A stretch of DNA of 34,995 nucleotides from Verrucomicrobiota bacterium (GTDB taxonomy: Bacteria; Verrucomicrobiota; Verrucomicrobiia; Opitutales; Opitutaceae). A model generated the notes under the pieces. It did not search any database and was not told the DNA's origin. It worked only from the letters and a program-made list of their open reading frames with translations. Numbering within the stretch: the stretch's first letter is position 1; every line of letters begins with the position of its first letter. The position numbers were made by a program, and so were the translations under genes. Positions 1 to 34,995 of this stretch are shown piece by piece. Location of the stretch: positions 1 through 34,995 of the forward strand of contig JAUWBD010000029.1 in assembly GCA_030605125.1 (NCBI GenBank). The letters are read 5' to 3'.

Positions 1-1463
<1,463 letters not shown>

Positions 1464-1575
1464 GAACCGGGCAAAAGATGCAGCGGAGTGGCGCGGGGCG
1501 ACAAAAAATGCCACGCCCGTCCACGCCGGGCCCCCGTCTTCGGGCTTCGCCCTCGGCCCGGCCCGTCCGCCAAAC

Positions 1576-1594
1576 TGTCACCCAATGGGTGACA
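1576..1594. promoter_or_regulatory. 19-bp palindrome, copy 1 (possible operator)
   Basis: TGTCACCCAATGGGTGACA is a perfect inverted repeat apart from its central base. A second copy lies 56 bp away at 1632. On the minus strand both copies share extra flanking bases (ATTG before, TTT after), so they are two direct copies of a roughly 25-bp element upstream of the ABC-F gene. The symmetric form suits a dimeric repressor. The binding protein is unknown; a short RNA hairpin is the alternative. Confidence 0.5.
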
Positions 1595-1631
1595 ATTTCC
1601 GCTCAGCCAAGGGGCGGCGTGGGGGCGAAAG

Positions 1632-1650
1632 TGTCACCCAATAGGTGACA
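1632..1650. promoter_or_regulatory. 19-bp palindrome, copy 2 (possible operator)
   Basis: TGTCACCCAATAGGTGACA differs from copy 1 by a single base near the centre, which leaves a 7-bp arm on each side. It lies 20 bp past the stop codon of the TPR gene and 169 bp upstream of the ABC-F start. It could mark an ABC-F promoter or, less likely, end the chaperone operon transcript, since no good T-run follows on the minus strand. Confidence 0.5.
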
Positions 1651-1670
1651 ATGTGCCGGTGGCGGGCGGG

Positions 1671-2180
1671 TCAGCGTCTGCGCGGAGGCTGGATCGAGAA
1701 GGAAACGGTGGGGGGCGGGGCGTCCTCCTCGGCGGGGGCGGGGGGCGGGAGCGGTTGCGCGGCCACCGGGCGAGGGGTGGCAGCGTAGGCCGGAATGGGA
1801 GCGGGGGCGGAGGCGGTGCGGGGAGCGCGGACGAGGACGACCACGAGGCTGACGACGAGGAGGGCGACGGCGGCGAGGGCGAGGGCGGGGGCGGCGCGCA
1901 TCCAGGCGGGGCGGGCGTCCCAGTCGTCGAGGGCATCGAGCATGGCGGCGGCTTCGGGGTGGCCGGGCTCTTGGCGGGCGAGTTGTTGCCAGAGGCGGCG
2001 GGCGCGGGGGTAGTCGCCGCGGCGGGTGACGATGACGGCGAGCGTGTGGAGCGCGAGGGGTTCGTCGGGGAGGGAGGAGGCGCCGTCGGGCGCGAGGTGG
2101 CGTTCGGCTTCGTCGGGGCGGCCGGCCTCGGCGAGTTCGCGGGCTTGGAGGAGGCGAAGGGCGAGCGGGATGGCGGACAT
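1671..2180 (-). CDS. Membrane-anchored TPR protein, last gene of Hsp70 operon
   Basis: A 169-residue protein starting at ATG 2180. The first 85 residues are helical with TPR spacing (LLQARELAEAGRPDEAERHL, then YPRARRLWQQLARQEPGHPEA), about two repeats. A hydrophobic segment near residues 100-121 (ALALAAVALLVVSLVVVLV) is a single membrane helix. The tail is Pro/Ala-rich and ends in Arg residues. It starts 40 bp after the Hsp70 stop in the same direction, so it is probably co-transcribed with the Hsp70, GrpE-like and J-like genes. TPR domains often dock Hsp70 tails or clients, so it may tether this chaperone to the membrane; that is inference. The exact family was not recognised. Confidence 0.8.
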   Translation of the reverse strand: MSAIPLALRLLQARELAEAGRPDEAERHLAPDGASSLPDEPLALHTLAVIVTRRGDYPRARRLWQQLARQEPGHPEAAAMLDALDDWDARPAWMRAAPALALAAVALLVVSLVVVLVRAPRTASAPAPIPAYAATPRPVAAQPLPPPAPAEEDAPPPTVSFSIQPPRRR

Positions 2181-2220
2181 GGGGCGGGGGTGTTTGCGCG
2201 GCCGCGGGGCGGCCGCGGGC

Positions 2221-4713
2221 TCAGCCGACGACGGTGGATCCGTAGGCGGAGCTGGTGGCGGCGGGGGTGGGGGGCAGGAGAGCTTGGAGTTTGAAGATCG
2301 TTTCCTGGAGCGCGGCGATGTCGTGGGTCGCGATCTCGGCGCGGCCGCGGGCGATGAGCGGATCGGCGGCGGCGGGGTCGAGCAGGTGGTCGCGGTAGTC
2401 GGCGAGCGACTCGAAGTGTTTTATCCAAAAGGCGGGGAGGCGGGTCTCGAGGGCGGAGCGCACGTCCTCGAGCTCGGCCAAGCGGAGGCGGAGGCGGTCG
2501 GTGCGACGCTCCTTGAGGGAGCGCTCGAGGCGGTCGGAGACCTGGCGGAAGCGGGTGCGCTCCTCGCGGGTGCCGTGCATCTCGACGAGCTTGCGAAGCT
2601 CATCGAGACGGGCCTGCGCCTCGCGGGCGGCGGCGGGCCAGGCGAGGCGGGCTTCGTGGGCGTCGATCTGGAGCTTGAACTCGAGGAGGTCGCGCTCGGC
2701 GCGGAGGAGTTCGTCCATGTCGGGCTCGGGGCGTTCGAGGACTTGGCGGAGGCGGGTGGCGAGCGAGGCGGAGGGGAGGGCGCGGAGGGGGCGGATGCCG
2801 GGGTCGCCGACGGGCGAGGTGGAGAGTAGGCGCTCGATGCGCGCAAACTCGGCTTCGAGATCTTGCAGCAGCGTGGCGGCGGAGGGCTGGCGCGATTCGC
2901 CGCCGAGCTCAATGCGGGCGGGGAACTCGGCGTCGAGGAGGGGGACGTAGGCGACGACGTCGAGCAGGCGCGAGGGGTCGAGGCGGAGGGTGACCTCGAC
3001 CTCGGTGCCGACGGGAAGCTCGCGCGAGAGGGAGTCGGCGGAGATCTCGATGGCGCCGACGAGGAGGTTGCGGTCGGCGCGGTCCTGGCCGCCTTCGACG
3101 ACGGGGATGCGGAGGAGGCTGGAGGCGCCGCGCGCGACGGGGGTGGCGGTGCGGTAGGAACGGGTGCTCTTGGCGGGGAGGTGTTGGCCTTTGTCGAAGT
3201 GGATGGAGACGGTGTTGTCGGCGCGGGCGACCCCGATGCGGTGGATGACGGTCTGGTCCTCGACAACGAGGCCGAGGGTGTAGGTGAAGCGGTCGGGGGA
3301 GACGGGGAGGAGGGCGCCGCGGGCGTCGCGAATCTCGACGAGGAACTGGTTGGGCGCGTCGCGCTCGGCGCGGGCGGTGAGTTGGAAGGTGCCGTCGGAG
3401 CGGAGGGCGGTGCGGCCGCCGCGCCATTTGGTGCCGGCGTGGACGAGCTCGACGGTGCAGGTGGCGAGGTCGAGGGGGGCGTCGGGCGCGGGTTGCAGGC
3501 GGCCGCCGACGATGGGTTCTGGGTCGGTGCCGACGGGTTTGTAGATGAGCGTGAGGCTGTGCGGGGAGCCGGCGGGGGCGGGGGTGGAGACGGAACGAGC
3601 CTTGGTGGGGAGGGGCTGGGAGGAGGCGAAGAGGGCGGCGCCGCGAGCGACGACGGTGAGGGGATCCACGGAGAAGTCGGCGGGGATGGGCAGCAGGCCG
3701 GCGAGGGTCTCGCGGAAGTAGGGGGCGAGGGTGGGGCCGCCGACGAAGATGAGTTTCTCGATCGCGGAGGGCGCGAGGTCCTTGGCCTGGATGGTGCGGA
3801 GGGCGATGGAGGCGGACTTGAGGATGAGGGGCTCGCAGACGCGGGCGAGATCGGCGCGGGTGAGCTCGGTCTCGTAGAGGAGAGGCTCGGGGCCGAGGGA
3901 GCGCAGCGAGATTTCGAGGATGGTGCGGGTGGAGCGCGAGAGATCGATCTTGGCGGTCTCGGCGGCGGCCTTGAGGCGGAGGAGATCGTGGCGGTGGCGA
4001 GCCTCGCCGCGGCGGAAGCCGGGGGCCTTGAACTCGGTCTGGATGCGCGGGAGGAGGAGCTGCTCGACGATGGCCCAGTCGAGGTCGGAGCCGCCGAGGA
4101 AGTTGTCGCCCTCGTGGTTGTCCACGACGAGGGAGCCGTCCTGGGCGCGGATGAGGGCGGCGTCGAAGGTGCCGCCGCCGAAGTCGAAGACGAGCCAGTG
4201 GGCGTGGGCCTCGATCTTGTTGAAGCCGTAGGCGAGGGCGGCGGCGACGGGTTCCTGGAGGAGCGGGGCGTGCGCGAAGCCGGCGAGGCGGGCGGCGGCG
4301 CGGGTGGCGTCGCACTGCGGCAGCTCGAAGGCGGCGGGCACGGTGATGACGGCGGCGTCGAGGTCCTCGCCTTTTTTTTGGGCGACGTCGGCGCGGAGGG
4401 ATTTGAGGAGCTCGGCGGCTAGCTCTTCGGGGCGGAGGCGGCGGCCGCTGGCCTTGAACTGGTATTCGTGGCCGCTGCCCATGCGGCGTTTGAACTCGAG
4501 GTGGATGTCGTCCTCGGTGCGCTCGTCGGCGTATTTGGAGCGGGCGCTCTGGCCGATCCAGAGGTGGCCGGAGCGGTTGATGTAAACGGCGGAGGGGGTG
4601 GTGTCGGCGTCGAGGTTGTTTTTGATGATCTCGGTGACGCCGGACGCGGCGAAGGCGATGGCGCTGTTGGTGGTGCCGAGGTCGATGCCGTAGTCGATGG
4701 TGGAGCGGGGCAT
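2221..4713 (-). CDS. Hsp70-family chaperone (DnaK paralogue), extended C-terminus
   Basis: An 830-residue protein starting at ATG 4713. The actin-like ATPase domain covers about residues 5-375: phosphate-1 loop DLGTTNS (11-17), phosphate-2 DFGGGTFD (177-184), connect region EPVAAALAYG, and adenosine motif FVGGPT. A substrate-binding-like beta region follows, then a long charged helical region to the end. Ordinary DnaK has about 640 residues, so this is some 190 longer. It lacks the usual EEVD-like or Gly-rich DnaK tail and ends GSTVVG. The GrpE-like gene lies 18 bp upstream and a TPR gene 40 bp downstream. This arrangement points to a second, specialised Hsp70 rather than the housekeeping DnaK. 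Its clients are unknown. Confidence 0.92.
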   Translation of the reverse strand: MPRSTIDYGIDLGTTNSAIAFAASGVTEIIKNNLDADTTPSAVYINRSGHLWIGQSARSKYADERTEDDIHLEFKRRMGSGHEYQFKASGRRLRPEELAAELLKSLRADVAQKKGEDLDAAVITVPAAFELPQCDATRAAARLAGFAHAPLLQEPVAAALAYGFNKIEAHAHWLVFDFGGGTFDAALIRAQDGSLVVDNHEGDNFLGGSDLDWAIVEQLLLPRIQTEFKAPGFRRGEARHRHDLLRLKAAAETAKIDLSRSTRTILEISLRSLGPEPLLYETELTRADLARVCEPLILKSASIALRTIQAKDLAPSAIEKLIFVGGPTLAPYFRETLAGLLPIPADFSVDPLTVVARGAALFASSQPLPTKARSVSTPAPAGSPHSLTLIYKPVGTDPEPIVGGRLQPAPDAPLDLATCTVELVHAGTKWRGGRTALRSDGTFQLTARAERDAPNQFLVEIRDARGALLPVSPDRFTYTLGLVVEDQTVIHRIGVARADNTVSIHFDKGQHLPAKSTRSYRTATPVARGASSLLRIPVVEGGQDRADRNLLVGAIEISADSLSRELPVGTEVEVTLRLDPSRLLDVVAYVPLLDAEFPARIELGGESRQPSAATLLQDLEAEFARIERLLSTSPVGDPGIRPLRALPSASLATRLRQVLERPEPDMDELLRAERDLLEFKLQIDAHEARLAWPAAAREAQARLDELRKLVEMHGTREERTRFRQVSDRLERSLKERRTDRLRLRLAELEDVRSALETRLPAFWIKHFESLADYRDHLLDPAAADPLIARGRAEIATHDIAALQETIFKLQALLPPTPAATSSAYGSTVVG

Positions 4714-4731
4714 GATGGGTGCGGGTGGCGC

Positions 4732-5259
4732 TCAGGCGTGCGCGGCGGAGCCGGAAGGGGCGGCGACGGCCTCGGGCGTGCCGACGACGACCTCGGCGGG
4801 CTGCAGGAGCCGGTCCTCGCGGAAGACGGCGGGGCGGATGACCTCGATGATGGTGTCGCGGGTGATGCCCGGGGCGGGCTGGAAGGTGATGACGCGGAGG
4901 GGCAGGCCGGGGTCGTAGGATTGTTGGAGCCAGTCCTTGGTCACCACCTGGAGCCGTGCGAGGGTGTCGGTGGCGGATTCGATGTGGCGGACGGCGCGTC
5001 GGGTGGCGGGATCGGCCTCGGGGTCTCCGAGGCGCTGGCGGGCGCGCCAGAGGTGGGTGGCGAGCTGGGCGAGGGTATCGTCGTCGAGCGCGGGCGCGGA
5101 CGCGGCGGGCCCGGCCGTCTCGGTGTGCGGCTCGGCGGCGGGCGGCGTGGATTCGAGGCGGCGCCACTCGGCGAGCGCCTGCGCGATGGGCGCCTCCGGG
5201 TAGCGCGCGAGGCGGGCCGGGGGAGCGAGAAACAACTGGCGCAGGAAGGAGGCGGGCAT
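4732..5259 (-). CDS. GrpE-like nucleotide exchange factor for the adjacent Hsp70
   Basis: A 175-residue protein starting at ATG 5259. The middle is helical and charged. The C-terminal third fits the GrpE beta-domain pattern: a hydrophobic strand (LRVITFQPAPG), then TIIEVIRPAVFREDRLL, then QPAEVVVG. In GrpE this corresponds to the segment ending in a (V/I)(L/I)RPAxVxV strand. The long N-terminal helix of GrpE is weak here and the sequence is divergent. It lies 14 bp after the J-like gene and 18 bp before the Hsp70 gene, which strongly supports a cognate exchange-factor role. The call combines a visible local pattern with gene order. A fold comparison with GrpE would settle it. Confidence 0.68.
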   Translation of the reverse strand: MPASFLRQLFLAPPARLARYPEAPIAQALAEWRRLESTPPAAEPHTETAGPAASAPALDDDTLAQLATHLWRARQRLGDPEADPATRRAVRHIESATDTLARLQVVTKDWLQQSYDPGLPLRVITFQPAPGITRDTIIEVIRPAVFREDRLLQPAEVVVGTPEAVAAPSGSAAHA

Positions 5260-5273
5260 GGCGGGGAGCGGGG

Positions 5274-7253
5274 TCAGGGATGCGAGGCGAGACGGGCGAC
5301 GAGGCGGGGGATCAGCACGGCGTTCCATACGACCGCGGGATCGAGGGAGGGGGGGAGCGAGGTGTGGGACGGCGCGACGATCAGGACGCTGCCGTCGGCG
5401 CCGGTGTGAACCTTCGCCTCGGCGTAGGAGATGAGGATGGTCTTGCGGCCGAGCAGGCGGTGGCTCTCCACCTCGATGCCCTCGGCGGTGAACGCGAAGG
5501 GGCCGATCTCCATCCGGCCGCCGGCGCGGATGGCGGAGGCGAGGCGCTCGACGAGCGGCGCGGCGAGGAAATGGTCCACGGCGGCGAGCACGCGCGCGGG
5601 CAGCGCGGGATCGGCGCCTTCGGCGGGCTGGATCTGGTCGAGGTAGAGGGCGTCGGCCTGGTCCGTGGTGCTCCAGGCGAGGAGGTGGCGGCCTGCGCCC
5701 GTTGCCGAATGGTCCGCGCCATGGCGGAGGGCGGTGAGCGCGGTGGCGGCGCACCGGTTGCCGTCGAGGGCGACGCCGGTGGCGTCGATCATGAAGGTGT
5801 TGGCCGGGCCCTCGAGGTCGAGAGCGAGGGAGCGGTCGAGCGCGAGGCGGGCGAGGGTGGCGTCGAGCCGGGCGAGGGTGGCCGCTCCGGGGGAGAGCGC
5901 GTCGCGGGCGCGGGCGAGGGCGGCGGCGGCCCATTCGCGCTCCGCGGGCGCGCCGGTGGCGAGGGCGGCCTGGGCGAGGGCCTCGACCCAGGCGGCGAGG
6001 CGATCGTGGCAGGCGTGGCGGGCGAGCGCGGGGAGGGCGAGGACGTGGCTGGCGGCGGGGGCGAGCGTGTCGAGGATGAGGTCGAGCGCGAGGTGCCGGT
6101 CGAGCGCGGGCAGGGCCTCGGCCGCGGGGAGCTCGGCGGGGCGGGCGGCGAGGAGGGCGTTGGCCTGGAAAATGTCGAAGGCGGAGCTGATCCGCGTGGC
6201 GAGCTCGGGCGAGGCGGGTTGGTCGAGCAGGTAGAGCAGGTGGAGGAGGACGAGGTGCTCGGGGCCGCCTTCGCGCTGGTGGGCGACGGCGGCGTCGAGC
6301 ACGGCGAGCGAGAGGGCGCGGGCGGCGGTGCGAAAGGCCGGGGCGGAGCGGTCGAGGAGGACGTGGAGGCGGGCGAGGTCGGGGGCGCAGGCGCGGATCA
6401 GGGCGGTGGCGGTCTCGAGCGGCGGGGTGCCGGCGGCGGTGATGCCTTGGACGGCGGCCTGGATGCGATGGGCCACCGGCTCGACCGTCTCGGCGAGGAG
6501 TTCAGCGAGCGGCTCGGCCGCGGGCACGAGCAGGTGGGCGAGGCGCACGTGGTCGGCGGCGTCGGCGGGGCGGTCCGCCTCGGAGTGGCGGAGCGCGAGG
6601 CGCAGGTGCGCGCGGGCCAGCAGGGAAGGGGCCTCGGCGATGAGGGTGGCGGGCAAGGACGGCGGGATCTGGGGGCCGGCGAGAGGGGCGACGCGGGCGG
6701 CGAGGAGGTCGTGTAGCCCGGGAGCGGCGAAAGTGCGGAGCCAGAAATCCACCGCGCTGGCGCGCAGCTCGGCGAGCGTCTCGGGGGCGACGTCGGCATC
6801 GTCCTCCCACTCGAGCGAGAGGCGGTGTTGATAGACGGCGAGATTGTGGAGGGCCGCGGCGGATTGCGGAGGCGCGGCCTGGGTCCAGGCCACGACCGCC
6901 GTGGCGGTGTCGGCGACGGCGAGCGCGTTCAGGGCCTCGTCGGTCTCGGGCTCGGGATAGGCGAGGGGCCAGAACCAGAAAAACTCGCAGATCAGGCGCG
7001 CCAGCGGATCGCGCAAGGTCTGGGCGGCGGAGCGGATGGACTCGGGGTCCAGCCCTTCGGCGGGAGCGAAGGCCCAGTCGCAGGGCGCGTGGCCAAGCTC
7101 GGCCGCGATGCGCAAGGTCTCGATGCGACGTGCGGTCTCGCGCGGAGGGGCCAGCGGAGAGAGCCCGAGGATGCGAAAGGGGTTTGCGCGGTAGGGGTCG
7201 GGTTTGGTGAGGAGGCGAAGGGCGCGGGATGCGTTGTCGTGTGTTTCGGACAA
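5274..7253 (-). CDS. J-like N-terminus fused to long helical repeat region; no HPD motif
   Basis: A 659-residue protein. The start is a TTG at 7253, since no ATG lies near the conserved N-terminus; a different start is possible. Residues 24-31 (NPFRILGL) begin a J-domain-like segment, followed by two helices and the aromatic motif FFWFWP at 91-96. The HPD tripeptide that lets a J domain stimulate Hsp70 is absent. Residues about 100-480 are Ala/Leu-rich helices consistent with degenerate repeats. The last 170 residues look mixed alpha/beta (LALDLEGPANTFMIDATG; GRKTILISYAEAK). It is the first gene of the chaperone operon and probably a partner of the Hsp70. The function is inferred from context; J-like descent is suggested, not proven. 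Confidence 0.78.
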   Translation of the reverse strand: MSETHDNASRALRLLTKPDPYRANPFRILGLSPLAPPRETARRIETLRIAAELGHAPCDWAFAPAEGLDPESIRSAAQTLRDPLARLICEFFWFWPLAYPEPETDEALNALAVADTATAVVAWTQAAPPQSAAALHNLAVYQHRLSLEWEDDADVAPETLAELRASAVDFWLRTFAAPGLHDLLAARVAPLAGPQIPPSLPATLIAEAPSLLARAHLRLALRHSEADRPADAADHVRLAHLLVPAAEPLAELLAETVEPVAHRIQAAVQGITAAGTPPLETATALIRACAPDLARLHVLLDRSAPAFRTAARALSLAVLDAAVAHQREGGPEHLVLLHLLYLLDQPASPELATRISSAFDIFQANALLAARPAELPAAEALPALDRHLALDLILDTLAPAASHVLALPALARHACHDRLAAWVEALAQAALATGAPAEREWAAAALARARDALSPGAATLARLDATLARLALDRSLALDLEGPANTFMIDATGVALDGNRCAATALTALRHGADHSATGAGRHLLAWSTTDQADALYLDQIQPAEGADPALPARVLAAVDHFLAAPLVERLASAIRAGGRMEIGPFAFTAEGIEVESHRLLGRKTILISYAEAKVHTGADGSVLIVAPSHTSLPPSLDPAVVWNAVLIPRLVARLASHP

Positions 7254-7756
7254 GGCGGGTAAGCGGGAATGGCGGGAGGAATTACGGCACTACAAGTGCC
7301 GGGTGTGCGGCATGAGCCGGGGGCCGCCGCAGGCGCGGAAATCTCTTCTGCCTCCCGGGAATCAGGCACAAGACGAAAGCCGGAACCGGGCAAAATCCCA
7401 CAGGCGCTTTACCGACTGCTTACTGAGAGTATTGACAAAAAGACCGGTTTTGTGCCCCAAAACGGCCTAGAATAGGTGGGAACAGGCGTATTGGGCGGAA
7501 CTTATGGTGTAAATTAAGTGTTCTGGCGGGGGCTCCGCCCGGGGGCGGTTTTACGCGAGCGGCCGGCGCACGAGCGCCGTGGCAATTGCGCGCGTCGGCG
7601 ACGAGGCGACAGGGCTGAACATACAAATGAACACATATCTGAACACATGTGGCTTGCCAGCCGGCCGGCGCTTGCTTCCTGTGGCGGCTCGCAGCAGCCG
7701 GACGGCCGTCCGGCTCCCTTACAACCACATCCAAATCCGTCCGCTCCTCCCCCGCC
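7254..7756. other. 503-bp divergent intergenic region between chaperone operon and recA
   Basis: No convincing ORF or RNA gene was seen. Signals noted are: a TTGACA at 7432-7437 with no -10 box at normal spacing; a TAGAAT at 7468-7473 that could serve as a -10 for a rightward promoter with a weak -35 near 7445; an imperfect inverted repeat GTTTTG...CAAAAC at 7447-7463; a short stem CCGCC/GGCGG followed by TTTT at 7535-7552, which could attenuate transcription in the recA leader; and the three direct repeats at 7617-7652. The region must hold the recA promoter and the promoter of the leftward chaperone operon, but neither can be placed with confidence. Confidence 0.6.
7617..7652. promoter_or_regulatory. 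Three 12-bp direct repeats upstream of recA, possible LexA/SOS site
   Basis: The repeats are GAACATACAAAT, GAACACATATCT and GAACACATGTGG, back to back. On the other strand this reads as TGTTC three times at a 12-bp period. The known LexA site of Verrucomicrobium spinosum is a palindrome, TGTTC-N4-GAACA, and alphaproteobacterial LexA uses direct repeats GTTC-N7-GTTC. Here the half-site matches but the halves are in direct orientation with N8 between GTTC cores. The position, 105-140 bp before the recA start, suits SOS control. A different regulator is possible. Confidence 0.5.
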
Positions 7757-8836
7757 ATGTCCAAAGCCGCTCCCGCCAAAGCCGCCTCCGCCGCGCCCGC
7801 CGTCGTCGGTCCCGACCGTAAAAACCTCGAGCTCGCCGTCAGCTCCATCACCAAACAGTTCGGCGAAGGCTCGATCATGCGCCTCGGCGACAACCACAAG
7901 ATGGCCGTCGAGACCGTCTCCACCGGCTCGCTCGCCATCGACCTCTGCCTCGGTGGCGGCGGTCTGCCCCGCGGCCGCATCATCGAGATCTACGGTCCCG
8001 AGTCCTCCGGCAAAACCACCTTCTGTCTTTCCGTCATCGCCGAGGCCCAGCGCCGCGGCGGCCTCGCGGCCTTCATCGACGTCGAGCACGCCCTCGACCC
8101 GAAATACGCCCGCGTGGTCGGCGTGAAGCTCGACGATCTCCTCGTCTCGCAACCCGACTCGGGCGAGGACGCGCTCAACATCGCCGAGGCCCTCATCCGC
8201 TCCAACGCGATCGACGTCATCATCATCGACTCGGTCGCCGCGCTCATCTCCAAGCAGGAGCTCGACGGCCAGATGGGCGACGCCACGGTCGGCTCGCAGG
8301 CCCGCCTCATGTCGCAGGCCATGCGCCGCCTCACCGCGGTGGTCAGCAAGACCAAGTGCATCTGCATCTTCACGAATCAGATTCGCGAGAAGATCGGTGT
8401 CATGTTCGGCAATCCCGAGACCACGCCCGGCGGTCGTGCGCTGAAGTTCTTCGCCTCGATCCGCATCGACATCCGCCGCAAGGACCAGCTCAAGACGCCT
8501 GACGGCAAGGTCATCGGCAACCGCACCAAGATCAAGGTGGTCAAAAACAAGATCGCCCCGCCCTTCACCGAGTGCGAGTTCGACATCATGTATGACGAGG
8601 GCATCAGCCGCACCGGCTCGCTCCTCGATCTCGGCATCGAGCACAAGATCCTCGACAAAAAGGGCGCGTGGATCGCCTACCAAGGCGAGCTCATCGGCCA
8701 GGGCCGCGACGCCGCCAAGCAGACGCTGCGCGACAAGCCGGAGCTCGCGGCGAAGATCCAGGCCGCGATCAACGAGAAGGTGACCGTCGCCGGCGGCACC
8801 GCCGTGACCGGCGCCGCCCCCGAAGAGGCCGAGTAG
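7757..8836 (+). CDS. recA: RecA recombinase
   Basis: A 359-residue protein. RecA forms ATP-dependent filaments on single-stranded DNA, performs strand exchange and triggers LexA cleavage. Visible features: Walker A GPESSGKT at residues 80-87, Walker B strand [10 protein letters not shown], loop L1 around [17 protein letters not shown], loop L2 [20 protein letters not shown], and the conserved segment [12 protein letters not shown]. Length matches the family (about 350). The ATG at 7757 was chosen because MSKAAPAK leads directly into the conserved N-terminal helix; the frame is open 36 codons further upstream, but that part is unconserved. No Shine-Dalgarno is visible before the start. Direct repeats upstream may be SOS operators, and a strong terminator follows at 8875. 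Confidence 0.98.
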
Positions 8837-9150
8837 GCCGTCGCCCCGCGGGATGGCCGCGGACGTTTCCTTCCAAGCCGAAGCCCCCCGCGGGCTTCGG
8901 CTTTTTTGTTTTTCGAGGCTGCGGATGATGCGGTGAATGTATTTCCGCGGTGGATACGGATGCGGGTGGGGACTGGCTTGAGCTTGGCCGTGTGCATCGG
9001 ATGGGGAAACCGGTGGGCGACGGGGTGGGGGAGGGGACGGGAGATCGGCCTGCGGTTTGCCTTCCGCGGCGACTGCGAATGGGTGGAGGGGAAAACCGGT
9101 TCCGCTTCGTGCGGCCCGCGTTCACCCGCAACCCCCGACCCCTATTCGCC
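8837..9150. other. Intergenic region after recA
   Basis: This 314-bp stretch holds the recA terminator at 8875-8907. From 8950 the downstream reading frame is already open, but that part lacks a signal peptide and is probably untranslated leader of the next gene. No clear promoter or RNA gene was seen. Confidence 0.5.
8875..8907 (+). terminator. Rho-independent terminator of recA
   Basis: An 11-bp stem, AGCCGAAGCCC paired with GGGCTTCGGCT, around a short C/G loop, followed directly by a run of T residues. It lies 39 bp after the recA stop codon and shows that recA ends its own transcript. Confidence 0.92.
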
Positions 9151-9711
9151 ATGAACAAGCTTAGTCTGCTGCTCGTGTTTTCCGTCGCGTGTCTGGTGCG
9201 CGCCCGAGTGCTCGACATCGCGCCGTATCCGCCGTTGACGGTGGCGCGTCTGCAGGCGGCGCAGCGGGCTTGGTGCGACGCGCTGCTGGCGATTTCGCGC
9301 ACGCACCGCGCGGGCGGCGACGCGCGGGCGCTGGCGGCCTCGATCATCGACCGCGCCTACAACTACGGGCACGCGCCGGTGCTCTTCAAACCGACGCTCG
9401 CGCACGGCGAGAACACCTTCCGCACGACGCGTGACGGGGCGCTCTCCTATTTCGTGGGCGGCGACGCGTCGCGGCCGGAGGACGCGGGCTTCGCGTTGAA
9501 GCCTTGGGTGAAGGCGCGGTTCCGGAACGCGGCGACCTTCATCGAGGGCCGGCTCGGGATCACGATGGGCCACGTGACTTTCACGGACGAGACGGGCGCG
9601 GAGACGACGGTGGAGAAGACCTGGGTGTTTCGGCAGGGGCCGGACGGTCGCCTGCGGATCGTGTTGCACAAGTCGTCCCTGCCTTACGCGCCGACGGCGG
9701 CGGTGGCGTGA
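9151..9711 (+). CDS. Small secreted protein, probable NTF2-like (SnoaL-type) fold
   Basis: A 186-residue protein. Residues 1-18 (MNKLSLLLVFSVACLVRA) form a signal peptide, which decides the ATG at 9151 over the longer open frame starting at 8950. The mature part has an N-terminal helix (LQAAQRAWCDALLAIS), then a segment YGHAPVLFKPTLAHGENTFR and beta-rich blocks ending in ETTVEKTWVFRQGPDGRLRI and LHKSSLPY. The helix followed by curved sheet, closing in an LHxSSLP motif, is typical of NTF2-like secreted proteins. Close relatives may carry the label phosphoribosyl-AMP cyclohydrolase in databases, but none of that enzyme's metal-binding motifs is visible here. The substrate is unknown. It stands alone between recA and the PEP-CTERM gene. 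Confidence 0.82.
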   Translation: MNKLSLLLVFSVACLVRARVLDIAPYPPLTVARLQAAQRAWCDALLAISRTHRAGGDARALAASIIDRAYNYGHAPVLFKPTLAHGENTFRTTRDGALSYFVGGDASRPEDAGFALKPWVKARFRNAATFIEGRLGITMGHVTFTDETGAETTVEKTWVFRQGPDGRLRIVLHKSSLPYAPTAAVA

Positions 9712-9756
9712 GGGTGGGCGGCAACGGATTTTTAAAACGCCCGCGGAACGGAGACG

Positions 9757-9786
9757 AAAAAGCCGCTCCGCGGGAAGCGGAGCGGC
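9757..9786 (-). terminator. Rho-independent terminator of the PEP-CTERM gene
   Basis: On the minus strand GCCGCTCCGC and GCGGAGCGGC pair perfectly around a short loop and are followed by five T residues. It lies 33 bp past the stop codon of the PEP-CTERM gene. The plus-strand side lacks a T-run, so it works leftward. Confidence 0.88.
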
Positions 9787-9819
9787 CGGTGCGAAGGGGG
9801 CGAGATTTGGCTTGGCGGT

Positions 9820-10554
9820 TCAGGCGTGCCGGCGGCGGCGCGAGGCGGCGAAGCCGAGGGCGCCGAGACCGGCGAGGGCGGCGAAGGCGGAGGGCTCGGG
9901 GATCGGGGTGGCGGACAGGGTGACCATGTCGAAACGCCAGGTGCCGGAGGACGCATAGGTGCTCGACGTGTTGGACGCGACCAAGCTGGTGCCGGGGCCG
10001 TTGGAGGTGGTCACGCGGAAGGCGACGAGCTCATTGTCGAAGATGGCGGGATCGGTGATGATGACGGTGCGACCCTTGAACCAAGTGTCGCCCGCATTGC
10101 CATCGAAGTAGGAGCCGGCGTTTAGCCAGTTGGTGCCGTCAACGGTGTATTGGACCTGCTCGTAGCGGCTGGAGGTGTTGCTGTGGCGAAGGTCGAAGGA
10201 GAAGGTGAAGCTTTCGTAGGCGGCGGAGGTAAAGCCGACGGTGGAAATGGCAAATTGGACGCCGGCGGCGCCCGCATTGGTGCCGGAACCGTAGGTCAGG
10301 GTTTGCCAGCCGTAGTTCGGCGGCGAGCCGGCGGTGGTGTCGGACGAACCACCGTTGGAGATGCCGCTGCCGCTGGTGCCAGTCGCGCCGCCAAAGAGCG
10401 AGGCGGTGCCGAAGCCCGTGGAGGGAGCGGGGGAGTTCCAGTTGAACGAGGCGGCGTCGGTGGTGTTAAAATTCCATTGGGTGATCGTGACGGCCGAGGC
10501 GGCGGAGACGAAGGTGGCCGCGGCGGCGGCGAGGGTGAGGAGGGTCTTTTTCAT
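9820..10554 (-). CDS. PEP-CTERM sorting-domain exported protein
   Basis: A 244-residue protein starting at ATG 10554. It has a signal peptide (MKKTLLTLAAAAATFVSAASA, cleavage near residue 21), a low-complexity Ser/Gly/Thr-rich region (about 35-85), and a beta-rich domain with blocks FTFSFDLRHSNTSSRYEQV and WRFDMVTLSA. The C-terminus has the full PEP-CTERM tripartite signal: PEP motif in TPIPEPSAF, a hydrophobic helix (AALAGLGALGFAA) and a basic RRRR end. Such proteins are exported and processed by exosortase, often in exopolysaccharide-producing Gram-negative bacteria. The body may be a carbohydrate-binding-like sandwich, but no specific function can be assigned. Its own terminator lies directly downstream. 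Confidence 0.9.
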   Translation of the reverse strand: MKKTLLTLAAAAATFVSAASAVTITQWNFNTTDAASFNWNSPAPSTGFGTASLFGGATGTSGSGISNGGSSDTTAGSPPNYGWQTLTYGSGTNAGAAGVQFAISTVGFTSAAYESFTFSFDLRHSNTSSRYEQVQYTVDGTNWLNAGSYFDGNAGDTWFKGRTVIITDPAIFDNELVAFRVTTSNGPGTSLVASNTSSTYASSGTWRFDMVTLSATPIPEPSAFAALAGLGALGFAASRRRRHA

Positions 10555-10654
10555 GCGGATGGGAAGTTGAACGTCCTCGATGATGCGGGCCCGGTGTGAC
10601 GGTTTTCCGGCCGGGGAGTGACGTTTTGGTTAAGGCAGCTTCGGCGACGGCGGA

Positions 10655-12454
10655 TCACCTCCACCAGGCGCGGAGGGGCGCGAGGTCCTGCTCGCGCTCG
10701 GCGCCGGGGTTCTTGCCCTTGCCCTCGGTCCAGCGGTTGGGCGCGCCGAAGGTGCTGCTGGTCGCGTCGCCGTAGGCGGGGGAGGAGGGCGTGATGTCGG
10801 GCGCGGGGTTGGCGCGCAGGAGCATGACTTCGCGGCTGTTGATGCCGGAGAGGGGCGGCACGCCTTCGCCGGTCCAGTCCATGAGGAGGCGATTGTCGCG
10901 GTCGCGCAGGCGGACCTGGAAATCCTCGTTGGTGCCGTGCTCGTCGCTGATCGGGTGGCCGGAGGCGACGAGCGTGTCGTCGCCGGTCCAGAGGTGCAGC
11001 CACCAGCCGTCGGCGCCGCGGCGGGGATCGAAGGCGAGGCGAGAATCCGAAACGACGACACGCCCGCGCTCGTCGCGCAGTTCGCGCTCGGTGGCGAGGG
11101 TGAGGATGGCGCCGCGGGGCAGGGCGGCGAGAGCGGGTGCGTCGGCGAAGGTCAAGGTGCCGCGCGCGCCGGCCTGGCGCCAGTCGAGCGAGGCGCCGCG
11201 GAGATCGAGGACGGGGGCGAGGTCGTCCTCGGCGGGCGCGATGATGATGAACTCGAGCCAGGTGCCGCCGTTGCCGGTGACGCGTCCGAGGCGGAGGTCG
11301 CGCGCGTCGGGGCCGGCGGCGGCGTGGTCGTCGGCGCCGAGCCAGCGGCCGGCGCGCACGGCGTTGACCTCGTTGAGGAGGAGGGCCGGAGGGCCGGCGA
11401 GAGGGGCGGGCTCGGGCGGGGCGGGGGCGGTCTCGGCGGGCGGAAGGAGCGGGAGCGCCTCGACGACGAGCGGGCCGGCGGGGAGGAAAGCGGCGAGGGG
11501 CAGGCGGAGGACGTCGCGGCCCTCGTTGGTGAGGAGGAGCGTGTCGGAGTCGAGCCAGGCGAGGCCCTCGCATTGGCCGGCGGTGAAGGGCGCGAAGGCG
11601 GCGGTGGCGGGCGGCGACCAGAAGTCGTGGCCGGGGGCGGGGCGGGTGAAGAGCCAGGCGCCGCGGTAGGTGAGGAGGGCGAGGTGTAGTTGATTTCTAG
11701 ATACGGCGGCGTCGGTGACGGGCGAGCCGGCGTGGAAGCGGGCGAGGGGTGCGAGGGCCTGGGGCGGGGCGGCGGGGTCGAGGTGGGCGAAGCGGTAGAG
11801 GGTGGTCCAGCCGTCGGCGCGGTGTTTGGAGAAAAGGTGGAGGGCGTCGTCGAACCAGGCGAGGGCCTCGGCGTCGTGGCGGGGGACGAGGTGGGGAAAG
11901 GTGGTTTGATCGGCGTAGCCGAAGGGGATGCGAACGGGCTCGGGCGCGGGGGAAGGCCCGGGCGAGGCGAGGGCGGGCTCGGGCCAGAGGTAGAGGGCGA
12001 GGTCGCGACGTTGGTTGGCGTTGTTGCCGATGTCGCCGATGACGAGGCGGCCGTCGGGCAGGGAGGCGAGGGCTTCCCAGTCGGTGTTGCGGGCGGCGGG
12101 GAGCGTGAAGCCCTCGGGCGGGCCGACGGGCGCGCCGGAGGCGTCGAGGGCGAAGAGGACGGGTTGGCCGCCGGAGTCGTTGAGCGACCAGAAGACGCCG
12201 GGGTGGGCGGGCGAGGCAAGGAGCGCGGAGGACTCGACGAGGGCGGGCGCGCCGAGGCGCCCGATGGGCACGAGCGCGGGCGGCGGCGAGGGCAGGTCGG
12301 CGGGGAGCGCGGCGCGGTGGTGCGCGACGGTGGTGGGCGTCGGCGCGCCCGACGCCGTCGCGAGATAAAGGGGGAAGATTAAGATGAAGGAGGCGAGGCG
12401 GAGGTCGGGCGGGCGGAGGACAACGGAGCGACCGAGGGAGGCGAAGCAGGGCAT
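10655..12454 (-). CDS. Secreted beta-propeller plus lamin-tail-domain protein
   Basis: A 599-residue protein from ATG 12454. A long N-terminus ends in a signal segment (LASFILIFPLYLATASGA, cleavage near residue 36). Residues about 60-340 contain repeated strands typical of a propeller (VFWSLNDSGGQPVLFALDAS, WEALASLPDGRLVIGDIGNN, HDAEALAWFDDALHLFSKH, CEGLAWLDSDTLLLTNEG). Residues about 365-570 look like a lamin-tail domain: LLLNEVNA at its start and WLEFIII in the position where LTD proteins have W-V-E-L. The end GINSREVMLLRANP, with Ser/Pro-rich stretches, fits surface or secreted proteins of this phylum. No catalytic residues can be assigned. It follows the pseudopilin gene in the same direction after a hairpin. 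Confidence 0.82.
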   Translation of the reverse strand: MPCFASLGRSVVLRPPDLRLASFILIFPLYLATASGAPTPTTVAHHRAALPADLPSPPPALVPIGRLGAPALVESSALLASPAHPGVFWSLNDSGGQPVLFALDASGAPVGPPEGFTLPAARNTDWEALASLPDGRLVIGDIGNNANQRRDLALYLWPEPALASPGPSPAPEPVRIPFGYADQTTFPHLVPRHDAEALAWFDDALHLFSKHRADGWTTLYRFAHLDPAAPPQALAPLARFHAGSPVTDAAVSRNQLHLALLTYRGAWLFTRPAPGHDFWSPPATAAFAPFTAGQCEGLAWLDSDTLLLTNEGRDVLRLPLAAFLPAGPLVVEALPLLPPAETAPAPPEPAPLAGPPALLLNEVNAVRAGRWLGADDHAAAGPDARDLRLGRVTGNGGTWLEFIIIAPAEDDLAPVLDLRGASLDWRQAGARGTLTFADAPALAALPRGAILTLATERELRDERGRVVVSDSRLAFDPRRGADGWWLHLWTGDDTLVASGHPISDEHGTNEDFQVRLRDRDNRLLMDWTGEGVPPLSGINSREVMLLRANPAPDITPSSPAYGDATSSTFGAPNRWTEGKGKNPGAEREQDLAPLRAWWR

Positions 12455-12483
12455 GGGGAGGACGGCGGTTCTGAAACAGGGAA

Positions 12484-12506
12484 GCCGCGCCCGAGGTGGG
12501 CGCGGC
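12484..12506 (-). terminator. GC-rich hairpin after pseudopilin gene, probable terminator
   Basis: GCCGCGCCC and GGGCGCGGC form a perfect 9-bp stem with a 5-nt loop. It lies in the 120-bp gap between the pseudopilin stop and the next minus-strand start. The T-tract following it on the minus strand is broken (TTCCCTGTTT), so termination may be partial. Confidence 0.5.
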
Positions 12507-12574
12507 GGGGGGATTGGCGGGAAATGCGGGCGGACGTTGGCGGGTTCGGGACCCGGGGGGCGGGCGCGGCGGGA

Positions 12575-13339
12575 TCAGTCGATGCCGGAGAAGAAGACGA
12601 TGGTGTTGTTGACGTCGTTTCCGGTGTAGATCTCGGCGCTGGGGTAGGTGCGCACGGAGCCGTCGAGGAAGATCATGCTCACGCGACCGTTGTAGCGATA
12701 GCTGACGTGGCGGGAGTGACCGTAGGCGCGTCCGGATTGGTTGTCGGCGGTCTCGGCCGGGGTGCCGTCGTTCGGATTGGAGCGGGTTTCAAAAAGGTAA
12801 ACGGTGTTCGCGGGATTGGGGAAACGGGTGATCGGGTGGCGGATGGCGGAGGGGAGGTCGGCGCCGCCGCTGCGCGAGGTGTGCAGCTGAGAGTTGAGCG
12901 TGTAGGAGAAGCAGGGGTTGCCGGCTTTGCGGGCGGCGGTGAATTCGGCGCGCGGATCGCGGTGGATGGTGTCGTCAGCGTAGAGGCGAGCCTGCTCGCC
13001 GGCGGTGGCGAGATCGCGGAGGGGGCGTTCGGAAACGTAGGGCGGGAGGGCGTTATACCATGCTTGCCGGGCAGCGTCGTTGTCGGTGGAGACCTGGGTC
13101 CAGGTGGGCCGGTCGGCAGGACCGCGAAGGGGGAGGAGATTTCGGTTTTCGCCGGCGTAGAGGTGGAGGGCTGTGCCCCACTGGCGAAGGTTGGAGACGG
13201 ACTTGCTCTTCATCGCCGTCTCGCGGACGCGTCCCACGACCGGAATGATGATCGTGGCGAGGATGCCAATGATCGCGATGACGGTGAGAAGCTCGATGAG
13301 CGTGAAGGCGCCGCGGCGGCGGGAGTGCGGAGAAGACAT
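12575..13339 (-). CDS. Type II secretion-type pseudopilin (prepilin N-terminal methylation domain)
   Basis: A 254-residue protein from ATG 13339. The leader MSSPHSRRRGA is followed by FTLIELLTVIAIIGILATII, the classic prepilin helix with Glu at +5. The residue before Phe is Ala rather than the usual Gly, a variant that prepilin peptidase tolerates. The rest has the layout of abundant verrucomicrobial pseudopilin-like proteins, with NLRQWGTALHLYAGENR after the helix and a C-terminal block SYRYNGRVSMIFLDGSVRTYP. Those proteins occur in large families, and most are probably surface structures rather than core secretion components. No assembly genes are nearby, so the machinery is encoded elsewhere. 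Confidence 0.92.
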   Translation of the reverse strand: MSSPHSRRRGAFTLIELLTVIAIIGILATIIIPVVGRVRETAMKSKSVSNLRQWGTALHLYAGENRNLLPLRGPADRPTWTQVSTDNDAARQAWYNALPPYVSERPLRDLATAGEQARLYADDTIHRDPRAEFTAARKAGNPCFSYTLNSQLHTSRSGGADLPSAIRHPITRFPNPANTVYLFETRSNPNDGTPAETADNQSGRAYGHSRHVSYRYNGRVSMIFLDGSVRTYPSAEIYTGNDVNNTIVFFSGID

Positions 13340-13458
13340 GCGCCGAGTCTCGGCGCCGCACGTTACAAACGTCGTGAGACGAGGTGACGAAGCGGTGACT
13401 TATCGGTCGGCGCCGCCGCGGTCGAGGGATGGGCGCGGGATGCGTTTTGGCGTCGAGG

Positions 13459-13986
13459 CTAGCCTGGCTGGTGCGGGTAGATGTTGAGGCGTTTCAGGGT
13501 GCCGGCGGGGTTGAGCTCGCACTCGATGCGCAGGCCGTGCGCGAGGTGGTAGAGGATGGTTTCGTCCTCGTCGCGATCGTCGTGGGTGGGGGCGCCGAAC
13601 AGGCGGCGGAGATCCGCTTCGGTGGTCGCGGGACCAAGGACTTGGCCGGTGGAGAGGTGCGGCGCGCAGTGGCGCAGGCGCGGGTGTTTTGGGTCGTAGG
13701 AATCCGGCGCGATGAGAAAGGCGAGGTAGTCGAGCCCAGCGTCTTCGTCGAATTCCACGCTCAGTCCGAGCGGCGCGTAGAGGAAGTCGTGGCTGTGAGG
13801 CGGAATGGGTGTGTGCCGGTCGGGACGGCCGAAGGCGCGGATGTCGTCGAGCGGCGCGCCAAAGCGCAGGGGGCCGAGGGCGCCGGTGGCGAGGTCGAGC
13901 GTGGGCAGGACCTCGGGCGGAGCGGGCCAGTCGGCGAAGCGCGGCTTGTGGCCGAAGGCGAGAAGGCGGAAGAGAGCGGAGAACAT
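13459..13986 (-). CDS. Conserved-looking protein of unknown function
   Basis: A 175-residue protein from ATG 13986. It starts 34 bp after the stop of the 1989-residue secreted gene and is probably co-transcribed with it. It has no clear signal peptide, though the first 11 residues are hydrophobic (MFSALFRLLAF). Visible blocks are LRFGAPLDDIRAFGRPD, FLYAPLGLSVEFDEDAGLDY and LRRLFGAPTHDDRDEDETIL. The two similar segments (RFGAPxDDIRAFGRP and LRRLFGAPTHDD) suggest an internal repeat like those of small periplasmic or immunity-type proteins. The family was not recognised. Confidence 0.72.
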   Translation of the reverse strand: MFSALFRLLAFGHKPRFADWPAPPEVLPTLDLATGALGPLRFGAPLDDIRAFGRPDRHTPIPPHSHDFLYAPLGLSVEFDEDAGLDYLAFLIAPDSYDPKHPRLRHCAPHLSTGQVLGPATTEADLRRLFGAPTHDDRDEDETILYHLAHGLRIECELNPAGTLKRLNIYPHQPG

Positions 13987-14020
13987 GAGGCGCGGCGGGG
14001 CGCGCCCTGCGGCGGCGCGC

Positions 14021-17000
14021 TTATCGTTCTTCCACCCGGAGGCGGAGGAAACGGCGAGGGAAATCCGGGCCGAGGGGAACGGGGTCGAGGACGGTGGTTT
14101 CCTGACCCACTGGGACGGGGTTGGTGGCGATCACGCTCCAGGAGTCGGGGGCGAGGGTGGAGCTGGCTTCGACGCGGTAGTCGAGGTCGGGGCGGTGGCG
14201 CGTGAAGGTGAGGGAGAGGCGGTTGCCGGCGCCAAGGGCGGCGGGCGGCAGGGTGCTGTCGCCGAGGGCGTAGGCGAGGAGGTTGGGCATCGTGGCGCCG
14301 GGCGGGATCGCGGTGGGGGCGCGGTGCCCGGGGGCGGGCGGGTTGGCGAGGCCGGCCATCCACGTGTCGTAGCTCGTGGGCGTGGCGGGGGCGTTGTAGA
14401 GCGCGGTGATTTCGGTCGGCGTGAGCGCGCGGCGGTAGATGCGCAGGTCGTCGATCTGGCCGGCCCAGCCGTTGTAGCCGTTGCTCGTGTCGCCGATGGC
14501 GAGCAGGCGCGGGGTGCGCCCGCCGTTGCCGGTGTTCCATTGGACGAAGTTCGTGCCGCCGTTGACGTAGAGGCGCGCGCGCCAGAGGCCGGCGGCGCCG
14601 TCGTGGTAGTTGACCAGCGTGACGAGGTGCCATTGGCCGTCGTTGAGCGTGGTCTGGAGCGCGGCGCTCGGCGTGCCGCCGGAGAGACCCTGGACGCGCG
14701 AGGGCGAGTTGTCGGAGGTCCAGAGGCGGTATTGCGAATTCCAGTTTTCGTCGGCGTGGCCGTTTTTGCTGAGGATGGTGCGGTAGCTCATCGCCGTGGT
14801 GGTGCGCACCCAGACGGAGATGGTGAAGGCGTCGGCGCGGGGATCGAAGTCGAGGTCGCCCTGGTTGGCGGGGAAGAAGGGGGCGATCTCGGAGAGGTCG
14901 GTCGCACCGTAGGCGCCGCCGAAGCGGCCGTGGGGGGACCAGGTGGGGGCGCGGTTGATGGGGAAACCGGCGGGGATGCTGGGCAGGTCGGTGGTGTGGT
15001 CGTTGCCGGCGGGCGAGCTGTCCCAGATGCGCGAGCCGGAGCCTTCGTCGAAGGTGTAGTGGAGGACGAGGTCGGGATCGGTCGCGAAGCCGCCGATCGG
15101 GCGGACGTTGAGCGTGAGGGCGCGGAGGGCCTGGCCGGAATCGTCGGCGACGCGCACGGTGAACGCGGCGCGGGCGGGCGCCGTAGGGGTGCCGTGGATA
15201 CGGCCGTCGGCGGAGAGGGCGAGGCCGCGGGGCAGCGTGCCGGAGGAGAGGCTCCAGACGCGCGGGCCCACGCCGCCGGCGGCGGAGAGCGCGTGGTCGT
15301 AGGCGCGGCCGACGGTGAAGACCGGCAGCGCGGCGGTGGTGACGGCGAGCGCGGGGTTGATCGCGATCTGCGCGGAGTCGGATACGGCTTCGCCGGCGCT
15401 GTTCGTGATGCGAACATGGTAGGGGCCGGCGTCGGCGAGGGAGACGGAGGGGATCTCGAGGAAGGGAGAGTCGGCGCCGACGGGGGTGGCGTCGCGGAAC
15501 CATTGGTAGGCGAAGGGGCCGGTGCCGGCGATGGCGACGTGGAGCGTGAGGGTGTTGCCGACGGCGAGGGTTTGAGCGGCCGGCGGAGTGAGGACGGTGG
15601 GCGAGACCGTGCCGGACGGGGGCGGCGCGGCGAGGGGCGAGCCGGAGTCGTCGCGGTAGTCGAGGGTGCGGAGGTAGGCGAGCAGGTCGGCGCGGTCGCC
15701 GGCGGAGAGGGTGGTGACGACGCGGTGGGGCGCAGCGGCGGCGAGGTCGTCGGCGTTGGCGACGAGGAGGGCGTTGAGCGAGAGGTCGGCGTCGCCGCGC
15801 AGGATATCGACGGTGTTGGTCGGGCCGGCGGTGAGGGTGGCGTCCACGACGTGCCAGAGCCAGCCGCTGGTCATCCAGTTGTTGTTGGGGAACTGGCGGA
15901 GGACGTTGACGGTTTGCTCGACGCCGTTGATGCGGAGGAGCGCGGTGCCGTTGTTGTATTGGCGCACGTAGCGGAAGGCGAGGCGGGCGGGGCCGCCGTG
16001 CTGGCCGCCGTCGATGCCGGTGAAGCGCACACCCGGGGTGGGGGAGCCGGCGCCGATGCCGACGAAGGTGCCGCCAAGGACGCCGCGGAAGGCGCCGCCG
16101 CCGCCCTGCCAGGCCTCGTCGGTGGCGATGGCGGTGGAGGCGGGGTTGATGCGCTCGGCGTCGGCGGCGAGGCGGAGCTGGCCGGCGGCGTAGGTGAACA
16201 CCTCGTCGAGGGTGGCGGCCTGGCCGTGGTGGAGGTAGGTCGGGGAGGCGTGGAGGCCGTGGAGGGTGGGCGTGTCGATGCCGGCGAGGGCGCCGCCGAG
16301 GCGGAGGCCGGAGAGGGCGGAGAGCGTGCCGACGTCGTGTAGCGGCCGGGTGGATACGGGGCCGCGGACGCCGTGTGTGAGGCCGGGGCCGGAGTGGCAG
16401 GAGGCGCAGTCGAGGGCGTGGAAGACGTCGCGGCCGCGGAGGGCGGCGGCGGGGAGGGTGCCGTCGGGGTTGCGGTGGGGGCTGCGGGGCGTGGTGGCGG
16501 GGCCGAGGGAGGCGACGTAGGCGGCGAGGGCGTCGAGCTCGGGGGAGAGGCCGGTCTTGCCGGAGGCGGGCGAGGGGTGGAGGGCGGCGAATTGCTGCGG
16601 GTTGAGGGGCAGGAAGCCGGAGCCGCCGAAGGGGCCGCGGATGTCGTGTTCGAAGTCCTGGATCTCGTCGAAGTTGGCCGACCAGTGGACGTTGCCGTGG
16701 CCGAGGCCGGAGCGGCCGCGGAGGTCGGTGCTGCGGCGCAGGCCCTCGCCGCGGCCGGTGAAGTCCCAGGTGCGGCCGTCGTGGCCGCCGTCGAGGTGGC
16801 AGGTGGCGCAGGAGATGTAGCCGTCGGCCGACATGCGGGTGTCGGCGGCGTTGTAGAAGATCCGTTTGCCGAGGAGGACGTCGGGCGCGAGGGACTCGAC
16901 GGCGACAGTGGGCGTGGTGGCGAGGAGGGGGAGGGTGGTGCGGTTCTCGAGGAGCAGGGGGAAGGCGTCGCGGACGGTGACGGTGCGGCCCATGAAGTCG

Positions 17001-19990
17001 TGCGAGAAAAGGCGGTTCGAGACGGGGTCGAGAAGAAGGCCCTGGGGTGCGAGGCCGGTGGAGACGTCGAGCGCGACGACGGCGGGGGAGGTCTCGGTGG
17101 TGCCCGTGGTCTGGTGGGAGGCGAGCGGGGCGAGGTTGAGGGCATCGATGCCGACGATGCGGTTGTTGCCCTGGAGGGCGACGAGGAGGGTGTCGCCGAG
17201 CGGGGTGTAGGCGAGGGCGGAGGGGCTGTCGGAGTTGTCGATATCGCGGCGGGAGTGGCGTATTTCCTCGTTGGATACGAGGTTGATGAACGAGACGACG
17301 GAGCGGACGGTGGTCTCGTGGGTGAGGTCGCCGACGCCGAAGAGGAGGCCGCGGCGGGTGTTGTCCTGTTTGGAGGCGACGGCGGCGCGGGTGCCGTCGG
17401 GGGAGAGGGCGATGGCGGCGAGGTAGTTGGGCACGCCGGCGGCGCGGTCGCCCCCGTCGTGGGTGTTGGCGGATTCGAGGGTGATGACGCGGGTTTGCTC
17501 GAGGGCGGGCGAGGTGGCGGCGAGTTCGGCGACCTCGGCGTGGAGCTCGGGCGAGATAAAGCGGGTGACGAAGAGGCGCTGGCCGTCGGCGCTGAGGGCG
17601 AGGGCGCGCGGGGTGGGGAAGGTGGCGCGAGTGACGGGGGCGGCGCCCGGGTTGGCGGCGGAGCGGCGTTGCACGTGGCCGGAGCCGTGGAGGCTGACGT
17701 AGAGCTGCTGGCCGTCGGGCGAGGCGACGAGGCCGAAGGGGGCGGCGCCGTAGGGGAGCGGGATGGTGGCGTGGGTGGCGCCGGCGGGGGTGAGGACGCG
17801 GAGCTGGTCGGTGCCGTGGCAGGCGACCCAGTAGCGCCCGAAGGCGTCGCGGGCGATGGAGCGCGGGGAGGAGCCGGGGCCGGTGGTGTGTTCGGCAAGC
17901 TTCTCGCCGGTGTGGGCGTCTAGCACGGAGACGGTGTCGGCGTCGGGGTTGACGACCCAGAGGCGGCGGCCGTGCGGATCGTCGCCGATGGCGAGGGGCG
18001 AGCTGTGGGCGGGGCGGGGTGCGCCGGGGGCGAGCGGAGGGTCGATGACGAGGAGGCGGAGGGACTGGGTGACGAGCGCGCCGTGGGCGTCGCGCACCTG
18101 CACGAGCACGCGGGGGCGGCCGGGGATGGCGTAGGCGTGGGAGGCGGAGGGGGTGGCGGACCATTCGGACCAGACGCCGTCGAAATTGAAGCGATATTCG
18201 AGGGGGCCGGCGGCGGTGTCGCCGGTGGCGGCGGCGGTGACGGTGAGGGCTTGGCCGGGGGCGGGTTGGTAGAGGTCGGCGGTGAGGGAGGTGAAGGCGG
18301 GGGGCGGATTGGCGGCGACGGCGGAGCCGGTGGAGAAGCGGAAGGAGAGGGGCTCGACGAGGTTGCCGGCGGCGTCCTGGAAGCCGATGTCGTCGTCGAG
18401 GTCGGAGGGCGTGCCGTTGTCGTCGGCGAGGAAGTCCACCTGGTAGGTGGTGTCGGCGGCGAGGGCGGGCTGCGGGGTGAAGGTGAGCACGCCGGAGAAG
18501 TCGTGTATCAGGAAACCGGTGACAGGGGCGCCGAGGGTGTCGGACGCGCCGCCGAGGCCGGGCGTGACGGGGCGGACGGTGAAGTCGATGCCGTTGCGCG
18601 GGGCGCCGCGGCGGCCGTGTTCGTGGAGGAGGAAGGAGAGGGGGGCGTGGCGGGGGTCGCCGGCGCGGTTGCGCTGGGGAATGTGGTAGGCGATGCGGGG
18701 GCGGGTGGTGTCGGGCGCCTGCTGGTGCACCCAAACGCCGAGGCCCTGGGCGTGGTAGTCGGGCGTGCCGGGGTTGATGGGATAGCCGCCGGTGAGCCAG
18801 AGGTTGCCGAGGACGAGCGACATCTGGGAGGTGTTGACGCCGGGGGTGGGCACGGCGGGGGCGCCGGGCGGGCGGGGCGGGTTGGCCTCGTTGAGCGTGA
18901 GGACGATGGGGTTGGCGTCGCCCGCGACGAGGCGGGTCATGTCGATCTTGCGGTTGTGGATGAAGGCGTGGTTGTCCTGGAAAACCGGATACGAGGAGTT
19001 GGTGAAGCCGGGCACGACGAGGTTGGCGGCGAGGCGAACCGGCTCGGCGGAGGGGTCGGCGGCGGCGAGGGCGGGATCGGCGGCGCGGGTGATGTCGGCG
19101 GCGAGGAGGATATCGGTGCTGGCGCCGACGACGTGGAGGCCGTCGCCGTCGGAGAAGAGGACGGGCCAGTAGCCCTGGAATCCGGCCGAGAGGGAGCCGA
19201 CGAACTGGGGGGTGACGGAGGCGAGGACGTCGGTGACAGGGTCGGCCTGGTAGAGGAGGCGGTAAACAACGACGCCGTCGCTGCCGGCGGTGCCGGAGCG
19301 GGCATAGACGAGGAGGTCGCCGAAGAACATCGGGTGCCAGTCACCGCCGCCGAAGGGGCCCACGTGATCGAAGGACGCGAGGGTGTGGAAGGTGTTGTAG
19401 CCGTTTTGGTCGCGGCCGACGCGCTCGATGGTGAAGGGCGACTCGGTGTGGCCATACCACTGCATGCTGGCGATCCAAGGGCCGGCTTGGGAGGGGCGGA
19501 TGTAGCCGACGCCGACGCGGGCGAGGTCGGGGATGCCGTTGGTGCCGCCGAGCTCGACCGGCGCGCCGAAGGAGGCGACGCGCAGGACATTGGGCAGGAG
19601 CAGGTCGCCGACCTGGGCGGTGCCGTGGGCGTTCCAGCCGATGTTGCCCTGGTGCCACCAGTTGTTCGGGTAGTTGAGGCCGAAGTCGGAGGGGTGGCGG
19701 CGGACGGGCGTGGTGGGGTCGGCGATGTCGTAAACGCGCAGCACCCAGTCCGAGCCGGGGCGCGAGCCGGGCAGCTCGCCACCGACGATGACCCAGCCGT
19801 TGAGGTAGTTGATCGAGGTGGTGCGGCCGATGGGCTCGGAGCCGTTGGCGAAGGGGTGGCTGAGGAGCGTGCCGGGGGCCTCGGGGCGGGGGAGGTTGAG
19901 GAAGCCGGCGGTGGTGGCGGGTTGCGCGTGCAGCGAGGTTCCGAGGAAAAATGCGGTCAGCAGCGCGAGGGCGACGATCAGCTGGGGCAT
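14021..19990 (-). CDS. Very large secreted mosaic: propellers, two-haem cytochrome c region, CBM-like insert, Ig, LamG
   Basis: A 1989-residue protein from ATG 19990. Approximate order: signal peptide 1-22; beta-propeller-like region 23-425; Ig-like SbsA type 428-560; PKD-like 561-654; YVTN-type propeller 665-1020; a cytochrome-c-peroxidase-like region with haem sites CATCH (1061-1065) and CASCH (1195-1199); a carbohydrate-binding-like jelly roll about 1295-1420; a closing cytochrome-type helix LSAGDRADLLAYLRTLDY near 1435-1450; an Ig domain 1463-1547; a putative-Ig repeat 1548-1628; LamG 1643-1864; and a verrucomicrobial C-terminal domain ending RRFLRLRVEER. It is exported and binds c-type haem outside the cytoplasmic membrane. 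A redox role on polymers or surface electron transfer is inference. No frameshift was seen over 6 kb. Confidence 0.93.
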   Translation of the reverse strand: MPQLIVALALLTAFFLGTSLHAQPATTAGFLNLPRPEAPGTLLSHPFANGSEPIGRTTSINYLNGWVIVGGELPGSRPGSDWVLRVYDIADPTTPVRRHPSDFGLNYPNNWWHQGNIGWNAHGTAQVGDLLLPNVLRVASFGAPVELGGTNGIPDLARVGVGYIRPSQAGPWIASMQWYGHTESPFTIERVGRDQNGYNTFHTLASFDHVGPFGGGDWHPMFFGDLLVYARSGTAGSDGVVVYRLLYQADPVTDVLASVTPQFVGSLSAGFQGYWPVLFSDGDGLHVVGASTDILLAADITRAADPALAAADPSAEPVRLAANLVVPGFTNSSYPVFQDNHAFIHNRKIDMTRLVAGDANPIVLTLNEANPPRPPGAPAVPTPGVNTSQMSLVLGNLWLTGGYPINPGTPDYHAQGLGVWVHQQAPDTTRPRIAYHIPQRNRAGDPRHAPLSFLLHEHGRRGAPRNGIDFTVRPVTPGLGGASDTLGAPVTGFLIHDFSGVLTFTPQPALAADTTYQVDFLADDNGTPSDLDDDIGFQDAAGNLVEPLSFRFSTGSAVAANPPPAFTSLTADLYQPAPGQALTVTAAATGDTAAGPLEYRFNFDGVWSEWSATPSASHAYAIPGRPRVLVQVRDAHGALVTQSLRLLVIDPPLAPGAPRPAHSSPLAIGDDPHGRRLWVVNPDADTVSVLDAHTGEKLAEHTTGPGSSPRSIARDAFGRYWVACHGTDQLRVLTPAGATHATIPLPYGAAPFGLVASPDGQQLYVSLHGSGHVQRRSAANPGAAPVTRATFPTPRALALSADGQRLFVTRFISPELHAEVAELAATSPALEQTRVITLESANTHDGGDRAAGVPNYLAAIALSPDGTRAAVASKQDNTRRGLLFGVGDLTHETTVRSVVSFINLVSNEEIRHSRRDIDNSDSPSALAYTPLGDTLLVALQGNNRIVGIDALNLAPLASHQTTGTTETSPAVVALDVSTGLAPQGLLLDPVSNRLFSHDFMGRTVTVRDAFPLLLENRTTLPLLATTPTVAVESLAPDVLLGKRIFYNAADTRMSADGYISCATCHLDGGHDGRTWDFTGRGEGLRRSTDLRGRSGLGHGNVHWSANFDEIQDFEHDIRGPFGGSGFLPLNPQQFAALHPSPASGKTGLSPELDALAAYVASLGPATTPRSPHRNPDGTLPAAALRGRDVFHALDCASCHSGPGLTHGVRGPVSTRPLHDVGTLSALSGLRLGGALAGIDTPTLHGLHASPTYLHHGQAATLDEVFTYAAGQLRLAADAERINPASTAIATDEAWQGGGGAFRGVLGGTFVGIGAGSPTPGVRFTGIDGGQHGGPARLAFRYVRQYNNGTALLRINGVEQTVNVLRQFPNNNWMTSGWLWHVVDATLTAGPTNTVDILRGDADLSLNALLVANADDLAAAAPHRVVTTLSAGDRADLLAYLRTLDYRDDSGSPLAAPPPSGTVSPTVLTPPAAQTLAVGNTLTLHVAIAGTGPFAYQWFRDATPVGADSPFLEIPSVSLADAGPYHVRITNSAGEAVSDSAQIAINPALAVTTAALPVFTVGRAYDHALSAAGGVGPRVWSLSSGTLPRGLALSADGRIHGTPTAPARAAFTVRVADDSGQALRALTLNVRPIGGFATDPDLVLHYTFDEGSGSRIWDSSPAGNDHTTDLPSIPAGFPINRAPTWSPHGRFGGAYGATDLSEIAPFFPANQGDLDFDPRADAFTISVWVRTTTAMSYRTILSKNGHADENWNSQYRLWTSDNSPSRVQGLSGGTPSAALQTTLNDGQWHLVTLVNYHDGAAGLWRARLYVNGGTNFVQWNTGNGGRTPRLLAIGDTSNGYNGWAGQIDDLRIYRRALTPTEITALYNAPATPTSYDTWMAGLANPPAPGHRAPTAIPPGATMPNLLAYALGDSTLPPAALGAGNRLSLTFTRHRPDLDYRVEASSTLAPDSWSVIATNPVPVGQETTVLDPVPLGPDFPRRFLRLRVEER

Positions 19991-20045
19991 GCGCCGCTAC
20001 TACGGCACATAAGCCGTCCTGTTACAAGATGGGCGGGGGGCGGAG

Positions 20046-20073
20046 GGCCGGGCGAACGGCGCTTCGCCGGCCC
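20046..20073. other. GC-rich hairpin between SIS gene and 1989-residue gene
   Basis: GGCCGGGCGAA and TTCGCCGGCCC pair with one bulged base. It lies just past the SIS-domain gene stop on the minus strand. There is no T-run, so it is a weak or Rho-assisted terminator at best. Confidence 0.35.
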
Positions 20074-20080
20074 AAGTCGC

Positions 20081-21178
20081 TCACAGATCGGGGCAAAAAC
20101 CGTATAATAAATCGTCGCGGCCCTTGCCGGGCCACTCGACCTGGTTGACCCGGAGGTGGCGCATGACGGCGAAGACGAGGTCGTTGAGCGCCGCCTCGTA
20201 ACCAAAAATCGAATACAGCGGGAGGGCGTCGATCCGGATGACGAAGGCGGCGAGGCCGACCTCTTGCAGCATGCGCACGCTGCGGTCCACCATCTCGGCC
20301 TCGGCGGCGCTGCCGCCTTGGAGAAAGATGACGGGCTTGGGCGCGGCGTTCATCTGCTGGAAGGGGCCGTGCGCGAACTGGAGAAAGTCGCTGATCGGCG
20401 GGCAGGGCCAATAGACGCCCTCCATGAACTTGCAGGCGAGGTTTTGGCTGAAGTCGGAGATGGGCGCGGCGGTGACGAGGTTGAAGCCTCCGGACCAGGC
20501 GCTGGGGAGCTTCACCATCGCGTCGAGCAGGTCGCGCGGGGCCCGGGCGGCGAGGAGCGCGGCGAGCTGCGGAGCCGAGGGCAGGGGGGCGCGGCAGCCG
20601 GGGAGCTGCGAGACGAACTGGAGGGCGGCGAGGTAGCCGGCGAGCGGGCCGACGAAGCGGATGAGGGTGGTGTATTCCTCGGCGAGGGGGAACTCGACGA
20701 GCTCGTTGCCGGCGTCGAGGAGGCCCTGGAGGAGGGCGGCGCGCTCGGGCTTGCCGGCGGCGCGGGCGGCGGCGGGCGTGCTGGCGGAGAAGAGCACGGT
20801 ATGGGCGAATTCTCGGCTGCGGCGCAGGGCGATCTGGGCGTTGGGCGACACGCCCTGGGACCAGACGACGAGGGTCTTGCCCGCGAAGGCGCCGGGCGCG
20901 GGCTCGACGAAGCCCGAGAGCGGCAGGTAGGCGGCGGCGCGGTCGGTGAAGAGATTGAGCAACATCACCAAGTAGCGCGCGTGGGCCTCGGAGCTGCCGG
21001 TGCCGGTGACGAGGAAGCGCGGCGAGGCGAGCGTGCGGGGCGAGAGCGGGGCGGGGCCGCGCGCGAGCATGGCGTCGAGCGTGGCGGGGATGCTGGCGAG
21101 GCGGGCGGCGAGCAGGTCGTGGCCGAGCGGGTCGGCGCCGGGGGCGGGGGAGGGGGCGGCGGTCGGTGAGGCGGGCAC
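20081..21178 (-). CDS. SIS (sugar isomerase) domain protein
   Basis: About 365 residues if the GTG at 21178 is used. The frame stays open upstream to 21442, but that part overlaps the divergent DUF486 gene and is unconserved in appearance. A GTG at 21202 is equally possible. The first SIS-type nucleotide-sugar pocket is FLVTGTGSSEAHARYL. A later strand LVVWSQGVSPNAQI holds the S-x-G/N phosphate-binding turn, and a second SIS half includes NLVTAAPISDF and ISDFLQFAHGPFQQMN, which resembles the catalytic region of GlmS-type isomerases. It probably acts on a phosphosugar or senses one; the substrate is unknown. No cytosine or glutamine amidotransferase domain is present, so it is not GlmS itself. 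Confidence 0.78.
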   Translation of the reverse strand: MPASPTAAPSPAPGADPLGHDLLAARLASIPATLDAMLARGPAPLSPRTLASPRFLVTGTGSSEAHARYLVMLLNLFTDRAAAYLPLSGFVEPAPGAFAGKTLVVWSQGVSPNAQIALRRSREFAHTVLFSASTPAAARAAGKPERAALLQGLLDAGNELVEFPLAEEYTTLIRFVGPLAGYLAALQFVSQLPGCRAPLPSAPQLAALLAARAPRDLLDAMVKLPSAWSGGFNLVTAAPISDFSQNLACKFMEGVYWPCPPISDFLQFAHGPFQQMNAAPKPVIFLQGGSAAEAEMVDRSVRMLQEVGLAAFVIRIDALPLYSIFGYEAALNDLVFAVMRHLRVNQVEWPGKGRDDLLYGFCPDL

Positions 21179-21281
21179 GGGGAGGGGGCGTGGGAAGCGC
21201 ACAGGTCGGACCAAAAGGGCCGGCTTGGCAACCCGGGCGGGCTCGGCTGTCTTCGGCCTCCGCGCGCCCTTCCGCCGCCCG

Positions 21282-21659
21282 ATGAAAACCATCCTCCTGC
21301 TCTTCGCGTCCAACGTCTTCATGACCTGCGCCTGGTATGGCCACCTGAAGTGGAAATTTCTCGAGGGCCGGGCGATGCTCACGGTGATCCTCGTCTCGTG
21401 GGGCATCGCGTTTTTCGAATACTGCCTGATGGTGCCGGCCAACCAGATCGGCTACCGGCAGGAGGGCTTTTCGGGTTACCAGCTCAAGGTCTTGCAGGAG
21501 GCGATCACGTTGACGGTGTTCATCGGCTTCGCGTGGCTGGTGCTGAAGGAGCGGCTGACGTGGAACTACGCGGTGAGTTTCGCGCTGATCCTGCTCGCGG
21601 TGTGGTTTGCGGTCGCGTTCAAGCCCGCGGCAGGCGGTGTGGGCGTGGGCGGGCATTGA
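21282..21659 (+). CDS. DUF486 family small membrane protein (DMT-like)
   Basis: A 125-residue protein from ATG 21282. Four hydrophobic segments are visible: ILLLFASNVFMTCAWYG, AMLTVILVSWGIAFFEYC, ITLTVFIGFAWLVLKERL and SFALILLAVWFAVAFK. The motif YGHLKW after helix 1 and EYCLMVPANQIGY after helix 2 are characteristic of the DUF486 family, which is related to small multidrug/drug-metabolite transporters. Its substrate is not known. The gene is divergent from the SIS gene and the two starts lie about 100 bp apart. No Shine-Dalgarno sequence is visible. Confidence 0.9.
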   Translation: MKTILLLFASNVFMTCAWYGHLKWKFLEGRAMLTVILVSWGIAFFEYCLMVPANQIGYRQEGFSGYQLKVLQEAITLTVFIGFAWLVLKERLTWNYAVSFALILLAVWFAVAFKPAAGGVGVGGH

Positions 21660-21738
21660 GGGGCATCCGGCGTGAAGCGCCGCTCCGGGCTTGCCGCGGG
21701 CGCGGCGCTGGCTCGTCATGCCGGGGTTCTTTGGAGAC

Positions 21739-22066
21739 GGGCCTTTAGCTCAATGGTCAGAGCAGGGGACTTGAGAAATCGGGTCGGCGGCGGCGAAAGC
21801 TTCCGCTAGTCAGGTGTAACTTCGGTGAACGGTCTTAAAACTCCCAACGCCGAGCCAAGCGGCGCGTCGCCTCCGGGCGGCACGCCGAAGGTGTAGAGAC
21901 TATAATCACCCGCCTACCGGGCCGCGCTTTCGGGCGCGACTCCACGGCGAAGGCATAGTCCGGACCACGAACGCGGGCCGCCCCGAAACGGGCGCGCGCG
22001 GCGGCGAAAGCCGAAGTGGTGCGCATAATCCCTTGGTTGCGGGTTCGAATCCCGCAGGGCCCACCA
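21739..22066 (+). tRNA. tRNA-Ile2 (CAU, lysidine type) interrupted by a group I intron
   Basis: The 5' exon is 21739-21771 and the 3' exon is 22024-22066. Joined, they give a 76-nt cloverleaf: acceptor GGGCCTT with AGGGCCC, D arm GCTC/GAGC, anticodon stem GGGGA with TCCCT, loop CUCAUAA with anticodon CAU, T arm GCGGG/CCCGC with TTCGAAT, and an encoded CCA. It resembles E. coli Ile2 tRNA (shared AGCTCA, GACTCATAATC, CTTGGT) much more than elongator Met tRNA, so C34 is probably changed to lysidine by TilS and the tRNA reads AUA. The intron sits between U33 and C34. The 3' end lies 4 bp from the convergent prmB stop codon. Confidence 0.93.
21772..22023 (+). ncRNA. Group I self-splicing intron (IC3-like) in tRNA-Ile2
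   Basis: A 252-nt intron without an ORF. The 5' exon ends in U and the intron ends in G, as group I splicing needs. P1 forms between exon GACU and intron GGUC (21782-21785) with the required U-G wobble at the splice site. The core matches, from memory, the Azoarcus tRNA-Ile intron: GCCGAGCCAAGC, then GAAGGTGTAGAGACTA, then GAAGGCATAGTCC. P7 is GACTA (21898-21902) with TAGTC (21956-21960). Two GAAA-capped hairpins near 21985 and 22005 fit P9-type tertiary contacts. Excision is expected to be autocatalytic with guanosine. Confidence 0.92.
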
Positions 22067-22070
22067 AAGA

Positions 22071-23066
22071 TCAACCGCGCCAGGCGCGCAGTTTTTCCGC
22101 GCGCACGAAAAACACGCAGTCGCTGCCGTCCTCGGTGGCGAGCCACACGGGGTCGAGCGCGGCGAATTCGCGGTTCACCGCCTTGCGCAGGCCGCCGATC
22201 TCCACCGCCACGACGCCGTGCGGCGCGATGCGCTCGCGCGCCTGCCGGAGCAGCTTGCGCACGATCACCAGGCCGTCCGCGCCGCCGTCGTGGGCCATGC
22301 GCGGCTCGGCGGCGAACTCCGGGTCCTGCTTGTCCACGTGGGCGCTCGGTTCGTAGGGCGGGTTGCTGATGATCAGATCGTAGCCCTCCTCGGGGCGCGC
22401 GGGCGGCGGGAGGGCGTCGAGCACGTCGCTGCGGTGCAACCGCACGCGGCGGCCGGGGCCGCCTTTCGCCGAGTGGGCCTGCACGTTGATCGCGGCGACC
22501 TCGAGCGCGGCGGGCGAGAGATCGACGCCGTCCACCCGCGCCTCCGGGTGGTGCTTGGCGAGCAGGATCGCGAGACAGCCCGAGCCGGTGCAGACGTCCA
22601 CCGCGCGACGCACCACCGTGCCTTCGGGCAACAGCTCCGAGAGGGCGGGGATGAGCTCCACGAAGTAGCTGCGCGGGATGATCACGCGTTCATCGACGTG
22701 AAATCGCAGGCCGCCCAGCCAGGCCTCCTTCGTGAGGTAGGCGGCGGGCACGCGCTTCACCGCGCGGGCGTGCAGGACCTCGCGGAGCGCGATGCGCTGC
22801 GCCGGAGCGAGCGGCCGGTCGAGCACGGACTCGTCGCTCTCGAGCGGCCAGTCGAGCGTGCGCAGGAAGAGGTAGAGCGCCTCGTCGTGGGCGTTGTCGG
22901 TCACCTGGCCGAGGGCGAGGCGGCCCTTGGCGTAAACCTCCTCGGCGAACTCCATCCAGGCGCCGAGCGTGGCGAGTTGCGAGGTGGGGGGCAGAGCGGA
23001 CAGGCCGGCGGCGGGCTTGGGCGCGGCCGTGGCGCCGGCGGGGCGTTTCTTGGCGGCGGGTTTCAT
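22071..23066 (-). CDS. prmB: Ribosomal protein L3 N5-glutamine methyltransferase
   Basis: A 331-residue class I methyltransferase from ATG 23066. A PrmB-type N-terminal helical domain (VTDNAHDEALYLFLRTLDWP, then RVPAAYLTKEAWLGGLRFHV) precedes the SAM-binding motif VDVCTGSGCLA (156-166) and the catalytic NPPY at 235-238. The N-terminal pattern separates it from PrmC/HemK. It methylates a glutamine of ribosomal protein L3 during 50S assembly. The first 30 residues are Lys/Ala/Pro-rich, a low-complexity extension. A GGAGG Shine-Dalgarno stands about 9 bp upstream, a rare case here. Its start overlaps the stop of the rhomboid-like gene by 4 bp (ATGA), so the two are translationally coupled. Confidence 0.93.
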   Translation of the reverse strand: MKPAAKKRPAGATAAPKPAAGLSALPPTSQLATLGAWMEFAEEVYAKGRLALGQVTDNAHDEALYLFLRTLDWPLESDESVLDRPLAPAQRIALREVLHARAVKRVPAAYLTKEAWLGGLRFHVDERVIIPRSYFVELIPALSELLPEGTVVRRAVDVCTGSGCLAILLAKHHPEARVDGVDLSPAALEVAAINVQAHSAKGGPGRRVRLHRSDVLDALPPPARPEEGYDLIISNPPYEPSAHVDKQDPEFAAEPRMAHDGGADGLVIVRKLLRQARERIAPHGVVAVEIGGLRKAVNREFAALDPVWLATEDGSDCVFFVRAEKLRAWRG

Positions 23067-23872
23067 CGGCCGGCCTCCGGGGGCGTGCCGACGAGCGGCG
23101 CTTTCACATGCTCGGAACAGTAGCAGCGATCGTCGGCGCGGTAGCGGAAATCCTCGTCGGGGTGGGTGTCGCTGTTTTTTCCGCAGACCGCGCAGACGTG
23201 GCGGGGGCCGGCGGCGGCCTCCTCGCGCCGGGCCGCGGCCTGCTTGGCCTGGTAGGCCATCCGGCGGCGACCGCTGCGGAGATCCGCGAGCATCCGCGGG
23301 CCGAGAAAGACGAGGCAGTTGCCGAGGGAGGCGAGGATCGCCACGCGCGCCGCCATGCCCCCGGTGACGAAGGAGTAGGCGTAGAAAAGCAGCGTGAGCG
23401 CCGCGAGCCACTTCACCTTCACCGGCAGGATGAGATAGACGTGGATCACGTAGTTGGGATTCAAATACGCGAAGGCGAGGAAGATGGAGCCGGCGATGAA
23501 GCTGCTGCCGACCACGCGGTGGGGCGTGAGCAGGGCGGCGGCGAGGGTGAAGACGGCGCCGACGAGCAGGAAGAGGTTGAAGCGGCCCGCGCCCCACTCG
23601 TGCTCCAGCGCCGAGCCGAAGGACCAGAGGATCAGCACCGCGAAGACGAACCAGATCCAGCCCACCGTGGGCGGGGAGATCACGAAGGTGAGCACGCGCC
23701 ACCATTCGCCGGCGAAGACCGCGTCCCACGCGAACCAGAGGCGCGAGGGGTCGAAGATGCCGAGCAACGAGACGAGGTAGAAAAACACCTGTCCGGCCAC
23801 GATCGTCGCGAACACGTGCGGCACGTCGAGGGGGCGGGAGAGGCGATCAAGAAAACGAAGCCAAGAGGACAT
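23063..23872 (-). CDS. Rhomboid-like membrane protein, catalytic residues missing, C-terminal zinc-ribbon-like tail
   Basis: A 269-residue protein from ATG 23872 with about six hydrophobic helices. The loop motif GEWWRVLTF is typical of rhomboids (E-x-W-R). The GxSG serine site is replaced by VVGSSFIAGS, and no catalytic His is evident in the last helices, so it is probably a pseudoprotease of derlin or iRhom type. After the membrane part comes a basic stretch (RSGRRRMAYQAKQAAARREE) and then CAVCGKN with CYCSEH, a CxxC...CxCxxH zinc-site pattern. It sits between the TPR gene and prmB in the long leftward run. Its role may be to bind membrane proteins; that is inference. Confidence 0.8.
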   Translation of the reverse strand: MSSWLRFLDRLSRPLDVPHVFATIVAGQVFFYLVSLLGIFDPSRLWFAWDAVFAGEWWRVLTFVISPPTVGWIWFVFAVLILWSFGSALEHEWGAGRFNLFLLVGAVFTLAAALLTPHRVVGSSFIAGSIFLAFAYLNPNYVIHVYLILPVKVKWLAALTLLFYAYSFVTGGMAARVAILASLGNCLVFLGPRMLADLRSGRRRMAYQAKQAAARREEAAAGPRHVCAVCGKNSDTHPDEDFRYRADDRCYCSEHVKAPLVGTPPEAGR

Positions 23873-23961
23873 GGGACATGGACGAGGGACGGCGGGAGGA
23901 GAGGAGGAGGAAGACGGGCGACGACGGAAGGCGGGCGGCCGGCACGGCGGGGGCCGCGGGC

Positions 23962-24930
23962 CTAGTTCTTTTCGGCGGGCGCGGCCGGGGCTGTCGGCGC
24001 GGCGGTGGCGGGTGTCGCCGGCGGGAAGGAGACGGAGGCGGCGCGTTTCTCGGCCTCGTCCTCGGCGTCGAATTCCGCCGCGAGCCTGGCTTTCTGGGCG
24101 GCGAGCTCGGGCGCGGTGACGGTGGCGAGGAGCTCGCGGGCATCGCCGGCGAGACCGTGTTTCCAGAGCACGCGCGCACGGTGCAGGCGCACCGTCTGGG
24201 TCTCGAGGCGGCCGGTCAGGCGCTCCTCGAGCGCGGTCCAGACGCGGTAGGCCTCGCCCCAGCGGGGCTCGGCAAGGTCGTAGTAGGCCTCGGCGGCGCG
24301 GTAGGCGTAGTCGGTGCGGTCGGGCGAGAGCACGACGGCGCGGGCGAAGGCCTCGAGCATGGATTTGTCGAGAGCGGCGCGCGTCCAGGCCTTGGATTTC
24401 AGGAAATCGTCGCGCCCCTCGGCGAGGAGCAGCCCGATCTGGAAATGGTAGAGCGGCTCGGTCGGCGCGAGGTCGGCGGCGGCGAGGAAGTAGTTGAAGG
24501 CGTCGATCACGCGGCCCTGCTCGGCCATGATGACGCCGATCTGGTTTTTCACGACGGGGATTTCGCCGTCGAGGTTGTTGGCCCGGAGGAGGAGGGGCAG
24601 GGCGGTCTTGTGATCCTCGACGAGGGGCTCGCAGAGGAAGAGGCCGTAGGCGGCCCACCCGGCGGCGAAGCCGGGGTGCTTGGTGAGCAGGCGCTCGTAG
24701 TCGTCCACGACGCGCTGGAGGCGTGGGCGCAGGTCCTCGAGCTCGTTGAGGTCGTCCTTCTTTTTCGCCTCGGCGAGCAGGGCTTTCTGGCGGGTGACGA
24801 TCTCGCGCAGGCCGGCCACGGCGTCGGCGGCGGAGGCGGAGGCGCGGGCGGGCGCGAGGCCGAGGAGGAGGCCGAGCGCGAGCAGCAGAGGCAGGAAACG
24901 GAGGAGGCGCGGAGCAGGCATGCCAGACAT
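23962..24930 (-). CDS. Secreted or periplasmic TPR protein
   Basis: A 322-residue protein if the ATG at 24930 is used. An ATG at 24921 and a TTG at 24948 are in frame, and no Shine-Dalgarno separates them. The signal segment is LLRFLPLLLALGLLLGLAPARASA. The mature part has a helix (VAGLREIVTRQKALLAEAKKK), then TPR units: VVDDYERLLTKHPGFAAGWA, PVVKNQIGVIMAEQGRVIDA and TDYAYRAAEAYYDLAEPRW, plus a further helix pair. The C-terminus is Ala/Pro-rich. The family was not recognised. It probably forms part of an envelope complex, in keeping with the rseP and rhomboid-like genes on either side. Confidence 0.85.
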   Translation of the reverse strand: MSGMPAPRLLRFLPLLLALGLLLGLAPARASASAADAVAGLREIVTRQKALLAEAKKKDDLNELEDLRPRLQRVVDDYERLLTKHPGFAAGWAAYGLFLCEPLVEDHKTALPLLLRANNLDGEIPVVKNQIGVIMAEQGRVIDAFNYFLAAADLAPTEPLYHFQIGLLLAEGRDDFLKSKAWTRAALDKSMLEAFARAVVLSPDRTDYAYRAAEAYYDLAEPRWGEAYRVWTALEERLTGRLETQTVRLHRARVLWKHGLAGDARELLATVTAPELAAQKARLAAEFDAEDEAEKRAASVSFPPATPATAAPTAPAAPAEKN

Positions 24931-25006
24931 CGGACCAGCGAGGCGCAAGGCGGTGCCCGGGTAAACCCCAATGCGGCCCGCGCTCCGGCGCCTCCTCGTG
25001 GCGGAG

Positions 25007-26479
25007 CTAGGGATTGGCCGTCTCGGCCGGCACGGCGTCGGCCTCGGCGGGCGGGGGCGCGGTCTCGGGCGTGGCGACCTCGCGCGCGGTCGGCGCGGGG
25101 CGCTGGTCGCGCGCGATGCGGCGGACGTCGAAGAAGCTCACGTAGATCATCATCGAGAGCAGGGCGACGACGAAGACCGTCTGCGCGGCATGGATGAAGC
25201 CCGCGGGCAGGGCGCGGCCGCGCAGCTTGCCGATGGTGGCGAAGAGCATGTGGCCGCCGTCGAGCACGGGCAGGGGCAACAGGTTGAAGATCGCGAGGTT
25301 TACGTTGACCACGATGGTGAACCAGAGGACGTAGCGGATGTCGGCCTGGGCGGTGATGTGGAAGACGCGGGCGATGCCGATGGGGCCGCTGAGCTTGGAG
25401 ATGCCGACGTCGCTGTGTCGGTGCAGCAGGCTCCAAAGGGTGCGGAAGGTCATTTTCACGTTGTCCGTGACCTGTTTCAGCGGCGTGGGGTGCAGCATCA
25501 CCAGCTCGGGATCGAAGCCGATGCCGCCGAGCTCGGCGCCGAGGCGGTCCTTCGCGGGGAGGGCGAGGGGCAGGGCGAGCGGGGCGCCCTCGCGCTCGAT
25601 CTCGAGCCGGGCCTCGCGGCCGGCCGCGGCGACGAGCCGCTCCTCGAAGGTGGCGAGGCTGGTGAGCGGGGCGCCGTCAAACGCGACGAGGCGGTCGGCG
25701 GGGCGCAGGCCCGCGCGTTCGAAGAGCGAGCCGGGCGCGAGTTCCGCGACCGTGAGTTGTTGCCAGGGCGAGACGCCGAGCATGCGCATGCGCTCGTCGC
25801 CGGCGAGGACGGGGCGGGCGGAGAGGGTGAGCGTCTCCTCGCCGCGGATGACGGTGAGCTCGGCCTGGGGGCGGCCGTCGGAGGTGCGGCCGGCGCCGGT
25901 GAAGAGCATCTGGCGCATCTCGTCCCAAGTGCGCACGGGGTTGCCGTCGATGGCGGCGATGGTGTCGCCGGGGCGCAGGCCGGCCTCGGCGGCGGGGCTG
26001 GGCACGAGGCGCCCGTCGGGCAGGCGGATTTCCTCGAGCACGTGGCCGATCTTGGCGCGCTGCATGTCGGCGCTGGCGGGCAGGCCGACCTTCCAGAGGA
26101 TGGTGGCGAGGGCGAAGGCGAAGACGACGTTCATGAACGCGCCGGCGCCGAAGACGAGCATGCGCGTGGTGTAGTTGGGCGAGGGCAGCGCGGCGGTGTC
26201 GGCCGAGGGTTCGCCCTCGAGGCCGCGCATGTCGGCGAGCTGGGGCAGGGCGACGTAGCCGCCGAGGGGCAGCCAGGAGAGGCGATACTCCACGCCATCC
26301 TTGCCCACCCACTTGAAGATCGCCGGGCCAAAGCCGATGGAGAAGCGCTCGACCTTCACGCCGCGCTTTTTCGCGACCCAGAAGTGCCCGAGCTCGTGCA
26401 CGAAAATCGAGCCGCCGAAGAAGACGGCGATCATCAGGATGGACCAGGCGCTGGAGGTAAGGAGCTGAAAGATATCCAT
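25007..26479 (-). CDS. rseP: Site-2 metalloprotease (RseP type) with two PDZ domains
   Basis: A 490-residue inner-membrane protease from ATG 26479. The zinc motif HELGH lies at residues 28-32 in the first membrane helix, and the second zinc-ligand motif LDGG at 406-409 near the last ones. Between are two PDZ-like segments: roughly 125-210 (LRPGDTIAAIDGNPVRTWDE) and 215-290 (LRPADRLVAFDGAPLTS). The C-terminal 40 residues are Ala/Pro-rich. It cleaves transmembrane helices of anti-sigma factors or signal-peptide remnants. RseP is usually about 450 residues; the tail explains the extra length. It follows uppS, cdsA and dxr, the standard neighbours of this gene. Confidence 0.95.
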   Translation of the reverse strand: MDIFQLLTSSAWSILMIAVFFGGSIFVHELGHFWVAKKRGVKVERFSIGFGPAIFKWVGKDGVEYRLSWLPLGGYVALPQLADMRGLEGEPSADTAALPSPNYTTRMLVFGAGAFMNVVFAFALATILWKVGLPASADMQRAKIGHVLEEIRLPDGRLVPSPAAEAGLRPGDTIAAIDGNPVRTWDEMRQMLFTGAGRTSDGRPQAELTVIRGEETLTLSARPVLAGDERMRMLGVSPWQQLTVAELAPGSLFERAGLRPADRLVAFDGAPLTSLATFEERLVAAAGREARLEIEREGAPLALPLALPAKDRLGAELGGIGFDPELVMLHPTPLKQVTDNVKMTFRTLWSLLHRHSDVGISKLSGPIGIARVFHITAQADIRYVLWFTIVVNVNLAIFNLLPLPVLDGGHMLFATIGKLRGRALPAGFIHAAQTVFVVALLSMMIYVSFFDVRRIARDQRPAPTAREVATPETAPPPAEADAVPAETANP

Positions 26480-26512
26480 GAAAACGAAGGGGAGCCGAAG
26501 CGGGAGTTTTGA

Positions 26513-26585
26513 CCACGGATAGCACGGATGGTCACGGATTGCGGGAGGATTTTTCCTTATCCGTGATAATCCGTGTGATCCGTGG
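26513..26585. repeat. Inverted array of CACGGAT units between dxr and rseP
   Basis: Each arm is 28 bp and holds three spaced CACGGAT units (26513-26540; complement at 26558-26585), with a 17-bp spacer. The arms match at about 23 of 28 positions. The element fills most of the 106-bp gap and its right end abuts the dxr stop codon at 26588. Similar CACGGAT/CACAGAT arrays are, to my knowledge, seen between genes in several environmental phyla. It would form a strong RNA hairpin. Confidence 0.8.
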
Positions 26586-27776
26586 CTAAGGAATCTGCTT
26601 CTCGGCGAAGTTTCGGGCCTCGGAGTCGGCGGCGAGCACGGCGGGCAAATCGGCCGCGGGGGCGGCGGCGAGGGCGGCGAGCGTGGCCTCGGTGACGCGC
26701 GGGATGCCGAGGAAGGGCAGGCGACCGGCGAGGAAGGCGGCCACGGCGACCTCGTTGGCCGCGTTATAGACCGCCGGGGCCGCGCCGCCGCGCTCCATCG
26801 CCTCGCGGGCGAGGCGGAGCATCGGGAAGCGGCCCTCGTCAGCCGGGCGAAACTCCAGGCTGAGCAGGCGGTCGAGCGGCAGGGCGGGCTCGGTGCCGCG
26901 CGGCCCGCGCGCCGGGTGCAGCAAGGCGTGCTGGATGGGAAAAGTCATCGAGGGCGGGCAGAGCTGGGCGAGCATCGCCCCGTCGCCAAACTCGACCAGG
27001 CAATGCACGATGCTCTGCGGATGGATGATCGCGGCGCACTGCGCGGGGCGCAGGTCGAAGAGCACGGCGGCTTCGATCAGCTCGAGGCCCTTGTTGGCGA
27101 GCGTGGCGCTGTCCACCGTGATCTTGGGGCCCATGGCCCAGTTGGGGTGCTTGAGCGCGTCGGCCACGGTAGCCTCGGCGAGCCGCTCGACCGGCCAGTC
27201 GCGGAAGGCGCCGCCGGAGGCGGTGAGGATCACGCGGCGCAACTCGTCGTGGCGGTGGCCCTGGAGGCACTGGAAAACGGCGTTGTGCTCCGAATCCACG
27301 GGCAGGAGGCGGGCGCCGGATTTTTTCGCGGCGGCGAGCACGTGCGCGCCGGCCAGCACGAGGATCTCCTTCGAGGCGAGGGCAAGGTCCTTGCCCGCGG
27401 CGAGCGCGGCGAGCGCGGGGCGCAGGCCGGCGGTGCCGACCACGGCGACGAGCACTACGTCGGCCTCGGGGAGCGTGGCGAGCGCCTCGAGGCCCTCGAC
27501 GCCGGGGGCGTGGAGGCGCGCGCCGGGCGGGAGGGCGGCGGGGCCGGCGGCGCGCAGGGCGGCGGAGGCGCGCTCGTTGAAAAGAGCCAGGTGCGGCACG
27601 CGAAACTCGCGCGCGATCGCGAGGAGTTTTTCGGCGCTGCCATTGGCCGCCACGCCGACGAGCTCGAGCGCGTCGGCGTGGGCGCGCAGCACGCGCAGGG
27701 TGTTTTCGCCGATGCTGCCGGTGGCGCCGAGGAGGACGACGCGCTTACGGCGCGGGGAAGCCGGATGATCCGCCAT
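26586..27776 (-). CDS. dxr: 1-deoxy-D-xylulose 5-phosphate reductoisomerase
   Basis: A 396-residue MEP-pathway enzyme from ATG 27776, converting DXP to 2-C-methylerythritol 4-phosphate with NADPH. Visible motifs: NADPH-binding GATGSIGENTLRVL (about residues 17-30), LASKE, metal site DSEHNAVFQ, ASGGAFRD, the flexible loop HPNWAMGPKITVDSATLANK with the following GLELIEA, and the C-terminal NAANEVAVAAFL. Length is normal. It starts 11 bp after the cdsA stop, so it is co-transcribed with uppS and cdsA. Its product feeds the isoprenoid precursors used by UppS. Confidence 0.97.
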   Translation of the reverse strand: MADHPASPRRKRVVLLGATGSIGENTLRVLRAHADALELVGVAANGSAEKLLAIAREFRVPHLALFNERASAALRAAGPAALPPGARLHAPGVEGLEALATLPEADVVLVAVVGTAGLRPALAALAAGKDLALASKEILVLAGAHVLAAAKKSGARLLPVDSEHNAVFQCLQGHRHDELRRVILTASGGAFRDWPVERLAEATVADALKHPNWAMGPKITVDSATLANKGLELIEAAVLFDLRPAQCAAIIHPQSIVHCLVEFGDGAMLAQLCPPSMTFPIQHALLHPARGPRGTEPALPLDRLLSLEFRPADEGRFPMLRLAREAMERGGAAPAVYNAANEVAVAAFLAGRLPFLGIPRVTEATLAALAAAPAADLPAVLAADSEARNFAEKQIP

Positions 27777-27787
27777 ACGCGAGTCGC

Positions 27788-28633
27788 TCAGCCGTGCAGA
27801 AGCGCGAAGGCGATGTAGCCGACCGGCGCGGTGAGGATGAGGCTGTCGGAGAGGTCGAACATGCCGCCGATGCCGGGGATCGTGGCGCCGGCGTCCTTGG
27901 TGTCGGCGCGGCGCTTGATGACCGACTCCACCAGGTCGGAGACGATGGCGAGGATGGCCACCGGCACCGCGATGGCCGCGGCCAGCCAGGGAGAAAAGCC
28001 CTCGGGGTAGAAGCGCGCGAGGAAATGCGCGAGCGCCGCGCCCACGCCGGCCGAGATCAGCACGCCGCCGACGGCGCCTTCCCATGTCTTCTTCGGGCTG
28101 ATGCCCGGGGCCATCTTGTGGCGCCCGAAGGCGAGGCCGGAGAGCAGGGCGCCGACGTCGCAAAATTTGGATACGGCGATCAACCAGATCAGGAGCAGCA
28201 GACCGGTTTTCTCGTGAGGCCCGGGCATCACCGCGATGCGCACGAGGAAGGACAGCATGAAGGGCACGTAGATCACGCCGAAGAGCGACCAGGCGAGGGT
28301 CTCGACGCGGTTGTGCGGCTGGCGCTCGCCGAGGATGCGCAGGGCGAAGACGACCACCGAGGCGGCAAGGAAGGTGCCGGGCGCGGCCAGCTCGGGGGCG
28401 TGCGGCAGCAGATGCGGCGCGTAGAAGGGCGCGAGCATGATGAGCGCGCCGAGCGACATGCCGAACTTGTCGAAGGGCTCGAGGCCCATGCGGTGGACCA
28501 TCTGGTAAAACTCGCGGAGCGTGAGCACGCCGACGGCCGAGACGAGCCACACCGCGCCGAGCGTGCCGAGGAAGTGCACGCAGGCGATGACGATGGCCCA
28601 GAGGCCGAAGGTGCTGAGGATGCGTTGTCGCAT
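27788..28633 (-). CDS. cdsA: Phosphatidate cytidylyltransferase
   Basis: A 281-residue membrane enzyme from ATG 28633, making CDP-diacylglycerol from phosphatidate and CTP. About seven to eight hydrophobic helices are visible. The CDS family signature is present near the C-terminus: KRRADTKDAG followed by PGIGGMFDLSDS. The consensus Arg in GGxxDRxD is Leu here (FDLSD), a minor deviation. The motif SPKKTWEGAVGG, typical of CdsA, lies about 75 residues before the end. It sits between uppS and dxr with short gaps of 47 and 11 bp. Confidence 0.95.
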   Translation of the reverse strand: MRQRILSTFGLWAIVIACVHFLGTLGAVWLVSAVGVLTLREFYQMVHRMGLEPFDKFGMSLGALIMLAPFYAPHLLPHAPELAAPGTFLAASVVVFALRILGERQPHNRVETLAWSLFGVIYVPFMLSFLVRIAVMPGPHEKTGLLLLIWLIAVSKFCDVGALLSGLAFGRHKMAPGISPKKTWEGAVGGVLISAGVGAALAHFLARFYPEGFSPWLAAAIAVPVAILAIVSDLVESVIKRRADTKDAGATIPGIGGMFDLSDSLILTAPVGYIAFALLHG

Positions 28634-28680
28634 GGGAAGCGGGTGGGTGGGTGGCGGAAAAGCCGGCGGCCGAAAAGCGC

Positions 28681-29478
28681 TCAGATGACCGCCTGCTCCG
28701 GCGCGGCGGGCGCGCGGGCGGGGACGGGGGCGGGACCGGGCTTGGAAACTTGTTCGCCGGTGAGGCCGTAGCGGCGCTCGCGGCGGCGGTAGTCGTTGAC
28801 CGCGGCCTCGAACTCGGGGCGCCCGAAATCGGGCCAGAGCACGGGAGTGAACACGAACTCGGCGTAGGCGGCCTGCACGAGCAGGAAGTTGCTCAGGCGG
28901 GATTCGCCGGAGGTGCGGATCACGAGATCGGGATCGGGCAGGTCGGCGGTGTAGAGATGGCGGGCGAAGCCCTCCCAGGTGTCCGCGTCCTCGAGCCGCG
29001 CGGTGCCGGCGGCGACGGCGGCGGCGAAGGACTTGGCGGCGTCGAGCACCTCGGTGCGGGCGCCGTAGTTGAGGGCGAGCACGAGCGTGTGCTCGGTGAA
29101 GTGCGCGGTGGCGGCCATCGCCTCCTCGAGCGCGGCCCGGGCGCGCGGCGGCAGGGCCTCGATGCGGCCGATCGCGCGCAGGCGGACGCCGTTTTTCACC
29201 AGGTTGCCTTGCTCACGGCGGAGAAAGGTCTCGAGCAGCTCCATCAGCCCGCCGACCTCGTCCTCGGGGCGGCGCCAATTCTCCACCGAGAAGGCGTAGA
29301 GGGTGAGGTAGCGCACCCCGAGCGCGCGAGCGCCGTCGAGCACGGCCCGCACCGACTCCGCGCCGCGCCGATGCCCCTCGAGGCGCGGCAGGCCGCGCTG
29401 CTTCGCCCAGCGACCGTTGCCATCCATGATGATGGCGACGTGCGCGGGAACGGGGAGGAGGGCGGGTTTTTCGGACAT
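28681..29478 (-). CDS. uppS: Undecaprenyl diphosphate synthase (cis-prenyltransferase)
   Basis: A 265-residue cytosolic enzyme from ATG 29478, extending farnesyl-PP with isopentenyl-PP to the C55 lipid carrier for peptidoglycan and O-antigen. Motifs: IIMDGNGRWAK with catalytic Asp19, GHRRGAESVR, YAFSVENWRRP, and the substrate region RTSGESRLSNFLL with AYAEFVFTPVLWPDF. The C-terminal 25 residues are Ala/Pro-rich and lie outside the core. It is the first gene of the leftward run uppS-cdsA-dxr-rseP-TPR-rhomboid-prmB. The upstream 112-bp gap should hold the promoter. Confidence 0.96.
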   Translation of the reverse strand: MSEKPALLPVPAHVAIIMDGNGRWAKQRGLPRLEGHRRGAESVRAVLDGARALGVRYLTLYAFSVENWRRPEDEVGGLMELLETFLRREQGNLVKNGVRLRAIGRIEALPPRARAALEEAMAATAHFTEHTLVLALNYGARTEVLDAAKSFAAAVAAGTARLEDADTWEGFARHLYTADLPDPDLVIRTSGESRLSNFLLVQAAYAEFVFTPVLWPDFGRPEFEAAVNDYRRRERRYGLTGEQVSKPGPAPVPARAPAAPEQAVI

Positions 29479-29563
29479 CAGAAAAAGAGGACTCGGAGGC
29501 GGACGGCGGCCCGGTGGCCCGGGAGGTGCAGTCTCAAAGCCACCTGTGCGGGCGCAATGCCAG

Positions 29564-29579
29564 AAAGCCGGCGCCCGGC
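29564..29579 (-). terminator. Weak hairpin after the acetyl esterase gene
   Basis: GCCGG and CCGGC pair around GCG (29567-29579), followed on the minus strand by TTT. It lies 12 bp past the esterase stop. It is short, so it is only a candidate. Confidence 0.3.
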
Positions 29580-29590
29580 GGGCGACGCGC

Positions 29591-30565
29591 TCAGAGCCCG
29601 CGCATGAAGTTGAAGGTGATGTCGGGCTCACCGGGCAGGCCTTCGTGGCCGAAGTCCGGGTAGAGCTTCATGTCCTTCTTGGCGGTGATCTTGTTGTAGA
29701 TCGCGAACTGCGTGCTCGGCGGGCAGATCGTGTCCATCAACGCGGTGAACATCAGCACCTCGCCGCGGATGCGCGGCGCGAGATGTTGCAAGTCGATGTA
29801 ACCGAGCTTGGTGAAGATCGCGTCCTCGCGCTCGTGCCGCGGGTCGAAGTGGCGGAAAAAGGTCTTCAGCTCCGCGTAGGCGTCCTTCGCCTGGTCCATT
29901 TCCCACACGCGCCGGTAGTCGGAGAGGAAGGGGAAGATCGACGAGGCGCGCCTGATGCGCGGCTCAAGCGCGGCGCAGGCGATGGTAAGCGCGCCTCCCT
30001 GCGAACCGCCCATCGCGCCCACGCGCGCCGGGTCCACCTCCGGCAGGCTCATCACCACCCGGGCGAGCTGCGCCGTATCCAAAAAGATCTGACGGAAGAG
30101 CAGCTTCTTCGGATCCGGATCGTCGAGGCCGCGAACGATGTGTCCGTTCTGGGTGGTTCCAAGGGCGCCGCCCTTGTCTTCCGAGCGCCCGCCCTGGCCG
30201 CGGCAGTCCATCGCCGCCACGCAGAAGCCGCTCGCGGCGTAGGCGAGCTTGCCCGCCCAGTCGCCGCTGTGCCCCGAGTAGCCGTGAAACTGAAGCACGG
30301 CCGGGGCGCGTTTCCCGCCGCGCGCGGCGGCCGTCGGACGGAGAAATTTCGCGTAAACACGGGCCCCGCCCACGCCGGTGAACCAGAGGTCGAAGCACTC
30401 GACGCCGGGCGCGTCGAGGACGGGGTTGAACACGAATTCGGCGCGAGGATCGGTGGCGTCGAGTTCACGCAGCGCCTCCTCCCAGTAGGCCTCGAAATCA
30501 TCCGGGCGCGGGTTGCGTCCGGTGTAAGCGCGGAGTTGCGGGAGCGGCAGGTCGATCAGGGGCAT
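29591..30565 (-). CDS. CE7-type acetyl esterase (acetyl xylan esterase / cephalosporin C deacetylase family)
   Basis: A 324-residue alpha/beta hydrolase from ATG 30565 without a signal peptide, hence cytoplasmic. Catalytic motifs of carbohydrate esterase family 7 are all seen: RGQGG (Arg122-Gln124), nucleophile GGSQGG with Ser188, Asp278 in LMDTICPP, and His307 in FGHEGLPG. It deacetylates small acetylated oligosaccharides such as xylo-oligosaccharides. Length equals that of the family (320-325). It is divergent from the secreted pectate-lyase-fold gene at 30710; the 144-bp gap must serve both directions. The pair suggests use of plant or algal polysaccharide; the exact polymer is unknown. 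Confidence 0.93.
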   Translation of the reverse strand: MPLIDLPLPQLRAYTGRNPRPDDFEAYWEEALRELDATDPRAEFVFNPVLDAPGVECFDLWFTGVGGARVYAKFLRPTAAARGGKRAPAVLQFHGYSGHSGDWAGKLAYAASGFCVAAMDCRGQGGRSEDKGGALGTTQNGHIVRGLDDPDPKKLLFRQIFLDTAQLARVVMSLPEVDPARVGAMGGSQGGALTIACAALEPRIRRASSIFPFLSDYRRVWEMDQAKDAYAELKTFFRHFDPRHEREDAIFTKLGYIDLQHLAPRIRGEVLMFTALMDTICPPSTQFAIYNKITAKKDMKLYPDFGHEGLPGEPDITFNFMRGL

Positions 30566-30709
30566 GGTGATGCCGATGCAAAGCGGGACACGGCCGGCTA
30601 AACAACGCTTATTGCGGCCTTCGCGCGGGTGCGGCTCCCGGCGCCGAATTGCGACTCGCCGGCCTGCACGCCTCGCGCACTCTCCTCCCCCACACCCCGC
30701 GTCCTGATC

Positions 30710-32254
30710 GTGCTTCGCCTTATCCGCCCCCATCTGAGCTTCCGTGCGCTCCTGCTGGCCGTGTTTTTCTCCGCGTCTGGTTTCGCCTCCGGCGTGGTCA
30801 CTTACGAGGAGTTCGGGGCGCTCGGCGACGGCGTCGCCGACGATCTGCCCGCCATCGTCGCCGCCCACGCCCACGCCAACGAGCGCAGTCTGCCCGTGCG
30901 CGGCCGTCCGGACGCGACCTACCATCTCGGCGCCCGCGCCCTCACCGCGATCATCCAGACCGACACCGACTGGAACACCTCTCGCTTCATCATCGACGAC
31001 AGTGGCGAGGTGGAGAACCACAAGCGCCCGCTCTTCGAGGTCCGCTCCCGCCTCGCTCCGGTGCCGCTCCAGATCGATCGTCTCGCGCGCGGCCAAGAAC
31101 GCCTCGAGCTCCGCTCCGCCACCGCCCACGACCTGCTCGTCCTCGTCGAAAACGAGCGGCGCCGCCTCTTCATCCGGCGCGGCCTCAATCAGAATTCGGG
31201 CACTCCCCAGCGCGAAGTGTTTATCCTGCGCCGCGACGGCGCCATCGAGGGCGCGATCGACTGGGACTACGAGACCATCACCCGCGTCGAGGCCCGGCCC
31301 ATCGACTCCGAGCCGCTCGTCCTGCGCGGTGGCGTGTTCACTCAGATCGCGAACCAGATGCGCCAGGAAGTCGGCTACAACTACTGGTCGAGAAACATCG
31401 TCGTCAGGCGCTCCAACACCGTGGTGGATGGCGTCACCTTGCACCTCACCGGCGAGGGCGAGCATGGTCATCCCTACTCCGGGTTTCTCCGCGCCCAGCA
31501 GGCCGCCAATGTCACCTTCCGCGACTGCCGAATCCCCGGCCGCAAGGTTTACTCGACCATCGGGCGGGCCGGTCGCCCGGTCCAGATGGGCACCTATGGC
31601 TACGGCGCCGACCTCGTGGTGAATTTCAGCATGCTGCATTGCCGGATGGACAACATCCACGACACCACCCGCTGGGGAGTCGCCGCGACCAACTTCATGA
31701 AAAACGTGCTCGTCGAGGACTGCGTGCTCTCGCGCATGGACGTGCACCAAGGCGTCTCCGGCCACTACACCATCCGCCGCAGCACCCTCGGCCATCAAGG
31801 CATCCAGGCGGTGGGTCGCGGCCTTTTGCTTGTCGAGGACTCCACCGTGCACAGCAGCCGCCTCGTCGCGTTTCGTCCCGACTACGGCTCGCCTTGGGAG
31901 GGCGAGGTCGTGGTGCGCAACAGCCGCTGGCTGCCGCCGCGCCGCTCCGGGGGCCGCCCGGTGATGTTCACCGCGCAAAACGATGGCACCCACGATTTCG
32001 GCTACCCCTGCTCCATGCCGCGCCTCGTCCGCATCGAGGGCTTGCACATCGACGACGCCTGGACCCTAGAAACCAAAACCCCGGGCACCTTTTTCTTTGG
32101 TGATCCCCTCGGCGCGCCCCGCGGCGAACGCCCCTTCCCCTATAAGCTCACGGAACGCATCGAAGTGAGCGGCTTGGAAGCCGCCAGCGGCATCTTCCCG
32201 GCTGTCAGCTCCAATCCGGACTTGGTGCAAGCGATCGAGCTGGTGCAAAAATAG
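30710..32254 (+). CDS. Secreted right-handed beta-helix (pectate-lyase-fold) protein
   Basis: A 514-residue protein from GTG 30710, chosen because a signal peptide begins there (LRLIRPHLSFRALLLAVFFS, cleavage near FASG). The mature N-terminus VVTYEEFGALGDGVADDLPA is the opening of pectate-lyase superfamily proteins with the GALGDGxxDD motif. Repeated beta-helix turns follow, such as NIVVRRSNTVVDGVTLHLTG, NVTFRDCRIPGRKVY, NVLVEDCVLSRMDVH and HYTIRRSTLGHQGIQAV. Catalytic residues of known lyases or GH28 enzymes could not be identified, so the activity is uncertain: polysaccharide lyase, glycosidase or epimerase. The divergent neighbour is a CE7 esterase, which fits a carbohydrate locus. Confidence 0.85.
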   Translation: MLRLIRPHLSFRALLLAVFFSASGFASGVVTYEEFGALGDGVADDLPAIVAAHAHANERSLPVRGRPDATYHLGARALTAIIQTDTDWNTSRFIIDDSGEVENHKRPLFEVRSRLAPVPLQIDRLARGQERLELRSATAHDLLVLVENERRRLFIRRGLNQNSGTPQREVFILRRDGAIEGAIDWDYETITRVEARPIDSEPLVLRGGVFTQIANQMRQEVGYNYWSRNIVVRRSNTVVDGVTLHLTGEGEHGHPYSGFLRAQQAANVTFRDCRIPGRKVYSTIGRAGRPVQMGTYGYGADLVVNFSMLHCRMDNIHDTTRWGVAATNFMKNVLVEDCVLSRMDVHQGVSGHYTIRRSTLGHQGIQAVGRGLLLVEDSTVHSSRLVAFRPDYGSPWEGEVVVRNSRWLPPRRSGGRPVMFTAQNDGTHDFGYPCSMPRLVRIEGLHIDDAWTLETKTPGTFFFGDPLGAPRGERPFPYKLTERIEVSGLEAASGIFPAVSSNPDLVQAIELVQK

Positions 32255-32374
32255 CGCGTTTCCCCGTCTGATCTTCGTCGTCACCGCTCCGCGTGGCACG
32301 GCTCCTGCGAGCCGGGCGGCGTCCATCTTCCCGCCTTGTGCCGTCCCCTCGGTCTCCGTATCCAAGCCAGCACC

Positions 32375-32896
32375 ATGCGTCCCCGCTTCCCCCGCCCTGT
32401 TCTCGCCGCCATCTCCGCCGCGCTGGTGCTCTCCGCTCCCGTGCTCGCTTCCGCCGCCGACGTGAAGCTCGTCCGCGTCTGGCCCGAATACCGCGAGACT
32501 TCCCGCTTCGTGCGCATCTCCGAGTATTTCGGCGGCAAGGAAAAGGCGCCCGAACTCATCGTGCGCTCCCAGCCCGATTCGCGCGCCGGCTACTATTTCC
32601 TCGCCCGCTTCCAGTCCGCCCAGGCGCTCCCCGGCTCCATCCTCGCGATCGAGTATTTTCTCCCCGGCGACGAGCTCGCCCGCGTGCAGTTTTTCCCGAT
32701 CGATCTGCCCAAAGGCTCCCGCGCCGTGCTCGCCGGCCTGACCGGCGCCGACTGGCCCGGCCGCAAGGTCGAGCCCACCGCCTGGCGGCTGCGCCTGCTC
32801 GGCCCCGCCGGCACCGAGGTCGCCCGCGAGCAAAGCTTCCTCTGGTCGCTTCCGCCCGCGCCTCCCGCCGCCGACGCGGCGACGCCCGGCTCCTGA
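32375..32896 (+). CDS. Small exported protein of unknown function
   Basis: A 173-residue protein from ATG 32375. The signal peptide is [20 protein letters not shown] with cleavage near VLASAA. The mature part is beta-rich: [59 protein letters not shown] and [20 protein letters not shown]. The tail is Ala/Pro-rich. The regular strands around one Tyr-Tyr-Phe block suggest a single Ig-like sandwich. The family was not recognised. The next gene starts 61 bp on, after a heptamer array. Confidence 0.82.
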
Positions 32897-32915
32897 GCCC
32901 GGCGCGCCGCCTGTC

Positions 32916-32950
32916 CATTGGTCCTTGGTCATTGGGCATTGGTCATTTCC
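32916..32950 (+). repeat. Heptamer array CATTGGT x5, no gene inside
   Basis: Five 7-bp units in a row: CATTGGT, CCTTGGT, CATTGGG, CATTGGT, CATTTCC. It fills the gap before the ATP-grasp start at 32958. It has the same period and the same CATT core as the arrays around the four-helix-bundle gene at 34472-34960, but with GGT in place of CGT. Confidence 0.85.
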
Positions 32951-32957
32951 CTCCCGC

Positions 32958-34445
32958 ATGCCCGATCTCTTCGCCGCCTACGACACCGACAAATTCTACG
33001 ACGAGATGTTTGCCGCTCCCGGGCGGCCGCGTCCGCATTACGAGCGTTTGCACGAGCGCTTTTGCCAGATGGAGGGCATCTCCGACCTCCTGACCCGCCA
33101 GCGCACCGCCGACCAGACCTTCATCAACCGCGGCGTCACCTTCACCGTCTATTCCGACAACAAGGGCACGGAGAAAATCTTCCCCTTCGACCTGATCCCG
33201 CGGATCATCCCCGCCCACGAATGGGCGCGCCTCGAGGCCGGCCTGCGCCAGCGCATGGAGGCGCTGAATCTCTTCCTCGCCGACATCTACGGCCCGCAAA
33301 AAATCCTCCGCGAGGGCGTGGTCCCGCGCGAGATGGTCGAGACCTCCAAGGCTTTTCGCCCCGAGCTCGTCGGCGTGCCCATCGCCCGCGGCCTCCACGT
33401 CCACATCAACGGCACCGACCTCGTCCGCGACCAGCACGGCGACTACCGCGTGCTCGAGGACAACCTCCGCACACCCTCCGGCGTTTCCTACGTGCTCGAG
33501 GACCGGCAGGTGATGAAGCGCGTTTTCCCCAACCTGCTCCGCGACTACCGCGTGCGTCCGGTCGAGACCTACCCGAGCGACCTCCTCTCGCTCCTCCTCC
33601 ACCTCGCGCCCGCCCACGTGCCCGAGCCCACCGTCGTGCTCCTCACCCCGGGCGTCTATAACAGCGCCTACTTCGAGCACAGTTTCCTCGCCCGCCAGAT
33701 GGGCATCGAGATCGTCGAGGGCGGCGACCTCGTCGTGGAGAACGACCGGGTCTTCATGAAGCGCACCGACGGTCTCGCGCCCGTGCACGTCATCTACCGC
33801 CGCATCGACGACGACTACCTCGACCCTCTCGCCTTCAACCCGAATTCGCTCCTCGGCGTCCCCGGTCTTTTCGAAGCCTACCGCAAGGGCAACGTCGCCC
33901 TCTGCAACCCCATCGGCACCGGCGTCGCCGACGACAAGGCGATGTATCACTTCGTGCCGAAGATGATCCGCTTCTATCTCGGCCAGGACGCGCTCCTGCC
34001 CAATGTGGACACCTACCTCTCCGGCGACGCAAAGGACCGGGCCTACATCCTCGAACACCTCGAGCAACTGGTCGTGAAGTGTGTCGATGAGGCCGGCGGC
34101 TATGGCATGCTCGTGGGCCCGCACAGCACGCGCGCGCAGATCGAGGAGTTTCGCCAAAAAATCGTCGCGCATCCGCGCAAATTCATCGCCCAGCCCACGC
34201 TCGGCCTCTCGCGTTGCCCGGCGCTCTGCGGCGATTCGATCGAAGGCCGCCACATCGACCTGCGCCCCTACATCCTCAACGGCGAGAGCATCAAGATCAT
34301 GCCCGGCGGCCTCACCCGCGTGGCCCTCCGCAAGGGCAGCCTGGTGGTCAACAGCTCCCAAGGCGGCGGTTCCAAGGACACCTGGGTCCTGGCGGCCGAG
34401 GACCAGGAGGCGACGCCGGCGGTGCCCGAGCGGATTATCGTGTAA
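32958..34445 (+). CDS. Circularly permuted ATP-grasp type 2 protein (COG2308 family)
   Basis: A 495-residue protein from ATG 32958. The N-terminal segment ([27 protein letters not shown]) and the blocks [53 protein letters not shown] and LKQLV-like [19 protein letters not shown] are diagnostic of the CP-ATP-grasp family. It is predicted to use ATP for an amide or peptide ligation; the product is not known. In many bacteria it is followed by an alpha-E protein gene and often a transglutaminase gene. That alpha-E gene does begin here at 34979, but only after an inserted four-helix-bundle cassette. The frame is open 11 codons further upstream, into the heptamer array, so the start at 32958 is preferred. 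Confidence 0.94.
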
Positions 34446-34471
34446 GCGGCGCCGTCTCCCCGCCGCCAGGA

Positions 34472-34500
34472 AATGACGAATGACGAATGCCCAATGACGA
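34472..34500 (+). repeat. Left heptamer array of the cassette
   Basis: Units ATGACGA, ATGACGA, ATGCCCA, ATGACGA run in tandem from 34473, then fade into ATGGA ATGA. Three of the four units are identical. The array overlaps the likely start region of the four-helix-bundle gene, where three units equal seven codons (MTNDECP). Confidence 0.88.
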
Positions 34501-34904
34501 ATGGAATGAAAGCTGACGCTTACGACTTGGAGGAGCGCACAGCAGTGTTTGGTGAAACGGTCATCGAACTCTGCCTGGAGCTGCCGACCACGCCCGTTTG
34601 TTCGCCGCTCATTACACAGTTTGTCCGCTCCTCCACGAGCATCGGCGCCAACTACTGTGAAGCCGACGACGCCGAGTCCAAAGCCGACTTTCGTCACAAG
34701 ATCGCGCTTTGCCGAAAAGAGGCGCGGGAAACAAAACACTGGTGCCGCATGCTCGCCAAGGCCTGTAAGGCCGAGTCCACATCGCTGCGCGCGCTCTGGA
34801 AAGAGGCCCACGAGCTCCACCTGATCTTCGCGCGCATCGTTCGCACCACCGACGCCAACTTACGCCGCGAGCGCGCAGCAAAAAAACGCCTCCCTTCCCC
34901 CTAG
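34473..34904 (+). CDS. Four-helix-bundle protein (S23 / 23S rRNA intervening-sequence family)
   Basis: A 143-residue protein from ATG 34473; ATG codons at 34494 and 34506 are in frame, and only the last one leaves out the repeat-encoded leader MTNDECPMTNG. The core is recognisable: LEERTAVFGETVIELCLELP, FVRSSTSIGANYCEADDAES, DFRHKIALCRKEARETKHWC and a final amphipathic helix. The R-S-x-x-S-I-x-x-N-x-x-E motif and the K-E-A-x-E pattern mark the TIGR02436-type family, related to Avd of diversity-generating retroelements. No reverse transcriptase is nearby. The function of stand-alone members is unknown, perhaps nucleic-acid binding. The C-terminus is Lys/Arg-rich. Confidence 0.92.
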   Translation: MTNDECPMTNGMKADAYDLEERTAVFGETVIELCLELPTTPVCSPLITQFVRSSTSIGANYCEADDAESKADFRHKIALCRKEARETKHWCRMLAKACKAESTSLRALWKEAHELHLIFARIVRTTDANLRRERAAKKRLPSP

Positions 34905-34925
34905 CCGCCCCGCCCACCTTCCGCC

Positions 34926-34960
34926 CATTCGTCATTCGACATTAGTCATTCGTCATTACG
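34926..34960 (-). repeat. Right heptamer array of the cassette, inverted
   Basis: Five units with core CATTCGT, the reverse complement of the left array unit. It begins 22 bp after the four-helix-bundle stop codon and ends 18 bp before the alpha-E start codon. It may also fold against the left array in RNA. Confidence 0.88.
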
Positions 34961-34978
34961 TCCGCGCCGCCTCCCGCC

Positions 34979-34995
34979 ATGCTTTCAAGAGTAGC
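34979..34995 (+). CDS. Start of alpha-E domain protein (COG2307), cut by window edge
   Basis: The last 17 bases read ATG CTT TCA AGA GTA GC, giving M-L-S-R-V-A. Alpha-E proteins usually begin MLSRVA, and these genes usually follow the CP-ATP-grasp gene. The call rests on only five full codons and on that gene order. The spacing after the right heptamer array (18 bp) is that of a normal leader. Confidence 0.7.

Follow-up and report, generated by a model that had tools for sequence, protein, structure and literature searches.

A probable transposase-less mobile element: an S23-type gene between inverted heptamer arrays at an operon junction

A gene for a four-helix-bundle protein of the S23 type lies between two inverted arrays of 7-nt units at an operon junction near the end of the window, the whole 34,995-nt stretch of verrucomicrobial DNA that was analysed. 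The locus is probably a small mobile element without a transposase, of the 23S rRNA IVS kind, whose end arrays would be read by a pentamer of the encoded protein, the last step being inferred. We are considerably more confident that the locus is an element and has been mobile. The reading of five cores by a pentamer and a single-stranded intermediate (RNA or ssDNA) are each possible though rather doubtful. Compared at the level of sequence, genomes and plasmids reveal the same architecture across phyla, presence, absence and internal deletion at orthologous sites, and dispersed gene-less arrays. They also reveal one site held by different elements, and near-identical elements in diverged flanks.

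The left terminal array (34472-34503, minus strand) is 32 nt long and is built of AATGACG units, with five AATG/CATT cores separated by 3-nt spacers. The right terminal array (34926-34958, plus strand) has CATTCGT units and is an inverted copy of the left one; the two are 91% complementary over 33 nt, with 420 nt between them. The S23/IVP four-helix-bundle gene (34506-34904, plus strand) was classified by profile search (PF05635, E 4e-12; TIGR02436, E 4e-18). An alternative start at 34473, inside the left array, gives the longest ORF; judging from relatives, 34506 (MKADAYDLEERT) is the likelier start. This is the sole gene between the arms, with no transposase or recombinase inside and no second gene of the kind that accompanies diversity-generating retroelements (DGRs). 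The upstream host gene encodes a circularly permuted ATP-grasp protein (32958-34445, plus strand; PF14403/PF04174). The downstream host gene, alpha-E (34979-34995, plus strand), is represented by its first codons (MLSRV...), 17 bases in all, and is cut by the contig end at 34995; the gene at that place in G013 is PF04168 (G-numbers denote genomes compared and L-numbers loci compared, G000 being the 4.88-Mb source genome). The element therefore lies between ATP-grasp and alpha-E, i.e. outside an rRNA gene. In the RNA fold predicted for 34440-34980 the arms are paired around the gene (z -5.4, with 0/100 shuffles equally good). A consensus scan of the 34,995 bases found the two arms, one gene-less array upstream of the ATP-grasp gene (32916-32947, plus strand) and none else; G013 has an array at the equivalent place. 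The preliminary description, of an S23-type gene between inverted 7-bp arrays that separates ATP-grasp from alpha-E and brings no transposase of its own, is borne out in each of these respects.

ATP-grasp protein matches were obtained in 39/57 related genomes, and 30 loci were analysed with a script that located alpha-E by its N-terminal motif. An intact four-helix-bundle gene with inverted arrays occupies the junction in G000, G013, G002, G005, G003 and G010. G014 has a more degenerate element, and in G012, G031 and G019 the gene is internally deleted or the arms are bare. At 17/30 loci the gene is absent and alpha-E lies 2-104 nt from ATP-grasp (e.g. 52 nt in G008 and 35 nt in G011). The script could not read 3/30 loci, namely G052, G047 (alpha-E seemingly directly next) and G007 (at a contig end). 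The earlier view that the two host genes normally adjoin, and that their synteny is disrupted here, agrees with these 17 loci, and the empty orthologous sites that it anticipated occur in relatives together with filled and boundary-varied ones.

The arm units at this junction vary among genomes (CATTCGT, CATTGGT, AAATCCG/AATGACG and TTACGAT). The ATP-grasp genes of G003 and G005 are 95.2% identical at the nucleotide level and the inserted genes 71.3%; the G008 junction is empty though its ATP-grasp gene is 94.4% identical to that of G003. A tree of seven four-helix-bundle genes gave no resolution, and diagnostic columns were used instead. In the four-helix-bundle protein, 8 amino acid columns join G000 and G003 against the other four while 1 joins G003 and G005. 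In the ATP-grasp gene, 28 diagnostic nucleotide columns group G003 with G005 and 26 group G000 with G013. Because the element and ATP-grasp groupings conflict, different elements have occupied one junction, and judging by these columns two lineages of elements run counter to the species tree there.

A stationary gene was weighed against mobility. S23p would then be a resident RNA- or DNA-binding regulator, with autoregulatory flanking arrays, a regulon of dispersed arrays, arms that co-vary to keep a stem, and gene loss as the source of the variation. The pairing of the arms in the predicted RNA fold agrees with this, as does the operon-like, co-directional placement of the S23 gene among its neighbours. 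Co-variation of the arms is modest: they match on average at 29.4/32 positions within an element and at 26.85 between elements, with between-element values up to 30, in a comparison of five elements that omitted G010 for its short left arm. The conflict between element and host-gene groupings speaks against a stationary gene, as do the seamless empty plasmid sites and the in-frame arrays within ORFs, e.g. DnaE, which lacks an insert at that site in four relatives. Taken together, we find a stationary gene unlikely and retain the mobile element as the preferred explanation.

Filled and empty sites were paired on cyanobacterial plasmids from PLSDB at 90-98% identity. Site 1 is filled in Trichormus variabilis ATCC 29413 and Scytonema NIES-4073 and empty in Microchaete NIES-3275 and others, at 97.5-97.9% identity. 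The empty sequence is GTAATTAA, and filled copies carry GTAATTAA at the right edge of the insert. The left edge reads GTAATAAA, GTAATTAG (Nostoc C052, with a deleted element) or ATAATTAA (Brasilonema, with a short element). We read these edges as a putative target duplication of 7-8 bp. At the remaining plasmid sites a duplication is shorter or unclear and its length is not constant, so that the target duplication for which a check had been suggested is read at site 1 and not clearly beyond it. The left arms of two filled copies of site 1 (L287 and L291) differ in length by exactly 14 nt.

Site 2 is filled in Calothrix brevissima and empty in Aulosira and Tolypothrix at ∼90% identity. Site 3 is filled in Nostoc C052 and N. 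edaphicum and empty in Nostoc C057 at 94.7%, with 44 nt replaced. Site 4 is an operon, a-b-c-d, with element X at the b/c junction in pC052_D and pNsp_a. It is empty, with a 3-nt junction, in L305-L308, four other plasmids of the two strains that have the filled site; this is the seamless empty site that counts against a stationary gene. Another element, distinct in its S23 gene and its arms, sits at c/d in pNsp_c; the other five plasmids in the comparison lack it. The stop and start codons of the host genes are intact around the elements, and gene-less short elements with X-type arms are found at the a-b junction. Site 5 is filled in Aulosira plasmid 2 relative to three related plasmids without the element, with less clear boundaries. 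On two Nostocales plasmids (L295:570-800 and L296:580-830) we observed by eye gene-less short elements that have arms in common, a similar interior and two hairpins; the interior is perhaps a small RNA.

Elements and flanks differ in divergence at some of these sites. The site 4 copies of the S23 gene differ at 1/366 nt; for the operon genes around them identity is lower, 92.5% in b, 91.7% in c and 89.1% in d. The S23 genes of site 3 differ at 1/363 nt and lie between genes that are 82.6 and 94.5% identical. Site 2 has an identical S23 gene (100%), an upstream flank at 99.9% and a downstream flank at 92.2%, and at site 1 the S23 gene (98.9%) and flanks (97.6-97.9%) are alike. Gene conversion or plasmid recombination could be an alternative source of near-identical elements in diverged flanks.

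The ATTCGTCATTCGTCATT pattern with up to 3 mismatches gave 356 matches in the source genome and 1 match for the reversed-pattern control; the array pattern is therefore neither due to chance nor private to the window locus. A 379-kb sample of source-genome contigs, chosen for having pattern matches, contains 32 arrays. Most of these (26/32) are 32-37 nt long, with about five CATT cores. The gene-less array near the window element had been proposed as a solo remnant or an acceptor site; it is one of these many dispersed arrays and nothing singles it out as an acceptor. Most arrays are single. Opposite-strand pairs no more than 200 nt apart number 4, all in the -+ order of the window, and one pair of the other polarity is 1007 nt apart. 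Among the four PF05635 matches in the source genome, CATT arrays occur only at the window gene; of the remaining three, two are flanked by different inverted repeats and the third by none. Dispersal is not confined to this genome: in Anabaena UHCC 0204 the unit of its element gave 133 matches and the control 1.

Array number showed no clear correlation with S23 gene presence in 15 genomes. G002 has perfect arms yet only 8 array matches genome-wide, and G001 has 36 matches and no gene match. G013 is the most array-rich of the 15 same-genus genomes. CG- and GG-type arrays occur at 59:130 in G000, 30:34 in G003, 53:308 in G013 and 3:37 in G005, which agrees only weakly with the resident element.

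Source-genome ORFs with in-frame arrays include DNA polymerase III alpha, ATP-dependent DNA ligase, a 4Fe-4S protein and peptidase U32. Single in-frame arrays were noted in coding genes of G000 at L006, L007 (4Fe-4S protein by Pfam), L009 (a gene which we take to be a kinase from its motifs) and L018 (DNA ligase by Pfam); at these four loci the antisense orientation would introduce TGA stops. The DnaE linker before IRFGLAGIKGVG (L019/L232, G000:C120; L233-L244) is a hot spot of small insertions. Both heptamer arms are present there in G000 and G005, a GC-rich hairpin is common to G000 and G013, other inserts occur in G001, G010, G012 and G014, and G003, G004, G008 and G011 have no insert.

Movement of the arrays by a transposase acting in trans, RAYT/IS200-type Y1 or other, would make them REPIN- or MITE-like units and S23p a passenger. 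Y1_Tnp (RAYT-type) genes are present in 14/15 same-genus genomes, and the gene-less inverted pairs are REPIN-like. The exception, G002 (79% complete), has no Y1 match. From 35 Y1 matches listed, 20 loci were scanned, four of them truncated at one side by the end of a contig, and 0/20 had arrays on both sides. At one of them, L321, a single weak array precedes the open frame by 70 nt, which favours such a transposase slightly; L315 has two arrays, at distances of 439 and 1014 nt past the frame. Five of the 20 (L309 and L324-L327) have inverted ends of type GGGGTCAGGCCG instead; these ends and the Y1 genes are likely a RAYT/REP pair. An unlinked curiosity is L328 (G011:C1:723729-725730), with three tandem Y1 matches of identical E-value, 836 nt apart. 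With both sides considered, a transposase in trans is an improbable explanation.

Retro-mobility, in which the hairpin RNA would be the substrate of a resident reverse transcriptase and S23p an Avd-like accessory, we consider quite unlikely. Avd of DGRs is a four-helix bundle, and bAvd (PF22296) matched 2/3 plasmid S23 proteins tested, weakly and below the curated cut-off. The elements stand in transcribed orientation and the source genome has one RVT_1 match. The spread of RVT_1 fits poorly, being limited to 3/15 same-genus genomes (G000, G005 and G008) with no match in G013 (80% complete), the array-richest. Unlike a DGR, the element itself has no reverse transcriptase. No enzyme for movement was identified among the candidates examined, which were the element's own gene, Y1 and RVT_1.

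The pattern of inverted repeats around S23 genes extends well beyond the genus. An inverted repeat was scored from 200 nt upstream to 160 nt downstream and accepted at a score of at least 13. In the genus, 19/31 PF05635 genes have a flanking inverted repeat (31 examined among 35 listed, orthologues counted apart), compared with 0/588 random control spans. The phylum-wide search gave 20/30 of the loci returned. Named genomes of many phyla gave 54/80, with 2/645 for random spans and 11/252 for other ORFs; a scoring repeat was absent from 26/80 named S23 genes. The score alone is unspecific, since 9/20 Y1 genes also reach 13, their ends being of a kind other than heptamer arrays. The S23 arms stand apart as tandem arrays whose unit sequence changes from element to element. 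The preliminary description had looked to other family members for arrays, and they are present, mostly of other units. S23/IVP matches were found in 140/194 genomes of the phylum sample, and one weak partial match was found among 50,697 phage records.

The period of the arms is mainly seven. Autocorrelation averages 0.533 at lag 7, with 0.521 at lag 14 and 0.395 at lag 8; the control values are 0.27 at lag 7 and 0.25-0.30 at all lags in control windows. The 131 periodic arm segments (control positions 21/333) have period 7 in 101, period 8 in 28 and period 9 in 2. The period-7 arms have a median of 4.7 units with a long tail, and 42/101 fall in the 4.5-unit bin, equivalent to five cores. AG occurs in the unit of 45/47 upstream arms of the named set, with 29 expected from shuffled units and a maximum of 37 in 500 shuffles; the window units have no AG, and the core is therefore not shared by all elements. 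By eye, other S23 genes of the genus (L001 and L002 in G000; L065-L067) have arm periods of 6, 8 or 9-10 (CTCGTT, GTCGAGGA, AGCTAGTAG). Orientation was dropped as evidence for an element, with element and host co-directional in 58/59 cases and ordinary ORFs in 39/43, a barely lower proportion.

Ordinary slippage-born microsatellites, with S23 genes caught between them by chance or array recombination, are extremely improbable: the whole-unit difference between the arms of L287 and L291 implies that slippage or unequal exchange acts, but the narrow array length and the common -+ orientation of all four close pairs led us to reject random slippage as their origin, and inverted arrays of unrelated units recur around one gene family across phyla.

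The S23 gene had been described as a single cargo gene. It is probably the element's own protein, because arrays of diverse units recur around the S23 family but 0/20 RAYT-type genes have such a pair. S23p of Xanthomonas is described as a homopentamer in PMC4990558. Five chains are present in each of the PDB entries 2gsc and 2rld. By analogy with the way TRAP reads repeats, each subunit of a pentameric S23p ring might take up one core of an arm. The target could be an RNA or single-stranded DNA hairpin made by the arms, and S23p with host enzymes may promote copying into gene junctions. In a transcript the arms would form a stem around the gene that might be cut by RNase III, as in IVSs.

A broader proposal, which could equally well prove right or wrong, is that S23/IVP genes throughout bacteria are mostly members of one widespread class of transposase-less elements, with a pentamer reading end arrays of five units at 7-nt spacing. 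The 23S IVSs would be its rRNA-resident form and the scattered heptamers of cyanobacteria and others its gene-less form. Unit and protein would co-evolve, and insertion would favour gene junctions, with a homing-like return to the same one. The architecture of about five cores at a 7-nt period, the filled and empty plasmid sites and the pentamer make the function of S23p and the origin and function of IVSs testable. If true, the proposal would provide a source for dispersed bacterial heptamer repeats and an example of elements that move without a recognised nuclease of their own. The pattern itself is real and widespread and points to a class of mobile elements, related to IVSs, that has had little recognition; how such elements move and whether five cores are read are matters of hypothesis.

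Among known systems, TRAP is an 11-subunit RNA-binding ring that reads regularly spaced short cores; its fold is unrelated to that of S23p, it has 11 subunits and it has no mobility. Transposase-bearing insertion sequences differ in that the present element encodes a single S23 gene and no transposase or recombinase. REPIN/RAYT systems consist of short inverted pairs, scattered through the genome, that are related to the ends flanking a single Y1 transposase gene. The elements described here are alike in having scattered short inverted pairs (4 pairs among the 32 arrays) related to the ends of a single gene. They are unlike in that the gene encodes an S23 four-helix bundle and not a Y1 transposase, the ends are heptamer arrays, and Y1 genes here have other ends where these were seen. 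Cyanobacterial STRRs are dispersed tandem heptamers, and the arrays of the source genome and of Anabaena UHCC 0204 resemble them in this respect. TAACTGA heptamers are present in a number of lineages, to which horizontal transfer may have brought them, and no mechanism is evident (PMC4679880); a search of that text gave no occurrence of 'four helix', 'S23', '23S' or 'IVP', and it makes no link to S23 genes.

The closest relative is the S23p-encoding 23S rRNA IVS, and the earlier statement that no element of such structure had been described must be amended accordingly. The Coxiella IVS is 428 nt long, with an S23p ORF, 28-bp terminal inverted repeats and, before the S23p start codon, tandem heptamers (GACAGAT) whose number varies by strain; according to PMC4990558, S23p proteins have no known function, the origin and function of IVSs are unclear, and the hypotheses cited include leftovers of transposition and a mobile element whose ORF would serve mobility. 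The window element has the S23/IVP ORF and the terminal inverted repeats, with a predicted stem, and is located outside rRNA; a k-mer screen with 23S motifs gave a hit at 0/299 loci. The S23/IVP gene, a similar size, terminal inverted repeats, heptamers and a suspected mobile origin are common to both. Elements of the window type differ from IVSs in lying at mRNA or operon junctions, in having multi-unit arrays on both sides and in having dispersed gene-less arrays. Nothing tying heptamer arrays to S23 genes outside rRNA came up among the open-access papers searched. IVSs, one of them with heptamers, were thus already known, and the array-flanked S23 pattern outside rRNA, as read from the sequences compared here, would be the new part.
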